Source: Rhizobiales bacterium GAS188 (lineage in GTDB: Bacteria; Pseudomonadota; Alphaproteobacteria; Rhizobiales; Beijerinckiaceae). From it: a DNA stretch of 64,000 bases. Below are positions 1 through 64,000 of the stretch, one piece after another. Position 1 is the first letter of the stretch, and each line of letters starts with the position of its first letter. Both the position numbers and the translations under genes were made by a program. The notes under the pieces were generated by a model that saw only the letters and a program-made list of their open reading frames with translations, ran no database searches and had not been told where the DNA came from. The DNA lies in assembly GCA_900104855.1 (NCBI GenBank), contig FNSS01000001.1:6519001-6583000 (forward strand), given 5' to 3'.

Positions 1-2130
1 TTGCACGTGATCCGGGCCGCAGCGGCGGTGTTCGCCACGGGCGCCGTGGAGCGGCACCTCGCCTTCCCCGACAATGACAGGCCGGGCGTGATGCTGGCAG
101 GGGCCGTGCGCTCCTACCTGCATCGCCATGGGGTCGCCGCCGGCCGTCGCGTCGTCCTGTTCACCAATAATGACGCGGCCTATTTGACGGCGTTCGACTT
201 GCATGAGGCCGGAGTCGCGGTCGCCGCCATCGTCGATGTGCGCTCAGACAGCATCGCCGGCCGCGCCGCGAAGGCAAAGGGCCTCGAGGTTCTGTTCGGC
301 CATGAGGTCGCGGGCACCTCCGGAAAGCCTGACCTCGACGGGGTCTTGATGCGCAAGCGCGGCGAGGCGCGATCGCGGCGCGTCTTGGCCGATGTGCTGG
401 CGATCAGCGGCGGCGAAGCTCCGTCAATTCAACTCCCGAGCCAGGCGCGCCTGCCGATCCTCTTCGACGAGCGGATCGGAGCCTTCGTTTCCGGCAGCAC
501 GGACAGGCTGCTTGCCGCAGGGTCGGCGCGTGGGCTGTCCGGCATCCGCGAGGCGGCGCGCGATGGCGAGGAAGCAGGCCGGCGCGCCGCAGAGGCGGCC
601 GGGTTCGATGGGCGCGGAGCCTTGCCGCTGCCGGACTTGCCGGAACTGGCCGCCACCGCGCTCGCGCCGTTCTTCGAGGTCAAGTCCAAAGGCAAGGCCT
701 TCGTCGACCTGCAGAATGACGTGACCGCCGAAGACATCCGTCTCGCCCGCCGCGAAGGCTATTCGCATATCGAGCACGCCAAGCGCTACACGACCCATAG
801 CATGGCGACCGATCAGGGAAAGATCGGTGGGCTCCTCGGCTCAGCGATCCTGGCCGAGGCGCGCGGCGAGCCACTCGCCGAGGTGGGCTTGCCGACGTTC
901 CGGCCCTACGCCATGCCGGTCGCCTGGGGGGCGCTGGCAGGCGACGAGGTCGGTCGGCGTTTCAAGCCGAAGCGTCTCCTGCCGCTGCATGACTGGCACG
1001 AGAAGAACAGTGCCGTATTCGTCACGATCGGCCTGTGGATGCGACCGCTCGTCTATTCGCCAAGCCGCGACACCAGTTGGGGGCCGGTCCTCGAGGAGGT
1101 GCGCGCCGTACGCCGGTCGGTCGGCATCACCGACATGTCGTCGCTCGGAAAGATCGATGTGCAGGGCCCGGGAGCGGCGAGTTTTCTCGACCGGATCTAC
1201 GCCAACACCTTCTCGACGCTCAAAATCGGGCGGGCGCGCTACGGCATCATGCTGAGAGAGGACGGCATCCTCCTCGATGACGGCACCACGTCGCGCCTTG
1301 GCGCCGATCATTTCCTGGTGACCACCACGACCCAGAAGGCGGCCGAGGTCCTCGAGCATATGGAGTGGCATCTGCAGACCGTCTGGCCGGAGCTCGACGT
1401 CACACTCACCGATGTCGGCGATCAATGGGCGCAATTCGCGGTGGCCGGCCCCAAGGCGCGCCTGGTGCTCGAGCAGGTGGTCGCCGATCTCGACCTCGGG
1501 AATGACGCATTCCCCTTCATGGCGGCCGGCAGCGCCGTGATCGCCGGCGTGCCCGGACGCATTTTCCGCATCTCGTTTTCGGGTGAGCTCGCCTATGAGG
1601 TGGCGGTGCCGGCGGGCTTCGCCGAACATGTCTGGAGCGCGATTCTTGCGGCGGGCAGCGCCTTCGGCATCACGCCCTACGCCCTCGATGCCCTGAACGT
1701 GATGCGTATCGAGAAGGGGCATGTGACGGGCGGCGAGATCAACGGCCAGACCACGCCTGCGGATCTCGGCTTCGGACGCATGCTGAAGAAGGGCGACCAT
1801 GTGGGCAAGGTGCTCGGCGCGCGTCCCGGGCTCGCCGATGCAGATCGGTTGCAGCTCGTCGGCATTCGCTGCGCCGATGCTACGGCCCGGCTGCGCGGGG
1901 GCGCCCATCTCGTCGATCGAGACGCCACCTCCGTGAGCCAGGGATTCCTGACGGCCGCCTGCATGTCGGCCGAACTCGACAGGTGGATCGGCCTCGCCCT
2001 CCTGCGCGGGGGGCATGGAAGGCATGGGCAGCGGCTGATCGCGGCCTCTCCCATCTATGACGAGCAGGTGGAGGTGGAGGTGATGTCGCCGCATTTCGTC
2101 GATCCGAAGAACATACGTGTCCACGCCTGA
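1..2130 (+). CDS. soxA: Sarcosine oxidase alpha subunit, 5'-truncated by window edge
   Basis: This is the C-terminal part of the large subunit of heterotetrameric sarcosine oxidase, which oxidatively demethylates sarcosine to glycine with folate and FAD/NAD cofactors. The visible 709 residues open inside the dinucleotide-binding region (ATGAVER, then NDRPGVMLAG). They continue through a second nucleotide-binding stretch near residues 48-84 and the family-typical segment VTAEDIRLARREGYSHIEH near residue 240. A GcvT-like aminomethyltransferase/folate domain fills roughly residues 315-700. The family is usually close to 1000 residues, so about 250-300 N-terminal residues lie before the window and the TTG at base 1 is not a real start. 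The stop overlaps the start of soxG, as in known sox operons. Confidence 0.95.
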   Translation: MHVIRAAAAVFATGAVERHLAFPDNDRPGVMLAGAVRSYLHRHGVAAGRRVVLFTNNDAAYLTAFDLHEAGVAVAAIVDVRSDSIAGRAAKAKGLEVLFGHEVAGTSGKPDLDGVLMRKRGEARSRRVLADVLAISGGEAPSIQLPSQARLPILFDERIGAFVSGSTDRLLAAGSARGLSGIREAARDGEEAGRRAAEAAGFDGRGALPLPDLPELAATALAPFFEVKSKGKAFVDLQNDVTAEDIRLARREGYSHIEHAKRYTTHSMATDQGKIGGLLGSAILAEARGEPLAEVGLPTFRPYAMPVAWGALAGDEVGRRFKPKRLLPLHDWHEKNSAVFVTIGLWMRPLVYSPSRDTSWGPVLEEVRAVRRSVGITDMSSLGKIDVQGPGAASFLDRIYANTFSTLKIGRARYGIMLREDGILLDDGTTSRLGADHFLVTTTTQKAAEVLEHMEWHLQTVWPELDVTLTDVGDQWAQFAVAGPKARLVLEQVVADLDLGNDAFPFMAAGSAVIAGVPGRIFRISFSGELAYEVAVPAGFAEHVWSAILAAGSAFGITPYALDALNVMRIEKGHVTGGEINGQTTPADLGFGRMLKKGDHVGKVLGARPGLADADRLQLVGIRCADATARLRGGAHLVDRDATSVSQGFLTAACMSAELDRWIGLALLRGGHGRHGQRLIAASPIYDEQVEVEVMSPHFVDPKNIRVHA

Positions 2131-2719
2131 AGCCCGCTCCCCATTCGCAGGCACGCTCGTGCCAGGCCGGCACGGCGCGGCCGGTCCCGATCCGGCGCGC
2201 TTGTGCGAGTGGCGCGTCAGCATCGTCGAGGTCGCGGCCCGACGCGGTCAGGGACTGGATTTTGCCGCAAGGGTGAACGCGGCCCTGGCGCTCGATCCGC
2301 CCGCCGCGGGCCAGGCGAGGGTTGGTGCAGCCGCATCCCTGCTATGGATCGCTCCGGAAGCTTGGCTCGTGGTGGCGCCGCCGGAACCACCCGGTGCGCT
2401 GGCCTTGAGGCTGGCAAGCGCCGTCGGCCCCTCGGCCGCCGTCATGGATCAGAGCTCCGGCCTCTCCGCCCTGCGTCTGTCGGGCGTCCGGGCTCGGCAG
2501 GTCCTGGCCAAAGGATGCCGCATCGATCTGCACCCCAGAGCCTTTCGAACCGACCAGGTCGCGCGCACGATCATTGCGCAGGTGCCGATCATTCTCCATC
2601 AAGCCGACGAGCTGCCGAGCTACACTCTTCTCGTGCCCAGAACGCTGGCGATCTCGTTCGTCGAGTTCCTGCTCGAGGCTTCCGCCGAATTCGGCTGCGA
2701 AATCGGTCCTCCACTTTGA
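2117..2719 (+). CDS. soxG: Sarcosine oxidase gamma subunit
   Basis: This small subunit of heterotetrameric sarcosine oxidase structurally supports the alpha/beta complex. The 200-residue product has the family signatures AKGCRIDLHPRAF in the middle and YTLLVPRTLAISFVEFLL near the C terminus. The GTG start overlaps the end of soxA by 14 bases, so translation is probably coupled; no better start lies downstream. The N-terminal 40 residues are poorly conserved in this family. With soxA it implies that soxB and soxD lie just upstream of the window. The next gene begins 168 bases downstream, so the ABC genes may be a separate transcript. Confidence 0.9.
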   Translation: MSTPEARSPFAGTLVPGRHGAAGPDPARLCEWRVSIVEVAARRGQGLDFAARVNAALALDPPAAGQARVGAAASLLWIAPEAWLVVAPPEPPGALALRLASAVGPSAAVMDQSSGLSALRLSGVRARQVLAKGCRIDLHPRAFRTDQVARTIIAQVPIILHQADELPSYTLLVPRTLAISFVEFLLEASAEFGCEIGPPL

Positions 2720-2887
2720 GCGCGCGGACGCGGTTGGACATGTGCTTGTCGACGCTGAAATTCTCACTATGCTGACGAATTGACGCAAGCCGATGCGCGG
2801 ATATTGGCGCCCGCGATCGCGGATGATGACATTCATCAGGGACGGTGCGAGCCATAAGGCTGGCCGTCCGACAGCGGAGATAGGATC

Positions 2888-4441
2888 ATGACGATGCAAC
2901 TCTCCAGGCGAAGCTTTCTTGCCGGCACGACTTTGGCGGGTCTTGCGAGCGCAGCCGATATGAGCGCCGAGGCGCAGACGCCGCCGCGTTCCAACATTGC
3001 CGTCCGCGTTCAAAACGAGTTCGCGGCCATCGACCCGGCCTTCCGTACCTTTCCGGCGGATGCCGATGTCGGTCGTGTCGTGTTTCAGCAGCTCATGAAA
3101 TACAAGGCGAACTCGACCGAATACGAGAATGATGCGGCCGCCGAGGTCAAGCAGGTGAGCCCGACCCTCATCGAGTTCCGCCTGAAGCCCGGCCAGATGT
3201 TCACCGAAGATTTCGGGGAAATGACCGCGGAGGACGTGAAGTTCTCCTTCGAACGCTTCCTCGGGCAAGGCACTGGCGGTCGCCAGACCGTCTACAAGGC
3301 CGACTGGATGAATCTGGAGCGCGTCGAGACCACCGGCCAGTATACCGGGCGCATCGTCCTGTCGCGGCCGAACGCTGCGCTGTTCGCGCTCGCCATCGCC
3401 GATCATTCCGGCGGCATCGTCTCGAAGAAAGCCGCCGAGCAGCGCGGCGAGGGTTTCGGCAGCAATCCCGTGGGTTCAGGCCCCTATCAACTGGTGTCGG
3501 TCGAGCGTCAGAAGGGTGCCGTGCTGCGGCGCAATCCGGGCTTCACCGGCGCCAAGCCTCGCTTCGACGAGATCGCGGTTCGCTACATCCAGGATCCGAA
3601 GACGACGGAACTCGCACTGCGCTCAGGCGAAATCGATTTCGCCGTCCTGCCGCCGGCTGTGGCCGAGCCCTTGCGGAGCGTTCAGGGGCTCGCCATCGAT
3701 CAGCACCCGGGCCTTGCTTATGTGTGGATCGGGATGAATGTCGAGAAGGCGCCCCTGAATGATGTGCGCGTCCGGCAGGCGATCCGTCTCGCGCTCGACG
3801 CCGACCAGATGCTGCTCGCCGGCTATAACGGCAAGGTGCAGCGCCTCAACTCGCTCATCATGGCGCCCATACTCGGGGTATGGAAGGATGCTCCGGTCTA
3901 TAAGCGCAATGTCGCCGAGGCGCGCCGCCTGCTGCAGGAAGCAGGGCAGGGCGGAGGCTTCCGCACGCGCATCACCATCCTCAATCAGCCGGTGTTCCAG
4001 AGCATGGCGCTCGTCGCCCGCGCATTGTTGCAGGAAGTCGGCATCACGCTCGATGTCGAGCCGCTCGATGGCGGTTCGTTCTGGTCGTCGGGCAAGGGCG
4101 ATGGCGGCAAGAACCTCGACCTCAGCATGCTGCGCTTCAACGGCAAGCTCGATCCGAACTTCCTCATGCAATGGTTCACCTCGGACCAGATCGGCGTGTG
4201 GAACTGGCAGCGCTGGGCCGATCCGAGCTACGACAAGCTCGCAGGCGGCGCTCTCGCCGAGGCAGATCCGGCGAAGCGCGCCGAGATCGTGATCAAGGCG
4301 CAACAGGAGATGGACAAGTCGGCGGCCTTCTATTGGCTGACCAACGAGGTTGCCTTCGTGGCGCGCCGGTCCTGGTTGAAGCCCGGCCTGATGCCCGGCG
4401 CCATCAACTGGCAGTACGAACACTTCGATGCTTTGGCGTAG
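2888..4441 (+). CDS. Peptide/opine-type ABC transporter substrate-binding protein, Tat-exported
   Basis: This is a family 5 extracellular solute-binding protein (DppA/OppA fold), the ligand receptor of the importer encoded by the next four genes. A twin-arginine signal is visible (SRRSFLAG, residues 6-13), followed by a short hydrophobic stretch and a probable cleavage after AEA near residue 30. The mature protein carries family features such as EDVKFSFERFLGQG and GSGPYQLVSVERQ. At 517 residues it is of normal length. A purine-rich AGGATC precedes the ATG. The location after soxAG suggests a small N-methylated amine, betaine-like compound or peptide as ligand, but the substrate cannot be read from sequence. 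Confidence 0.9.
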   Translation: MTMQLSRRSFLAGTTLAGLASAADMSAEAQTPPRSNIAVRVQNEFAAIDPAFRTFPADADVGRVVFQQLMKYKANSTEYENDAAAEVKQVSPTLIEFRLKPGQMFTEDFGEMTAEDVKFSFERFLGQGTGGRQTVYKADWMNLERVETTGQYTGRIVLSRPNAALFALAIADHSGGIVSKKAAEQRGEGFGSNPVGSGPYQLVSVERQKGAVLRRNPGFTGAKPRFDEIAVRYIQDPKTTELALRSGEIDFAVLPPAVAEPLRSVQGLAIDQHPGLAYVWIGMNVEKAPLNDVRVRQAIRLALDADQMLLAGYNGKVQRLNSLIMAPILGVWKDAPVYKRNVAEARRLLQEAGQGGGFRTRITILNQPVFQSMALVARALLQEVGITLDVEPLDGGSFWSSGKGDGGKNLDLSMLRFNGKLDPNFLMQWFTSDQIGVWNWQRWADPSYDKLAGGALAEADPAKRAEIVIKAQQEMDKSAAFYWLTNEVAFVARRSWLKPGLMPGAINWQYEHFDALA

Positions 4442-4488
4442 AATGGCGCAGCGCCGCATGGAGGGGCGGCGCTTTCGGAGCGCAGCCG

Positions 4489-5463
4489 ATGCATGAGACG
4501 GCGAGCTATCTGTTCAGCCGTCTCGTCACCACCGCCCTGATCATCCTCGGATCGATGCTCCTGCTGTTTGCGCTCTCGGCCATCGTGCCGGGCGATCCGG
4601 CGTCGTCGCTGCTCGGGCCGCAGGCGAGCCCCGAATTCGCGCGTCAATTCATCCAGCAGATGGGCCTCGACCAGCCGCTGCATATCCGACTGTGGAGATT
4701 CTTCGCCAATCTCCTCACCGGCAATCTCGGGGTCGATGTCGTGTCAGGCCACTCCGTCGTGTCGATCCTGGCGGCCGTGATTCCCTACACCATCGTCCTG
4801 ACCTTCACGGCAATCGGACTTGCCGTGATCATCGGCGTGCCGCTCGGCATATTCGCCGCCACGCATCGCGGCTCCGTCGCCGACAATATCCTGGCCTTCG
4901 TGTCCGTGACGATGATCGCCGTCCCGAGCTTCGTGATCGCCATAGCGCTGTTGCTCGTCTTCTCGATCTGGCTCGACTGGCTGCCGGTTCTCGGCGCCGG
5001 CCGCGTCGACGATCTCTGGGATCAGGCGCGGCGCCTCATCCTCCCGACTGTCGCACTTTCGCTGGGCTGGATCGGTTTCATCGCCCGGCTGGTGCGCACA
5101 TCGATGCTCGAAGTGATGGGCGAGAATTATATCCGCACGGCGCGCGCCTATGGGCTGTCCGAGCGGCTGATCACCTATAAATACGCCTTGAAGAATGCCT
5201 GCATCCCCACCATCGCCATTCTCGGCCTCGGTATCGGGCGCCTGCTCGGGGGCGCGGTCCTGGTCGAGATCGTGTTTGCGCGACCGGGACTCGGTCAGCT
5301 GGTGCTCAACGCCATCACGACGCGCAATTATCCCGTGCTGCAAGGCGCCGTGTTCGTCATCGTGGTCCTGTTCGTGTTGACCAATCTCGTCGTCGATCTG
5401 AGCTACTCGGCCATAGACCCGCGCATCAGGCGGGACGTCGAGCGGGCGGGCGCGCCGAAATGA
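4489..5463 (+). CDS. ABC transporter permease, DppB type
   Basis: This is the inner-membrane permease of the dipeptide/oligopeptide importer family (BPD_transp_1). The 324-residue product starts MHETASYLFSRLV, followed by a first transmembrane helix and the typical periplasmic IVPGDPASSLLG segment. Several more hydrophobic helices follow. A cytoplasmic EAA-like loop (RTARAYGLSERLITYKYALK) contacts the ATPase, followed by GAVLVEIVFARPGLG. The open frame extends upstream into the preceding gene, but the ATG at 4489, 48 bases after the binding-protein stop, gives the family-standard N terminus. Its stop overlaps the next start (ATGA), which marks one operon. Confidence 0.92.
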   Translation: MHETASYLFSRLVTTALIILGSMLLLFALSAIVPGDPASSLLGPQASPEFARQFIQQMGLDQPLHIRLWRFFANLLTGNLGVDVVSGHSVVSILAAVIPYTIVLTFTAIGLAVIIGVPLGIFAATHRGSVADNILAFVSVTMIAVPSFVIAIALLLVFSIWLDWLPVLGAGRVDDLWDQARRLILPTVALSLGWIGFIARLVRTSMLEVMGENYIRTARAYGLSERLITYKYALKNACIPTIAILGLGIGRLLGGAVLVEIVFARPGLGQLVLNAITTRNYPVLQGAVFVIVVLFVLTNLVVDLSYSAIDPRIRRDVERAGAPK

Positions 5464-6314
5464 CCGATGCGCGCACCGTCACCACCGCCCTCAGGCGTGT
5501 CGGCGCGACGCTCCCAGGCGCCGTCGGTCTCGGGATCGTCGGCGTCGTCGTGCTCGCCGCCCTGTTCGCGCCCCTCATCGTGACCGATGACCCCGATCGG
5601 CTCGATGTCATGAACCGTTTCGCTGCCCCTTCATGGCAGCACTGGCTCGGCACCGACCATCTCGGGCGCGATCTCTACAGCCGGCTCGTCTATGGCGCCT
5701 CGGTCGCCATGGCGGTCGCGCTCTCCTCGATCGGCTTCGCGCTGGCGCTCGGCACCTGTCTCGGTATCGGCGCCGCCTATCTGCCGACAAGCACCGAGCG
5801 TTTCATCCTGATCGTCTTCGACATCATCTCCTCCTTCCCGAGCCTGGTGCTGGCGCTCGCCGTGGTCGCTGTGTTCGGCCCATCGACAGCCCTGGTGATC
5901 AGCATCGTCGGAGTGACGCTCGTGCCGCATTTCGGGCGTGTCGCGCGAGCCCAGGTGCTCACCGTGAGGAACGCTCCCTATCTCGAGGCCGAGCGTATCA
6001 TCGGCGCCTCGGGGACACGGATCGTGTTCGCGCATGTCTTGCCGAACATCATGGGGCCGCTCATCGTGCTTGCGAGCATGGATATCCCGGTCGTCATCAC
6101 CATCGAGGCCGGCCTGTCCTTCATCGGGCTTGGCGTGCGCCCCCCGCTCGCGAGCTGGGGAACGCTGATCTATGACGGCTATGCCTATCTCAGCGACTCG
6201 GCGATCCCCGTCATCGTTTCGAGTGCGGCGCTCGGCATCGCGACGCTCGGGTTCACGCTGTTCGGTGAAGCCTTGCGCGACGCGATCGATCCGCGCATGC
6301 AGCGTGCGCTGTGA
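5460..6314 (+). CDS. ABC transporter permease, DppC type
   Basis: This second membrane subunit pairs with the DppB-type permease to form the translocation channel. The 284 residues begin with a cytoplasmic tail and one transmembrane helix, then FAAPSWQHWLGTDHLGRDLYSR, the hallmark of the DppC/OppC branch. The ATPase-coupling loop reads EAERIIGASGTRIVFAHVLP, and the C-terminal part has GLSFIGLGVRPPLASWGTLI. The start codon overlaps the upstream stop in ATGA, so translation is coupled. Length is normal for the family. Confidence 0.92.
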   Translation: MTDARTVTTALRRVGATLPGAVGLGIVGVVVLAALFAPLIVTDDPDRLDVMNRFAAPSWQHWLGTDHLGRDLYSRLVYGASVAMAVALSSIGFALALGTCLGIGAAYLPTSTERFILIVFDIISSFPSLVLALAVVAVFGPSTALVISIVGVTLVPHFGRVARAQVLTVRNAPYLEAERIIGASGTRIVFAHVLPNIMGPLIVLASMDIPVVITIEAGLSFIGLGVRPPLASWGTLIYDGYAYLSDSAIPVIVSSAALGIATLGFTLFGEALRDAIDPRMQRAL

Positions 6315-6321
6315 GACGGCG

Positions 6322-7305
6322 ATGAGCGCGGGGTCTCTGCTCAGCATAAGCGGCCTCACCGTCGAGGCGCAGACGAGCCGCGGGACGGCGCACCTGCTGC
6401 GCGGCATCGAACTCGACATCCGCAAGGGCAGCATCATCGGCATCGTCGGCGAATCCGGTTCCGGCAAGACGACGCTCGCCTCCTGCCTGCTGCGCCTTCT
6501 TCCCGCCAATGTGACGAAGCTGCAAGGCGAGGTGCTGCTCGACGGCGTCGATCTCCTCAAGCTCGACGAAGCGGCGATGAACGCGGTGCGCGGAGGCCGG
6601 ATCGCCATGATCTTCCAGGATCCGATGACCGCGCTCAATCCGCTGTTCACGATCCGCACGCATCTCGTCGACGTGCTGCGCCGCCGCCACCCCTCGCTGT
6701 CGCGCGCCGAGGCGCTCGACAGGGCAGAGGCGATGCTGAGCAAGGTCGGCATAGCCGATCCGCACCTGCGCCTGTCAGCCTACCCGCACCAGCTTTCCGG
6801 CGGCATGCGTCAGCGCGTGATGATCGCCATGGCGCTCCTGGTCGAGCCCGATCTGCTCATCGCCGATGAGCCGACGACGGCGCTCGACGCCACGGTCGAG
6901 GCGCAGATCGTCGCGCTGTTCGAGGATCTGCGACGCGAGTATTCGGGCTCGGTCATCTTCATCTCGCACCATCTCGGACTCGTGGCGCAGTTATGCGACG
7001 AGGTGTGCGTGATGTACGGCGGGACCATCGTCGAGAGCGGGCCGGTCGACGATGTGGTGTTGCGGCCGCGACATCCCTACACCGCGGCCTTGCTCGCCTG
7101 CGAAGTCGGGGACGTCGAGGAAGGCGTGCGGCTGCGCTCCATCGCCGGTGAAGTTCCAGATCCCGTCACGCCGTTCACGGGGTGCATCTTCGCGCCGCGT
7201 TGCGCCCATGCCGTCGGGCGCTGCCGGAGCGAGACGCCGGCCTTGCGCGAAGCGGGGCCCGGACGACGCGCCGCCTGCCTTCGCCTGGAGGAGATCGTCG
7301 CATGA
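6322..7305 (+). CDS. ABC transporter ATP-binding protein, DppD type
   Basis: This is a cytoplasmic ATPase that powers the importer. It has a Walker A box GESGSGKT at residues 43-50, the signature LSGGMRQR and Walker B LLIADEPTTALD. The C-terminal oligopeptide-transporter domain contains [13 protein letters not shown] and a cysteine-bearing segment (GCIFAPRCAHAVGRC) that in related proteins can bind an iron-sulfur cluster. The open frame extends 50 codons upstream, but the ATG at 6322 lies 7 bases after the DppC stop and gives the standard N terminus, 327 residues. It overlaps the next gene by 4 bases. Confidence 0.92.
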   Translation: MSAGSLLSISGLTVEAQTSRGTAHLLRGIELDIRKGSIIGIVGESGSGKTTLASCLLRLLPANVTKLQGEVLLDGVDLLKLDEAAMNAVRGGRIAMIFQDPMTALNPLFTIRTHLVDVLRRRHPSLSRAEALDRAEAMLSKVGIADPHLRLSAYPHQLSGGMRQRVMIAMALLVEPDLLIADEPTTALDATVEAQIVALFEDLRREYSGSVIFISHHLGLVAQLCDEVCVMYGGTIVESGPVDDVVLRPRHPYTAALLACEVGDVEEGVRLRSIAGEVPDPVTPFTGCIFAPRCAHAVGRCRSETPALREAGPGRRAACLRLEEIVA

Positions 7306-8267
7306 CGCGAGAGCCGATCGCGCGTCTCGACGACGTCTCGCTCGTCTTCGGGGGCAAGGTGCGGGCGCTCGACCATGTCGACCTCGCGATCGACGAGGAC
7401 GAGATCGTTGGGTTGGTCGGTGAATCGGGGTCCGGCAAGACGACGCTCTGCCGCGTGCTGATGGGCCTTGCCAGGCCGACCTCGGGCCGCGTCAGCTTCG
7501 CGGGGAGGGCGCTCGGCGACCTTCTGGCGCAGGATGCGCTCGCCTTTCGCCGCCGCACCCAGATGCTGTTGCAGGACGCCGCAGCCGCGTTGTCGCCGCG
7601 CATGTCGGTGCGCGCTCTCCTTGCCGAGCCGATCCGCATCCATGGGCTGCCCTTCGCGGAGACCTGGACGCAACTGCTCGACCTCCTGAGGCGGCTCGGG
7701 CTCTCGTCGGATGTGCTCGACAAATATCCGCACCAGATATCGAGCGGCCAAGCGCGGCGCGTCGCCATAGCGCGCGCCCTTCTGCTGCGGCCGAAATTCA
7801 TCGTCGCCGACGAGCCGACGGCCGGGCTCGACGTGTCGGTGCAAGGAGACCTGCTCAATCTTCTCCTCGATCTGAAGGCCGAGTTCGGCCTCACCTATCT
7901 GCTGGTCAGCCATAATCTCAACGTGGTGCGGCGCGTCACAAACCGCACCGTCGTGATGTATCTCGGCGAGATCGTCGAAGCGGGTCCGACGCGTGACCTG
8001 TTCGCGGCGCCCGCGCATCCCTATACGGCAGCGCTGCTCTCGACCAATCCCGTGATCGATCCGGCGAAACGCAAGGCGCGCATCGTCCTCAAGGGCGAGA
8101 TCCCGAGCGTTGTCGATCCTCCATCCGGATGCCGCTTCCACACCCGCTGCCCCCAGGCGCAGCCGCGCTGTGCCGTCGATCCGCCGATGCTGGAGACTAT
8201 CGGCCCGGACCGTCGGGTGCGCTGCCATTATCCGCTCGTCGTCGCAGAGGTCGGGGCGACGCAATGA
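7302..8267 (+). CDS. ABC transporter ATP-binding protein, DppF type
   Basis: This is the second ATPase of the peptide-type importer and probably forms a heterodimer with the DppD-type subunit. The 321-residue product has Walker A GESGSGKT, a slightly atypical signature motif ISSGQARR in place of LSGGQ, and Walker [13 protein letters not shown]. The C-terminal extension shows [12 protein letters not shown] and [15 protein letters not shown]. The ATGA overlap with the preceding gene fixes the start. It is the last transporter gene; the M24 hydrolase follows after 97 bases on the same strand and may be co-transcribed. Confidence 0.92.
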
Positions 8268-8364
8268 GGCCATGTCGGGCCGGTCATCAGCAACTGCCAT
8301 CTGGTGCATCGCCTGTCGAAGCTGGCGAATACAAGCTGTCGTGATCGAGGGACGGAGCGCAACG

Positions 8365-9615
8365 ATGGGCGATATCTTCAGGGACATCCGCAAGAAGGAA
8401 TATCTCAATCCGGAAGGCGCCCACAAACCGCTGAAGAGCCCCGTGCCGCTCGCCACGCTGAAGGCGGCGCGCGCCTATCGCAAGCAGCGCGTCGTGGACG
8501 CGGTCGCCCGGCATGGCTGCGGCGCGATCCTGCTCTACGATCCCTGCAACATCCGCTACGCGCTCGATGCCTGCAACATGCAGGTCTGGATGCTGCACAA
8601 CGCCTCGCACTACGCCTTCCTCGGTGCCGACGGCCACGGGGTCGATTTCGAATACAAGGGTTCAGAACACCTGGTGCGCGACATCGAGGTCATCGACGAG
8701 GTGCGCCCGGCCACCAAATGGTACTACATGTCGGGTGGCGACCGCCTCGGCGAGCGCGTCGAGAAATGGGCCGGCGAGATCGACGAGCTGATGCGTCGCC
8801 ACGCGGGCGCGAACCGCAGGCTCGCGGTCGACAGGCTCGATCATCTCGGCGTCGATGCGCTGCGCCGGCGCGGGGTCGAGATCGTGGAGGGCCAGGAGGT
8901 GGTCGAAGGGGCGCGCAGGATCAAGAGCGCCGACGAGCTCGAGCTGATGGGCTGGACCATCCGCGTTTGCGAGGCCGGCATGGCGCGCATCTACGAGAAT
9001 TCGCTGCCCGGCAAGACGGAGAGCGAGATCTGGGCCGAGCTGCATTTCGAGAATATCCGCTCTGGCGGGGAGTGGCTCGAAACCAGGCTTCTGGCTGCCG
9101 GGCAGCGCACCAATCCCTGGTTCCAGGAAGCATCCGACTATGTGTGCCGGGAGGGCGATATGCTCGCCTTCGATACCGACATGATCGGGCCGTATGGTTA
9201 TTGCGCCGATCTCTCGCGCTCGTGGACCATCGGGCATGTGCGCATGTCGAACACACAACGCGAATACTACGCAGCCGCGGTCGATCAGATCGAGCACAAC
9301 CTGTCGGTGCTCCAACCGGGGCTCACCTTCCGCGAATTCAACGAGAAGTCCTGGCGCATCCCTGAGAAATACCTCGCCCGCCGCTATGCCGTCGCCCTGC
9401 ACGGCGTCGGCGTCGCCGATGAATGGCCTTCGATTCCGCTCCATACCGATTTCGCCGGCGCCTATGACGGCGTTTTCGAGGAGAACATGACGGTCTGCCT
9501 CGAGAGCCTGATCGGCGAAGAGGGTGGACGCGAATGCGTGAAGCTCGAGACGCAGGTGCTGATCACGGGAAGCGGCGCAAAGCGCCTCGACAGCCTTCCT
9601 TGGGAAACGATCTGA
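8365..9615 (+). CDS. M24-family metallohydrolase, DddP-like (candidate DMSP lyase or aminopeptidase-P relative)
   Basis: This 416-residue protein has a creatinase/prolidase-type N-terminal domain (NIRYALDACNMQVWMLHN, residues 62-79) and a pita-bread C-terminal domain. The two-metal ligands are all recognisable: D270, D272, D282, H346, E380 and E395. D352 falls where DddP-type enzymes are thought to carry the catalytic acidic residue, and the block RTNPWFQEASDYVC also resembles DddP. DddP cleaves dimethylsulfoniopropionate, but many soil homologues have unknown substrates and plain peptidase activity is not excluded. The start at 8365 has GGAG upstream. The neighbours, sarcosine oxidase and an ABC importer, would suit an onium or betaine-like substrate. 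Confidence 0.8.
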   Translation: MGDIFRDIRKKEYLNPEGAHKPLKSPVPLATLKAARAYRKQRVVDAVARHGCGAILLYDPCNIRYALDACNMQVWMLHNASHYAFLGADGHGVDFEYKGSEHLVRDIEVIDEVRPATKWYYMSGGDRLGERVEKWAGEIDELMRRHAGANRRLAVDRLDHLGVDALRRRGVEIVEGQEVVEGARRIKSADELELMGWTIRVCEAGMARIYENSLPGKTESEIWAELHFENIRSGGEWLETRLLAAGQRTNPWFQEASDYVCREGDMLAFDTDMIGPYGYCADLSRSWTIGHVRMSNTQREYYAAAVDQIEHNLSVLQPGLTFREFNEKSWRIPEKYLARRYAVALHGVGVADEWPSIPLHTDFAGAYDGVFEENMTVCLESLIGEEGGRECVKLETQVLITGSGAKRLDSLPWETI

Positions 9616-9641
9616 AGCGCCAACCCCGGCCGGCCGATTTG

Positions 9642-9657
9642 AGCGTGCGAACACGCT
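9642..9657. terminator. Small hairpin between convergent genes
   Basis: AGCGTG-CGAA-CACGCT forms a perfect 6-bp stem with a tetraloop between the stop of the M24 gene and the convergent stop of the cysteine-synthase-like gene. It is placed well for a bidirectional terminator but lacks a clear T-run on either side. Confidence 0.3.
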
Positions 9658-9678
9658 TCGAGGGAATGCGTCAGCCTG

Positions 9679-10599
9679 TCATTTGCTGAGATATTTCATC
9701 CCGGTATCGCACATGACGGTGACAATGGTCGCGCCAGGTCCGAGTTGCTCCGCCAATCGCAAAGCTGCGATGACATTGCCGCCGGTCGAAGTCCCCGCGA
9801 AAAGGCCTTCCTCCCGAGCCAGCCGAACCGTCATGGCTTTTGCCTCTTCGGTCGTGACCCTTTCGATCCGATCGGCGATATCCTTTTGCCAAAGCGGCAC
9901 GACGTAACCTGCTCCGATGCCGTCGATCTTGTGAGCGCCTGTCTGGCCGCCCGACAGGACCGGGGATTCAGCGGGCTCCACGGCTACGATCCTGATCTGC
10001 GCATTGTAGCGGCGTAGGGTTTCCCCGGTCCCCCGAAGGGACGCCGCGGTACCGACGCTCTGGACAAAGCCGTCGACCCGTCCGCTGGCCTGAGTCCAGA
10101 TTTCCTCCGCCATTTGATGATAGGCGGCAAGCTGGTCCTTGTTGTTCATCTGGTCGGTCCAGAAGCTTCCCGTCTCGACCGCGACGATGCGGGCGGCTTC
10201 GATCATGTCCCGGGTCAGCTTCTCCGTCATGCGCCCGCTCTCGCTCCGCACGATTTGCAGCTGGGCTCCGAGGATTTTCATGTGTTCGAGCTTTTCCCGG
10301 GCGAAGGCATCCGACGTCACGATATGCAACGGATAGCCCTTCACGGCGCAGACGAGAGACAGAGAGACGCCGGTGCTGCCGCCGGTATATTCGACGACGG
10401 AGCCTTCCGCCTTGAGGCGTCCGTCTGCCTCGGCGGCTTCGATCATGGCAAGCGCCATCCGATCCTTCATGCTGCCTGTGGGGTTCTCGTTTTCGAGTTT
10501 CAACAGGATGCGGGAGCCGTTCGCAGGCACGACATTGCGCAGGGCCAATAAGGAGGTGTCGCCGATGCAATGCAGGATATTCGACTGCAATTCCTTCAT
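9679..10599 (-). CDS. PLP-dependent cysteine-synthase family protein
   Basis: This is a fold-type II pyridoxal-phosphate enzyme of the CysK/CysM family. The motif NPTGSMKDR (residues 39-47) puts the Schiff-base lysine at K45. TGGSTGVSL at 72-80 binds the substrate carboxylate, and GTSTGGN near the C terminus binds the PLP phosphate. At 306 residues it is the usual length. The start at 10599 gives a standard family N terminus and has GGCAGG upstream; an in-frame ATG at 10671 would add 24 residues that do not resemble the family. Activity could be O-acetylserine sulfhydrylase or a related beta-replacement such as beta-cyanoalanine or diaminopropionate synthesis. It is transcribed divergently from a MarR regulator. 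Confidence 0.88.
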   Translation of the reverse strand: MKELQSNILHCIGDTSLLALRNVVPANGSRILLKLENENPTGSMKDRMALAMIEAAEADGRLKAEGSVVEYTGGSTGVSLSLVCAVKGYPLHIVTSDAFAREKLEHMKILGAQLQIVRSESGRMTEKLTRDMIEAARIVAVETGSFWTDQMNNKDQLAAYHQMAEEIWTQASGRVDGFVQSVGTAASLRGTGETLRRYNAQIRIVAVEPAESPVLSGGQTGAHKIDGIGAGYVVPLWQKDIADRIERVTTEEAKAMTVRLAREEGLFAGTSTGGNVIAALRLAEQLGPGATIVTVMCDTGMKYLSK

Positions 10600-10670
10600 G
10601 ATGCCTGCCACCCTTCCCGATGCGGTGTGTCCCAGCCGGTGACGCAAGGGGGCGTCGACGAGGCTTTCCA

Positions 10671-10700
10671 TGTAGATACAAATTATGTAGACGCATATAC
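10671..10700. promoter_or_regulatory. Candidate MarR operator between divergent genes
   Basis: This AT-rich stretch in the divergent spacer carries TGTAGATACA (itself TGTA-GA-TACA) at 10671-10680. A related TGTAGACGCA lies 15 bp further on, within the imperfect palindrome TATG-TAGACG-CATA. The position fits a site where the adjacent MarR protein represses itself and the cysteine-synthase-like gene. There is no direct evidence of binding. Confidence 0.35.
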
Positions 10701-10728
10701 CCATGAAGCCCAGGAGACAACCGCGCGC

Positions 10729-11187
10729 ATGAGACAACCGCGAAAGTCCCTTCGAACGGATGCCCGCCTCCTGGTCGAGGTCTGCGCCGGCTGGAACAGC
10801 CGGCTGGCGGCGCGGCGCATCACCCAGTTCCTCGATCGCGAGATGGGAGGCGTCGGCCTCACCGTGGCGCAAACCGGCCTCATGGCGCAGATCGCCGCGG
10901 CATCCGATGACACGCTGGGCGCCTTGGCCCAGCGCACCGGCCTCGATCAATCGACGCTGTCGCGCAATCTGCGCAAATTGGAAGGCGAGGGGCTGATCGA
11001 GATCGCCGTGGTCGAGAGCGACCTGCGGCGCCGGGCGGTGTGGCTCACCGAGACCGGCGCAAGGCGGCTCGAGGCAGCAATCCCGGTCTGGCGCAAGGCG
11101 CATGCCAAGCTGGAGAAGCGCCTCTCGCCCGACTTGGCCCGCCGCCTGGCGGATGAGGCGGAGGCGCTGAGCCGGGACCTGACATGA
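10729..11187 (+). CDS. MarR-family transcriptional regulator
   Basis: This 152-residue winged-helix protein has its recognition region at LGALAQRTGLDQSTLSRN (residues 63-80), followed by the wing EIAVVESDLRRRAVWLT (91-107). Helical dimerisation segments occupy both ends, as usual in MarR proteins. The ATG at 10729 has AGGAGA upstream; a longer frame reaching back to 10570 overlaps the divergent gene and has no family similarity. It probably controls the divergent cysteine-synthase-like gene in response to a small-molecule or redox ligand. C19 is the only cysteine. Confidence 0.85.
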   Translation: MRQPRKSLRTDARLLVEVCAGWNSRLAARRITQFLDREMGGVGLTVAQTGLMAQIAAASDDTLGALAQRTGLDQSTLSRNLRKLEGEGLIEIAVVESDLRRRAVWLTETGARRLEAAIPVWRKAHAKLEKRLSPDLARRLADEAEALSRDLT

Positions 11188-11189
11188 CC

Positions 11190-11765
11190 TTAGGTGTGCC
11201 TGCGGAAGACCATCAGCCGGTCGTCGCGCATATACCATTGCGGGATTTCGACCACCTCGATGCAATCGAAACCGGAAACGAGCTGCGTGAAGAAGTGCGG
11301 GTCGGCGCTGCCACCCATCCATTCGCCGATATAGATGACTTGCTCTCCGCCATATGCATCGAGCGCGTTGGCGGCCATGCCGCTGCCCCATGGTGGCCAG
11401 CACAGCAGCAGCGCCTTGTCGGGATGGTCGCGCACCATGCGCTCATCGCCGCAATGGACCTCGGTCCATGTGAAAGGTGGTGGGTCCAGGTCGAATGCCG
11501 CGACGCTGAGGCCGGCCTGGCGCATCAGCCAGGTCCAGTAACCGCTGCCGGCGCCGGCCTCGACGACGCCGGTGGTGTGCTTGCGAATGGCCGCAATGGC
11601 CTCGTCGGTCGGCACAGCCCAGGCGAAATGTCGGGTGATGGTCGCTTTCAAGGCCAACCAGTCGGGCATCAGCAGCTCGGTCGCCGAAGGCGGCAGCAAT
11701 GGATCGCGTCGAAACGAACCCGGCAACGCTTGAAAGAGATCGAGATAGGGGTTCAATAGCTGCAT
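11190..11765 (-). CDS. Class I SAM-dependent methyltransferase-like protein
   Basis: The 191-residue protein has a Rossmann-type SAM-binding motif (VVEAGAGSGYW, near residue 67), an acidic end of the second strand (FDLDPPPF) and an unusual CWPPWGSGMA segment in place of the usual motif IV. The substrate is unknown. It lies 110 bp downstream of the borosin methyltransferase on the same strand, so it could be a further tailoring enzyme. However, a hairpin directly after that gene may separate the transcripts. Its stop lies 2 bases from the convergent MarR stop. Similar proteins are known to me only as hypothetical methyltransferases. Confidence 0.7.
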   Translation of the reverse strand: MQLLNPYLDLFQALPGSFRRDPLLPPSATELLMPDWLALKATITRHFAWAVPTDEAIAAIRKHTTGVVEAGAGSGYWTWLMRQAGLSVAAFDLDPPPFTWTEVHCGDERMVRDHPDKALLLCWPPWGSGMAANALDAYGGEQVIYIGEWMGGSADPHFFTQLVSGFDCIEVVEIPQWYMRDDRLMVFRRHT

Positions 11766-11849
11766 CGCTGAACGGCCGCGCGAGCCTGTTCGTAGCCTAG
11801 CTCAATTCCGAAAAATGATCTTCCGCCATTCGGGATAGATGACGCGATA

Positions 11850-11872
11850 TCGGCGAGCGCTCAACTCGCCGA
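11850..11872 (-). terminator. Hairpin immediately after the borosin methyltransferase gene
   Basis: Read on the minus strand, TCGGCGAG-TTGAGCG-CTCGCCGA forms a perfect 8-bp stem 3 bases after the stop codon. There is no T-run, so it may be a weak or Rho-assisted terminator, or an mRNA-stabilising stem. Confidence 0.4.
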
Positions 11873-11875
11873 GCC

Positions 11876-12802
11876 CTACCCGATGGCGGCGCCGGTCGCC
11901 CCTTTGTTCGCGGCAATCATGGCGTTCATCCGATAATAGGTCGTGGGGTCGCTACGGCTCTGATAGGCGGGCGGAATGTAGAGCGTGTTACCTGCGGATA
12001 GCGGGCCGTAGGCGAGCTCCGCTGCTGTGATCTGGCGAATCATCGGCTCGCAGCCGTGGAACACCGCCGCTTCGTAGAGATACATTGGATGCGCCGCAGG
12101 ATAGATATTGAGCAGCCTTTCGATCAGCAAGGGCATCGCCGACAGATCGTAGCCCATCGCTTTGAATGTCGCATCGCCGACCACGCCGATTTGCCAGAGC
12201 ACCACCGAGCTGGTCGGGTCGATGACGCGCCCGTTGAGCAGGAAGTCGGTCGCCTCGTAGGACTGGCAGCCATTGATGCCGGGATCGACGCCGAGATCGG
12301 CGAACAGGCAATCTTCCGACGAGATTCCGGGCAGCATCCGGGCGCTGTAGCCTTCGGAGCGGGCCCGCCGAATGGACTCATGCGAAGGGTAGACGAAGAC
12401 GCCCGGATGGCCGTAACAGGCCACGCAAGTCAGCATGCCCGCGCGTATGCATTCCAGCGTGCGCTCGACCATCTGGTTATAGGTGTCGATGCGCTGCTTG
12501 CCCTCGGCGTACATGCCGGTCATCGACTCGGCGCCCAGCGGATTGAGCTCCTTGAGCACGAGCTCCGCGACCGGATCGCCGACGACATACAACACCTTGT
12601 CTGCCTGCTTGATCCAGGCCACCGCCTCCATCGTCAAGTGGCCGACGGTGCGGATGCCGGTGCCGACGACCACCAACGAGCCCCTATGTGCGCCGTTGCC
12701 GGCAAATCCTTGGCCTGCAGATCCTTGGCCCGGATCGCCGGCGGCTGGCGTCTCCGTCCGCGCACGCGCCTGATCCGTCTTCCCGTTTGCCTCCGATACC
12801 AT
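11876..12802 (-). CDS. Borosin-type peptide backbone alpha-N-methyltransferase (split form)
   Basis: This enzyme belongs to the tetrapyrrole-methylase-fold family that uses SAM to methylate backbone amides of a precursor peptide. Aligned by eye with the fungal omphalotin enzyme OphMA, it matches SLVVVGTGIRTVGHLT (residues 42-57), YGHPGVFVYPS (130-140), ARMLPGISSEDCLFADL (154-170) and SYEATDFLL (181-189). The motif Y98-x2-GK-x-R104-x-D-x-Y108 reproduces the spacing of the catalytic Tyr/Arg/Tyr set of OphMA. The fungal enzyme continues into a clasp domain and core peptide; this one ends at YIPPAY plus about 28 residues, so it is a stand-alone catalyst. The first 40 residues are Gly/Ala-rich and probably disordered. 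A GAGGGG box precedes the ATG, 60 bp after the precursor gene. Confidence 0.92.
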   Translation of the reverse strand: MVSEANGKTDQARARTETPAAGDPGQGSAGQGFAGNGAHRGSLVVVGTGIRTVGHLTMEAVAWIKQADKVLYVVGDPVAELVLKELNPLGAESMTGMYAEGKQRIDTYNQMVERTLECIRAGMLTCVACYGHPGVFVYPSHESIRRARSEGYSARMLPGISSEDCLFADLGVDPGINGCQSYEATDFLLNGRVIDPTSSVVLWQIGVVGDATFKAMGYDLSAMPLLIERLLNIYPAAHPMYLYEAAVFHGCEPMIRQITAAELAYGPLSAGNTLYIPPAYQSRSDPTTYYRMNAMIAANKGATGAAIG

Positions 12803-12862
12803 TCCGATCCCCTCATGAACGAGTGAACATGCCGTCTACCTGCGCGAACCCATTCGGCGGCG

Positions 12863-14086
12863 CTAGCCCTGAGGTCCCGGGGTTACCAGTGGATGCACTT
12901 GCGGGAAGATCTGGGGAAGCACCTGCGGGAAGATCTGAGGATGCACCTGCGGGAAGATCTGGGGGTGGACGACCTGCGGGTGGATCACGAGCTGCGGGTG
13001 CACCTGTGGGAAGATCTGGGGATGCACCTGTGGGAAGATCTGGGGATGGACGACCTGCGGGTGGATCACGAGCTGCGGGTGCACCTGCGGGAAGATCTGC
13101 GGATGTACTTGCGGGAAGATCTGCGGGTGGACGACCTGCGGGTGGATGACGAGCTGCGGGTGCACCTGCGGGAAGATCTGCGGATGCACTTGCGGGAAGA
13201 TCTGGGGGTGAACCTGCGGGAAGATCTGCGGGTGGACGACCTGCGGATGGATCACGAGCTGTGGGTGGATCTGCGGGTGGACGACCTGCGGATGGATCAC
13301 GAGTTGCGGGTGGATCTGCGGGTGGACGACCTGTGGATGGACCACGACTTGCGGGTGGATCTGCGGATGGACGACCTGCGGATGGACCACGACTTGCGGG
13401 TGGATCTGCGGGTGGACGACCTGCGGATGGATCACGAGTTGCGGGTGGATCTGTGGGTGGACGACCTGCGGATGGATCACGAGTTGCGGGTGAATCTGCG
13501 GGTGGACGACCTGCGGGTGAACCACGACCTGCGGGTGGATCTGTGGAAAGATCTGCGGATGCACCTGAGGGAAGATCTGCGGATGCACCTGCGGGAAGAC
13601 CTGGTAAATCTGCGGATATACCATCTGCAAAGGCATGTTGGGGAACATCGTCGAACTCCCTTCGTAGGGCAAGGTTGCCTGGCTCGGCTGGCTGCGCAGG
13701 GCGGGCTCATCGGCCGCAGCGCCTTCGGGCGCTCCGGGCGGTCTGACCATGTCGACCACCAGCACCGCAGCCGGAGTGGGGGTTGGAGGCGCGAACGAAA
13801 AGCGTTGACCGCTGAGCCGCGCATGAATCGTCCAGGGCTGACCGCTCTTCAAGATCACCTGGTCGACGTCGCTGATGCCCGCCGCGCGCATGGCGGCGTC
13901 CGGGTCCTTGATGAAGGCGCCAAGCTGTGCCGGGTCGGTCGCCAGCGCGACCATGAAGAGCCGGAACTCATCCGGCGCAACGACTTCGGGCGGAGTCGCC
14001 GGAGTATCGGAGGGCGCCGCGCCCGATGCAGCCGAAGGAGAATCGCCCTCTTCGTCGCCTGCTCCGCCTCGCTTCTTCGCGCTCAT
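12863..14086 (-). CDS. Borosin precursor: leader domain plus giant His-Pro-Gln repeat core
   Basis: This 407-residue protein has three parts. Residues 1-37 are Lys/Glu/Ala/Pro-rich and look disordered. Residues 38-93 (PDEFRLFMVALATDPAQL, then SGQPWTIHARLSG) match the pattern of the OphMA clasp/borosin-binding domain: L..DP..L..F..D, then a Ser-Gly and Trp-x-Ile. After a Pro/Ala linker, residues 157-400 consist of about 50 x-Pro-Gln units separated by I, V, VV, LVI or VVV. The ATG at 14086 has AAGAGG 6 bases upstream; a TTG two codons earlier is less likely. The methyltransferase gene follows 60 bp downstream, as expected for enzyme and substrate. That the repeats are the methylated core is inference. 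Confidence 0.85.
   Translation of the reverse strand: MSAKKRGGAGDEEGDSPSAASGAAPSDTPATPPEVVAPDEFRLFMVALATDPAQLGAFIKDPDAAMRAAGISDVDQVILKSGQPWTIHARLSGQRFSFAPPTPTPAAVLVVDMVRPPGAPEGAAADEPALRSQPSQATLPYEGSSTMFPNMPLQMVYPQIYQVFPQVHPQIFPQVHPQIFPQIHPQVVVHPQVVHPQIHPQLVIHPQVVHPQIHPQLVIHPQVVHPQIHPQVVVHPQVVHPQIHPQVVVHPQVVHPQIHPQLVIHPQVVHPQIHPQLVIHPQVVHPQIFPQVHPQIFPQVHPQIFPQVHPQLVIHPQVVHPQIFPQVHPQIFPQVHPQLVIHPQVVHPQIFPQVHPQIFPQVHPQLVIHPQVVHPQIFPQVHPQIFPQVLPQIFPQVHPLVTPGPQG
12887..13618 (-). repeat. Higher-order tandem repeat encoding the HPQ array
   Basis: Seven tandem 45-bp units encode HPQ(LVI or VVV)-HPQVV-HPQI at 13223-13537 (residues 184-288). After a short FPQV/HPQI alternation come three 81-bp units at 12920-13162 (residues 309-389), each the 15-residue unit plus FPQV-HPQI-FPQV. 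The array therefore grew by duplication at two levels. The DNA is repetitive enough that copy number should vary between strains. Confidence 0.95.
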
Positions 14087-14899
14087 CGTCAACCTCTTGG
14101 GTTCAGATTCGCCGCTAAACGGAATTATTCAATGCGCAATAGGTCATCGCTCCGGAAGGTGCAGTAATCGCAAATATTGGTACGACAGTTCCCCTGCGGA
14201 GAAGCCCGCAAATTCGCAAGAATCTTCAGTCCCTAAGTATGCCGCCCCTATCGGCCAATCTGCGGATAAACGGTCATCCGGTGACTTCAGCGCGGGACGC
14301 CATCATTCAGGCGATCGGCATCGAATCTCGGCCACAAACGAATCTCGGCCACAACTGTTCTTGTGGTCCAATCTTGTGGGGTTGATTTCGCGTCTTCTCG
14401 CCATCGCTTGGTCAGCGAGCGTTAACGACAACGTCTCAAAGTCAGCGTTATTTAATCGTGATTTTTGCGAATCAGGAGTCGCGCTTAGTTGTCATTTATG
14501 TGTCATTTGAGCTCATCAACTGTTGATAATTCAAATAATACATAAATTTTACAATACTTCTTATCGAATAATAGAGAGTGTTTTGAAGGACGATCAACGG
14601 ATCTTGCCCTGATGACCGGTCTTGACGAGCCGCGGAGTAGAGCAGACTGCGGCTCCAACGGGGAATGGTGTTTAGCCGGCCTTCGATCAAATGGGGCTGG
14701 CGATCATGGCGACAACGCGATTTGCCGCTGCGATGGGGTGCTGCGCCGGATCGGGCGCAAAGTCCTTCAATCATTTGCTCGCGGACATCGGATCGCGACT
14801 GGCGCCTCCGTGAAGCTTACGCTTTAGAAAGCACCTCACGACAGAGCGGAAGCACAATATCCGATTGGAGTGGACATGTGCTTCCCTGGGCAAAAGCGT
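14087..14899. other. Gene-free stretch upstream of the borosin precursor
   Basis: About 813 bp without a convincing gene. The part around 14100-14600, especially 14480-14580, is markedly richer in A and T than the surroundings, which suggests foreign DNA or a promoter region. It contains the tandem repeat listed separately and the inverted pair CCACAA-CTGTTC-TTGTGG at 14349-14366. Short open frames here have out-of-frame-like composition and were not accepted. Confidence 0.6.
14322..14355. repeat. Two tandem 17-bp repeats overlapping a palindrome
   Basis: CGAATCTCGGCCACAA occurs twice head to tail (14322-14337 and 14339-14354). The second copy runs into the inverted repeat CCACAA-CTGTTC-TTGTGG. 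Placed about 240 bp upstream of the precursor start, it could be a regulator-binding site. Confidence 0.45.
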
Positions 14900-15133
14900 T
14901 CAGCTCGCCCAGGCCTCGGCCATGCGCAGCTGCCGCTCTTCGCCGACGCGGCTTGCGACATCCAGCCTCGTCCTCACGCCTTCGAGCTTGCGCAGCAGCA
15001 GGCCGTCGCTTTCTGCCTGCCGCGCCATGCGTTGCGTGAGCTCCTTCAAGACGAGATCACGCTTGTGCTTGGCCTGTTGCCAGAGCCGCATCTGGATCGA
15101 CCAGTCCTGCGGCTCCTCGATGCGGGTGGACAT
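14900..15133 (-). CDS. Small helical protein downstream of nrdJ, unknown function
   Basis: The 77-residue product starts 10 bp after the nrdJ stop and almost certainly shares its transcript. It is rich in Arg, Glu, Lys and Leu, with a predicted long helix or coiled coil across LWQQAKHKRDLVLKELTQRM and RKLEGVRTRLDVASRV. No known domain is recognised. The tight linkage suggests a role with the class II ribonucleotide reductase, but this is only inference. Confidence 0.6.
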   Translation of the reverse strand: MSTRIEEPQDWSIQMRLWQQAKHKRDLVLKELTQRMARQAESDGLLLRKLEGVRTRLDVASRVGEERQLRMAEAWAS

Positions 15134-15143
15134 CCGATCCTCC

Positions 15144-18100
15144 TCAGCTGCAGCCGGTGGTGCCGCCGCAAGTTTCGCATTTCAGGCAGGTGCCATTGCG
15201 CACCAGGGTGAAGTTGGCGCATTCGGGGCAGGCTTCCCCGACATAGCCCTTGGCCTTCGCCTCGGCGCGCTTGACGGCCTCGGGCTTGCCCATGGCCTCG
15301 CCCGAATGGGGCAGCGGCGTGTCGACGCTATGAGCCCCTTCAGGAGCCTGTCGCGCATTCGCCTCCGCGCCTGAGGGCGCTGCGTCGTATTGCGCCTGCG
15401 GCTCGGCGAAGCCGCTCTTGAGCGCCGCCGCGCCGTCGACGGCGTAGAGATGCGGACCGCGCCCGTCGTTGCCGGAGCCGATCGTGCCGAGCATCATCCG
15501 CTCGGCGCGGCCGCGCGTCAGACCCTTGGAGACGAAGGCGGAGGCTGGAGGCGGGGAGGGCGGTCCGCCCTCTGCGAGCTTGCCCTGGGCCACGCCGCCG
15601 CCGAGCACGTCATGGCCGATCTCGCTCGGATCCACATGGGCGAGGTCGGTGCGGTCGAGATAGGAGATGGCGAGCTCGCGGAACACGTAGTCGAGGATGG
15701 AGGTCGCGTTCTTGATGGCGTCATTGCCCTGCACGAAGCCCGCCGGCTCGAAGCGGGTGAAGGTGAAGGCATCGACATATTCGTCGAGCGGCACGCCATA
15801 TTGCAGGCCGAGCGAGATGGCGATGGCGAAATTGTTCATCAGCGAGCGGAAGGCAGCGCCCTCCTTATGCATGTCGATGAAGATCTCGCCGATGCGGCCA
15901 TCGCCATATTCGCCGGTGCGCAGATACACTTTGTGCCCGCCGACCACCGCCTTCTGGGTATAGCCCTTGCGGCGATCGGGCAGCCTCTCGCGCTCGCGCA
16001 CCTTCCTCTCGATGATGACGCGCTCGACGATCTTCTCCGCGAGCGCCGCGGCACGCGCGGCGGCCGGCTGGGCGAGCAGCGCCTCGACCGCATCCTCCTC
16101 ATCCTCGTCATCGGCGACGAGCGAGGCATTGAGCGGCTGCGACAGCTTCGAGCCGTCGCGATAGAGCGCGTTGGCCTTGAGCGCGAGACGCCAGGAGATG
16201 AGATAGGCGTTCTTGCAATCCTCGACGGTCGCGTCATTGGCCATGTTGATGGTCTTGGAGATGGCGCCCGAGATGAAGGGCTGCGCCGCCGCCATCATGT
16301 GGATATGGCTCTCGACCGAGAGATAGCGCTTGCCGATGCGCCCGCAGGGGCTGGCGCAATCGAACACCGCGATATGCTCCTTCTTCAGATGCGGCGCGCC
16401 TTCGAGCGTCATGGCGCCGCAGACATGGGTGTTGGCGGCCTCGATCTCGGCCTTGGAGAAGCCGAGATGGGTCAGGAGGTCGAAGCCCGGATCGTCGAGG
16501 CGCCCGAGCGGGACTTCGAGGTTTTCGTGAAGGAATTCAGCGCCGAGCGTCCATTTGTTGAAGACGAACTTGATGTCGAATGCCGATGGCAGCGCCTTCT
16601 CGACGGCGGCCAGCTTCTCGTCCGAGAAGCCGCGCGCCGCGAGCGTCGCATGATTGATCGCCGGCGCCTGGCGCAGCGAGCCATGGCCGACCGCATAGGC
16701 TTCGATCTCGGCGATCTCGGAGGGGCGGTAGCCGAGCGCGGTGAGCGCGTCCGGCACGGCGCGGTTGATGATCTTGAAATAGCCGCCGCCGGCGAGCTTC
16801 TTGAACTTGACCAGCGCGAAATCGGGCTCGATGCCGGTGGTGTCGCAATCCATGACGAGGCCGATCGTGCCGGTCGGCGCGATCACCGTCGCCTGCGCAT
16901 TGCGATAGCCATGCCGTTCGCCGCTGGCGAGCGCCTTGTCCCAGGCCTTGACCGCATGATCGGCGAGCGCCGTGCCGGTTTCGCCGAGCGCGCGGCAGGC
17001 CTCGCGGTCGAGCGGCACCGGAATCGTCGCCAGCTCCTCATAGCCCGCGCTCTCGCCGCGTGCGGCCCGGGCATGGTTACGGATCACGCGCAGCATATGC
17101 TTGCCGTTGCGCGCATAGCCGGGGAAGGGGCCGAGCTCGCCAGCCATCTCGGCCGAGGTGGCGTAGGAGATGCCCGTCATGATCGCGGTGAGCGCGCCGC
17201 AGAGCGCGCGACCGGCCTGCGAATCATAAGGCAGGCCCATGGTCATCAGGAGGCCGCCGATATTGGCATAGCCGAGGCCGAGCGTGCGGTAGCGATAGGA
17301 GAGCTCGGCGATCTCGCGCGAGGGGAACTGCGCCATGGTCACCGAGATCTCGAGCACCAGCGTCCAGAGCCGGCAGGCATGCTCGTAGGCCTCGATGTCG
17401 AAATGCTTGCTGCCGCGGTCGTAGAATTGCAGCAGGTTCAAGGAGGCGAGATTGCAGGCCGTGTCGTCGAGGAACATGTATTCCGAGCACGGATTCGAGG
17501 CGCGGATCGGCCCCGATGCCGGGCAGGTGTGCCAATCATTGATGGTCGTGTGGAACTGGATGCCCGGGTCCGCGGAGGCCCAGGCGGCGTGGCCGATCCG
17601 CTCCCACAGATCTTGGGCCCGCAGCGTCTTCGTCACCTTGCCGGTGATACGCGCCTTCAGCGCCCAGTCACCATCGGCCTCGACGGCATTGAGGAACTCG
17701 TCGGTGACCCGCACCGAATTGTTGGAGTTTTGGCCAGAGACCGTGAGATAGGCGTCCGAATCCCAATCGGTGTTGTAGGTGTCGAAGGCGATATCCGTGT
17801 AGCCCTGGCGTGCGAATTGGATGACGCGCTTGATATAGCTCTCGGGCACCATGGCGCGCTTGGCGAGCTTCACCTCGCGCTTCAGCGCCGGGTTCTTGGC
17901 CGGATCGAAGCAGTCATCGCCCGGGCCCTCGCAATTGACGCAAGCGCGCATCACGGCCTTCAGATGCTTCTCGCAGATGCGCGAGCCGGCAACGAGGGCC
18001 GCGACCTTCTGCTCCTCCTTCACCTTCCAATCGATATAGGCTTCGATATCGGGGTGATCGGCGTCGACCACGACCATCTTTGCGGCGCGTCGCGTCGTGC

Positions 18101-18914
18101 CGCCCGATTTGATGGCACCGGCCGCCCGGTCGCCGATCTTGAGGAAGGACATGAGGCCGGACGAGCGCCCTCCGCCCGAGAGCCGCTCGCCTTCACCGCG
18201 CAATTGCGAGAAGTTCGAGCCCGTCCCCGAGCCGTATTTGAACAGGCGTGCCTCGCGCACCCACAGATCCATGATGCCGCCTTCATTGACGAGGTCGTCG
18301 GCGACGCTCTGGATGAAGCAGGCATGCGGCTGGGGATGCTCATAGGCCGATTTCGACTTGATCAGCCGGCCGCTCTTGAAGTCCACATAGAAATGGCCCT
18401 GGCTCGGCCCGTCGATGCCGTAGGCCCAGTGCAGGCCGGTGTTGAACCATTGCGGCGAGTTCGGCGCCGCCATCTGGCGCGCCAGCATGAAGCGCATCTC
18501 GTCGAAGAAGGCTTGCGCATCCTCCTCGGCCGAGAAATAGCCGCCCTTCCAGCCCCAATAGGTCCAGGCGCCGGCGAGCCGGTCGAAGACCTGCTTGCCT
18601 GAGCGCTCGGAGCTCAGGCGCTCCGCCTCGGGCATCGTCTCGAGCGCCTTGTCGTCGGGAACCGAGCGCCATAGCCAGGAGGGGACGTCATTCTCCTCGA
18701 CACGCTTCAATTTGACGGCGACGCCGGCGCGGCGGAAATATTTCTGCGCCAGCACATCGCAGGCGACCTGGCTCCAAGCCTCCGGCACCTCGATATGGTC
18801 CATATGGAAGACCACCGAGCCGTCCGGATTGCGGATTTCGCTTAGCGCATCTCGAAAACGGATATCCGCATAGGGGGACTGGCCGGGTTTTGTGAAGCGA
18901 CGTTCGATCCGCAT
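15144..18914 (-). CDS. nrdJ: Vitamin B12-dependent ribonucleotide reductase (class II)
   Basis: This enzyme reduces ribonucleotides to deoxyribonucleotides using adenosylcobalamin to make the thiyl radical, so it works with or without oxygen. The product is 1256 residues, normal for the long alphaproteobacterial NrdJ. It shows [17 protein letters not shown] motifs, [19 protein letters not shown] around the active site, [20 protein letters not shown], and a Cys-rich C terminus ([15 protein letters not shown] then [13 protein letters not shown]) for redox relay or zinc binding. The open frame extends 86 codons further upstream without similarity; the start at 18914 gives the standard MRIERRFT N terminus, with AGAGGG upstream. 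A small helical protein gene follows. Confidence 0.95.
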
Positions 18915-18931
18915 AATGTTCCCTCTTCCAT

Positions 18932-18950
18932 GCGGGCATAGATAGCCCGC
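18932..18950 (-). promoter_or_regulatory. Hairpin in the nrdJ leader
   Basis: On the minus strand GCGGGC-TATCTAT-GCCCGC forms a perfect 6-bp stem that ends 18 bases before the nrdJ start, just upstream of the AGAGGG ribosome-binding site. It could modulate translation. The leader shows no recognisable cobalamin-riboswitch consensus. Confidence 0.35.
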
Positions 18951-19201
18951 TGCGCCCCCTGGCGCGGGTTGATCCGAGTTTGTCGCTGTCTGACGCCGCG
19001 CCTTTGAGCCTGTTGATCGGCCTTCAAGGCGGGAAACCCCAACCTGGGAAAACCTGGCGAGACTTTCGTTCACATCCGGCTTTCCGCGGGTCGCGGAAAC
19101 TCCCCTTCCGGAGGCTTCAGGCGGTCTCGCGCCCAGGTCTTTGACGATGACAGACGAGTCGGGTTTCGTCAAGAGATTGTGGCTAGCGATCGGACCAACA
19201 A

Positions 19202-19226
19202 CTATATGTGGGAAAGAAGTGGATAA
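19202..19226. promoter_or_regulatory. NrdR-box-like and DnaA-box-like sites upstream of nrdJ
   Basis: CTATATGTGG at 19202-19211 matches most positions of the NrdR repressor-box core. Nearby, AGTGGATAA at 19218-19226 is the complement of TTATCCACT, one mismatch from a DnaA box. Both lie about 290-310 bp upstream of nrdJ in the spacer shared with ddl. Only one NrdR-like box is seen, whereas such promoters often carry two. Confidence 0.3.
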
Positions 19227-19552
19227 CTTTCAATCCTGTCGCAGCGACTCAGCGCAAGCTTCGGATTCAGCTGCGTGAATCTTCGGGCGGGCTCGCCGCA
19301 CCCTTGCGCGGCGGGTGCTGCGAGCAATCTCCGGCATCGATAAAAATGTGGCAAAGCACCTGTCCCCGCAACGCATGGTCTAGCGTGCAGGAGGGGCATC
19401 GGCACCAGCCGAGGTTGTCCGATTTCCGCTTTTGCCTCCGGGAGGCCCGAAGGAGCCCCATCGGACCGGCGCGAATCGCTTTTCTTCCCGTTGACCGATC
19501 CCATCCTTCCATCCATGTCCGTGCCGGGCGCGGGCATGGATGGAGAGCGTGG

Positions 19553-20629
19553 ATGGATAAGAGGTTGCGGGTCGCCTTGCTGTTCGGAGGCCGGTCGGCC
19601 GAGCATGATGTCTCCGTGATGTCGGCGGGAAATGTGTTCCGGGCGCTCGATCCGAGCCGCTACGAGGTGGTGCCGATCGCGATCACCCGGGCGGGCTCCT
19701 GGCTGCTCTGCCCCTTGCAGGACAACGCCTTCCCCATGGCCGTTCCCGAATCTGGTACGCGCATCGCACTCCTGCCGGGCGGTGGAGGGCGGCTCATCGT
19801 CATGCCGCAGGATGAGGATCTTCCGACCGACCTTTCGCTCGCCGTCGATGTGGTCTTTCCGGTGCTGCATGGGCCTTTCGGCGAGGACGGGACTGTACAA
19901 GGGGCGGCCGAGCTTGCGGGCGTCGCCTATGTCGGCTCGGGCGTGCTCGGCTCGGCCGCCGCCATGGACAAGGAGACCGCGAAGCGCCTCATGCGCGATT
20001 CCGGCCTCCCGGTCGCGGGGTTCGGTGCTTTCATTGTGGGCGATGCCCCCTCCTTCGAGGCGGTGACGGCGGAGCTTGGGCGTCCGGTCTTCGTCAAGCC
20101 CGCTCGCCTCGGCTCGTCGGTCGGGGTCAGCAAGGCCGGCACGGTGGACGAGTTTGCGGCCGCGCTCGTTGAGGCCTTCCGGCATGACCGCAAGATCCTC
20201 GTCGAAGAATATGTGCGGGGCCGCGAGATCGAATGCGGCGTGCTCGAAGACGAGGACGGCACGCTCCTGATCTCGCAGCCCGGTGAGATCGTGCCGACCA
20301 ATCGCCACAGCTTCTACAGCTATGAGGCGAAATATCTCGACGCCGACGGCGCGGAGATCAAGGTGCCGGCCGACCTGCCGGACGGCGTAGCTAAGGAGGT
20401 GCGCGATCTCGCGGCGCGGGCCTTCCGGGCGCTCGGCTGCGAGGGAATGGCGCGGATCGACTTCTTCCTGCGCGAGGACGGCAAGGTGCTGATCAACGAG
20501 GTCAACACCCTGCCGGGCTTCACGGCGATCAGCATGTATCCCAAGGTCCTCGAGGCGAGCGGGGTCAGCTACCCCGACCTCGTGGACCGGTTGATCCGGC
20601 ATGCGCTCAAACGCGCCGGCAACGCGTGA
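19553..20629 (+). CDS. ddl: D-alanine--D-alanine ligase
   Basis: This is a cytoplasmic ATP-grasp enzyme that joins two D-alanines for peptidoglycan precursor synthesis. The 358-residue product has the N-terminal ALLFGGRSAEHDVSVMSA motif, the ATP-grasp segment FVKPARLGSSVGVSKAG, and the metal/ligand motif INEVNTLPGFTAISMYPK near the C terminus. The open frame runs back to 19208, but the ATG at 19553 has GGAGAG upstream and gives the family-standard N terminus. It is divergent from nrdJ and stands alone here rather than in a division/cell-wall cluster. Its stop is only 3 bases from the convergent glycine-rich gene. Confidence 0.95.
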   Translation: MDKRLRVALLFGGRSAEHDVSVMSAGNVFRALDPSRYEVVPIAITRAGSWLLCPLQDNAFPMAVPESGTRIALLPGGGGRLIVMPQDEDLPTDLSLAVDVVFPVLHGPFGEDGTVQGAAELAGVAYVGSGVLGSAAAMDKETAKRLMRDSGLPVAGFGAFIVGDAPSFEAVTAELGRPVFVKPARLGSSVGVSKAGTVDEFAAALVEAFRHDRKILVEEYVRGREIECGVLEDEDGTLLISQPGEIVPTNRHSFYSYEAKYLDADGAEIKVPADLPDGVAKEVRDLAARAFRALGCEGMARIDFFLREDGKVLINEVNTLPGFTAISMYPKVLEASGVSYPDLVDRLIRHALKRAGNA

Positions 20630-20632
20630 GCG

Positions 20633-21055
20633 TCATTGTCGCGAGGTGGCGCCGCAGGAGCCGCGATCGGGGAGGGCGCGCACGCTGTTTGCGACGTCTG
20701 GGCTGTCGAGGGCGCTCGAGGCCCCGTTGAGCCGCCTGTCCTTGACGAGGGCAGGGGCAGGCGTGGCCGCGTAGGCGCCGTAGAGCAGGTTTCGTTCGGC
20801 CTTGACGCATTTGCTGCGCTTCAAATCGTAGATCTGGCCCTTGGCGCAGATAGAAGGAGGGGTGTTGACCCTGTCACGGCCGCTCCCGGCGTCGCCGCCG
20901 TTCCCGCCGCCTCCACCACCCCCACCTCCTCCGCCGCTACTGCCTCCACCGTCACCCATGCCCATGGCCGCCGCGGCAGTGGCGGCGGCGAACCAGAGGC
21001 TGAACGCGATCGAGGCTGCGGCAAGGCCGCGAGCCGTGAGCCCCCAACGCTGCAT
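20633..21055 (-). CDS. Exported glycine-rich protein, truncated paralogue of the upstream TPR protein
   Basis: The 140-residue product has an N-terminal signal peptide (MQRWGLTARGLAAASIAF, cleavage near AAAA), a poly-glycine tract and a short Cys-containing module (ICAKGQIYDLKRSKCVKAE). It aligns along its length with the neighbouring 220-residue protein: matching signal peptide, glycine run and CxKGQIxDLKRxxC module. The remaining part resembles the first TPR helices with many changes (ALVKDRRLNGASSALDS), and it stops before the TPR proper. It is therefore probably a decayed tandem duplicate. AAGGAG lies ahead of the chosen ATG. Confidence 0.6.
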   Translation of the reverse strand: MQRWGLTARGLAAASIAFSLWFAAATAAAAMGMGDGGGSSGGGGGGGGGGGNGGDAGSGRDRVNTPPSICAKGQIYDLKRSKCVKAERNLLYGAYAATPAPALVKDRRLNGASSALDSPDVANSVRALPDRGSCGATSRQ

Positions 21056-21126
21056 GGCCATGCTCCTTGGTTGCGGATCCATCTTAGCGACGCGACGGAG
21101 TTCTCCGCCGCGCCGCCCACTCGCCG

Positions 21127-21789
21127 TCAGAGCTTGGCGTCCTCGATGGCTTGCGCCAGATCCTCATATTCCTCGCAGCCCGCGCCGCAGATGGTCTTGA
21201 TGGTCGCAAGCTGGTCCTTGGCGAGGTCGATCTTGCCTTGGATCACATAGGCTTCGCCGAGATATTCGCGCACCTGCGCGTAGCTCGGATCGAGCGAGAC
21301 GGACTTCAGATAATAGCTGATGCCCTCATCGGTCCGGCCGAGCTTGCGCGTCGCATAGCCGCGATAATTAAGGGCTCGCGGCGTATTCGGGTTCTCGAGC
21401 AGATCGAGGACGTTCAGCGCCTCGTCGAAGCGCTGGTCCTTGGCGAGCGCATACGCGTATTCGGTCACATATGCATCGGGCAGGACGCCCCGCTCGGCCT
21501 TGATGCACCTGTTCCGCTTCAGGTCGAAAATCTGGCCCCTGGCGCATGCGGCCGGAGGGGTGTTGATCCTTGCATTCGTCCCTGCGCCCGTGTCGCCTCC
21601 GCCCCCACCTCCGCCCGCGCCGCCTCCGCCACCACCTCCACCCCCGCCGCCTCCACCCCCGCCACCCCCGCCACCCCCGCCTCCACCTCCCGCACTCATG
21701 ACCGGAGAGATAGCGGCGGCCGAGAGGCTGAGCATGAGTGCGATCGAGGCCGTAGCGAGGCCGCGAGCCGTGCAGTTCCAAAATTGCAT
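21127..21789 (-). CDS. Exported glycine-rich TPR protein
   Basis: The 220-residue product starts at an ATG preceded by a perfect AGGAGG. A signal peptide (MQFWNCTARGLATASIALML) is followed by about 35 residues that are nearly all glycine and a module with two cysteines (ACARGQIFDLKRNRCIKAE). Two or three tetratricopeptide repeats follow (FDEALNVLDLLENPNTPRAL; GRTDEGISYYLKSVSLDPSY; AQVREYLGEAYVIQGKIDLA). The C terminus has another Cys pair (TICGAGCEEYEDL). TPRs suggest a periplasmic protein-protein scaffold. Function is unknown. Confidence 0.8.
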   Translation of the reverse strand: MQFWNCTARGLATASIALMLSLSAAAISPVMSAGGGGGGGGGGGGGGGGGGGGGGGGAGGGGGGGDTGAGTNARINTPPAACARGQIFDLKRNRCIKAERGVLPDAYVTEYAYALAKDQRFDEALNVLDLLENPNTPRALNYRGYATRKLGRTDEGISYYLKSVSLDPSYAQVREYLGEAYVIQGKIDLAKDQLATIKTICGAGCEEYEDLAQAIEDAKL

Positions 21790-22011
21790 GATGGTCCTCC
21801 TGGTCATGGATCCGGGACCGTCGACAACACACGCCCCCATGGCTTTATTCGCGCCTCGCCGGCGCAAGGCCCGGGGGATCGCCGCAGCCGCGCCGTCAAC
21901 CTCGACACAAGCCGTTGAGCAGGCACTGCTAATTTATTCCAGGCCGCGACTTCACAAGAGTGTGAGGCGCGGCTGCCTTGGGCTCGATTTGGCCGGGCGC
22001 AGGGGCGGGGA

Positions 22012-22040
22012 TTGCGCTTCGTCGCAAAGGCCCTTATATG
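22012..22040 (+). promoter_or_regulatory. Candidate sigma-70 promoter for rpsB
   Basis: TTGCGC and TATATG are separated by exactly 17 bp, about 120 bp upstream of the rpsB start. This gives a leader long enough for the S2 autoregulation known in other bacteria. The -35 hexamer is imperfect. Confidence 0.35.
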
Positions 22041-22160
22041 CGCGCCTCATCCCACACGCGGTCGGTCCGAGCCGAGAGGCTCAATCCGGTGGCCAGTGAC
22101 TTGCCCTTGGCTTGTAACTTGGCCTTTGACCGCGGAGGTCCAACCGGAGTTTGAGACATC

Positions 22161-23192
22161 ATGGCGCTACCCGACTTCTCCATGCGTCAGCTCTTGGAAG
22201 CTGGCGCCCATTTCGGCCATCAATCGCATCGCTGGAACCCGAAGATGGAATCCTACATCTTCGGCATCCGCAACGGCGTGCATATCATCGATCTCGGCCA
22301 GACGGTGCCGCTGCTGCATCGCGGCCTCCAGGCGGTCAGCGACACGGTGGCACGTGGCGGCCGCGTGCTGTTCGTCGGCACCAAGAGGCAGGCGGCCGAT
22401 CAGATCGCCGACGCCGCTAAGCGCTGCGCCCAGTATTTCGTCAATGCGCGCTGGCTCGGCGGCATGCTGACCAACTGGAAGACGATCTCGAATTCGATCC
22501 AGCGTCTGCGTCAGGTCGAGGAGACCTTGGCGGCAGGTGCGCAGGGCCTCACCAAGAAGGAGAGGCTGATGCTGTCGCGCGAGCGCGACAAGCTCGACCG
22601 CACCCTCGGCGGCATCAAGGATATGGGCGGCACGCCCGACCTGATCTTCGTGATCGACACGAATAAGGAGCAGCTCGCCATCGAAGAGGCGCGCAAGCTC
22701 GGCATCCCGGTCGTCGCCATCCTCGACACCAATTGCAACCCGGATTCGATCACCTTTCCGATCCCGGCCAATGACGATGCCGGTCGCGCCATCTCGCTCT
22801 ATTGCGACCTGATGGCGCGTGCCGCGATCGACGGCATCTCCCGTCACCACAGCGATCTGGGCATCGACACCGGCGCCGCCGAAGCGCCCGTCCCCGAGCC
22901 GCTGCCGGAGGCGGTGAGCGAAGCTGCGGCGAGTGAAATTCCTGCGGCTGCGACCGTCGCCTTCGAGCGCCTCGTCGGCCCGCGCGGCGCGCCCGACGAT
23001 CTCAAGCGCCTGCATGGCCTCGGCCCCGAGATCGAGAAGAAGATGAACGATGCCGGCATCTTCCATTTCTGGCAGGTCGCCGCCATGTCGCCTGAAGACA
23101 CCAAGACCCTCGACCAGGAGCTGAAGCTCTCGGGACGCATCGAGCGCGAGCATTGGGTCGATCAGGCGCGCAGCCTGGGCGAGGCCGAGTAA
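22161..23192 (+). CDS. rpsB: 30S ribosomal protein S2 with C-terminal extension
   Basis: S2 binds the small ribosomal subunit and is needed for S1 assembly. Residues 1-230 are a full S2 core, with [32 protein letters not shown] and [19 protein letters not shown]. The protein is 343 residues, about 100 longer than the common form. The extra part is a Pro/Glu/Ala linker followed by a helix-hairpin-like module ([20 protein letters not shown] to the end), a feature I associate with Hyphomicrobiales S2 proteins. tsf follows 116 bp downstream, the conserved order. Confidence 0.95.
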
Positions 23193-23308
23193 GCCATCGT
23201 CGAGCGGCGCAAGAGCGCAGTCAGGTTTTGGGCGCCGCGAGGTCATCGTCACGCTGCCGCAATGCGGCGGCGTATTTACTGTTGGTTTGAAGAGAAGGGC
23301 AGGGTGTG

Positions 23309-24226
23309 ATGGCAGTGATCTCCGCCTCCATGGTCAAAGAGCTTCGCGAGAAGACCGGCGCGGGTATGATGGATTGCAAGACGGCGCTGAGCGAGACGCA
23401 GGGCCAGCTCGAGCCGGCGGTCGACTGGCTGCGCAAGAAGGGGCTCGCCAAGGCCGCCAAGAAGTCGGGCCGCGTCGCGGCCGAGGGGCTCGTCTCGCTC
23501 GCCCATCATGGCAATCACGGCGTGGTGGTCGAGGTCAATTCCGAAACCGATTTCGTGGCGCGCAATGAGAGCTTCCAGGCGCTGGTGCGCCATATCGCCC
23601 ATATCGCGCTCGAGAAGGGCGATGATGTCGAGGCCTTGAAGACTTCCGCCTATCCGGGCGGCGGCACGGTCGCCGACGCCATCAATCAGGCGGTCGCGAC
23701 CATCGGCGAGAACATGACGCTGCGCCGGGGCAAGCGGCTCTCGGTCACGAATGGCATCGTCGGCACCTATCTCCACAATGTGGTAGCCGATGGGCTCGGC
23801 AAGATCGGGGTGCTGGTGGCGCTGGAATCGCCCGGCAAGCATGCAGACCTCGCAGATTTCGGACGCAAGGTCGCCATGCATGTCGCGGCGGCGAACCCTC
23901 TCGCGCTCGATTCCACCTCGCTCGACAAGGAGACGGTGGCCCGCGAGCGTGCGATCCTCTCCGAGAAGCATCAGGGCAAGCCCGCCAATGTGATCGAGAA
24001 GATCGTCGAGAGCGGCCTCAAGACCTATTACAAGGAAGTCTGCCTCATCGATCAGGCCTATGTGCACGAGCCCTCGAAGACGGTCGGGCAGGTGGTGCAG
24101 GAATTCGGCAATCAGATCAAGCAGCCGGTGCGGGTCGCGGCATTCGTCCGCTATGCGCTCGGCGAAGGCATCGAGAAGGGCGAGAACGACTTCGCGGCCG
24201 AGGTCGCAGCGGCGGCTAAAGGCTGA
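23309..24226 (+). CDS. tsf: Translation elongation factor Ts
   Basis: EF-Ts exchanges GDP for GTP on EF-Tu during elongation. The 305-residue product has the N-terminal UBA-like domain ([20 protein letters not shown]) and the [16 protein letters not shown] signature. The dimerisation core ends in [21 protein letters not shown]. An in-frame GTG directly before the ATG at 23309 is a less likely start. Unlike many relatives, pyrH and frr do not follow; a palindromic repeat and a hypothetical gene do. Confidence 0.95.
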
Positions 24227-24236
24227 AGGCGCTTCT

Positions 24237-24390
24237 CCTTCTCCCGCTCTTCGCGGGAGAAGGTGGTCGAGCGAAGCAAGACCGGATGAGGGGCGCAGAG
24301 TCTTCGCTTCAAGCTTTGGCGCTTCACCTTCGTCCCTCATCCGCCCTCACTCCGTTCGGGCACCTTCTCCCGCCCAAGGGCGGGAGAAGG
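24237..24390. repeat. Composite palindromic intergenic repeat (copy A)
   Basis: Two perfect hairpins bracket the element: CCTTCTCCCGC/GCGGGAGAAGG at 24237-24263 and CCTTCTCCCGCCC/GGGCGGGAGAAGG at 24363-24390. An inner GGATGAGGG/CCCTCATCC pair lies between them. The same design recurs at 29760-29890, and single hairpins recur at 37957 and 43159. It begins 10 bases after tsf and may also end that transcript. Confidence 0.85.
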
Positions 24391-24464
24391 GGACGCCGCC
24401 CGGTTGCCAAAAGCCGGGGGGTGGGCAAAGCTCGACCGCATCGTCAGATCGCGGAGAGCCCACC

Positions 24465-24983
24465 ATGAGCATTTCGATCGCGAGCGAGAAGAGCCTCCTG
24501 AGCCATGATGAGTTCGAGGCCATCAAGCCTACTCATCACCCCGCCATTTCGAGCCTCAGCGTGGAAATTCTGCAGGAGGCGCAGCGCGATCTGCGCCAGC
24601 GCCGGGACAAGACGCGCACCGTCGCGCGTCAGAACCGGCGGCGCGCCCAATCGCGGCGCGGGGCTCGCGAGGTTGTGCCGGCGGGCGAGGAGGCCCATGC
24701 CGGCAAGCGCAAGCAGGTCTTTGCCCAGGCGCTGAAGCGCGTCAATCATGAGCTGCAGCGTCGCCATGAGGTGGCGGCGCGCGAAGCGCTGATGGATTCC
24801 GCCAAGCGGGCGCTGGAGCTGCGCCGTGGCAAGGCCCCAGCTTCACGGCCGGCCGCCGGGCCGAGCGCAGGCGAGGGGATGACGCCGAAGCCGAGCCGCC
24901 GGCGCACGGTCGAAGTTGCGGGCCGCGAGGTCGGTCGCGTCTCGAAGGCCACCAAGGTGGCGCAGGCGAAGCGCGATTCCTGA
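24465..24983 (+). CDS. Basic hypothetical protein
   Basis: The 172-residue product is rich in Arg, Lys, Ala and Glu. Its central helical segment is strongly basic (RQRRDKTRTVARQNRRRAQS), and the C terminus is Pro/Lys/Arg-rich. No domain is recognised; the composition would allow nucleic-acid binding. The ATG at 24465 has GGAGAG upstream, and the frame further upstream lies within the repeat and tsf. It sits between tsf and valS, but no functional link is visible. Confidence 0.6.
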   Translation: MSISIASEKSLLSHDEFEAIKPTHHPAISSLSVEILQEAQRDLRQRRDKTRTVARQNRRRAQSRRGAREVVPAGEEAHAGKRKQVFAQALKRVNHELQRRHEVAAREALMDSAKRALELRRGKAPASRPAAGPSAGEGMTPKPSRRRTVEVAGREVGRVSKATKVAQAKRDS

Positions 24984-25311
24984 CGGTCGGGCGAGGGCCG
25001 CCACTGCGGATCGGGCTCATTATCCGGCCGGGCTTGTCGCGATGATGCCGCGAAGTGCCGCTAGACGGTGGCGAGATTCCTTCCGCCAGGCCGCAAACCT
25101 GTCCCGGAAAGGATGAAGCCGCTCCAATTCGATCCGAGGTCGAGATTTGGCTGGCGGATGCCAAGCATCCTCCGCAGAAGCATCTGTCGCGATCGACACG
25201 CTCGGAAGCCGAAAATTTGACTTGAACCCCGCCCCTGGGCTTCAACCCGACTGTGTTGAACCCCTGCAATGTCCCTCGCGTCAGCTGTCGCGCCGTCCAA
25301 GTTGAGGAATA
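24984..25311. other. Spacer upstream of valS
   Basis: 328 bp without a supported gene. No T-box or other recognisable leader motif was found by eye; promoter position not resolved. Confidence 0.5.
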
Positions 25312-28077
25312 ATGGATAAGACTTTCGATTCCGCGGCCGTCGAGCGCCGTGTCGCCGCAATCTGGGAAGAGGCCGGCGCCTTCAAGGCGGGCCGGCCCGA
25401 GCGGCTCGCGGCCAAGCCCTATACGATCGTCATTCCGCCCCCGAACGTCACCGGCTCGCTGCATATGGGGCATGCGCTCAACAACACGCTCCAGGACATT
25501 CTCTGCCGTTTCGAGCGCATGCGCGGGCGCGACGTGCTCTGGCAGCCCGGAACCGATCATGCCGGCATCGCGACCCAGATGGTGGTCGAGCGGCAGTTGA
25601 TGGAGACCCAGCAACCCGATCGCCGCAAGCTCGGCCGCGAAGAGTTCCTCAAGCGCGTCTGGGCCTGGAAAGAGCAGTCGGGCGACATCATCCTCAATCA
25701 GCTGAAGCGGCTCGGTGCCTCATGCGACTGGTCGCGCGAGCGCTTCACCATGGATGATGGCCTGTCGAAGGCCGTCGTCAAGGTGTTCGTCGAGCTGCAC
25801 AGGCAGGGGCTCGTCTACAAGGATAAGCGCCTCGTCAATTGGGATCCGCAATTCCAGACCGCGATCTCCGATCTCGAGGTCGAGCAGGTCGAGGTGAAGG
25901 GCAATCTGTGGCATTTCGCCTATCCGGTGGTCGATGAAGCCGGCGCCGAGACGGGCGAATTCATCACGGTCGCGACCACGCGGCCCGAGACCATGCTGGG
26001 CGACAGCGGCGTCGCCGTGCATCCCGACGATGAGCGCTACAAGCATCTCGTCGGCAAGCGCGTGAAGCTGCCGCTGGTCGGCCGGCTGATCCCGGTCGTC
26101 GCCGACGCGTATTCCGATCCCGAGAAGGGCACGGGCGCGGTGAAGATCACGCCGGCTCATGACTTCAACGATTTCGAGGTCGGAAAGCGCCATTCGCTTC
26201 CTGCTATCAACGTGTTCGCCCCGGATGCGACGCTCAAGCTCGCACCGCAGAGCGCCTTCGACGAGGGGGTGGCGCCGTCGACCGACCTCATCGCGGTGTT
26301 CGGCCTCAACGGTCTCGATCGCCTCGAGGCGAGGAAGCGCATCGTCGCCATGATGGAGGAGCGCGGGCTGCTGCGCGCCACCGAGCCGCACACGCATATG
26401 GTGCCCCATGGCGACCGCTCGGAAGTGCCGATCGAGCCCTACCTCACCGATCAATGGTTCGTCGACGTGAAGCCGCTCGCCGAGAAGGCGATGGCGTCCG
26501 TGCGCGAGGGTAAGACACGCATCATTCCGCAGAATTGGGAGAAGACCTTCTTCCAATGGATGGAGAATATCGAACCCTGGTGCGTGTCGCGCCAGCTCTG
26601 GTGGGGACATCAGATCCCGGCCTGGTACGGGCCCGACGGGAAGGTCTATGTGGCGGAGAGCGAGGAGGAAGCGCTGGCGTCGGCGCTCGCCAGCGCCGTC
26701 ATCAAGAATGAAGTGTCGCATGAGGAAGCGCGCGCCCTGGCGCTCGATCCCGAAAAGCGCGCCGGCTATCTCAAGCGCGACGAGGACGTGCTCGACACCT
26801 GGTTCTCCTCCGCGCTCTGGCCGTTCTCGACGCTCGGCTGGCCCGACAAGACGCCTGCGCTTGCCCGCTATTATCCGACCGATGCGCTGGTCACCGGCTT
26901 CGACATCATCTTCTTCTGGGTGGCCCGCATGATGATGATGGGCCTCAACTTCATGGAGGAGGTGCCTTTCCGCGACATCTATTTCAACGCGCTCGTCCGC
27001 GACGAGAAGGGCGCCAAGATGTCGAAGTCGAAAGGCAACGTCATCGATCCGCTCGTGCTCATCGACAAATACGGCGCCGACGCCTTGCGCTTCACCCTCG
27101 CCGCCATGGCGACGCAGGGGCGCGACGTGAAGATGTCGGTGCAGCGCGTCGAAGGCTATCGCAATTTCGCGACCAAGCTCTGGAACGCGGCGCGCTTCGC
27201 CGAGATGAATGGCTGCGCCAGGCAGGACGGCTTCGACCCGAAGGGCGTCAAGGGTACCTTGAACGCCTGGGCGATCGGCGAGCTGGCGCGCGCCGTTCGC
27301 GACGTCACGGCCGCCATCGAGGCCTATAAGTTCAACGACGCGGCTTCGGTCGCCTACCGCTTCGTCTGGAACGGCTTTTGCGACTGGTATCTCGAACTGG
27401 CCAAGCCCGTCCTGCAGGGCCCTGATGGAGCCGACAAGGACGAGACGCGAGCTGCCGTGGCCTATGTGCTCGACGGGGCGGCGAAGCTTCTGCATCCGTT
27501 CATGCCGTTCATCACCGAGGAGCTGTGGGGCGCCGACGGGACAGTAGCGGCGCGCGGCCTCTTGGCGCTTGCTCCCTGGCCCGATCTGGAAGGCCTCGAC
27601 AACCCTCAGGCTGAGGCCGAGATCGGCTGGCTGATCGACCTCGTCACCGAGATCCGTTCGGTGCGCGCCGAGATGAACGTCCCGGCAGCCGCGCAGATCC
27701 CGCTCATCCTGGTGGCGCCTGGGGCTGAGACCGCGGCGCGGCTCGGGCGCTGGGATGCGGTGCTCAAGCGACTGGCGCGCCTGTCGGGCGTCGAAACGGC
27801 GAGCGAGCCGCCGCCGCAATCGGCGCAGATCCTGGTGCGTGGCGAAGTCGCGGCGCTGCCGCTCGCGGGCGTCATCGACATCGCGGCGGAGCGCACGAGG
27901 TTGACGAAGGAACGCGACCGGCTGACCGGCGACATCGCCAAGATCGACGCCAAGCTCGCCAATGCGGATTTCATCAAGCGGGCGCCCGAGGAGGTGGTCG
28001 ACGAGCAGCGCGAGCGGCGCGACACGGCCCTCGCTCGCATCGCCAGGCTCGAAGACGCACTGAAGCGGCTAGGGTAG
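25312..28077 (+). CDS. valS: Valyl-tRNA synthetase
   Basis: This class I synthetase charges tRNA-Val and edits mischarged threonine. The 921-residue product has the HIGH-type motif HMGH at residues 51-54, the editing (CP1) domain with TTRPETMLGDSGVAVHP, and KMSKS at 569-573. The zinc-free catalytic core includes DVLDTWFSSALWPFSTLGWP. The C-terminal coiled-coil arm reads ERTRLTKERDRLTGDIAKID. Length and domain order are normal. TGAGG precedes the ATG. Confidence 0.97.
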   Translation: MDKTFDSAAVERRVAAIWEEAGAFKAGRPERLAAKPYTIVIPPPNVTGSLHMGHALNNTLQDILCRFERMRGRDVLWQPGTDHAGIATQMVVERQLMETQQPDRRKLGREEFLKRVWAWKEQSGDIILNQLKRLGASCDWSRERFTMDDGLSKAVVKVFVELHRQGLVYKDKRLVNWDPQFQTAISDLEVEQVEVKGNLWHFAYPVVDEAGAETGEFITVATTRPETMLGDSGVAVHPDDERYKHLVGKRVKLPLVGRLIPVVADAYSDPEKGTGAVKITPAHDFNDFEVGKRHSLPAINVFAPDATLKLAPQSAFDEGVAPSTDLIAVFGLNGLDRLEARKRIVAMMEERGLLRATEPHTHMVPHGDRSEVPIEPYLTDQWFVDVKPLAEKAMASVREGKTRIIPQNWEKTFFQWMENIEPWCVSRQLWWGHQIPAWYGPDGKVYVAESEEEALASALASAVIKNEVSHEEARALALDPEKRAGYLKRDEDVLDTWFSSALWPFSTLGWPDKTPALARYYPTDALVTGFDIIFFWVARMMMMGLNFMEEVPFRDIYFNALVRDEKGAKMSKSKGNVIDPLVLIDKYGADALRFTLAAMATQGRDVKMSVQRVEGYRNFATKLWNAARFAEMNGCARQDGFDPKGVKGTLNAWAIGELARAVRDVTAAIEAYKFNDAASVAYRFVWNGFCDWYLELAKPVLQGPDGADKDETRAAVAYVLDGAAKLLHPFMPFITEELWGADGTVAARGLLALAPWPDLEGLDNPQAEAEIGWLIDLVTEIRSVRAEMNVPAAAQIPLILVAPGAETAARLGRWDAVLKRLARLSGVETASEPPPQSAQILVRGEVAALPLAGVIDIAAERTRLTKERDRLTGDIAKIDAKLANADFIKRAPEEVVDEQRERRDTALARIARLEDALKRLG

Positions 28078-28090
28078 GCGCTCCTCGATC

Positions 28091-28801
28091 ATGCGCTTCC
28101 TGCGACGATCACTCTTTGCTTTGGTCGTCGCCGGTCTCACCCTCGCGATCGCGACCATCCTCACGCGTCGGGCCGGCGATCCCAGCCTTTACCCGCCGCG
28201 ACCCGAAGACACCGGCATCACGGTTCATGTGACGGCCTACAGCTATCATTCGGGCCTCGTTCTGCCGCTGCCGGAGCTGAAGGAAGTCGCCGAGAGGCTC
28301 GCGCTTGGCGAGGTGATCGCAATCGCCGATCGCTTCAGGGCCTATGCCTTCGTCGAGATCGGCTGGGGCGATGAAGGCTTCTACCGCCTCGTGCCGACCG
28401 TGGCGGAACTCACCGCGCGCGAAGCGTTGCGGGCGCTCTTGCGTCCGAACAATCCTTCGGTTCTGCATGTCGTCGGCTTCGCTCGCGCCCCGGTCAGCGA
28501 GTTCTCCGGGATCGAGGTCGCGCTGATCACCTTGTCCGGGAAAGGCTTCGACCGCTTGGTGTCGCGCCTCGCCGAAAGCATCGCGGCTGAGGACGGACGC
28601 CCGATCGAGCTTGGGACCGGCCTCTACGGGCCGAGCCTGTTCTATCGGGCGCGCGGTGCCTTCAACATCTTCAATGTCTGCAATCACTGGGTCGCCGGGC
28701 TCTTGAACGCAGCGGGCCTGCCGACCTTGCCCGTCCTCGACACGCTGCCGGCCGGCCTCCTGCTCGACCTCAGCTGGGTGGTGAAACCGCCGCCGGCTTA
28801 G
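28091..28801 (+). CDS. DUF2459 (TIGR02117-type) membrane-anchored protein
   Basis: The 236-residue product has one N-terminal membrane anchor or signal (LFALVVAGLTLAIATILT). The family-typical motifs YHSGLVLPLP, FVEIGWGDEGFYR and FNVCNHWVAGLLNAAGLPT follow. The conserved His, Asp and Cys-x-His look catalytic, but no reaction is established for this family. It starts 13 bases after valS and is probably read through from it. Confidence 0.85.
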   Translation: MRFLRRSLFALVVAGLTLAIATILTRRAGDPSLYPPRPEDTGITVHVTAYSYHSGLVLPLPELKEVAERLALGEVIAIADRFRAYAFVEIGWGDEGFYRLVPTVAELTAREALRALLRPNNPSVLHVVGFARAPVSEFSGIEVALITLSGKGFDRLVSRLAESIAAEDGRPIELGTGLYGPSLFYRARGAFNIFNVCNHWVAGLLNAAGLPTLPVLDTLPAGLLLDLSWVVKPPPA

Positions 28802-28836
28802 GTCTGATCAATGCGGCAGGTGCACCGAGCCAAAGC

Positions 28837-29373
28837 TCACACCCCGATGATGCGCTTCTGAAAACCCTTTGCCGACATCACCGGCTTCTTCGAGGAGATG
28901 ATGCGCGAATTGATGCCCTGCCAGCCGATCTCGCCCGAGAGCCGGCCATATTCGATCTTGGGGCAGCGGTTCATCACCACCCTGACCCCTTGGGCCTCGG
29001 CGCGGGCTGCGGCCGCATCATTGCGCACCGAGAGCTGCATCCAGATGACCTTCGGCTTCGGCACCAGTGCAAGGGCTTCGTCGACGATCGGGCCGGCCGC
29101 TTCCGAGTTGCGAAAAATCTCAACCATATCAAGTGGCTCGCTGATATCCTTCAAGCTTGCCACGACGTCCTGGCCGAAGATCTTCTGACCTGCGAGCCCG
29201 GGATTGACCGGGATCACCTTATAGCCGCGCTCGGTGAGGTATTTGAGCACGATGAAGCTCGGCCGCGCCGAATTGGCGCTCGCGCCGACGAGGGCCAGCG
29301 CCTTGGTCGTGGTCAGGATGTTCTTGATATAGGCATCGGGATAGGAATCGTGATCCAATTCGTCCTCACTCAC
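28837..29373 (-). CDS. CoA-binding domain protein (YccU-like)
   Basis: The 178-residue protein has a Rossmann-type CoA-binding fold: ALVGASANSARPSFIVLKYL near residues 27-46, then YKVIPVNPGLAG and a final strand region VIWMQLSVRNDAAAARA. Homologues occur widely as single-domain proteins related to succinyl-CoA synthetase alpha; the exact role is unknown. The GTG start overlaps the stop of the upstream exported-protein gene by 4 bases, so the two are co-translated. Confidence 0.85.
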   Translation of the reverse strand: MSEDELDHDSYPDAYIKNILTTTKALALVGASANSARPSFIVLKYLTERGYKVIPVNPGLAGQKIFGQDVVASLKDISEPLDMVEIFRNSEAAGPIVDEALALVPKPKVIWMQLSVRNDAAAARAEAQGVRVVMNRCPKIEYGRLSGEIGWQGINSRIISSKKPVMSAKGFQKRIIGV

Positions 29374-29753
29374 AGCTTCTCGGGATTGCCGGGCAGAATC
29401 TCGATCTTATATGGGGTGCCGTCCTCATCGGTCATGACGCCGGCCGTCCCGTCGAGCTCGAGCTTGTAGCAGCTCTCATCCTCGTCGTCGGGATATTCCT
29501 CGCACAGATCATCGCCGCTTATCGACCATTTGCCGCTCGAGACCTCCCCGCCGCGCTTCATCGTCACCGTGCCGTCCTTGGCGTAGAAGGCGAAATAGGG
29601 CGCACCATCGGCGCTCCCCGTCATGGTGCTGCCGATCAGCGCTTCGATCGCTGCCTTCCCCGTGAGCTTGGTCGGTGCGGACGGCGAAGGCGTTTGCTGC
29701 TGGGCGAAACACAGGCTCGAGATGAGCATCGAAGCGCAGATTGCAAGCGCCAA
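29370..29753 (-). CDS. Small exported protein of unknown function; start supplied by repeat element
   Basis: From the proposed TTG at 29753 the product is 127 residues. It has a hydrophobic signal (LALAICASMLISSLCFAQQQ) and a mature domain with FAFYAKDGTVTMKRGGEVSSG, KWSISGDDLCEEYPDDEDE and a second cysteine in ESCYKLELDG. A longer frame reaches a GTG at 29831, but the added residues are translated palindromic repeat. An AGAAGGGG box from the repeat hairpin sits just before the TTG, which favours the short form. It is co-translated with the CoA-binding gene. Confidence 0.65.
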   Translation of the reverse strand: MALAICASMLISSLCFAQQQTPSPSAPTKLTGKAAIEALIGSTMTGSADGAPYFAFYAKDGTVTMKRGGEVSSGKWSISGDDLCEEYPDDEDESCYKLELDGTAGVMTDEDGTPYKIEILPGNPEKL

Positions 29754-29759
29754 GCGTCC

Positions 29760-29890
29760 CCTTCTCCCGCTCTTCGCGGGAGAAGGTGCCGAGGCGGAGC
29801 CGAGGCGGATGAGGGCAGTGGAGCGCTTCACAAGCGCCCCTCATCCGCCCCCACTACGTTCGGGCACCTTCTCCCGTAAACGGGAGAAGG
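29760..29890. repeat. Composite palindromic repeat (copy B) overlapping two gene ends
   Basis: It has the same design as copy A: hairpins CCTTCTCCCGC/GCGGGAGAAGG at 29760-29786 and CCTTCTCCCGT/ACGGGAGAAGG at 29867-29890, with an inner GGATGAGGG/CCCTCATCC pair. One end supplies the last codons of purB; the other reaches the start region of the next gene. Confidence 0.85.
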
Positions 29891-31202
29891 AACCGCGCTC
29901 ATCCCCAAATACCCGTGCGAAGATCGTGTCGACATGTTTGAGATGGTAGCCGAGATCGAACAGCGCTGCGATCTCGTCGGCCGACAGATACCGGCGCACC
30001 TCCGCATCCCCGGTCAGCAGCGTGCGGAAATCGCCTTCGCCGCGCCAGACCGGCATGGCGTTGCGCTGCACCAGCCGATAGGCCTCCTCGCGCGAAGCAC
30101 CCTTCTGGGTGAGGGCGAGCAACACGCGCTGCGAGTTCACGAGGCCGCCGAGGCGATCGAGATTGCGCTGCATATTGGCTGGATAGACGAGCAGCTTGTC
30201 GATCAGCCCCGTGAGGCGTGACAAGGCGAAGTCGAGCGCGATCGTGGCGTCGGGCGCGATGACGCGCTCGACCGAGGAATGGGAGATGTCGCGCTCATGC
30301 CACAGCGCGACATTCTCGAGCGCCGGCAGCACATAGCCACGCACCAGCCGGGCGAGCCCGGTGATGTTCTCCGACAGGACCGGGTTCCGCTTATGAGGCA
30401 TGGCGGACGAGCCCTTCTGCCCTTCCGAGAAGAACTCCTCCGCCTCATAGACCTCGCTGCGCTGCAGATGGCGCACCTCGATCGCCAGCCGCTCCATCGA
30501 GGAGGCGATGACGGCGAGCGTCGCGAAGAACATGGCGTGCCGGTCGCGCGGGATGATCTGGGTCGAGACCGGCTCGACCGACAGCCCCATCCGTTCCGCC
30601 ACATAGGCCTCGACCCGCGGATCGACGCTGGCGAAGGTGCCGACTGGGCCCGAGATGGCGCAAGTGGCGATCTCGGCGCGCGCCGCGACGAGGCGGGCGC
30701 GGGCCCTGGCGAATTCCGCATAGGCCGAAGCGAGCTTCAAGCCGAAGGTGACGGGCTCGGCATGGATGCCGTGCGAGCGGCCGATGGTCGGCGTCATCTT
30801 GTGCTCGAAGGCACGGCGCTTGAGAGCCTCCAGCAGCGCGTCGAGATCGGCGATCAGGATGTCGCTCGCCCGCTTGAGCTGCACCGCAAAGCAGGTATCC
30901 AGCACGTCGGATGAGGTCATGCCCTGATGCAGGAAGCGCGCCTCGGGCCCGACGATCTCGTTCAGATGCGTCAGGAAGGCGACGGTGTCGTGCTTCACTT
31001 CACGCTCGATCTCGTCGATGCGCTCGACGTCGAAGACCGCGTCCTTGCCCATTTGCCAGATCGTCTCGGCCGCCTCCTTGGGGATGACTCCCTGTTCGGC
31101 CATGGCGGTTGCCGCATGCGCCTCGATCTCGAACTGGATGCGAAAGCGTGTCTGCGGCTCCCAGATCGCGGCCATGGCGGGGCGGGAATAGCGGGGGATC
31201 AA
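29841..31202 (-). CDS. purB: Adenylosuccinate lyase
   Basis: PurB cleaves SAICAR and adenylosuccinate to release fumarate in purine synthesis. The 453-residue product has HLNEIVGPEARFLHQGMTSSDV, TIGRSHGIHAEPVTFG with the catalytic His, and the fumarase-family signature GSSAMPHKRNP. The TTG at 31202 is preferred because GAGAGG lies 7 bases upstream and MIPRYSRP is the standard N terminus. The usual C terminus ends near HVDTIFARVFG; here about 20 extra residues are translated from the adjoining palindromic repeat. rpe lies 46 bp upstream on the same strand. Confidence 0.93.
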   Translation of the reverse strand: MIPRYSRPAMAAIWEPQTRFRIQFEIEAHAATAMAEQGVIPKEAAETIWQMGKDAVFDVERIDEIEREVKHDTVAFLTHLNEIVGPEARFLHQGMTSSDVLDTCFAVQLKRASDILIADLDALLEALKRRAFEHKMTPTIGRSHGIHAEPVTFGLKLASAYAEFARARARLVAARAEIATCAISGPVGTFASVDPRVEAYVAERMGLSVEPVSTQIIPRDRHAMFFATLAVIASSMERLAIEVRHLQRSEVYEAEEFFSEGQKGSSAMPHKRNPVLSENITGLARLVRGYVLPALENVALWHERDISHSSVERVIAPDATIALDFALSRLTGLIDKLLVYPANMQRNLDRLGGLVNSQRVLLALTQKGASREEAYRLVQRNAMPVWRGEGDFRTLLTGDAEVRRYLSADEIAALFDLGYHLKHVDTIFARVFGDERGSFSRLREKVPERSGGG

Positions 31203-31248
31203 TTTGAACCTCTCTGGCGGGCTCGCCGCATGGGAAGGAAGCTCCGGT

Positions 31249-31932
31249 TCACGCCGTCTCGCCGCGCGCGGCGGCGGCCGCCTGACGGATGGCGGCGATG
31301 TTCGCCGCATAAGCGCGCGGGCCGCCCTTGAACACCGCGGCACCGGCGACCAGCACATTGGCGCCGGCCGCCGCGACCGGGCCCGCCGTCTCGGGCGTGC
31401 AACCGCCATCGACCTCGATGTCGATGTCGCGCCCTTGCGTCATGGCGCGCAGGCGCGCCACCTTGTCGACCACTTCGGGAATGAAGGCCTGGCCGCCGAA
31501 GCCCGGATTGACCGTCATGACGAGGATCTGGTCGACGAGATCGAGGAGATAGGCGACGGCGCTCTCATGCGTGCCCGGATTGAGGACGATGCCGGCGCGC
31601 TTACCCTTGGCGCGGATCGCCTGCAAGGTCCGGTGCGGATGCGGCCCGGCCTCGACATGGATCATGATCATGTCAGCGCCGGCCGTGGCGAAGGCCTCGA
31701 TATAGGGGTCGGCGGGCGCCATCATCAGATGGGTGTCGAGCGGCGTCCTGGCATGCGGGCGGATGGCCGCGACGACATTCGGCCCGATCGTGATGTTGGG
31801 CACGAAATGCCCGTCCATGACGTCGACATGGATGTAGTCGGCGCCCGCTGCCTCGACGGCGCGGACCTCCTCGCCGAGCTTGGCGAAATCGGCGGACAGG
31901 ATCGAGGGGGCGATGCGCAGGGGGCGATGCAT
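31249..31932 (-). CDS. rpe: Ribulose-phosphate 3-epimerase
   Basis: This enzyme interconverts ribulose-5-phosphate and xylulose-5-phosphate in the pentose phosphate or Calvin pathways. The 227-residue TIM barrel shows [17 protein letters not shown] at the start, the metal/active-site motifs [18 protein letters not shown] and DTHLMM, and [31 protein letters not shown] carries the second catalytic Asp. It is upstream of purB on the same strand and probably co-transcribed. Confidence 0.95.
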
Positions 31933-32011
31933 GACGCCGCGCTAACATCAAGCGCGCGCAAGAGCAATCGCGGCTCGCCTGGTCAGGCCTGCGCCGGCTC
32001 CCGACGAGGCG

Positions 32012-32446
32012 TCAGGCCGTCGGCCGGCCGAGAGGCGGCATCCCCTCGAAACGGGGCAGATGCGCCTCGATATGGTCCCACGGCTGGGCGCTCGATATGT
32101 AGACGACCATGGTGGGCCGAAACCAGCTCGGATCGTCGAGGCTGCCGGCGGTCACGAAGATCGCGTCGGGAAAGGCCGTGCTGGCATAGGTGACGGAGGA
32201 GCCGCAATCGGGACAGAAGCCGCGCTCGACGGCATTGCCGCTATCGGCGAAGCCGTGGAACAGCCTGATCCCGCCCTCGATATTCAGGGCAGCCTTCGGC
32301 AGCATGACATGACAGGAATGGCCGGTGCCGCTGTCGTGCTGGCAGTCGCGGCATTGGCAATAGAGCGAGGCAAGCGGCAAAGCGCTGCTTTCGTAGCGGA
32401 TTTTGCCGCAGCCGCAGCCGCCGCTGATCGTTGCGCTCACGCCCAT
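32012..32446 (-). CDS. GFA/CENP-V family zinc-binding protein
   Basis: The 144-residue protein has the full cysteine set of the glutathione-dependent formaldehyde-activating (GFA) fold: C11, C13, C30, C32, C35 and C78-x2-C81, which hold structural and catalytic zinc. The remaining MVVYISSAQPWDHI segment is also typical. Substrates of most members are unknown; formaldehyde-glutathione chemistry is one proposed role. It stands alone downstream of the MFS gene, on the same strand. Confidence 0.85.
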   Translation of the reverse strand: MGVSATISGGCGCGKIRYESSALPLASLYCQCRDCQHDSGTGHSCHVMLPKAALNIEGGIRLFHGFADSGNAVERGFCPDCGSSVTYASTAFPDAIFVTAGSLDDPSWFRPTMVVYISSAQPWDHIEAHLPRFEGMPPLGRPTA

Positions 32447-32555
32447 CCTCCCGTGCTAGGCTCCAACATGATCCCGTTACGGGGTTTCGGCCCCGATCAC
32501 CCGAACAAGGCATGCAATCCTCGCCTCGTCCCGACCCACTCGGTGTCGTGCCGCC

Positions 32556-33818
32556 TCAGGCCGTTACGCCGAGCGCGGGCTGGCGCGCCCGCCAGCCGCC
32601 GCTGCGCAACAACAGCCACAGCGCGATCGCCGCGTTGAGCACGTTCCAGGCGACTCCATTGGCGAAGGCTGCCCGGTAGGAGCCGGTCAGATCGAAGATC
32701 AGGCCGTTCATCCAGCCGCCGAGCGCCATGCCGAGCACGGTCGCCATGATGGCGATCGAGACGCGGGTACCGGCTTCGCGCGGCGGGAAATAATCGCGCA
32801 CGATGATGGCGTAGCAAGGCACGATGCCGCCCTGCACCAGGCCGAACAGCGCCGAGATGGCGTAGAGCGAGTACATCCCGTCGAAGCCGGTATAGAGGAT
32901 CAAGGCCGCGCCTTGGAAGGCCGAACCGATCAGCAGCGTGGCGAGGGCGCCGATGCGGTCGGCGACGAGGCCGGAGCCGACCCGGCTGATGATGCCGAGC
33001 CCGAGCATCATCGCCAACATTTCGGCGCCGACCGCAGGCCCGTAGCCGAGATCGGCGCAATAGGCGACGAGGTGGACCTGCGGCATCGACATGGCGACGC
33101 AGCAGCCGACGCCGGCGATGCCGAGCAGCACCTGCAGCGTATTGGGCGACATGCCGAGCGGGCGTTCCATGCTGCGCGCCTGTGCTGGGCTCTGCGCCTC
33201 GTGCAGAGGGGCAGGGCGCCTCAGTACCAAGGCCAAGGGCAACATGGTGACGACGCAGAAGATGCCGATACCGATATAGGTGTGGCGCCAGCCGATGCTG
33301 TCGATGAAATACTGCTCGATCGGCGGCCAGATGGCGCCGGAGACATAGTTGCCGGCGGCCGCGATCGCGACGGCCGTGCCGCGCCGACGCGCGAACCAAT
33401 GCGACACATCAGCCATCAGCGGTCCGAACAGCGCCGAACAGCCGAGAAGGCCGAGAACGCCTTGGGCGAGGGCGAACAGCCATAGGGTCGGCGCCAAAGC
33501 GCAGGCGAGATAGCCCAGGCCGAGCGACACCGCCCCGATCATGATCGGGAGCATGACGCCGAAACGGTCGGTGAGGCGCCCCATCAGCACGCCGCCGAAA
33601 CCGAAGCCGAGCATGGTGAGCGTGTAGGGGAAGGAGGCCGCGGCGCGCGTCACGCCGAAATCGGCCTGCACGGCCGGCAGCGCCACTACATAGGACCACA
33701 GGCCGACATTGCCGATGGTCGAGATGACGACGCAGGTCCCGAGCCTGAGCCAGGCATAGCTGCTATCGACGCCGCCCGCGCCGATGTCGCGGGAGGCAAA
33801 GTTGGTCGAGGTGGTCAA
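32556..33818 (-). CDS. MFS transporter (monocarboxylate/oxalate-antiporter-like)
   Basis: The 420-residue protein has about twelve hydrophobic segments. The MFS loop motif appears as GRLTDRFGVMLPIMIG between helices 2 and 3, and a counterpart SRVGSGLVADRIGALATLL lies in the second half. The pattern SHWFARRRGTAVAIAAAGNY resembles the monocarboxylate/OFA branch of the superfamily. The substrate cannot be assigned. It lies downstream of oxyR on the same strand, 108 bp apart. Confidence 0.88.
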   Translation of the reverse strand: MTTSTNFASRDIGAGGVDSSYAWLRLGTCVVISTIGNVGLWSYVVALPAVQADFGVTRAAASFPYTLTMLGFGFGGVLMGRLTDRFGVMLPIMIGAVSLGLGYLACALAPTLWLFALAQGVLGLLGCSALFGPLMADVSHWFARRRGTAVAIAAAGNYVSGAIWPPIEQYFIDSIGWRHTYIGIGIFCVVTMLPLALVLRRPAPLHEAQSPAQARSMERPLGMSPNTLQVLLGIAGVGCCVAMSMPQVHLVAYCADLGYGPAVGAEMLAMMLGLGIISRVGSGLVADRIGALATLLIGSAFQGAALILYTGFDGMYSLYAISALFGLVQGGIVPCYAIIVRDYFPPREAGTRVSIAIMATVLGMALGGWMNGLIFDLTGSYRAAFANGVAWNVLNAAIALWLLLRSGGWRARQPALGVTA

Positions 33819-33926
33819 GGGCGTTCCTTCCGTCTTTGCCGGAAGGGTAGCATTCTCGCTGCGTGAGCTGCTATCCGCCAGGCTCGCCCCTGCCGTGCAT
33901 GTTCCGCAGGACCAAGCCTTTCATGC

Positions 33927-34880
33927 TCACGCCCCCCGTCGCGGCCGATTTGCTCGCGTCGGCTTGGTCGACAGGATCTCCGGGGCCGCTTCCGACACGG
34001 CCACGATGTCGGTCAGGACACTTGCGAGGGCGCCGAAATCCGCCGTTCGCGGTGAGGTACGCCGCCAGGCAAGCCCGATGGTGCGGCGCGGCTGCGGCTT
34101 GGCGAACCGATGAACGGCGATGCGCTTGCTGCGCCCGATCTCGAACGGCACGGCCATTTCGGGCAGCAAGGTGACCCCATAGCCATTGGCGACGAGCTGA
34201 ACGATGGTGGCGAGGCTGGTCGCGCCGAATTGGCCGCGCATCTTGCTGGCGACGGCTCCGCAATAGGCGAGGGCCTGATCGCGCAGGCAATGTCCCTCTT
34301 CGAGGAGCAGCAGCTTTTCTCCGGAGATCGCTTCGGCCGCGACCGGATGGTCGAGCTTCGCCTCCTTATGCGTTGCCAGGAGGAAGGCGTCCTCGAACAG
34401 CGGCAGCGTGACGATGTCCGGATGCTCCACGGGGAGCGACAGCAGCACCACGTCGAGCGGTCCTGCCAGGAGCTCTTCGATGAGAATGGCGGTCTGCGTT
34501 TCGCGCAAGGTGAGCTCGAGCAAGGGGAATCGCCGACGGATGATCGGCAAGGCCGCGGGCAGCAGATAGGGCGCGATCGAGGGGATGGCTCCGAGAACCA
34601 GCTGACCGGTGAGGACCTCGTTGCCATGCCGGGCGAAGTCGGTGAGGTCGCGAACCGAGGTGAGCACGGCGCGCGCCCGCCTTGCGATCTCCAAGCCGAC
34701 ATCGGTGATGCGGATGTCCCCACGGCAGCGTTCGACCAGCGCGACGCCAAAATCCCTCTCGAGCTCCTGCACCTTCATCGAGAGCGCCGGCTGGGTGATG
34801 GCGCATTCCTCCGCGGCTTTGCCGAAGTGGCGCAAGCGCGACAGGGCCTCGAAATAGCGCAGATGCTTGAGTGTGACCAT
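33927..34880 (-). CDS. oxyR: Hydrogen-peroxide sensor OxyR (LysR family)
   Basis: This LysR-type regulator has an N-terminal HTH (MVTLKHLRYFEALSRLRHFG, ITQPALSMKVQELE) and a peroxide-sensing regulatory domain. The redox pair is present: GHCLRDQALAYC places cysteines at 198 and 207, the spacing of the disulfide-forming pair in enterobacterial OxyR. The 317-residue product is slightly longer than average owing to a Pro/Arg-rich tail. It is divergent from katA with a 100-bp spacer, the classic regulator-target arrangement. Confidence 0.92.
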   Translation of the reverse strand: MVTLKHLRYFEALSRLRHFGKAAEECAITQPALSMKVQELERDFGVALVERCRGDIRITDVGLEIARRARAVLTSVRDLTDFARHGNEVLTGQLVLGAIPSIAPYLLPAALPIIRRRFPLLELTLRETQTAILIEELLAGPLDVVLLSLPVEHPDIVTLPLFEDAFLLATHKEAKLDHPVAAEAISGEKLLLLEEGHCLRDQALAYCGAVASKMRGQFGATSLATIVQLVANGYGVTLLPEMAVPFEIGRSKRIAVHRFAKPQPRRTIGLAWRRTSPRTADFGALASVLTDIVAVSEAAPEILSTKPTRANRPRRGA

Positions 34881-34980
34881 GGCATAAGGATATCTGATCG
34901 GCAGGCCTATGCAATACGATTGGACGTGATGGAAGCCTCAGCCTACGCCCGGACGGCACGATTCATTTGAGGAGCCATTC
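34881..34980. promoter_or_regulatory. oxyR-katA divergent regulatory region
   Basis: This 100-bp spacer must hold both promoters. Around 34890-34925, GATATC, ATCGGCAGGCCTAT and AATACGAT are partial matches to the ATAG-N7-CTAT pattern bound by OxyR tetramers. No perfect site is seen. GAGGAG precedes the katA start. Confidence 0.4.
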
Positions 34981-36441
34981 ATGACGAAGACACCCACTTT
35001 GACGACGTCGTCCGGCGCCCCGGTTGCCGACAACCAGAACAGCATCACCGTCGGCCCGCGCGGCCCCGTCCTGATGCAGGATTTTCACCTGCTCGAGAAG
35101 CTCGCCCATCAGAACCGCGAGCGAATCCCCGAGCGCACCGTGCATGCCAAGGGCTCAGCCGCCTATGGCACGCTGACCATCACCAAGGACATCTCGAAAT
35201 ACACCAAGGCCGAGGCCTTGCAGCCCGGCAAAAAGACCGAAGCCTTCCTGCGCTTCTCGACGGTCGCGGGCGAGCGCGGCGCCGCCGATGCCGAGCGCGA
35301 CGTGCGCGGCTTCGCGCTGCGTTTCTACACCGAGGAGGGCAATTGGGACCTCGTCGGCAACAACACGCCCGTGTTCTTCGTGCGCGACCCGTTGAAGTTC
35401 CCCGATTTCATCCACACCCAGAAGCGCCATCCGAAGAGCAATCTGCGCTCGCCGACCGCGATGTGGGATTTCTGGTCGCTGTCGCCCGAGAGCCTGCACC
35501 AGGTGACGATCCTGATGTCGGATCGCGGCCTGCCGCAGAGCTACCGCAATGTCGACGGTTTCGGCTCGCACACCTATTCCTTCGTCAATGCCAAGAATGA
35601 GCGCCATTGGGTCAAGTTCCATTTCAAGACGCAGCAGGGCATCAAGAACTGGACCAATGCCGAGGCCGCGCAGGTCATCGCCAATGACCGCGAATCGCAT
35701 CAGCGCGACCTGTTCGAGGCGATCGAGCGCAAGGAATTCCCGCGCTGGACCCTCTCGGTGCAGATCATGCCGGAGGCCGATGCCGGCAAGCATTGGTACA
35801 ACCCCTTCGACCTGACGAAGGTGTGGCCGCACAAGGATTACCCGCTGATCGAGGTCGGCGTTCTCGAGCTCAATCGCAATCCGGAGAATTATTTCGCCGA
35901 GGTCGAGCAGGCGGCGCTCGCGCCCTCGAATATCGTGCCGGGCATCGGCCACTCGCCCGACAAGATGCTGCAGGCCCGCATCTTCTCCTATGCCGACGCG
36001 CATCGCTATCGGGTCGGCATCAATGCGGATCAGCTCCCGGTCAACAAGCCGCGCTCGCAGGTCCATGACTATCATGCCGATGGCGCGCTGCGGCTTGCGG
36101 GCCATGCCAATCCGGACGCCTTCTACGAGCCGAACTCCTTCAATGGCCCGGTGGAGGATAAGAGCTTCGCCGAGCCGCCCTTGCGGCTCACAGGCGATGC
36201 GGCGCGCTACAATCATCGCGACGGCAATGACGATTACAGGCAGCCGGGCGATCTGTTCCGCCTGATGTCGCCGTCGCAAAAGCAGCAGCTCTTCGACAAT
36301 GTCGCGGCTTCGATGGACGGGGTTCCCGACGCCATCGTCGAGCGTGCGCTCGGCCATTTCGGCAAGGCCGATCCAGCTTACGCCGATGGCGTCCGCGAGG
36401 CGCTCGCCAAGCATCGCAAGCACCGGCAGGCGGCCGAGTAA
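34981..36441 (+). CDS. katA: Monofunctional haem catalase
   Basis: This small-subunit (clade 3 type) catalase converts hydrogen peroxide to water and oxygen. The 486-residue product has the distal His H55 ([13 protein letters not shown]), the distal Asn N128 (VGNNTPVFF) and the proximal haem ligand Y337 ([14 protein letters not shown]). [12 protein letters not shown] contributes to NADPH-type binding in the family. There is no signal peptide, so it is cytoplasmic. Peroxide control by the divergent OxyR is likely. Symbol follows the usual rhizobial name. Confidence 0.95.
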
Positions 36442-36460
36442 TCAGTTCTCGACGAACACG

Positions 36461-36488
36461 CTCGGCGGCTCGTCATCGCGCCGCCGAG
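36461..36488 (+). terminator. GC-rich stem after katA
   Basis: CTCGGCGG and CCGCCGAG pair around a 12-base loop, 20 bases after the katA stop. There is no T-run, so it may be a partial terminator or an mRNA 3'-end stabiliser before the small gene at 36529. Confidence 0.4.
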
Positions 36489-36528
36489 CCGATCGCCATC
36501 CGCAGCATTCGAAAAGGAGTCGCATCTC

Positions 36529-36735
36529 ATGACGATGTCGCAAGCACCGAGGCTTTCGAACTACGCCCACGTCGTCGAGGAACTCTACACGGAGGCGGAG
36601 ATCGAGACGCTCAACGTCGTTCTTCTGCAGCATGGCATTTCTGCGGAAAGGATCGTCGCGATCATCCCCGTGCCCGCACAGACGATGGTCACCCCGACGC
36701 CGCCGCAATTCCGCGTCCTCTACCGGTCAAATTGA
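36529..36735 (+). CDS. Small hypothetical protein downstream of katA
   Basis: The 68-residue product starts at an ATG preceded by AAGGAG. It has an N-terminal helix (YAHVVEELYTEAEIETLNVVLLQHG) and ends IPVPAQTMVTPTPPQFRVLYRSN, a pattern seen in small proteins of unknown function. A good terminator candidate follows. It may be expressed with katA or alone; function unknown. Confidence 0.6.
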   Translation: MTMSQAPRLSNYAHVVEELYTEAEIETLNVVLLQHGISAERIVAIIPVPAQTMVTPTPPQFRVLYRSN

Positions 36736-36772
36736 ACCGGCTATTGCGCGCCTTATCGGCCGAATAGATCCC

Positions 36773-36807
36773 CGAAGGGCAGCGATCTGCGCCGCCCTTC
36801 GCTTTCT
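36773..36807 (+). terminator. Rho-independent terminator candidate
   Basis: CGAAGGGC and GCCCTTCG form a perfect 8-bp stem around a 13-base loop, followed by CTTTCTT. It ends the katA/small-gene unit just before the convergent aqpZ stop. Confidence 0.55.
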
Positions 36808-36827
36808 TGAACCAGCGCCGATCCGGA

Positions 36828-37523
36828 TCAGGCTTCGAACAGCTTCGCCTTGAACAGGAAGCCGGCGCAAAGGCCAGCGACCGAAGGCACGATCAGGAAC
36901 AGCCAGAGCTGTGAAAGCGCATGGCCGCCGACGAAGACCGCCGGGCCGAGCGAACGCGCCGGGTTGACCGAAAGACCCGTCACATTGATGAAGGCGAGAT
37001 GGAGAATGAACAAGGTGAGGCCGATGGCGAGGCCGGCCGTCGCGGGCTGGCCGCCATTCTTCTGGGTGACGCCGAGGATGACCACGATGAAGATGAGGGT
37101 CGCCAGGAATTCCGCGAGGACCGCGGCGCCCGTGCCGTAAGCGCCGAGATAGTCTTCGCCCCAGCCATTCGCCCCAAGCCCGCCCTTCGCGAGATCATAG
37201 CCGGCGAGCTTGCCGGTCGCGAGGACGTAGAGGAGGCCAGCCCCGATGATGGCGCCGATGATCTGGGAGATGATGTATCCGACCACGTCGGAGGCCGGCA
37301 TCCGCCCGGCGGCCCAGACGCCGAGGGTCACCGCGGGGTTGATGTGGCAGCCCGAGATCGGGCCGATCCCGTAGGCCATCGCCGTGACCGCCAGGCCGAA
37401 CGCCAAGCCGACGGGGAGAATGCCCATCGGAAAGGTCGGGCCGAAGCCTGACAGCACGACCGAGCCGCAGCCGACCAGAACCAGCACGGCCGTGCCGAAC
37501 AATTCTGCGATATACTTGTTCAC
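36828..37523 (-). CDS. aqpZ: Aquaporin Z
   Basis: This is a membrane water channel of the MIP family with six helices and two half-helices carrying the NPA motifs HINPAVTLG and VNPARSLGPAVFVGG. The His-Ile before the first NPA and Arg in NPAR fit a water-selective filter. The GTG at 37523 is chosen because AAAGGAGG lies 8 bases upstream and VNKYIAELFGT is the standard N terminus; a frame to 37568 adds 15 unrelated residues. The product is 231 residues, normal length. Confidence 0.93.
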   Translation of the reverse strand: MNKYIAELFGTAVLVLVGCGSVVLSGFGPTFPMGILPVGLAFGLAVTAMAYGIGPISGCHINPAVTLGVWAAGRMPASDVVGYIISQIIGAIIGAGLLYVLATGKLAGYDLAKGGLGANGWGEDYLGAYGTGAAVLAEFLATLIFIVVILGVTQKNGGQPATAGLAIGLTLFILHLAFINVTGLSVNPARSLGPAVFVGGHALSQLWLFLIVPSVAGLCAGFLFKAKLFEA

Positions 37524-38108
37524 GATGATGTCCTCCTTTGGCAAGGGGGCGAGCATCATGATCTGCATCTGCCCCGTCAGAGCGCGCTCCCGACGCTCGC
37601 GCAGAGGTTATATGGCGAGGCCTGATCCGTAAATTGCCGGCTGACATGCGAGGAGTGCGTGGCGCCTAAGGGAAATGCCCCGGATGGGCAGGTTTCGCCT
37701 GCACTCGCCCCGGCAATTGTGGCCACGCCAGGTCGGGTGGAGGCGAAAGGGGAAGCCGGGGAGGGTGGGTGATTCGCGTCGGATGTGTGGCGCCCCGGGA
37801 GTCGGAGAGGAGCCGGAGGTTGTTTGATCTCCAGCATAGATCGCGATGTTTTCGAATATTAATGAGAAATTATTTGACTAACGTCAGATAAAATGGGGAG
37901 GCTTGGCGTTCTGATAGTCTTATCTATGACAGATAAATGAACAACATTTGAGTTCACCTTCTCCCGCAAGCGGGAGAAGGAAACGCAAGGGGAAGCGCCT
38001 TTGCAAGCTTTCGGGATCGTGCTGTAGGCTCGGCGGCTCCAGGAACACGGCACGCTGGCGCGGTACGCCAGCGCGGCACGCTCCGGTTGAACCGGGTTCG
38101 AGATCGTC
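37524..38108. other. Intergenic region with AT-rich patch and palindrome
   Basis: 585 bp between divergent aqpZ and hydrolase genes, without a supported gene. An AT-rich patch around 37845-37950 includes TATCT-ATGAC-AGATA at 37921-37935 and two copies of CAGATAAA (from 37886 and 37930), possible operator elements for the hydrolase gene. The repeat hairpin listed at 37957 lies next to it. Confidence 0.5.
37957..37980. repeat. Single palindromic repeat hairpin (copy C)
   Basis: CCTTCTCCCGC-AA-GCGGGAGAAGG, a perfect 11-bp stem identical in sequence to the hairpins of copies A and B, here alone. Confidence 0.85.
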
Positions 38109-38969
38109 ATGGCCGACACGCTGCACGCTGATATCGAGGTGAGGATCGGGATCACCTATGCGACGCATGATGGCGTCGCGCTGATGGGCGATTTCTACGC
38201 GCCGAAGGAGAGGAAGGATGCGCCCATCCTCATCGGTGTGCATGGCGGCGGCTGGCAGGTCGGCACGCGGGATTTCTACCGCTATTGGGGGCCTTACCTC
38301 GCCAAGCGCGGCTATGGCCTGTTCTCGATCGATTATCGCCTCGTGCAGGAGGGGCGCAAGATGTTCCCCGAGGCGGTGCAGGATGTGCGGGCCGCCGTGC
38401 AATATGTGCGCGCCCATGCGGCCGAGCTCAATATCGATCCGGCGCGCATAGCCTTGATCGGGGATTCGGCCGGCGCCCATCTGTCGGCGCTGGTGGCGCT
38501 CGCCGGCGACAGCCCGCCTTTCTGCACGGGCTATCCGTCCGACCAGAACGCCTCCGTCAGCTCGTCCGTGAAGGCGGTGGTCCTGTTCTACGGTGTCTAC
38601 GACATGGCCGCCCAATGGCGCCATGATCAGCTCACGCGCCCGCGCGACCAGATCAGCCAGAAATTCCTCGGTGTCCCGCCCGCGGAGAATCGCCGCCTCT
38701 ATTTCGATGCCTCGCCGCTGAGCTATGTGCAGGCCGACGGCAACGCCACCTCCTTCCTGCTGACCTACGGCACGGAGGATAATATCGTCGACCGGGTCAC
38801 CCAATCGGAGGCGATGCTGACGGCGCTCAGCGAGGCCGGAAAATATGTGCGCACCGTGATCGTGCAATCGGCGCCGCATTTCTGGAGCGCCGATCCGATC
38901 GAGGAAGAAGGCAGCTTCAGCGGCTTTCTGGCGCCGAGGCTGCTGCGCTTCCTGAAGGAGCGGCTCTGA
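38109..38969 (+). CDS. Alpha/beta hydrolase (HSL/BD-FAE esterase type)
   Basis: The 286-residue protein shows the oxyanion-hole motif HGGGW at residues 45-49 and the nucleophile elbow GDSAG at 118-122 with S120. A His near SAPHFWSADP is a candidate for the triad. YGTEDNIVD carries the likely catalytic Asp. This pattern is that of carboxylesterases of the hormone-sensitive-lipase and kynurenine-formamidase-like branch; the substrate is unknown. No signal peptide. It is divergent from aqpZ and convergent with the next gene. Confidence 0.88.
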   Translation: MADTLHADIEVRIGITYATHDGVALMGDFYAPKERKDAPILIGVHGGGWQVGTRDFYRYWGPYLAKRGYGLFSIDYRLVQEGRKMFPEAVQDVRAAVQYVRAHAAELNIDPARIALIGDSAGAHLSALVALAGDSPPFCTGYPSDQNASVSSSVKAVVLFYGVYDMAAQWRHDQLTRPRDQISQKFLGVPPAENRRLYFDASPLSYVQADGNATSFLLTYGTEDNIVDRVTQSEAMLTALSEAGKYVRTVIVQSAPHFWSADPIEEEGSFSGFLAPRLLRFLKERL

Positions 38970-39013
38970 CATGTTCGGGTCGCGACGCGCGGGCTCCGAC
39001 TCCTGGATAGAGC

Positions 39014-40117
39014 TCAGTCGCCGCCGCGCGACAGAAAGGCTTCCATGCGCGCCATCTCGGCGTCGAAGGCGCGGGCGAAATCGCGCCCCTTCGGCTTGGT
39101 GCCGGCAAAGCCTGTTTCGACCTGCAGGCGGCCCTTGGCCATGGCGAGATTGGCCCAGCCGATCACTTTGTCTCCGAAGAGCAGCGGCATGGCGTAATAA
39201 CCGAAGCGGCGCTTCTCGCCGGGCGTATAGGCCTCGAAGCGATAGTCCCAGCCCCAGAGATGCTCGAAACGCCGCCGGTCCCAGACGATCGGATCGAAGG
39301 GAGCAAGGAAGCGCAGCTTGCGGCCGACGCTGTGGCGCGTCGCCGGGTTGGCGACGGCCGGCCACAGATAGGTCTCGCCTTCGACCGCACCGCTTTCGAG
39401 CTCTCCCGAGCGCAACAGGCGCTGCGCGGCCGCGGGCATGCCCGTGAGGCCGGGCGCCCCTCGCGTCAGCAGAGCGAGGGTGGGGCGCAGGCTCCGCTGC
39501 GGCAGCGGCGCGAGGATGGTCGTCACCAGGAGCAGCAGGCGCCGCAGCCGCTCGGCGGGCTCGATGGCTTGCGCTTGCGCCTCCTCATGCCGCGATGCCG
39601 CCTCGTAGATGCGAATGCCGTCACGCCGCCGCGCGACGCGCAACAGGCCGTAGAAATGCAGGCTGTGCAGGGCTCGCGTCGTGGCCTTGGAGAAGCCGCC
39701 CCAGCCATTCACCGCCCGCTCCTTGCCGAATTGGTCGAGCAGATCTTGCGGATGCACGATGCCGCGCTCATGGACGAAGGCCAGGACCTCGGCCGCAAGG
39801 CCGGTCGGCCGATGCGGTCCGCCCTTGGGGTCCGGCCGCGGATGCAGGAGCCGCGACACCTCGCGCGGCATGAAGCCATAGGCGTAGAGGAAATCCTCTT
39901 CGAGGCCGAGCTTGGCGAAGCGGCGCTCGAGGTCGCCGGCGCGGTAATTCGCGACGCGCTGGCGCAAGATCAGGTCCTGGGCCCGGGCCGGCGAACGGAT
40001 CGGGTCGGCCTGCACGAAGCCGAGCGCCGCAATGGCGCGTGCCAGCGTGGTCGGTGCCATCAGCGAGGCGGCGACGGCGCGGTTGCGGATTTCTGCGATG
40101 TTCAGCTCGGCGCTCAA
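39014..40117 (-). CDS. HTH_42 winged-helix protein, AlkX/YcaQ-like DNA glycosylase
   Basis: The 367-residue product belongs to the family of E. coli YcaQ (AlkX), which unhooks alkylated and crosslinked bases. FVQADPIRSPARAQDLIL contains the glutamine-x-aspartate pattern (Q36-A37-D38) associated with catalysis in the AlkX branch. Later conserved parts are FLAPFDPIVWDRRRFEHLWG and YTPGEKRRFGYYAMPLLFGD. The TTG at 40117 is favoured by GGAGGTGA upstream; the frame extends to 40318 without similarity. Confidence 0.82.
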   Translation of the reverse strand: MSAELNIAEIRNRAVAASLMAPTTLARAIAALGFVQADPIRSPARAQDLILRQRVANYRAGDLERRFAKLGLEEDFLYAYGFMPREVSRLLHPRPDPKGGPHRPTGLAAEVLAFVHERGIVHPQDLLDQFGKERAVNGWGGFSKATTRALHSLHFYGLLRVARRRDGIRIYEAASRHEEAQAQAIEPAERLRRLLLLVTTILAPLPQRSLRPTLALLTRGAPGLTGMPAAAQRLLRSGELESGAVEGETYLWPAVANPATRHSVGRKLRFLAPFDPIVWDRRRFEHLWGWDYRFEAYTPGEKRRFGYYAMPLLFGDKVIGWANLAMAKGRLQVETGFAGTKPKGRDFARAFDAEMARMEAFLSRGGD

Positions 40118-40149
40118 TGCAGCCTTCACCTCCGCTAGAAGCTCTCGCC

Positions 40150-40548
40150 CTAAAAGCTCATGGCTGCGGCATTGATGATGCCCGCCGCGAGCGAGGCGCA
40201 GCCGAGAAAGAACGCTGCCGTCACCTCGCCGCCGGCGATGCGGCGCGACAAATCGGGCAGGATCAGGCGCACCAGCCAGTAGACGAGGATCTGCACCACG
40301 AGGGCGATCACGCCCCACATGAAGAAATTCAACAGATTATGGGTGTAGACGATGGCGCTCGACAGAGGCAAAGCGAAGCCGATGAGGCTCATGCCGAGCG
40401 CGATGGCGGCCGAGAGCACATTGGCGCGGATGAGCGCGATCTCGTTGTGCTGGGTCGCGAGTACGTAGACGACGAGGTAAAGAACGACCAGCGCCACCGC
40501 CAGCCCGAAGAACTCCCCGAAATCCGCCAATCTCTCGATGATTGCCAC
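40150..40548 (-). CDS. DUF350 membrane protein (YjfL-like)
   Basis: The 132-residue protein has four predicted transmembrane helices (FGLAVALVVLYLVVYVLAT; LSAAIALGMSLIGFALPLSS; FFMWGVIALVVQILVYWLV; GEVTAAFFLGCASLAAGII), the standard DUF350 layout. The GTG at 40548 has GGGAGG upstream; an ATG at 40572 has no ribosome-binding site. In enterobacteria DUF350 genes sit with DUF1190 and YgiC-like ligase genes. A DUF1190 gene is indeed adjacent here, but divergent. Function unknown. Confidence 0.82.
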   Translation of the reverse strand: MAIIERLADFGEFFGLAVALVVLYLVVYVLATQHNEIALIRANVLSAAIALGMSLIGFALPLSSAIVYTHNLLNFFMWGVIALVVQILVYWLVRLILPDLSRRIAGGEVTAAFFLGCASLAAGIINAAAMSF

Positions 40549-40685
40549 GCCCGCCTCCCTGCCGCCTTCCAAAGGGCATGATTATCGTTCAAGATCAATG
40601 CCAAATCGAGGATTCGGCGGGCCGGGATTCGACCACCAATATCGGCGACGACCAAGACCCGCGACGATGAGGGATCATTTGCGCC

Positions 40686-41435
40686 TTGCCAAGGTTCGGT
40701 TTGCCACGCTCGAGCGCCTGGCGCGAATGCCTGTGGATAGGGACTCGCGCGGCCCGCCTTGCTGGGGTGGCCGCGGCGCTGAGCCTTGCTCTTGCCGCGA
40801 CCGCCCAGGACGGGGCGTCGGGCGCTGCGCGCAAGCCGCTGCCGGCCGCTGCGGCCTCAGCGGCCACCATCTATGTGGATGAGCGCGATTGCAGCGACAA
40901 GGACGCGCTCGAGGCCACGGAATGCCATAACGCGGCGCTGAATTCGCGTGCCGAATATGAGGAGAAGGCGCCGCGCTTCGACGCCAATGAGGCCTGCACG
41001 CGCGTCTTCGGCGCGCATAACTGCTCCATGCGCATCGGCGTCGGCGCGAAGGGGATCGGCTTCCTGCCCTCCTATCGTGGCTTCACCCTGGTCCGCGGCA
41101 AGGGGGGGGCCGAGATGATGGTGCTTCCCGCGCTCGCCGGCGCTTCACGCCTGGTCGAGTTCACGCCCCGCCCCGTCTCGCGTCTCGACGCCGATCAGGA
41201 TGCGGCCCGCGCCGCCCGCGCCCAGGCGGCCTGGCAACGCGCCCATGCCTCGGTGATCCGCAGCGCCGGGGGTGGCCCGCGTTATCGCGACGCGCCGAAA
41301 GGGGTCATGCCCGATCTGTCGGACGATGCGGGAGCGGCGCAATCCGGCCCTGCGGCGACCTATCCGGTCAGCCCCTCCATGCTCAAGGCGATGCAGGACG
41401 AGATGCGCAAATATGGCCACCCTTCGCCCAAATGA
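40686..41435 (+). CDS. DUF1190 (YgiB/YjfM-like) exported protein
   Basis: The 249-residue product has an N-terminal hydrophobic export signal (ARLAGVAAALSLALAATA). The family core with four cysteines follows: VDERDCSDKDALEATECHNAA, then EACTRVFGAHNCSM. A low-complexity Ala/Arg/Ser tail ends KAMQDEMRKYGHPSPK. The start is uncertain: the TTG at 40686 is used, but later TTG codons are possible. Together with the DUF350 gene it forms a recurrent pair of unknown function, probably in the envelope. Confidence 0.78.
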   Translation: MPRFGLPRSSAWRECLWIGTRAARLAGVAAALSLALAATAQDGASGAARKPLPAAAASAATIYVDERDCSDKDALEATECHNAALNSRAEYEEKAPRFDANEACTRVFGAHNCSMRIGVGAKGIGFLPSYRGFTLVRGKGGAEMMVLPALAGASRLVEFTPRPVSRLDADQDAARAARAQAAWQRAHASVIRSAGGGPRYRDAPKGVMPDLSDDAGAAQSGPAATYPVSPSMLKAMQDEMRKYGHPSPK

Positions 41436-41453
41436 TACCGGCCAATCTGAGGA

Positions 41454-41948
41454 TCAGGCCGGGGTGTCGACCGCCTTGCCGCCCTCGACGACGTGGATCG
41501 CGACGCCGCCCTCTTCGAGGATGACCCGCGAGCGGTGGAAGGCGTCGCCCCAGGCCGCGTCCTCGTAATCCGGCGCCGGCGTGCAGAGATGAGCGATGCC
41601 CGATTGCACGATGGCGCGGGCGCAGTCGATGCAGGGAAAGAAGGTCGTCGCCAGCGTTCCGGCCTCGGTCGCGATCCCCTGGCGCGCCGCCTCCAGGATG
41701 GCGTTGCGCTCGGCATGCTCCATCCACACGAAGCGCCCATCTCCCTCATGACGCTCGGGGAGGTCGCGCACGCCCTTGGGGAAGCTGTTGCAGCGCGCGA
41801 TGACGCTCGCGCCTTGCACCGCAGCCAGCGTTGCGCCCACCTGGCGGACGCGGTTGGGGCTGAGGCGGGCCGCCGCTTGCGCCCGGTTCATCAGCTCTTC
41901 GATGCGTGAGGCTGAGGGCGCGGCCGGCAACCGATCGCGACCGGTCAC
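41454..41948 (-). CDS. Cytidine/deoxycytidylate-deaminase-family zinc enzyme
   Basis: The 164-residue protein has the zinc-deaminase motifs HAE (H78-A79-E80, in WMEHAERNAI) and PCxxC (P105-C106-I107-D108-C109), as in dCMP deaminase and ComEB. Spacing between the two is normal. The GTG at 41948 overlaps the stop of the upstream glutathione-transferase gene (GTGA), so they are co-translated. It probably deaminates a pyrimidine nucleotide, but substrate specificity is not readable here. Confidence 0.85.
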   Translation of the reverse strand: MTGRDRLPAAPSASRIEELMNRAQAAARLSPNRVRQVGATLAAVQGASVIARCNSFPKGVRDLPERHEGDGRFVWMEHAERNAILEAARQGIATEAGTLATTFFPCIDCARAIVQSGIAHLCTPAPDYEDAAWGDAFHRSRVILEEGGVAIHVVEGGKAVDTPA

Positions 41949-42628
41949 GCCTCCGGCACCTTCTTGACCTGGGGCCAATCGACCTCGTCCTGGGCGATGA
42001 CGAAGCTCTCCTTATAGGCCGCGTCCCGCCAGGCCCTGAAAGCAGGCAATTCATGGATCGCCTCGATATAGGCGCGGCTCACGGCATCGCAGGGTATGTC
42101 ATAGGTGCGAAAGCGCGTCGCGATCGGCGCGAACATCGCATCCGCCGCCGTGAAGCCGCCGAACAGGAAGGAGCTTCCTTTCCCATGTTGCTCGCGCGCC
42201 ATGCGCCAGATCTGGGTGATGCGCGCCACATCCTGCTCGACTTGCGGGGTTAGCTCGCGCCGCTCGACCGGGCGCCACAGATTCATCGGGCAATGGCTGC
42301 GCAACGCCGCGAAGCTCGAATGCATCTCGGCGGCGACCGAGCGCGCCTCGGCACGCGCGGCCGGATCTTCGGGCCAGAGCCCGGCCTTGGGGAAGCGTTC
42401 GGCCAGATGCTCGAGGACGGACAGGGATTCCCAGACCGTGATGTCGCCGTCGATCAGCACCGGCACCTTGCCGGCCGGAGAATGGCGCTTGATGCGTTCC
42501 TTGGTGTCTGGCTGGTCGAGCGGGATGAAGACTTCGGTGAAGACGATGCCTGCGGCCGTCATCGCGATCCAGGGCCGCAAGGACCAGGAGGAATAATTCT
42601 TGTTGCCGATGACGAGCGTGAGGGACAT
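41945..42628 (-). CDS. Glutathione S-transferase family protein (YfcF-like)
   Basis: The 227-residue protein has an N-terminal thioredoxin-fold domain with NKNYSSWSLRPWIAM, where a Ser near residue 13-16 would activate glutathione. The cis-Pro site is GKVPVLIDGD and the glutathione-binding pair is ESLSVLEHLAERFP. A helical C-terminal domain follows. The pattern fits the zeta/maleylacetoacetate-isomerase-like branch. It is co-translated with the deaminase gene. Confidence 0.88.
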   Translation of the reverse strand: MSLTLVIGNKNYSSWSLRPWIAMTAAGIVFTEVFIPLDQPDTKERIKRHSPAGKVPVLIDGDITVWESLSVLEHLAERFPKAGLWPEDPAARAEARSVAAEMHSSFAALRSHCPMNLWRPVERRELTPQVEQDVARITQIWRMAREQHGKGSSFLFGGFTAADAMFAPIATRFRTYDIPCDAVSRAYIEAIHELPAFRAWRDAAYKESFVIAQDEVDWPQVKKVPEA

Positions 42629-42724
42629 CAGATAAGGCCTTGATGGGAAAGCTGATCCTACCCCGTCCGCAATGGCGGACAGGCCGTCGCGGCGAAGGGC
42701 GGTCGCGCTCTTGTCGGCGCGGCG

Positions 42725-43042
42725 CTATTTCTGCTTGGCGATGATCTTGTCCTTGATCTGCTGATAGACGCTGTCGGGGACGATGCCCTTCTGGACGAGC
42801 TCGTCCTTGCCCTTATAGGGGCGGCCCTTGATGATGGCGTCGGAGCGCACATCGCCGATGCCGGGCAGCGCCGACAGCTCCTTCTTGGTCGCCGAATTGA
42901 GGTCGAGGAGCGCTTCGGCGGCAAGCACGATCGTCGTCGCGCCGCGATCGGCGGGGAGGGCGCCCGGCAGGGCGAAGGCGCTGGAAACGGGAGCGCAAGC
43001 AAGGCCCAGCGCGGCGAGAGCGAGAATCGGCGAAAGACGCAT
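42725..43042 (-). CDS. Exported helix-hairpin-helix protein (ComEA-like)
   Basis: The 105-residue product has a signal peptide (LSPILALAALGLACAPVSS) and one helix-hairpin-helix domain (LDLNSATKKELSALPGIGDV, then AIIKGRPYKGKDELVQKGIV). This is the fold of ComEA, which binds DNA at the cell surface during uptake. In Hyphomicrobiales such single-HhH exported proteins are common and their role is not proven. The ATG at 43042 has GGAGG 8 bases upstream; upstream in-frame ATGs are too close to it. Confidence 0.82.
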   Translation of the reverse strand: MRLSPILALAALGLACAPVSSAFALPGALPADRGATTIVLAAEALLDLNSATKKELSALPGIGDVRSDAIIKGRPYKGKDELVQKGIVPDSVYQQIKDKIIAKQK

Positions 43043-43158
43043 CGGCATGGCCTCCATGAGTCGAGCGGGCGTCAGCGGAGCGGGCTGAGCCCCTCCGGAG
43101 GCGCGATGATAAGCATGATTCCGATAGCTGTCACAGTAGGGCGGGATTCGTGCGCTTC

Positions 43159-43186
43159 CCTTCTCCCGCGAAAGGGCGGGAGAAGG
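43159..43186. repeat. Single palindromic repeat hairpin (copy D)
   Basis: CCTTCTCCCGC and GCGGGAGAAGG form a perfect 11-bp stem around GAAAGG, the same family as copies A-C. It lies 23 bp after the stop of the phosphatase-like gene and may end its transcript. Confidence 0.85.
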
Positions 43187-43209
43187 TGGCGCGCAAGGCG
43201 CCGTGGGTT

Positions 43210-45042
43210 CTACTCCAAGCCCACCGTGCGTCCGAGGAAGCCCGCGGCGTCGAAATATTTCGTGTCGCCCACGATCTGGTAGCGCAAGATGGTGCGCAGC
43301 CCGTTGGCGTCAGGCTTCGAGGCCCGCGTATGGCTGGTGAAGTCGGGCGTCATTCCCCCCGGAAAGGCCTCGCCGAGCACGCGCCCGACGAGCTTGCCGT
43401 GGGAGCCCGGCTTCAACTTCAAGATCGCCAGGATGGTCTTGCCGAGATCGACATTGCTGGCCGGTGCTTCATCGACATAGCCGGTTTTGAAATCAGGCCC
43501 GATCGCCGCCATGAAGTTGAAGGTATCGGCGCGGCTGAAGGAACCGTGCATGCCCTGGCCCTGCTGCAGCCCGGTATCGGCGAGCTCGACCGTGCAATTC
43601 GTCGGCTCGTCGCAGCCCGACCATTTCGAGGCGAAATTGATGGCGATCGCCGGCGGCGGCGTCACAGCCGAGCCCTTGAGGTTGATGTCCTTGGTGGTCA
43701 TGGTGCCGGGATAGCTACCGAGCGCGTCGTCGACGAACAGGCCGCTGACATAGTCCTGCTTCATCAGCCCCTCGACCACCTTGCGCACCAGCTCGCGATC
43801 GACGGGCTTGGGGAAGTAGACGAGATCCGAGCCGCCATTGGCCGCGACCACGATAGATGGCCGGTTCGGATCATTGCCGATCAGGCCGTTGGCGCGCTTG
43901 CTATACGCGCCTTCGGCGACACGGGCGAGGCCGTTATCGGGATCCCAGAGCGGCAACCCGGCCATGGTGGCGATGTCGATGGCAACGAAGCCCGGCGGCA
44001 CGAAGCCCGCCGGCACGTCGGAATAGCTGGCCTTGGCGGCTAGGCTCGTGGCGCTCTGCTTCGAGATGGTGGAGAAGCCATGATCGGCCGTCACGATCAC
44101 ATCGGTGGTCTTGTCGAGCCCGAGATCGGCGAGCGCCTGGCGCAGCCGGCCGAGATCATCGTCGGAGTTCTTGATCGAGGCCATCGTGGTCGGCCCGTTG
44201 ATGCCGGGGGTAATGGAATTCAGGCTGTCGCCCTGATTGTGCTGCGTCCCGTCCGGGTCGCGCGACCAGAAGACCAGCAGGAAGGGCTTGCCCTGCTTCT
44301 TGAATTCGGGAAGCACGACCTTGGTCGTCGCGTCGACCATCCAGTTTTGCTGCCCGGTATTGGCCTCGAGTGTGCCGGCGGTCTTGGCCGAGCCGGGGTT
44401 GCCGTTCTCGCCGCGCGTCGGCGCCGCGGTGGCGAGATTGGCCGCGATGAGGCCCTCGCTCACCCAGGACGCGAGGGGGATGCCGTTCTTCGAGCCGGTC
44501 GAATCATCGATGATCACCGTCTTCTGGCCGCTGCGCTCGGTGTGATCGAAGATCAGGGTGGGGCCGAGCTTGCCGATCGCCGCCGTCTGGAAGCCGGCCT
44601 CGCGCGCCATCTGCAGGATCGTCAATTGATCCAGATAATTGCCGGCGAAATGCGCGTCCACGTCGCCGAGCACCGGATCGCTCTCGAGGAAGGGGGTGAG
44701 CGAATTGCCGGCGCCCGGAACCGGGAAGCCCGAATAAATGACGTTCGAGAAATCGCCGGTATCGCCAAGATAATGCCCGGTCGCCATGGCCGAGGCATTG
44801 GCCGTCGTGAAGGTCGGGAACAGCGAATGGCTGTTGGCGAAGCGCACCCCATTATCGCGAACCGAGGCCATCACCGGCGCCGTCTGGTTGTTGACGATGC
44901 GCGCCCGCAAGCCGTCGGACACGAACAAGATCACGCTATGCGGCTGGTCGTCCGCGCGCGCCGCGCCGCCCTGAAGCCACATCCCCAAACCGAGCGCGCC
45001 CATGCCGAGCGCGGTCGCCACCGCAAGCTGCGCAGCTTTCAT
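43210..45042 (-). CDS. Exported alkaline-phosphatase-superfamily enzyme (nucleotide pyrophosphatase/phosphodiesterase type)
   Basis: The 610-residue product has a signal peptide (cleavage near AARA|DDQPHS) and an alkaline-phosphatase-fold core. The first metal Asp is in ILFVSDGLRARIV, the nucleophile Thr in HSLFPTFTTANASAMATG, and the second metal set in VTADHGFSTISKQ. SRADTFNFMAAIGPDFKTGY is also typical of the phosphodiesterase branch. The natural substrate is unknown. The frame extends to 45804 without similarity; the ATG at 45042 has GGAGGGAGA upstream. Confidence 0.88.
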   Translation of the reverse strand: MKAAQLAVATALGMGALGLGMWLQGGAARADDQPHSVILFVSDGLRARIVNNQTAPVMASVRDNGVRFANSHSLFPTFTTANASAMATGHYLGDTGDFSNVIYSGFPVPGAGNSLTPFLESDPVLGDVDAHFAGNYLDQLTILQMAREAGFQTAAIGKLGPTLIFDHTERSGQKTVIIDDSTGSKNGIPLASWVSEGLIAANLATAAPTRGENGNPGSAKTAGTLEANTGQQNWMVDATTKVVLPEFKKQGKPFLLVFWSRDPDGTQHNQGDSLNSITPGINGPTTMASIKNSDDDLGRLRQALADLGLDKTTDVIVTADHGFSTISKQSATSLAAKASYSDVPAGFVPPGFVAIDIATMAGLPLWDPDNGLARVAEGAYSKRANGLIGNDPNRPSIVVAANGGSDLVYFPKPVDRELVRKVVEGLMKQDYVSGLFVDDALGSYPGTMTTKDINLKGSAVTPPPAIAINFASKWSGCDEPTNCTVELADTGLQQGQGMHGSFSRADTFNFMAAIGPDFKTGYVDEAPASNVDLGKTILAILKLKPGSHGKLVGRVLGEAFPGGMTPDFTSHTRASKPDANGLRTILRYQIVGDTKYFDAAGFLGRTVGLE

Positions 45043-45412
45043 CGTCGATCTCCCTCCACCTTGGCCTGCCGTTACTCGGCCTTGCCCATGACAGTTTATT
45101 GACAATGCCAAGAATGCGAAGTGCCGAATGCGAGAGGTGTGAAGAACGCGAGGGCGAAAAATCAGGAGTGCGAATGAGGTGCCTGTTGCCGGCTCGTCAT
45201 GGCGCATGAGCGGAGGCTCAAGCTGCAGCCACGGCCCCGAGCCCGAACCCGTCTCCGAGCCCGTTTCCGAGCCCGTTTTCCGGTCATTGCAGAATCCCGT
45301 TGAAGGCTGCGATGTTCTGTAAGATGGTTTCAGGGCCGTCCTCGGGGGCCATGACAAGGTGCCGGCATCAGGTCGACGCAAGCTCGCGGGAGATCGGCAA
45401 GGGAGGTTGAGT
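45043..45412. other. Divergent spacer with short tandem repeat
   Basis: 370 bp between the phosphatase-like gene and the sugar ABC genes, without a supported gene. A 12-bp unit (CCGAGCCCGTTT and variants) is repeated about three times near 45237-45282. Promoters for both flanking genes must lie here but are not resolved. Confidence 0.5.
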
Positions 45413-46645
45413 ATGTCGTTCATGACCCGCGCGCTCAGGACGGGTGCGCTTTTGGCCGCCTCGCTCGCCGTTGCAGGTTTGGCCGAGGCCGCGACCCTGC
45501 GCGTCACCATTGCCGAATACAGCGCCAAGACCGGGCCTTTTTTCAACGAGGTGGCGCGGGCTTTCGAGAAGGACAACCCCGACACCAAGGTGCAGATCGA
45601 GGTCGTGCCCTGGGACGTGCTGCGCCAGAAGCTCGACACCGATATCGCGGCCAACGCCAATGCCGATCTCGCCATCATCGGCACGCGCTGGCTGATCGAC
45701 TTCGTCAAGGCCGGCATCGTCGAGCCACTCGACGGCACCGTCCCGGCCGAGGTGACGGGCCGTTTCATCGAGCCCTTCCTCAAGCCCTCCAACATGGACG
45801 GCAAGCTCTACGGATTGCCGGTCGCGGCTTCGGCGCGCGCCCTCTATTACAATACGGAGCTGCTCTCGAAAGCCGGCGTCGACGGTCCGCCCAAGAGCTG
45901 GGACGAGCTCGTGGCGGACGCCAAGAAGGTCAAGGCGGCAGGCGGCGACGCCATCGGTTTCGGCCTGCAAGGCAAGGAGATCGAGACCGACGTCTATTTC
46001 TATTACGCCATGTGGAGTTTCGGCGGAGAGATCGTGCAGAACGGCAAGAGCGGCCTTGCCTCGGACGCGGCGCTCAAGGCGGCGAACCTCTATAAGAGCC
46101 TCATCGACCAGGGCCTCACCGAGCAGGGCGTCACCGCCTATAACCGCGAGGACGTGCAGAACCTGTTCAAGAAGGGCCGCGTCGCCATGATGATCTCGGC
46201 GCCCTTCCTCGCCTCGCAGATCAAGACCGAGGCGCCGAACCTCAAATACGGCATCGCGCCGGTGCCCGCCGGCAGCGTCTCTGCCTCCTATGGCGTGACG
46301 GATTCGATCATCCTGTTCAAGAACGCCAAGGCCAAGACCGAGGCGGCGAAGTTCCTTGAATTCTCCTTCCGTCCGGAATGGCGCAAGAAGTTCAACATCA
46401 ATGAAGGCTTCCTGCCGGTGCTGAAGAGCGTGGCCGAGATGCCCGAGTTCAAGGACAATGCGGATCTGAAGGCCTTCACTCAAGTTCTGCCGAATGCGCG
46501 CTTTGCACCGGTCATCCCGGGTTGGGAAGAGATTGCCGAGAAGACCGGCTCCGCCTTGCAGTCGATCTATCTCGGGAAGGGCGAGCCCAAGACGGTGCTG
46601 GTCGATACCGCGAAGTCCATCGATACCATCCTCGGCGCCAAATGA
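45413..46645 (+). CDS. Sugar-type ABC transporter substrate-binding protein
   Basis: This is a family 1 extracellular solute-binding protein (maltose-binding fold, CUT1 importers). The 410-residue product has a signal peptide (TGALLAASLAVAGLAEA), VTIAEYSAKTGPFFNEVARA, and the family segment NMDGKLYGLPVAASARALYYN. ALQSIYLGKGEPKTVLVDTA lies at the end. The ATG at 45413 has GGGAGG upstream. Two permease genes follow; the substrate is probably a sugar or polyol. Confidence 0.92.
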   Translation: MSFMTRALRTGALLAASLAVAGLAEAATLRVTIAEYSAKTGPFFNEVARAFEKDNPDTKVQIEVVPWDVLRQKLDTDIAANANADLAIIGTRWLIDFVKAGIVEPLDGTVPAEVTGRFIEPFLKPSNMDGKLYGLPVAASARALYYNTELLSKAGVDGPPKSWDELVADAKKVKAAGGDAIGFGLQGKEIETDVYFYYAMWSFGGEIVQNGKSGLASDAALKAANLYKSLIDQGLTEQGVTAYNREDVQNLFKKGRVAMMISAPFLASQIKTEAPNLKYGIAPVPAGSVSASYGVTDSIILFKNAKAKTEAAKFLEFSFRPEWRKKFNINEGFLPVLKSVAEMPEFKDNADLKAFTQVLPNARFAPVIPGWEEIAEKTGSALQSIYLGKGEPKTVLVDTAKSIDTILGAK

Positions 46646-46715
46646 GGACTAAGCAGCCTGTCCGGAACAGGCCTGCACGCTCCGCCAGGAGCGCGTGGGC
46701 CCATCGAGTGAGAGA

Positions 46716-47669
46716 GTGACGGACAGGCGCGCCCGTATCGCGCTCCCCGCGGCCATGGCTCGCGGGGGCGGCGTGAGGGCATCGGCAAGCGTCGCCTGGC
46801 GGGCGGCGCAGGCCGGCCCGCTCACTTTCCTGGCGCCGAGCTTCCTGATCGCCGCGCTGGTGATCCTCTACCCCTTGTGGAATATCGGCGTCCTCGCCAC
46901 CCATGAGGTCAATCGTTTCGGGCAGCTCGGCGGCTTCACCGGGCTCGCCAATCTCCTGCGCGTGCTCGAAGATCCACTGTTCTGGCCGACCTTGACGCGT
47001 ACCCTGGTCTGGACGCTCTGCGTCGTCGCAGGCGCCGTGCTGGTTTCCTTGCCGGTAGCGCTCATCCTCGACCAGGATTTCGCCGGGCGCGGGCTCGCGC
47101 GCATGATCATCATGCTGCCCTGGGCGGTGTCGCTCACCATGACGGCTGTGGTCTGGCGCTGGGCCCTCAACGGGGAATCCGGCTATGTCAACGCCGTGCT
47201 GCAGGGGCTCGGCGTCGTCGACGGGCCGGTCGTCTGGCTTGCCGAGGCGGGCACCGCTTTCCCGGTGCAGATCCTGATCGGCATCCTGGTCTCGGTGCCC
47301 TTCACGGTCACGCTCTTCCTCGGCGGCCTCGCCTCGCTGCCGCGCGACATCTACGAGGCGACGGAGGTCGACGGCGCCACGCGCTTTCAGGCTTTCTATC
47401 TGCTGACCTTGCCGCTGATGCGCCCCTTCGTCACCATGGCGGTGGTGCTCAACGTCATCTATGTCTTCAATTCTTTCCCGATCATCTGGGTCCTGACCCA
47501 GGGCGGGCCGGCGAATTCGACCGATATCCTCGTCACGTATCTCTACAAGCTGGCGTTCCGCTTCGGCCGCCTCGGCGATGCGGCGGCGCTGTCGCTCGTC
47601 ATGTTCGCCATGCTGTTCGCCTTTACGCTCGTCTATGTGCGCCTGGCGAGCCGGACGAGGGCCGTATGA
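46716..47669 (+). CDS. Sugar ABC transporter permease (MalF type)
   Basis: This is the first membrane subunit of the CUT1 importer, with six predicted helices. It shows LTFLAPSFLIAALVILYPLW at the N terminus and the coupling loop DIYEATEVDGATRFQAFYLL with the EAA-type motif. The GTG at 46716 (317 residues) is taken; a GTG at 46695 is equally open and the ribosome-binding site is weak for both. It overlaps the next permease by ATGA. Confidence 0.88.
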   Translation: MTDRRARIALPAAMARGGGVRASASVAWRAAQAGPLTFLAPSFLIAALVILYPLWNIGVLATHEVNRFGQLGGFTGLANLLRVLEDPLFWPTLTRTLVWTLCVVAGAVLVSLPVALILDQDFAGRGLARMIIMLPWAVSLTMTAVVWRWALNGESGYVNAVLQGLGVVDGPVVWLAEAGTAFPVQILIGILVSVPFTVTLFLGGLASLPRDIYEATEVDGATRFQAFYLLTLPLMRPFVTMAVVLNVIYVFNSFPIIWVLTQGGPANSTDILVTYLYKLAFRFGRLGDAAALSLVMFAMLFAFTLVYVRLASRTRAV

Positions 47670-48526
47670 GCGCCGCCTCTCGGAGCGATAATCGGCGACG
47701 CGCCTTTCGGCGGCGCAGCTTCTTGTGCTGGCTGGCCTTGAGCCCGCTCCTCGCCATCACGCTGTTTCCCTTCGCGGTGATGCTGGCGACGGCGCTGAAG
47801 CCGGCCGCCGAGATCCTGACGCCGCGGGCCGAATGGTTCGGCAGCCGTCTCGCCTTCGAGAATTTCGCGACCATGTGGGCGGCGACGAATTTCGGGTCGG
47901 CGCTGGTGAACAGTCTGATCGTCTCCATCGGCGCCACGCTCTTCGCCCTGATCCTCGCCGTGCCGGCCGCTTATGCGCTGTCGCGCCATGAATTCCGCGG
48001 CAGCTCGCTCTATCGCCAGTTCCTGCTGATCACCCAGATGCTGTCGCCGATCGTCCTCGTGGTCGGCCTGTTCCGCCTGCTGGTGAACATCGGCGTCGTC
48101 GACAGCCTCAGCGCCGTGACCCTCGTCTATGCGGCTTTCAACATCGCCTTCTCGGTATGGATGCTGCAGAGCTATTTCGCGACCATCCCGCGCGAGCTCG
48201 AGGAAGCGGCCTGGCTCGACGGGGCGAGCCGCTTCACCACAGTCAAGAGCATCTTCCTGCCGCTCGCCGCGCCGGCGCTCACGGTCACGGCGATCTTCAC
48301 CTTCATCCAGGCCTGGAACGAGTTCGTGCTGGCGCTCACCCTGCTGCGCCGGGAGGAGAACTACACCTTGACCATCCAGGTCTTCTCGCTGGTTGCCGGA
48401 CGCTACACCATCGAATGGCAGCATGTGATGGCGGCGACTTTCGCTGCGACCGTGCCGGTCGCCATCCTGTTCGCCTGGCTGCAGCGCTATTTCGTGCAAG
48501 GGCTGGCGCTCGGCGCCGTCAAGTAG
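47666..48526 (+). CDS. Sugar ABC transporter permease (MalG type)
   Basis: This second membrane subunit has 286 residues. The coupling loop reads PRELEEAAWLDGASRFTTVK, the MalG-type EAA motif, followed by PLAAPALTVTAIFTFIQAWN. The ATGA overlap with the upstream permease fixes the start. No ATP-binding gene follows within the window, so the cassette must share an ATPase (MsmX/UgpC type) encoded elsewhere. Confidence 0.9.
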   Translation: MSAASRSDNRRRAFRRRSFLCWLALSPLLAITLFPFAVMLATALKPAAEILTPRAEWFGSRLAFENFATMWAATNFGSALVNSLIVSIGATLFALILAVPAAYALSRHEFRGSSLYRQFLLITQMLSPIVLVVGLFRLLVNIGVVDSLSAVTLVYAAFNIAFSVWMLQSYFATIPRELEEAAWLDGASRFTTVKSIFLPLAAPALTVTAIFTFIQAWNEFVLALTLLRREENYTLTIQVFSLVAGRYTIEWQHVMAATFAATVPVAILFAWLQRYFVQGLALGAVK

Positions 48527-48710
48527 GGCGGGAATGCCTGGCGGAGCCCGGCCTGGAGGGTTAGTCGCATTGGCGCTTAGATCGGCAGGCCCGATGGGCA
48601 GGCTTGCGCCTCTCGGGTCTTGCCCTTCGGCCCGGTCTGCGCTGAAAGTCGGCTTCCCAGGCGATCCGGGCTGATCCGGGCCGCCCGCTCATACAGGGAC
48701 GAAGCGATCC

Positions 48711-50153
48711 ATGGCCAATTCCTACGACATCATCGTGATCGGCGCCGGTCCCGGCGGCTATGTCACCGCGATCAGGGCCGCCCAGCTGGGCTTCAAGACG
48801 GCGATCGTCGAGCGCGAGCATCTGGGCGGCATCTGCCTCAACTGGGGCTGCATCCCCACCAAGGCCCTGCTGCGCTCGGCCGAGATCCTGCATTACGCCC
48901 AGCACGCCAAGGATTACGGCCTCGTGCTCGAAGGCACCATCCGGCCAGACCCTGCGGCCGTGGTGCAGCGCTCGCGCGGCGTGTCGAAGCAGCTGAACGA
49001 TGGCGTCGGCTTCTTGATGAAGAAGAACAAGATCGACGTGATCTGGGGCGAAGCGGCGATCGAGGCGCCCGGCAAGGTCACGGTCGCCGCCTCGAAGAAG
49101 CCGCCGATGCAGCCGGCCCTGCCGGCGCCGAAAGGGGTGCTGGGGGCCGGCAGCTATGAGGGGAAGCACATCATCGTCGCGACGGGGGCGAGGCCGCGCC
49201 TGCTGCCCGGCATCGAGCCCGACGGCAAGCTGATCTGGACTTATTTCGAGGCGATGGTGCCCCCCTCGATCCCGAAATCGCTGCTGGTGATGGGCTCGGG
49301 CGCCATCGGCATCGAGTTCGCGTCCTTCTACCGCGATATGGGCGCCGAAGTGACGGTCGTCGAGCTCTTGCCGCAGATCCTGCCGGTCGAGGATGCCGAG
49401 ATCGCCGCCTTGGCGCGCAAGCGCTTCGAGAAGGCCGGCATGAAGATCCTGACAGGCGCCAAGGTCACGCGGATCGAGAAGGGCGCAAATTCGGTCACCG
49501 CCCATGTCGAGGACGCCAAGGGCGCGCAACAGACGCTCTCGGCCGAGAGGCTGATCTCGGCGATCGGCGTCACCGGCAATATCGAGAATCTCGGCCTCGA
49601 GAAGCTCGGTGTGAAGACCGAGCGCGGCTGCGTCGTGACCGACGGGGTCGGGCGCACCAGCGTCAAGGGCATCTATGCGATCGGCGACGTCGCCGGCCCG
49701 CCCATGCTGGCCCATAAGGCCGAGCATGAAGGCGCGATTTGCGTCGAGGCGATCAAGGGCCTCGATGCGCATCCGATGGACAAGCTGAAGATCCCGGGCT
49801 GCACCTATTGCCAGCCGCAGATCGCCTCGGTCGGCCTCACCGAGGCCAAGGCCAAGGAGTCCGGCTACGAGCTCAAGATCGGCCGTTTCCCCTTCATCGG
49901 CAACGGTAAGGCCATCGCGCTCGGCGAGCCCGACGGCCTGGTGAAGACGATCTTCGATGCCAAGACCGGCAAGCTGCTCGGCGCCCATATGGTGGGCGCG
50001 GAAGTGACGGAGCTGATCCAGGGCTTCGTAATCGCCATGAATCTCGAGACCACCGAGGAAGAGCTGATCCATGCCGTCTTCCCGCACCCGACCTTGTCGG
50101 AAATGATGCATGAGAGCGTGCTCGATGCCTTCGGACGGGTGATCCATAAGTGA
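48711..50153 (+). CDS. lpdA: Dihydrolipoyl dehydrogenase
   Basis: This FAD flavoprotein (E3) reoxidises lipoamide in 2-oxo-acid dehydrogenase and glycine-cleavage complexes. The 480-residue product has the FAD motif IGAGPGG (10-16) and redox disulfide GGICLNWGCIPTK with C42 and C47. The NAD-binding motif is VMGSGAIGIEFASFYRDMGA, and the catalytic pair is in HPTLSEMMHE (H459, E464). No E1/E2 genes are adjacent; it is followed by a co-translated aldo/keto reductase. Confidence 0.94.
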   Translation: MANSYDIIVIGAGPGGYVTAIRAAQLGFKTAIVEREHLGGICLNWGCIPTKALLRSAEILHYAQHAKDYGLVLEGTIRPDPAAVVQRSRGVSKQLNDGVGFLMKKNKIDVIWGEAAIEAPGKVTVAASKKPPMQPALPAPKGVLGAGSYEGKHIIVATGARPRLLPGIEPDGKLIWTYFEAMVPPSIPKSLLVMGSGAIGIEFASFYRDMGAEVTVVELLPQILPVEDAEIAALARKRFEKAGMKILTGAKVTRIEKGANSVTAHVEDAKGAQQTLSAERLISAIGVTGNIENLGLEKLGVKTERGCVVTDGVGRTSVKGIYAIGDVAGPPMLAHKAEHEGAICVEAIKGLDAHPMDKLKIPGCTYCQPQIASVGLTEAKAKESGYELKIGRFPFIGNGKAIALGEPDGLVKTIFDAKTGKLLGAHMVGAEVTELIQGFVIAMNLETTEEELIHAVFPHPTLSEMMHESVLDAFGRVIHK

Positions 50154-50989
50154 GCGGACAACCTGTCGTCGCTCTGCCGGGCGGCGAGAAGGTGCCGGCG
50201 CTCGGCCAGGGCACCTGGAAGATGGCTGAGGAGCGCGGCCGGCGCGGGGAGGAGATCGCGGCGCTGCGTGCCGGCATCGAGCTCGGCATGACCTTGATCG
50301 ACACCGCCGAGATGTATGGCGAGGGGCGCACCGAGGAGCTGGTCGGCGAGGCCGTCTCGGGCCTGCGCGACAGCCTCTTCCTGGTCAGCAAGGCCTATCC
50401 TCACAATGCCGGCGCCAAGAGCCTGCCGCTTGCCTGCGAGCGCAGTCTGCGCCGGCTCGGCACCGACCGGATCGATCTCTACCTGCTGCATTGGCGCGGC
50501 GGCGTGCCGCTCGCCGAGAGCGTCGAGGCCTTCGAGACACTGAAGCGAGACGGCAAGATCCGGCATTGGGGCGTCAGCAATTTCGACGTCGGGGATCTGC
50601 GGGAGCTCGCGGCGGCAGGCGGGCAAGGCTGCGCCACCAACCAGATCCTCTATAATTTCGCGCGGCGCGGCCCGGAATTCGAGCTTCTCCCCGTCATGGA
50701 GAGCGGTGGCATGCCGGTGATGGCCTATAGCCCCGTCGAGCAGGGGCGGGTGCCCGCGGCCGGTGCGCTCGCCACGATCGCCAAGGCGCATGCGGCGAGT
50801 GTCCATCAGATCGCGCTTGCCTGGCTGCTCCGCCGCAAGCACATGATAGTGATCCCCAAGGCGTCGCGCATCGAGCATGTGCGCCAGAACCATGCGGCGC
50901 TCGGCATCGCTCTGTCTGCCGCCGAGCTCGCCGCGATCGACAAGGCCTTTCCGCCACCGCGGGGCAGGGCGCCGCTGGAGATGCTGTGA
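50150..50989 (+). CDS. Aldo/keto reductase
   Basis: This NADPH-dependent oxidoreductase has an (alpha/beta)8 barrel. The catalytic tetrad is visible: D51 and Y56 (LIDTAEMYGEG), K81 (VSKAYPHN) and H114 (LLHWRGG). IGDNFDVGDL-type and AWLLRRKHMIVIPKASRIEH segments bind the cofactor. The product is 279 residues. The GTG start overlaps the lpdA stop (GTGA), which is an unusual partner; the substrate is unknown. Confidence 0.9.
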   Translation: MSGQPVVALPGGEKVPALGQGTWKMAEERGRRGEEIAALRAGIELGMTLIDTAEMYGEGRTEELVGEAVSGLRDSLFLVSKAYPHNAGAKSLPLACERSLRRLGTDRIDLYLLHWRGGVPLAESVEAFETLKRDGKIRHWGVSNFDVGDLRELAAAGGQGCATNQILYNFARRGPEFELLPVMESGGMPVMAYSPVEQGRVPAAGALATIAKAHAASVHQIALAWLLRRKHMIVIPKASRIEHVRQNHAALGIALSAAELAAIDKAFPPPRGRAPLEML

Positions 50990-51134
50990 GGCGACGGGCC
51001 AGGGAGTGGCGCTACTCGCGACACTCGCATGGCTGGCGAAGGTGAGACGGCTCGCCATCGGCCCGGATCGGTATTACGGGGGATGTGCCGCAGCCGGTGG
51101 CGCAAACAACGGCATAACGACAACGAGGTGATCC

Positions 51135-52106
51135 ATGGTCAAAGGCATTCGCGTTCATGAGATCGGTGGCCCCGAGGCCATGAAATTCGAGGAGTTCGAG
51201 CTTCCGAAGCCCGGGCCCGGCGAGGTTCGCGTCGTGCATGAGGCGATCGGCGTGAATTACATCGATACCTATTTCCGCACCGGGCTTTATCCGGCGCCCA
51301 CGCCCTTCACGGTCGGCAACGAAGCCGCGGGCGTGGTGAGCGAAGTCGGCAAGAAGGTGACGGGGTTCAAGCCGGGCGATCGCGTCGCCTATGTGGCGGG
51401 GCTGCGCGCCTATGCCGAGGAAGCCAATGTGCCGGCCGACACCCTTGTGAAGTTGCCCAAAGGCATCGCCTCAGAGACCGCGGCCGGCATGATGCTCAAG
51501 GGAATGACGGCCGAGTATTTGCTGCGCCGCACCTACAAGGTGAAGGCCGGCGACACGGTGCTGGTGCATGCTGCGGCCGGCGGCGTCGGGCAGATCTTGT
51601 GCCAATGGGCGAAGGCGCTCGGCGCGACGGTGATCGGCACGGTCGGCTCGGAAGAGAAGGCGAAGCTCGCCAAGAAGAACGGGGCGCGCCACACCATCCT
51701 CTACCGCGACGAGGATTTCGCGAAGCGGGTCGGCGAGATCACCAAGGGCAGGAAATGCCAGGTCGTCTATGACGGGGTCGGCAAGGCAACTTTCCCAGGC
51801 TCGCTCGACTGCCTGGCTCCGCTCGGCACCTTCGTGAGCTTCGGCAACGCTTCGGGGCCGGTGGATGCGTTCAATATGGGCCTCTTGTCCCAGAAGGGCT
51901 CGCTCTACGCCACCCGCCCGACGCTCGGCACCTTCATGGCGATGCCCGGCGGCACGGCCTCGATGGCAAGGCAACTCTTCAAGGTCGTCGAGAACGGCTC
52001 GGTGAAGATCAAGGTGTCGCAGCACTTCCCTTTGAAAGACGCCGCCAAGGCGCATCGGGCCCTCGAAGGCCGCGGCACCACGGGCTCGCTGATCCTGACC
52101 CCTTGA
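51135..52106 (+). CDS. NADPH:quinone oxidoreductase (zeta-crystallin/QOR type)
   Basis: This is a zinc-free medium-chain dehydrogenase/reductase of 323 residues. It shows VNYIDTYFRTGLYPAP near the start, the QOR-type VHAAAGGVGQILCQWAKALG nucleotide-binding motif, and QHFPLKDAAKAHRALEGRGT near the end. It reduces quinones by one electron or detoxifies enones in known members. GAGGTGA lies just before the ATG. Probably transcribed separately from the aldo/keto reductase. Confidence 0.92.
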   Translation: MVKGIRVHEIGGPEAMKFEEFELPKPGPGEVRVVHEAIGVNYIDTYFRTGLYPAPTPFTVGNEAAGVVSEVGKKVTGFKPGDRVAYVAGLRAYAEEANVPADTLVKLPKGIASETAAGMMLKGMTAEYLLRRTYKVKAGDTVLVHAAAGGVGQILCQWAKALGATVIGTVGSEEKAKLAKKNGARHTILYRDEDFAKRVGEITKGRKCQVVYDGVGKATFPGSLDCLAPLGTFVSFGNASGPVDAFNMGLLSQKGSLYATRPTLGTFMAMPGGTASMARQLFKVVENGSVKIKVSQHFPLKDAAKAHRALEGRGTTGSLILTP

Positions 52107-52518
52107 GGGAAGGGCGGCGGTCATCCTGACCCAGCGGACGGGAACCATCCGTTGTGCCAAGGCCGACCGCCGGTCTTTGGCATCGATTTTGCCCGCGATG
52201 GGAGATCATCCGTCGGGATTTGCGGCGCGGTGGGCGTTCAGGGCGACGGTTCACTCGGCTGTGCACGCCAAGATGTGCGTCGTACCGCCTGAGCGCCGAA
52301 GAACAACGAAGGAGCGAGCCGTGCAAAGAGTGCCTGGCACTGTAATTCGCACTGTAATTGGATTTCGTCGCTGTTGATCGGATGGCGAGACGCCGCTATG
52401 CCGTCGATGTGGTCGGGCACAGGCCCGGCCTTTTCATTCCTGCGACAAGAAAAGAGTTGAGATTGAGATGAGGATGCGATTGCCATTGCTTTGCGCCCCG
52501 CCCGGCGAGGCGCGATAA
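52107..52518. other. Spacer marking the start of the accessory region
   Basis: 412 bp without a supported gene. The 11-bp sequence GCACTGTAATT occurs twice in 12-bp register (52337-52347 and 52349-52359), possibly an operator for the RgpF-like gene. GC content falls from about 52300 onward. Confidence 0.5.
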
Positions 52519-53532
52519 ATGACTATGCGGTCAGCATGGCGCTACACGCGCTTTCGCGCGAGCGTCGTCGCCGGACATCTTCGTCGGATGCGGCCGACGC
52601 TCCTGGGCTCCTGGACCGGCGGCGACCCGAATAGCGGCGGCAATCGGTGGGCCGTCTACGCGCATTATAGTCGGCAGGGGCGGGTATTCGACTACGTGCT
52701 TCATGCTCTGAAGGCGCTATGCGACGAAGGCTATCGGATCATATTCGTTACCAATTCGAGCAATTTCGATTCGGCTCAGATCGCGGCGGTGGCGCCGTGG
52801 TGTGCCAAGATCCTCAAGCGCCGGAATATTGGTTATGATTTCGGCGCATATAAAGAAGGAATCTTGAATATCGACGATTATTCGACGATTGAGAGTCTTA
52901 TATTGATGAATGATAGTGTATATGGTCCGTTATTTCCATTGGGCGATACGCTTGATCGTATGTCATCGGAGAAGGCTGACATCTGGGGCTTTACCGACAG
53001 TTGGGAGCACGCCTATCACGTGCAATCTTATTTCTATTGCTTCAACCGTCGGATTCTTGCGTCGCCTCATTTCCATAAATTTTGGCGCGGGATCCCTTTG
53101 ATAAACTACAAGAGGGCGGTGATTGAGCGACTCGAGATCGAGCTCACCCAATTTTTTCTTGATCGCGGCTACCATTTGACTGCCGCGTTCCCCTACAACG
53201 CCCTGGTCGATCGCTTTATGAGTTTACTCGCATCGGAGCAGCCCGATGAAATGGCTGAAACTGAACTCGAGTCAAAAGAGCGTCTGCGCACCCACTTTGC
53301 CACGGGGAGCAGGGTCAACTCCACCCACTATTTCTGGGAAATTCTTATCAACGAGTTTCGATACCCCTTTATCAAAGGGGAATTGTTGTCGCAGAATCCG
53401 TCTGCCGTCTATGGGGTGCATCGCTGGTACAACACAATTTCGAAACAGACCGAATATGACCCTGACCTGATCGTTGAGCACTTGAAGCATTCTCAGCGCC
53501 CAAGATTGTTCGGAATCGTCCCGCATACGTGA
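52519..53532 (+). CDS. Rhamnan-synthesis RgpF-family glycan protein
   Basis: The 337-residue product matches the RgpF family, which takes part in surface rhamnose-polysaccharide assembly. The core reads WAVYAHYSRQGRVFDYVLHA, RNIGYDFGAYKEGI and ILMNDSVYGPLFPL, followed by an aromatic-rich HVQSYFYCFNRRIL. There is no signal peptide. Codon use and GC are lower than in flanking core genes, which suggests transfer. A pyruvyl transferase and a 2OG oxygenase lie next to it on the other strand, which supports a surface-glycan islet. Confidence 0.85.
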   Translation: MTMRSAWRYTRFRASVVAGHLRRMRPTLLGSWTGGDPNSGGNRWAVYAHYSRQGRVFDYVLHALKALCDEGYRIIFVTNSSNFDSAQIAAVAPWCAKILKRRNIGYDFGAYKEGILNIDDYSTIESLILMNDSVYGPLFPLGDTLDRMSSEKADIWGFTDSWEHAYHVQSYFYCFNRRILASPHFHKFWRGIPLINYKRAVIERLEIELTQFFLDRGYHLTAAFPYNALVDRFMSLLASEQPDEMAETELESKERLRTHFATGSRVNSTHYFWEILINEFRYPFIKGELLSQNPSAVYGVHRWYNTISKQTEYDPDLIVEHLKHSQRPRLFGIVPHT

Positions 53533-53669
53533 GCTGAGGGGCGGATCTCACAGGCCTTGCTCAGACTCTCGAGCGGACTTTGGGAGCCCGTTTGAAAACG
53601 TGGTCATCGCCGGGGATGAGGCGCTGGCGTTTTCAAATAGGCTGCAGCCGGTCGTTCGAAGCATTCCTT

Positions 53670-54356
53670 TCAAATTCCGGTGTAGTCGTGAAGCTCTGCC
53701 GTGCGTCCCGGAGGCCACATCGTGCTTACCGACCCCGGCAGATGAAAAATGACATTCATGCTCCGCCGAGAACGACGGCAGCCCTCTGAGACCCGAGAGA
53801 CAGCGTGCCATGACGCGTGCGAGCGTGCGAGCACGACGGAATTCCCGACGATCGGCATGATCTCGCTCACGATGTCGGATGGATCAGCTGATCTCAATAT
53901 ACTTAGATATCCGCCGTTCTCCTTTTTCCATGACTCGTTGAAATACAACACGTGGGTCACGATTTTCTCTTTGAGGTCAAGGTGGGGCCCAAGCCAGGCG
54001 CCCGTTCCGTAGTGAACGACATTGATCTCCATGGGGGCGGTGGCGAGATCTCGCCCGGTGAGGCGCGTCATGGCGGCGCGATAGGCGGGGGAGAGCAGGT
54101 CCGAGGCCAGTTGCTTCCAAGCTGGACTGAGGTGCTCGGCGAACGATGGGGCATGTGCGCCCATATGGACGAGCGATCGAGCGACGTACTCATAGCTCTT
54201 CTCTCCGTCATAGCCGGCTACGGTTTTGAAATGGTCGCGCGGAAAGGACGCCGCGAGGGCCGCGGCGTCGCCGAATGAAAACAATCTATCGACGAACGCC
54301 CATCCGAAGGGTTCGGAAGCAAGCGCTTGGCGCCCAATTCTCGAAATATCAAGCAC
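53670..54356 (-). CDS. 2-oxoglutarate/Fe(II)-dependent oxygenase
   Basis: The 228-residue protein has a double-stranded beta-helix oxygenase fold with the iron facial triad HLD (H125, D127) and H184 (SWHAVSRV). R198 or a nearby Arg in GCRRSRRSMNVIFH would bind 2-oxoglutarate. It resembles the prolyl-hydroxylase-like 2OGFeDO branch. The substrate is unknown; the location, 65 bp downstream of a pyruvyl-transferase gene on the same strand, suggests a modified sugar or surface polymer. Confidence 0.82.
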   Translation of the reverse strand: MLDISRIGRQALASEPFGWAFVDRLFSFGDAAALAASFPRDHFKTVAGYDGEKSYEYVARSLVHMGAHAPSFAEHLSPAWKQLASDLLSPAYRAAMTRLTGRDLATAPMEINVVHYGTGAWLGPHLDLKEKIVTHVLYFNESWKKENGGYLSILRSADPSDIVSEIMPIVGNSVVLARSHASWHAVSRVSEGCRRSRRSMNVIFHLPGSVSTMWPPGRTAELHDYTGI

Positions 54357-54421
54357 TTCATTTCACTCCGGTTGTAGACGTCGCTTGCGATTGTTCAACA
54401 TGGCTGCACGCCGGATTGCCG

Positions 54422-55669
54422 TCACTTGCGCCTGCTCAAGCCGGAGCCGAATGCGGCTTTGCTTCCTGCGACAGGTGGGGCTTGGATCGGAGACTGACCG
54501 ATGTCATTGCAGACACCGGCGAGCCATCCGAGCATCTCCGACATGGCGTGATCCCGGTGAGAAGGATGTGGATTGACAGCCGTCCGCGCGACATCATCCC
54601 AGTATCGATCAAGGCGATCAGCGATTTCGACGACGCGCGGCTCGGTCCTTTTGCCACGTTCCAAGAGTCGTGGAATGGCTTCGAGGTCATCAATCAAGGC
54701 AACGCTCTCAAAGCCGGACAACAGTTCAAATTTTCGATCGGCAGGCAGGGGCGATACAGGGGCCCGCACCACCGGTACCCCATAGCTGAGCCCGGTGATG
54801 CAGGCATGGAGGCTTGATGCGATGACAAGCTCGGATCGGGCGATGATCTCGCTGATCAATTTTGGGTGGAGCCATGCCGAGGAATTGGCAACGCGGGCGT
54901 CGAGAGCTGGGAACGTTTCCGCACGATCACCGTGACACCAGCAGATCGGCAGAACCACTGCGGTCGCGTCCTTGAACGAACGCAAGATGGTTTCAATTGT
55001 CGAACGGTAGGTGGCAATGGCAGGGTTCGCTTGAATAACGACGTAGCGAGTTGCGATGCCAAGCGATCTGCGCCACTGGACATGGCGGTCACTGGCCTTT
55101 CCCAAAGGCCAGACTCGGGAGAGAGAAAACGCCGTGTCGGGCAGCGGCTGAATGTCGGCCTTCGGCGCCAATCTGGAAAGATAGACCTGGGAAGCGACAT
55201 CGCGGGCGCCGATGAAATGGCTTGCGGCAAGGACCCTTTGTATGACCTCCGTATACCAAGGCGCTGGAGGTGACCCTGTCCATGCGCCGACGGCATTCCA
55301 TATGACCGGCTTTCCGATCGTAGCCGCGAGAACTGCGGGAAGCAGCCAATAGGCGATTGGAACCTTGATCTCGCGAGAGACACGGACCGGGTAGTGCGTG
55401 TCAAAACGCACGATCTGGCCACCGCCGATGAGCATGGCGGCAAGCTTTGGAACCAGATTATGGATGTCGCTTACCGAGGCGACATCAAACGGCCAGGAGC
55501 GCTTCGATTTTCCGTTGGCGGAAATCGGGACTATCCGAATTCGCGGCTCGCGCCGAGCGAGAGCCGCGCCGGCGATCAAAGGAAACAGCAGATCTCCGTA
55601 ATTCTCGACATCAAATGTTCCGGTGATTCCAACATCGAGATTCAAATGACCTGTTTCGCGCAATTGCAT
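54422..55669 (-). CDS. Polysaccharide pyruvyl transferase family protein
   Basis: The 415-residue product fits the WcaK/CsaB family, which transfers pyruvate from PEP to sugars as ketals. The N-terminal GTFDVENYGDLLFPLIAGAA is the family hallmark. AMLIGGGQIVRF follows, then ELVIASSLHACITGLSYGVPVV with the catalytic-site His. The C-terminal 60 residues are less conserved. A surface-glycan role fits the RgpF-like neighbour. It starts at 55669, next to decayed DNA. Confidence 0.85.
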   Translation of the reverse strand: MQLRETGHLNLDVGITGTFDVENYGDLLFPLIAGAALARREPRIRIVPISANGKSKRSWPFDVASVSDIHNLVPKLAAMLIGGGQIVRFDTHYPVRVSREIKVPIAYWLLPAVLAATIGKPVIWNAVGAWTGSPPAPWYTEVIQRVLAASHFIGARDVASQVYLSRLAPKADIQPLPDTAFSLSRVWPLGKASDRHVQWRRSLGIATRYVVIQANPAIATYRSTIETILRSFKDATAVVLPICWCHGDRAETFPALDARVANSSAWLHPKLISEIIARSELVIASSLHACITGLSYGVPVVRAPVSPLPADRKFELLSGFESVALIDDLEAIPRLLERGKRTEPRVVEIADRLDRYWDDVARTAVNPHPSHRDHAMSEMLGWLAGVCNDIGQSPIQAPPVAGSKAAFGSGLSRRK

Positions 55670-55849
55670 TGATCCGACCAGGTCCTCTTGGGTCGCTAAA
55701 TTTGGAAGGTGAAACGAAGGCCGCCGGCCTCATCGGCGGCACGATCCCTGAAAGGACCGCTCGGCTCGCATCAGGCTGCGCCGATCCCGATCACTCTTTG
55801 CGCTCCGTCATCGTTTCCGCGGCCAGGACAAAACGTGATCTCGCGGGCG

Positions 55850-55960
55850 ACGTCAACCCTGTGGAAATCGCGGCTCCGGACGGGCTGGTCGGGCGCTTCA
55901 GCCTGCGTGAAGGTCTTCGCTTCCACAGCGGCGATCCGGTGACAGCACTCATCCGTCTCA
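55850..55960 (+). pseudogene. Fragment of a peptide-type solute-binding-protein gene
   Basis: The peptide PDGLVGRFSLREGLRFHSGDPVT is nearly the same as a segment of the intact binding protein at 59487 (PDGLVWRFNLRDGLRFHSGEP), and the DNA matches closely over about 75 bases around 55868-55942. Flanking sequence on both sides does not continue the alignment, so only an internal scrap survives. It is likely debris from a duplication or rearrangement. Confidence 0.65.
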
Positions 55961-55995
55961 CGCAGGCGAGACCTTTGCAAAACACGCAACGCTCG

Positions 55996-56046
55996 GTCAT
56001 CCCGGACGCGGCGCAGCATGACATGATGCGCTGCAGATCTGGGATC
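55996..56046. repeat. Long imperfect palindrome
   Basis: TCCCGGACGCGGCGCAGCAT and ATGATGCGCTGCAGATCTGG pair almost end to end around GAC. From memory, similar GTCCCGG...GCGCAGC hairpins are dispersed in Bradyrhizobiaceae genomes; this is not checked here. Confidence 0.5.
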
Positions 56047-56170
56047 AACCGCTTATCCTTTGAATATGGATCCCGTCTGCGCCGCACACTATCGTGCTGC
56101 AGTGCGCAGGGGACGACCCCCAATCCGCAATGGTCTCAGCTGCGGGAGAAGGAGGCGCCCGCCCGTGACG

Positions 56171-57226
56171 CTACGATTTCGATGTGGTCGGTCGCGCCGC
56201 GCTCCTCGCCTTTGGCTTCACTGCCGCCTTTGCCCTTGGCTGCGCCTGCTTGCGTTTCGGACCTGTTTTCATAGCTTCAGTCTTTGCCGCGGCGCTCTTC
56301 CGCTCAACCGTTGCTGCCGTCCTTGACACGATCAGCGCATCGCTGCCCGCCTCGGCCGCAGCGTCCGTTGCCACCATCTCAAGACCGAACAGCGCGGAAA
56401 TATCCTCAGCTGCATCGAGCACCTTCCCGGCGGCAGGTCCGGTCTTCGTCAAAGGCAGGGTCGTGTTCAGATTGGCCGTGAGATCTTTGCCATCGACGGC
56501 GCGGAGCTGGAACAGCAGCTCCGGCTTCTCGTCCAGCCGGGAGCCTACGCCATAAAGCACCGCCGCGACATGCTTGCACATCGATGCGGAGTCGGGGCAG
56601 CTGCAGGAAAATTTGATCTCGGAGGGCTTGGGAAACAAGCCTGTATCCTGGCGGCAGATCCGCTCCATGACTCCTTTGGAAAATCGGCCTTGCAAGAGCT
56701 CCACCAGTGAATCGATGCCGCCGGCGCAATCTTGGCACAGGGACTGCCAACGCGGCTTCGGCACCGACGCGATGCTGACCTCGACCTTGTAGATCGACGA
56801 TCCGCTGACCATCGCCTTCACCTCGAGCGACGCGATCTGCAGGTCGATCACCGAGCCGTTGCGGACATAGGAGCGGCCGCGAGGCAAGCGGTTTTCGAAG
56901 TCGCGATAGCCTTCCAGATTATCGCACCAGGCCTTGCCCCAGAACGTGGTGGCGATCGCACGTCCCTCGATGCTCACCGGTGCGACGGGGTGGCCCTTCT
57001 TGCGCAGCTTCTCGACCTGGAGCAGCGCACAGATGCTTGCACCAATCCCGATCTCGGCCGTAAGCTCGCCGTGGTCACAAGAGAGGTATTTATCACTGAC
57101 TTCATTACGGTCAGAGGGCCAGGGTATCCAAATGGTGGATATTGGAACGACGGCCTCGGCGGTCCACCAATAAAAGCTTGCCGTTACGACCATAACACCT
57201 GGCGCCTCGAGGTCGCTGGTAGCCAC
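56171..57226 (-). CDS. SWIM zinc-finger protein with replaced N terminus
   Basis: The conserved part begins near residue 72 with EKLRKKGHPVAPVSIEGRAI, then TTFWGKAWCDNLEGYRDFEN and NRLPRGRSYVRNGSVIDLQI. A SWIM motif follows (CSCPDSASMCKH, C-x-C...C-x-H), then a Lys/Ala/Pro-rich basic tail. SWIM proteins of this type bind nucleic acid and are usually encoded beside SNF2-family helicases. The first 71 residues (ASFYWWTAEAVVPISTIWIP and onward) do not look like the family, so the original 5' end was lost and the true start is unclear. A helicase remnant lies 1 kb upstream on the same strand. Confidence 0.65.
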   Translation of the reverse strand: MATSDLEAPGVMVVTASFYWWTAEAVVPISTIWIPWPSDRNEVSDKYLSCDHGELTAEIGIGASICALLQVEKLRKKGHPVAPVSIEGRAIATTFWGKAWCDNLEGYRDFENRLPRGRSYVRNGSVIDLQIASLEVKAMVSGSSIYKVEVSIASVPKPRWQSLCQDCAGGIDSLVELLQGRFSKGVMERICRQDTGLFPKPSEIKFSCSCPDSASMCKHVAAVLYGVGSRLDEKPELLFQLRAVDGKDLTANLNTTLPLTKTGPAAGKVLDAAEDISALFGLEMVATDAAAEAGSDALIVSRTAATVERKSAAAKTEAMKTGPKRKQAQPRAKAAVKPKARSAARPTTSKS

Positions 57227-57427
57227 CCTTATAGACCGTGGCGCTCGCCAACAAGACAGCGCACATCACCTTTGCTTGTCAGCGGAATGAAACTGCTGCA
57301 ATCTACGGGAATGTGGTTAAAGTTAGGAGCGGAACGCCATGGCAACACTCCACAATCTCCCCTCTCCGTCGTTTGACCCTATTCGGAATTCTGTACACGG
57401 AACACCGATTACCCTAGATTTGATGTA

Positions 57428-58249
57428 TTGATCCCCACGAATACGAATGCTCAAATAATTAAAACTAGGCAACTCGTATTTCAAAACGGATCTAGTTTGA
57501 TATTTCAAAATATTACGCTGCCATTTATCGCAGTTTATTCAGACGACGGGTATTTTGATGGTCCTTTTAAAGTAGGATATTCTTCAAATTTGAACCTCAA
57601 CGGAGCCAGCGGTACACCTCCGGCGCCGACACCGCCAACGCTCGCCGGGTGGGGTGCAAATGGAAACAACGGAGTGGCTGGTTCTAGAGGCCATGATGGC
57701 CTCCCCGGGGCTGCATTACCTCAAATTGTGTTCTTCGGTCGAAGGGCTTTTCTCGGCGAGCCTGGAAGATCTGTCGCAGCTAGGCCAGGGGACGTGCAGG
57801 CGCTTTTTAACTTCGACGGCTTGCGCGGCGGAGACGGCGGACAGGGCGGTGCGGGTGGACCTGGAACTGACGGCAATCAGGGTGAACCTGGAATAGACGG
57901 AGCCACGTGGTTCGAAACTTGGACCGAATGCCGGGCGGGTCCCGGATGGGGTGGTCGTGGCGGAGACGGGGGTTCTGGTGGCGTACCCGGACAAGGCGGT
58001 AATGGAGGGGACGGAGCGGACGTTTACATGTTCATTGACCCCGGCGTCGCCGCTATCTTTCGTGCAACCGGCGTTTCATTGGCTGGAGGTTGGTCAGGCA
58101 ATGAAGGGCCCTACGGACCGTCGGGGTTGCCCGGGAGGGGTGGACTAGGCGGAGCCAAGAGCGCCGGTTGCACAGCAGACCGCCCTGGGCAGCCCGGCCG
58201 TGTAGCCCCATCGTGCAGGTTTCCCGAACAGCACCGTCTCAATGGCTAG
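57428..58249 (+). CDS. Collagen-like glycine-rich protein, probably 5' frameshifted
   Basis: The 273 residues from a weak TTG contain a beta-rich start (LVFQNGSSLIFQNITLPFIA), then many Gly-X-Y triplets (GANGNNGVAGSRGHDGLPGA; GDGGQGGAGGPGTDGNQGEP; GGRGGDGGSGGVPGQGGNGG) and a Cys-containing C terminus. An ATG at 57339 with AGGAG upstream opens a 30-codon frame (MATLHNLPSPSFDPIRNSV) that stops just before this one. A one-base shift would join them into one protein. GC is low at the 5' end, unlike the neighbours. No signal peptide is seen. It splits the SWIM/helicase remnants and looks acquired. Confidence 0.6.
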   Translation: MIPTNTNAQIIKTRQLVFQNGSSLIFQNITLPFIAVYSDDGYFDGPFKVGYSSNLNLNGASGTPPAPTPPTLAGWGANGNNGVAGSRGHDGLPGAALPQIVFFGRRAFLGEPGRSVAARPGDVQALFNFDGLRGGDGGQGGAGGPGTDGNQGEPGIDGATWFETWTECRAGPGWGGRGGDGGSGGVPGQGGNGGDGADVYMFIDPGVAAIFRATGVSLAGGWSGNEGPYGPSGLPGRGGLGGAKSAGCTADRPGQPGRVAPSCRFPEQHRLNG

Positions 58250-58291
58250 AAGGGCACCTTGCTGGTCCAAGAGTACGACGGATTCGCTGAG

Positions 58292-59275
58292 CTAAATTGA
58301 CATCGTCCACTTCTGCTTCGGGTCAATCGCACCGCCGCACACACTCCGCTCGAACATTCGAGATCGGGCGATAGCGGCCCTCGACTGGGCCTTGACGAAG
58401 CCGCGGCACCCGCCGAGGTGAGGCCCGGAGTGATGCTTGCGAGGCCCTTGCCGGCGAGCACGCCGGCGCCACCGATCGTCGCCATGTTGAGGACGATGTT
58501 CCTCGACCGCTTGCTTAATCGGCTGCACATCCGTTGCAAACCGGAGGGTCAAGGCCCTAAAAGTATCAGCCATGTCCCACCTGACGAAACTCCATGTCCT
58601 ACTGTTGATCGCGGGCAGCTTCGCTGGCTGCGCCACGCGACAGTCCGGCACGAGCAGCGACAGAAGCTTGTCGCGGTTCGCCGCTCCGGAATACTCGCGC
58701 AAGGCCTGGCCGAGCGGCACATGCTGGGCCTTGGCCTGCGCCGACAGGCGGGTGGTGTAGGTGGCCATGAAGGCGAAGGGCTGCTCGGGATCGCGCCTGT
58801 TTTCGGCCAGGTTGAAATGCACGCGCCCAACCAGGTTCCAGGCCGGGTTCAGCTCTTTGAGAAAGCTCTGCAGCTCCATTCGGGCTGCGGCCAGAGAGGT
58901 GTCGAACGCTGCCCCGAGATCTGTCCACAGCGACCGCAGGACATCCGGGTTCAGATATTCGGCACCCGGCATCATGGGCGCCGTGAGCGCGAGGGAAGCG
59001 AGCTCTGCGTCGGTCGGCGGCGGGACCCGAGGCGCTCGACGACGATAAACACAATGCCCCGACATAACGCGCCGCGAATTCGCGCCACCAGATGAAGGTG
59101 GGCGGCAAGGCTTGCCCGAGCTCTGCCGCGCCAAGCCGCAAGAGACCGTGCCCCGTGCCCTGGGCAAAAGCCTCGGCAAGCCGCTTCGCGGCGTTGTCGT
59201 CCAAGTCGGAGCGTCAGCGGCCGCCTCGAGCAGAAGGTGCCCCTGCGGCGTCAGGCGTAAGGCGAGGGGGGGCAT
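58292..59275 (-). pseudogene. Decayed SNF2-family helicase gene
   Basis: Recognisable helicase N-terminal sequence is spread over several frames: ALRLTPQGHLLLEAA near 59250, then in another frame AKRLAEAFAQGTGHGLLRLG and PTFIWWREFAARYVGALC. Back in the first frame come PPTDAELASLALTAPMMPGA, WTDLGAAFDTSLAAARMELQ and HFNLAENRRDPEQPFAFMAT. At least two frameshifts are needed, and the ATPase motor domains are missing after about 58640. It is the expected partner of the SWIM protein, now inactive. Confidence 0.75.
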
Positions 59276-59486
59276 GGATATCGCACGATCCTTCGACGAA
59301 CCCGCTTATTGCGGACGGCACGCGATGACGGTGAGCTCGCACCACGTGGCGAGGTATGAAAGTAGCGAGGCATGAAATCAGCGGCAGGTTGCGTCTATCG
59401 CGGCCTGGGGCTGCTGCGCAACGGCGCAGCTTGCTTCAGCCGTCGATCACGCCCCACAATGGCTCGACCTTCTGGCAGGACACAAA

Positions 59487-61097
59487 ATGATGATGACGAT
59501 CGCAAGGCAAATTCGCGCACTGGCTCTCTCCGGCATTTCCGCCCTCGCACTGCTGGCCACGAGCTCAGTGATCCCCGTCGAGGCAGCCGCGCCGGCGAAG
59601 GTTCTGCGCGTGGCGCCGCATGCGGATCTTTCCCTCCTCGACCCGATGTTCGCCTCGATCGTGATCACGCGCGAATACGCCTTGATGGTCTACGAGACGC
59701 TGTTCGCCTGGGATGCCAATCTGCAGCCGCGCCCGCAAATGGTCGATAGCTGGACGACCTCGCCGGACGGGCTGGTGTGGCGCTTCAACTTGCGTGACGG
59801 CCTTCGCTTCCATAGCGGCGAGCCGGTGACGACGAGCGATGTGATCGCCTCTCTCAAGCGCTGGATGCAGCGTGATATCGTGGGGCAGAAGCTCGGCGCC
59901 GCTGCCGCCTCGCTCGATCGCATCGACGACAAGACCTTCGAGATCAAGCTCAAGCAACCGGTCGGCTATGTGCTGTTCGCGCTGGGTTCCGGCATCGGGC
60001 AGATCCCGGCCATCATGCGGGCCAAGGATCTCGAGGGCGATCCGGCAAAGCCGGTGACCACGGCCATCGGCTCCGGGCCTTTCACGCTGAACAAGGCCGA
60101 GACCGTCAGCGGCTCGCGCGTCGTCTTCGACCGCAACACCGATTACGTGCCGCGCCAGGAGCCGGCGAGCGGGCTTGCCGGCGGGCGCGTCGCGAAGGTC
60201 GACCGGGTGGAGTGGAAATTCATCCCCGATCCCGCCACGGCCGCCGCTGCCCTGCAGAACGGCGAGGTCGATATCTGGGAACAGCCCACTCTCGATCTGG
60301 TGGCGCTCATCACGCGCAATCCGCAGGTCAAGGTGAAGCCGCTGAGCAAGCTGAGCAACCAGGCGATGCTGCGCCCGAACTCGCTCTACCCGCCCTTCAA
60401 CGATCCGCGCGCCCGGCTCGCTCTCGCCTATCTCACGGACCAGGCCGATGTGCTGGCCGGCGGCTTCGGCGACGAGAAATGGTGGAAGAACTGCGCCTCG
60501 TTTTTCATTTGCGGCGGCCCCTTCGGCACGCAATCCGGCACTGATGCTTTTGGCAAGCCGAATATCGAGCTCGCCAAGAAGCTCCTGGCGGAGGCGGGCT
60601 ACAAAGGCGAGAAGCTGGTGATGATGTCGTCGAAGGATATCGCGCCGATCGGGCAGATGGCCGAGGTGGTCGCGGACGAGCTGACCAAGGCCGGCGTCAA
60701 TGTCGATCTCATCTGGTCCGATTGGGGCTCGGTCACCACGCGCCAGATCAACCGCGGCCCGCCGGCGCAAGGCGGCTGGAACCTGTTCGTGACGACGGCT
60801 TCGGGGCCGACCATGCACAGCCCCTTGACCAATATCGGTACCAACATGTCCTGCGACCAGAAGAACTTCGCCGGCTGGCCCTGCGACGACGAGGCGGAGA
60901 AGCTGCGCCAGGCCTTCCTCGATGCGCCGGACGATGCCTCGCGTCAGGGCGCGGTCGAGGCGCTCCATAAGCGGCTCGCCGAAATGCAGCCCTATCGGGT
61001 GCTCGGCCAATACGACCAGCCGATCGCCTTCAGGAGCAATGTCACGGGCCTTCTCGAGTCGCCCGTGGTCGTCTACTGGAACGTCGAGAAGCAGTAG
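59487..61097 (+). CDS. Peptide-type ABC substrate-binding protein (orphan)
   Basis: The 536-residue family 5 solute-binding protein has a signal peptide (ALALSGISALALLATSSVIP, cleavage near VEAA). The core features are LDPMFASIVITREYALMVYE, SPDGLVWRFNLRDGLRFHSG and TTAIGSGPFTLNKAETVSGS. Four cysteines occur in the C-terminal half (NCASFFICGG; MSCDQKNFAGWPCDDE). No permease or ATPase genes adjoin it within the window. A scrap of a near-identical gene lies 3.6 kb upstream. Confidence 0.9.
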   Translation: MMMTIARQIRALALSGISALALLATSSVIPVEAAAPAKVLRVAPHADLSLLDPMFASIVITREYALMVYETLFAWDANLQPRPQMVDSWTTSPDGLVWRFNLRDGLRFHSGEPVTTSDVIASLKRWMQRDIVGQKLGAAAASLDRIDDKTFEIKLKQPVGYVLFALGSGIGQIPAIMRAKDLEGDPAKPVTTAIGSGPFTLNKAETVSGSRVVFDRNTDYVPRQEPASGLAGGRVAKVDRVEWKFIPDPATAAAALQNGEVDIWEQPTLDLVALITRNPQVKVKPLSKLSNQAMLRPNSLYPPFNDPRARLALAYLTDQADVLAGGFGDEKWWKNCASFFICGGPFGTQSGTDAFGKPNIELAKKLLAEAGYKGEKLVMMSSKDIAPIGQMAEVVADELTKAGVNVDLIWSDWGSVTTRQINRGPPAQGGWNLFVTTASGPTMHSPLTNIGTNMSCDQKNFAGWPCDDEAEKLRQAFLDAPDDASRQGAVEALHKRLAEMQPYRVLGQYDQPIAFRSNVTGLLESPVVVYWNVEKQ

Positions 61098-61142
61098 CGA
61101 AGCGCGGTATCGTCGCGTAAGGCGTCACCTGCGGAGAAAGGC

Positions 61143-61700
61143 GTGACTGATAGGGAGAAACCTCTGGGCGACCTCGGCCGAAAGCTGCGGAGAATGCGCC
61201 TCCTGCGCGGCATGAAGCAGAGCCATCTTGCCGAGCTCATGGGCGTGAATCAGGCGACCGTGTCCCGCTGGGAGCGTGGCACGCTGAGCCTGTCCGAGGT
61301 GCAGCGGGCGACCGCGCAGCTTCTGCTCGCATCCCCTCCAGATCCGGCGCAAGACACCGCGCTGAAGCGCCTTGTGGAATCTTCAATGCGCAAGGTGCAT
61401 TTGATCTGCGATCGAACCCACAGGCTGCTTGCCGCGTCCCCGGCGCGCCAAACCGAATGGCAGGCCGACCCGGCCGAATTCCTGGGCAAATCCTTGCTCG
61501 TCTATGCCACCGCGGAGATCCTGGCCGCCGAGGCCACACTCGGCGAGCTCGGCTGGCATGAGGGGCGGCTGTCCTGCCTTGCCGTCGACACCGGACCCAA
61601 CGCCGATCCGGTCCTGCATATCCTGCCCGGACGGATGCTGTGGGAACGCATCGCGCTCGCGGACGGCACAGCCGGACGGCTCGTCACGACCATCACCTAG
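61143..61700 (+). CDS. XRE-family regulator with C-terminal sensing domain
   Basis: The 185-residue product has a Cro/CI-type HTH at the N terminus (LRRMRLLRGMKQSHLAELMG, NQATVSRWERGTLSLSEVQR). An alpha/beta C-terminal region (VHLICDRTHRLLAASPARQT) may be a PAS-like sensor. The start is a GTG at 61143, 45 bp after the binding-protein stop. It may regulate the flanking binding protein and MFS transporter genes, all on the same strand. Confidence 0.82.
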   Translation: MTDREKPLGDLGRKLRRMRLLRGMKQSHLAELMGVNQATVSRWERGTLSLSEVQRATAQLLLASPPDPAQDTALKRLVESSMRKVHLICDRTHRLLAASPARQTEWQADPAEFLGKSLLVYATAEILAAEATLGELGWHEGRLSCLAVDTGPNADPVLHILPGRMLWERIALADGTAGRLVTTIT

Positions 61701-61802
61701 CCCCGCGCAGCCGGCCTCGCTCGGGCGTTTGCGCATATTTTATGCGTGGCGGAGCTACTCCAGCCGTCGCAAGCCTTTCGCTCTCACGCGGAAGGAATGC
61801 CA

Positions 61803-62984
61803 ATGGCGCGGCCATGGCCAAGCATCATTCTGATCTGGGGTATCGGCGTGCTGGCCGCGGCGCAGCTCGGCAAATTGGCCGCGCTCATGCCGCTGTTGCG
61901 CCGCGATCTCGATCTGTCGCTCGCACAGGCCGGCTGGCTGGTGTCGCTGATCGAGGCCAGCGGCGCTTGCCTTGGCCTCGTGGCCGGCCTGGCTATCGGG
62001 CGCGTGGGCAGCCGCACGGCGTTGACGGCGGGGCTGTCCCTGCTGGCTTCTGCCTGCCTGGCCGAGGCCCTGGCGACCGGGATCGCGGCACTGCTCGCGG
62101 CGCGGCTGGTCGAGAGCGCGGGTTACCTGTTGATCGTCATAGCGGCCCCGAGCCTGATCACCTCTGTCGCCGGGCCTGCGGATCGAGGCCGGGCGCTCGC
62201 GCTCTGGAGCAGCTTCGTGCCCGCGGGTCTCGCAATCGGCACCGCGCTCACCGGGCAAGCCACTTCGCTGCTCTCCTGGCCTGACGTCCTGCTGCTCTGG
62301 GCCGTTGTGGCGGCGGTCGTCCTCGCCGCCAGTTTCCGCCTGCCCGCACTCGGGGGAGTGCGCTCGCAGAGCTTCGGCTTGCCGGCCGGCGCCGTGTGGC
62401 TGCTCGCCGCCGGGTTCGGCTGCTACACCTGTGTCGAAGTCGGCGTGCTCGCCTTGCTGCCGGCCTATCTCGCGGAGCAATGGGGCCTCGCAGCGAGCTC
62501 GGCCGGCATGGTGACGGGAGCGGCATCCGCCGCCACCTTGCTGGGGAGCGCTGCCGCCTCCCTCGCCCTCGGCCGCGCCGGTTCGCGCCGGGGCAGGGGG
62601 CGGGCGTTGTGCCTGATCGCAACAGGGCTGCTGGTTCCTGCGCTCATGCTATTCGCCGCCTTCCCGCAGCCCGGCATGTGCGAGCTGATCGGCGTTGGTG
62701 GCGTCTGTCTTCTGGCCGTGGGGCTGAACGCGGCTTCGGGTCTGGTTCCGGCCGTCACATTTGCGCGGCTGCCCGATCTGGCAAATCTGACCGCGGGCCG
62801 CGTGTCGGATGTGGCGACGGCGAACGGGCTCCTCGCTCAGTTCGGCGCTGCCGGCTCGCTTGCCGGGCCGCCTTTGCTAGGCTTCGTCGCCAGCCGATGG
62901 GGCTGGGCGAGCCTCGCGCCGGCGGCTTCTCTGTGCTCGGTGCTGTCGCTTGGCTTCATCATTCTGGCCGAGCGCCGGGCCTGA
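61803..62984 (+). CDS. MFS transporter
   Basis: The 393-residue protein has about twelve hydrophobic segments, the first being WPSIILIWGIGVLAAAQLGK, and an MFS-type motif GLAIGRVGSRTALTAGLSLL between helices 2 and 3. The ATG at 61803 has GAAGG 7 bases upstream; an ATG two codons earlier is too close to it. The branch resembles small-molecule efflux or cyanate/nitrate-type carriers; the substrate is not assignable. It lies 102 bp after the XRE regulator. Confidence 0.85.
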   Translation: MARPWPSIILIWGIGVLAAAQLGKLAALMPLLRRDLDLSLAQAGWLVSLIEASGACLGLVAGLAIGRVGSRTALTAGLSLLASACLAEALATGIAALLAARLVESAGYLLIVIAAPSLITSVAGPADRGRALALWSSFVPAGLAIGTALTGQATSLLSWPDVLLLWAVVAAVVLAASFRLPALGGVRSQSFGLPAGAVWLLAAGFGCYTCVEVGVLALLPAYLAEQWGLAASSAGMVTGAASAATLLGSAAASLALGRAGSRRGRGRALCLIATGLLVPALMLFAAFPQPGMCELIGVGGVCLLAVGLNAASGLVPAVTFARLPDLANLTAGRVSDVATANGLLAQFGAAGSLAGPPLLGFVASRWGWASLAPAASLCSVLSLGFIILAERRA

Positions 62985-63186
62985 GCTTCGAGCAGTCCGG
63001 GTGTTTCACTTTGACCGTCGCCAGGGCCTCGCCCGCCTCTGCGGTGTTCTGGCGTCTGCAAGGTAACGCCCGAGGCGATGGAGCGCGAGGACGCATCTCT
63101 GGGGGTTTCATCGGCCTTATTATGATAGAGAGAGCTAACGGCCGCGCGGCCGGCCTATATTGAGTGGCCGCGAGGGGAGGGGCGTC

Positions 63187-64000
63187 GTGCGTTTGGCTTT
63201 AGCTTTTCTGGCTTGCTATTGTGCGCTCAACTACGGGATGGCGCGGGCCGCGGAGATTAAGGCCACGCCCATCTCCGGACTGCCCGATACCGCTCTGATT
63301 ACCGTTAGCGGCGTCCTAGAGAGTTCGGACGCGGAACGATTTCGAGCCGCAGTTGCGATGTATCCAAAGGCCATTGTTGCCTTCCAGAGCACCGGCGGTA
63401 GCCTGATTGCGGGGATCGACATTGGCACTCAAATCCGGTTTCGAAACTACACTGCGTTGGTCCCAAGTGGAACGCTTTGCGCGTCCGCCTGTGCCACTGC
63501 TTGGCTTGGCGGCACAAAGCGTTTGATGGGATCTGGAGCCCTCATCGGCTTTCACGCCGCCTACATTGATCAGAACGGGCAAGCTACCGAGACCGGTGTA
63601 GGTAACGCTCTTCTTGGAGCCTATCTCAACAAATTGGGCTTGCCGGATCGAGCGATCGTCTTCATTACGCAGGCTCATCCCAACGAACTCACCTGGCTTA
63701 CGATGGCGGATGCGGCGCGAGAGGGGATTGATGTCGCACTCTTCACGGTGCCGACCGAAGCCCCAAGCGCCGCTCCGGGGTCAATCGCTGGTCCCGCTCC
63801 GCCCGTCAGCCCCGCTCCGTCTTCGCTGCCTTCCGTGACGACGTCTCTCGAGCAAAGAGCGTCTGCATCTCTGACTGAAATGCTTAGTCGCCTGTCCCAA
63901 TCCACATCATTGGCGCTGCCCTACCTCAGCTCCGTTTATGCTGATGAAGTGATGTACTACGGCAAGCCTACAAGGAAACAGGAGGTGTTGCAGGACAACA
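63187..64000 (+). CDS. ClpP-fold exported protein (COG3904-like), 3'-truncated by window edge
   Basis: From a GTG with GAGGGGAGGGG upstream, an open frame of 271 codons runs to the window end. It has a signal peptide (LALAFLACYCALNYGMARAA) and a ClpP/crotonase-type core: STGGSLIAGIDIG (68-80), CASACATAW with candidate nucleophile S100, and GSGALIGFHAAYID with H123. A Pro/Ser-rich linker follows (near 190-215). These motifs are typical of predicted periplasmic ClpP-like proteins of unknown role. The Cys98/Cys102 pair is conserved in the family as I recall it. Confidence 0.75.
   Translation, partial: MRLALAFLACYCALNYGMARAAEIKATPISGLPDTALITVSGVLESSDAERFRAAVAMYPKAIVAFQSTGGSLIAGIDIGTQIRFRNYTALVPSGTLCASACATAWLGGTKRLMGSGALIGFHAAYIDQNGQATETGVGNALLGAYLNKLGLPDRAIVFITQAHPNELTWLTMADAAREGIDVALFTVPTEAPSAAPGSIAGPAPPVSPAPSSLPSVTTSLEQRASASLTEMLSRLSQSTSLALPYLSSVYADEVMYYGKPTRKQEVLQDN

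Follow-up and report, generated by a model that had tools for sequence, protein, structure and literature searches.

Two adjacent genes on the minus strand of the window (the whole 64,000-nucleotide stretch of Rhizobiales bacterium GAS188 DNA that was analysed) very probably encode a borosin system, with a probability of about 0.93. One encodes a stand-alone alpha-N-methyltransferase, and the other, directly upstream, a precursor in which a borosin-binding domain (BBD) is followed by a Pro-Gln repeat array. The enzyme belongs to a known kind; what stands out is the great length of the repeated tail. The features of the locus, with positions counted from the first nucleotide of the window, are as follows:

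12863..14086, minus strand: precursor gene, 407 amino acids, with an N-terminal stretch, BBD, V/I patch, linker and Pro-Gln array
13796..13969, minus strand: BBD, precursor residues ~40 to 97, from profile and predicted fold, with five predicted helices
13745..13771, minus strand: hydrophobic patch AAVLVVDMV, precursor residues 106 to 114, candidate canonical core by position
12866..13624, minus strand: Pro-Gln repeat array, precursor residues 155 to 407, from composition and repeat analysis
11876..12802, minus strand: borosin alpha-N-methyltransferase gene, 308 amino acids, with the domain from about residue 40
12479..12511, minus strand: Y98-R104-Y108 active-site segment, from alignments of the enzyme
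11190..11765, minus strand: downstream open reading frame (ORF), 191 amino acids, weakly resembling class I methyltransferases, membership of the system unproven

Both frames are open on the minus strand as an earlier note on this DNA had described them, and the layout, a separate enzyme gene with a BBD precursor upstream on the same strand, is the split borosin architecture that it proposed. The precursor starts with an ATG at 14086 and stops at 12863; the sequence AAGAGG lies six bases 5' of this ATG, which makes an alternative TTG at 14092 a less likely start. The 191-residue downstream ORF matches Pfam Methyltransf_23 below the cut-off (E = 0.0062) and was dropped as a conserved partner because no relative was found, at E values up to 10, among the ORFs of the 85 other methyltransferase loci compared. 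The pair is flanked on one side by an oligopeptide ABC ATPase, an M24 peptidase, a PLP-dependent enzyme and a MarR regulator, and on the other by a class II ribonucleotide reductase. The M24 peptidase (8410 to 9612) was rejected as a processing enzyme; it lies on the opposite strand about 2.3 kb away, with nothing supporting such a role.

In the 9.09-Mb genome (three contigs) the enzyme is present in one strong copy; a weak further match (E = 5e-4) is another PF00590 protein. A viral, phage or plasmid home for the locus was rejected. A phage search gave no match, the leader alone retrieved nothing from viral contigs, and 20 plasmid records carry relatives of under 60% identity. Two IMG/VR viral contigs (L101 and L102; loci of relatives are numbered with an L) carry a related borosin enzyme with 43% identity, and in L101 a BBD precedes the enzyme within one chain.

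In a phmmer search of PDB sequences, the enzyme matched dbOphMA (6.8e-59), OphMA (~3e-58) and SonM (3.6e-54), and the next match, separated by a wide gap, was a siroheme synthase at 0.007. Pfam places it in PF00590 (E = 2.4e-19), and the NCBIfam models for YabN and precorrin methyltransferases both match below their cut-offs. The AlphaFold2 model has a mean pLDDT of 89, with low values ahead of residue 40, so that the N-terminal extension, some 40 residues long, is probably disordered. The first 50 of the 222 Foldseek matches of this model under an E value of 0.001 are OphA, dbOphMA, SonM and MroMA, with E values from 1e-30 to 2e-26. The enzyme is thus, as the earlier note held, of the OphMA type and stand-alone.

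The active-site trio named in that note is present as well. Residues Y98, R104 and Y108 align with Y66, R72 and Y76 of OphA, positions that are mutated in PDB entries, and with Y58, R67 and Y71 of SonM, where the loop is three residues longer. Across 52 aligned methyltransferases, taken from the 86 loci, R104 is found in all 52, Y108 in 51 and Y98 in 49; the kinetic roles of the SonM residues are treated in PMC8429565. An incomplete catalytic set, with T95 (the OphA Y63 position) standing as the equivalent of SonM Y58, was considered and rejected, as the SonM alignment gives Y98 instead.

In a tree of 88 rows, the 81 borosin-locus enzymes, window included, separate from seven other PF00590 proteins of the genome (99/99), so that the enzyme groups apart from the genome's other tetrapyrrole methylases; this tree is rough, with a bootstrap that had yet to settle and long branches to the outgroup. 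Five loci (L087, L032, L033, L062 and L056) were left out of it. The sister rows of the enzyme come from alphaproteobacterial metagenome-assembled genomes (MAGs; L014 and L015, 99/94), with 62 to 63% identity.

The leader of the precursor is a BBD. A profile built without the window found it at an E value of 5e-19 as the single match among 1,101 ORFs of the window, and exclusion of the five nearest relatives as well still gave 7.7e-18. A profile that includes the window retrieves SonA (1.4e-14) and the OphMA clasp at residues 321 to 378 (~1.7e-7), with gallate and LigA-type dioxygenases as weaker matches. The model of residues 30 to 112 shows five helices with a mean pLDDT of 82 (91 to 96 in the helical core). 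The first 43 of the 50 Foldseek matches shown for this model are SonA BBDs or OphMA/MroMA clasps, and the top four have TM scores of 0.78 to 0.82 by target length; the domain is small, and the E values of about 0.1 to 1.3 include none under 0.09 and none that passes 0.001. Profile and predicted fold therefore bear out the likeness of residues 38 to 93 to the OphMA clasp that had been read from the sequence, and the leader aligns with the SonA BBD. Other searches gave little: no Pfam family was found for residues 1 to 112 at an E value of 0.01, and a single-sequence PDB search with residues 1 to 139 returned no related match and missed the BBD. Residues 44 to 75 also match the N-terminal domain of IniB in NCBIfam (E = 5.4e-6); this was discarded, with 26.3 bits against a cut-off of 40 and a far stronger match to the BBD profile.

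The BBD accompanies the enzyme in most related loci. An iterative profile seeded with residues 35 to 105 converged on 80 ORFs in 77 of the 86 methyltransferase loci; these include the window and three duplicates, and the relatives are the best 80 of at least 581 (79 loci), so that such proportions hold for the nearest relatives of the query. The window-free profile, which has many of these loci in its training set, found a BBD ORF in 75 of the 86 nearest-relative loci. Among the 78 BBD matches in these loci, 75 lie on the strand of the enzyme and 15 are at least 1,500 bases from it. Across 72 loci, the identity of the BBD correlates with that of the enzyme (rho = 0.24, as high in none of 999 permutations), a correlation that common descent alone would also give.

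The array spans 253 residues from the motif MVYPQ onwards (155 to 407) and holds 53 Pro-Gln pairs, so that the x-Pro-Gln array of the earlier note stands, at a slightly greater length than the 244 residues given there. It is composed of 22% Pro, 21% Gln, 15% His (about 38 residues) and 40% V, I, L, F, M or W, and contains no D, E, K or R, which leaves trypsin and Glu-C without a cleavage site. Its main units are IFPQ, VHPQ, VVHPQ, IHPQ, LVIHPQ and VVVHPQ, and V, I, L, F or M directly follows Pro-Gln in 52 of the 53 cases (the PQ-hydrophobic rule). The best DNA lag is 45 bases, or 15 residues. In the sense frame, four of the five best lags show more synonymous than other differences between repeats (14 versus 9, 16 versus 10, 13 versus 8 and 12 versus 5), the fifth (lag 90) giving 11 versus 14. 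One antisense shadow frame comes close, with 12 versus 12 at lag 45, and the strand is therefore settled by the homology of the BBD. The array also contains 37 copies of His-Pro-Gln, a motif known from phage display to bind streptavidin, and streptavidin might thus act as a purification handle.

The PQ-hydrophobic rule is found again in arrays of Microvirga, with 10/10, 6/6 and 9/9 in L008, L017 and L018 (25/25 together) and 9/11 in the fourth, L104, where the linker is counted; two further Microvirga sequences retrieved with L104 are identical to L017 and L018. In a Nitrosomonas MAG (L021), a separate 132-residue (IPPQFT)n protein follows the rule at 21 of 21 positions, and the arrays of L019 and L022 have no PQ-hydrophobic case. 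Because the repeats within an array are copies, the rule rests on about three lineages. With 325 residues after the glycine anchor of the BBD, the tail of the window precursor is the longest among the 64 BBD proteins of the nearest relatives that are unfused to an enzyme, the next having 264. The unusual length that had been claimed for the substrate holds in this comparison, but is tempered by the repeat arrays of other split borosin loci and by the long core of KchMA. Among the papers listed, titles and abstract openings made no mention of Pro-Gln arrays, which may be described elsewhere, most likely in Imani 2022 and Cho 2022.

The same parts occur in several combinations among the relatives. 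BBD and array are joined in one protein in the window, in Microvirga and in Myxococcota (VVYAAG and MVYGAG repeats), where the repeats of L040 and L037 start at the end of the BBD. They are neighbouring genes in L021, which has one gene each for array, BBD and enzyme. The BBD stands ahead of the enzyme in L024 and L062, enzyme and clasp are fused in L013 and L091, and enzyme, BBD and array are fused in L118 and L119, with C-terminal arrays of (AELNDA)n and (EQHETEQHEA)n. In L014 (5792 to 8063) and L015 (5732 to 8029), the BBD occurs without an array; a BBD protein with a 10-residue tail is followed by the enzyme and then by an MFS transporter, and no repeat ORF was found near the pair.

In L019 (4760 to 5992) and L022 (4916 to 6106), an arginine-methyltransferase-like protein with a C-terminal BBD lies directly ahead of the borosin enzyme. 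PRMT_C is matched at 9e-14 in L019 and at 8e-7 in L022, for which the best Pfam match is TRM5-TYW2_MTfase. Upstream of each lies a Pro/Arg-rich repeat protein, with RPPLIRPPLVFPI in L019 and FPIRQPV in L022. Only four residues (L019) and one residue (L022) follow these BBDs, which makes the Pro-rich arrays close by the evident substrate candidates. In these proteins the BBD may bring another type of methyltransferase to that substrate.

Repeat ORFs on the strand of the enzyme were counted in 24 of 83 loci within 2.5 kb and in 3 of 83 further out, after removal of the three duplicates (L087, L032 and L033); the two zones are unmatched in size, and 24/83 overstates the true arrays because it includes ORFs read as TPR from a 34-residue period (L039, L050, L054, L065 and L069), one pentapeptide-like ORF (L052) and frame shadows such as L053. 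Repeat tails are a recurrent theme among the relatives. Other variants were also seen. L047 (2792 to 6825) encodes on one strand a BBD protein, YcaO (E = 3e-62), TfuA (E = 4e-42) and a borosin enzyme, possibly a locus for a thioamide and N-methyl hybrid ribosomal peptide (RiPP). In the cyanobacterial loci L030, L036, L039, L048, L050 and L058, the BBD proteins carry an acidic tail with Pro (GDPGPDPLPDPDPFP and the like) and lie about 2.4 to 3 kb from the enzyme, and in L039 and L050 the 34-residue-period ORF lies between the two. In L020, a precursor-like ORF (5544 to 6020) has a masked stretch (N) right after the BBD, perhaps a low-complexity array.

Two candidate cores lie C-terminal to the BBD, the array and a hydrophobic patch, VLVV (residues 108 to 111), which the earlier note did not mention. 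The patch sits between the BBD and the array, near the core position of relatives with short precursors. Counted from the BBD glycine anchor, VLVVDM starts at +26. Among the 64 unfused BBD proteins, 39 have a window of six residues with at least four V, I, L, F, W or M after the anchor, compared with 34% of shuffled tails (anywhere), and 37 of the 39 windows start between +11 and +29. As 22 of the 39 start at or before +18 and overlap the last positions of the BBD profile, part of this signal may be the BBD itself. By our own count, which takes glycine 45 as the anchor, the SonA core (62 to 71) lies at +17 to +26, with L63 and I65 at +18 and +20, and the patch falls at the far end of this range.

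These positions bear on a reading in which the patch is a short classical core and alone methylated, the array being a non-substrate tail for display, binding or solubility. This is a possible reading, although we hold it doubtful. The patch lies in the band where L010 (IVLVVVI), L042 (VNVVVVVL) and L063 (GVLVVVVLP) carry V/I-rich tails, the excess of hydrophobic windows over shuffled tails points the same way, and a patch occurs at that position in Microvirga too, where the segment behind the BBD reads PQIVVVAGL. The early starts of many windows and the extreme position of the patch weaken the argument, and a short core leaves unexplained the PQ-hydrophobic arrays of three lineages, the array-only situation of L019 and L022, and the repeats that begin at the BBD end in L040 and L037.

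The balance tips slightly towards methylation that is docked by the BBD, begins at the VLVV patch and continues over the PQ-hydrophobic sites of the array. The precursor BBD would dock on the methyltransferase dimer, and the chain beyond it would be drawn through the active site in the N- to C-terminal direction. Backbone amides in the patch would be methylated first and hydrophobic residues behind Pro-Gln in the array thereafter, and the product would be a long, N-methylated, protease-resistant and His-rich polypeptide that stays uncut. For SonM and OphMA, PMC8429565 and PMC11285071 describe docking by the BBD, progress from the N- to the C-terminal side and methylation at hydrophobic positions.

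That the array is modified at all appears marginally the better supposition; modification over most of its length is a more tentative one. The rule shared by three lineages speaks for array methylation, as does the Microvirga segment right behind the BBD, which reads PQIVVV; the hydrophobic pocket described for SonM and the Pro-rich arrays beside the nearly tail-less BBDs of L019 and L022 count on the same side. Against it, a proline, itself not N-methylatable, occurs every 4 to 6 residues and may disturb threading, over 250 residues would depend on a single docked BBD, and the closest enzyme relatives, L014 and L015, have neither patch nor array. The fullest form of the reading takes the array as a polymeric core with a Pro-Gln-hydrophobic code and up to 52 N-methyl sites, giving an uncut N-methylated polymer, and it is put forward with some reserve. 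On this view, the code would have been retained, or have arisen a second time, in Microvirga and Nitrosomonas.

A borosin pair that has degenerated or been repurposed is improbable. In that case the enzyme would bind the precursor, methylation would be absent or irrelevant, and the product would serve as a structural or metal-binding repeat protein. This reading would suit an array rich in His and Gln without charged D, E, K or R, and would suit the neighbourhood, as no peptidase or exporter was found beside the pair on its strand among the window genes typed (six stretches); a search of three further genomes of the genus gave no match at an E value of 1e-20. The conservation of the active-site residues and of the whole domain, with both frames intact, argues against decay. 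The idea of a methylase from the cobalamin or siroheme pathway lying by chance beside a repeat protein is refuted for practical purposes, despite the shared PF00590 superfamily and the sub-cut-off YabN and precorrin matches, by the far better OphMA and SonM matches in the phmmer ranking, the matches of the enzyme model, the adjacent BBD and the separate branch in the rough tree.

Comparison with known systems places the pair among the split borosins, which PMC11285071 reports to be widespread in bacteria. It shares with the type IV system SonM/SonA of Shewanella oneidensis the separate enzyme and BBD precursor, the active-site trio and the BBD fold, and differs in the N-terminal extension of the enzyme and in the precursor: SonA has about 71 residues and two methylations, at L63 and I65 (PMC8429565), whereas the window precursor has 407 residues with a 253-residue array. 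It therefore does not fit type IV in the strict SonA sense of a short precursor of about 70 residues with a single short core. According to PMC8429565, SonM has a large hydrophobic pocket where the methylated residue lies, its backbone contacts are otherwise blind to side chains, and the isolated SonA BBD has been used as a competitive inhibitor. OphMA and dbOphMA share the methyltransferase domain and a clasp equivalent to the BBD, but hold enzyme, clasp and core in one chain, where the window has two genes.

KchMA, a bacterial fused type III enzyme, is reported with up to 11 modifications over residues 742 to 796 (PMC11395268). A long core, if the array acts as one, is common to both systems; that of KchMA is reported with many modifications, and KchMA is fused where the window is split. 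Type III cores alternate acidic and other residues according to the same paper, in contrast to the array with its lack of D, E, K and R. Class 3 of PMC11395268, with BBD and core together and the methyltransferase separate, fits the pair provided that the BBD protein holds the core. The closest counterparts in design are the Microvirga precursors (L008, L017, L018 and L104), which share the BBD fused to an array, the PQ-hydrophobic rule and the post-BBD patch, and whose enzymes are 54 to 57% identical to that of the window. Their repeats, of 15 residues and like PAGAVAPQVxPWQQM, have hardly any His and number seven to nine in three arrays by our own pattern count, and they differ from the His-rich repeat of the window.

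Backbone N-methylation makes peptides protease stable and membrane permeable and is chemically difficult. If the preferred reading of methylation continuing over the array is true, a repeat substrate of about 250 residues separates recognition, carried by the BBD, from a simple and designable site motif, and probes how far one docked enzyme works along a chain. The relatives that carry BBD and array on separate genes make the question of the array directly testable.
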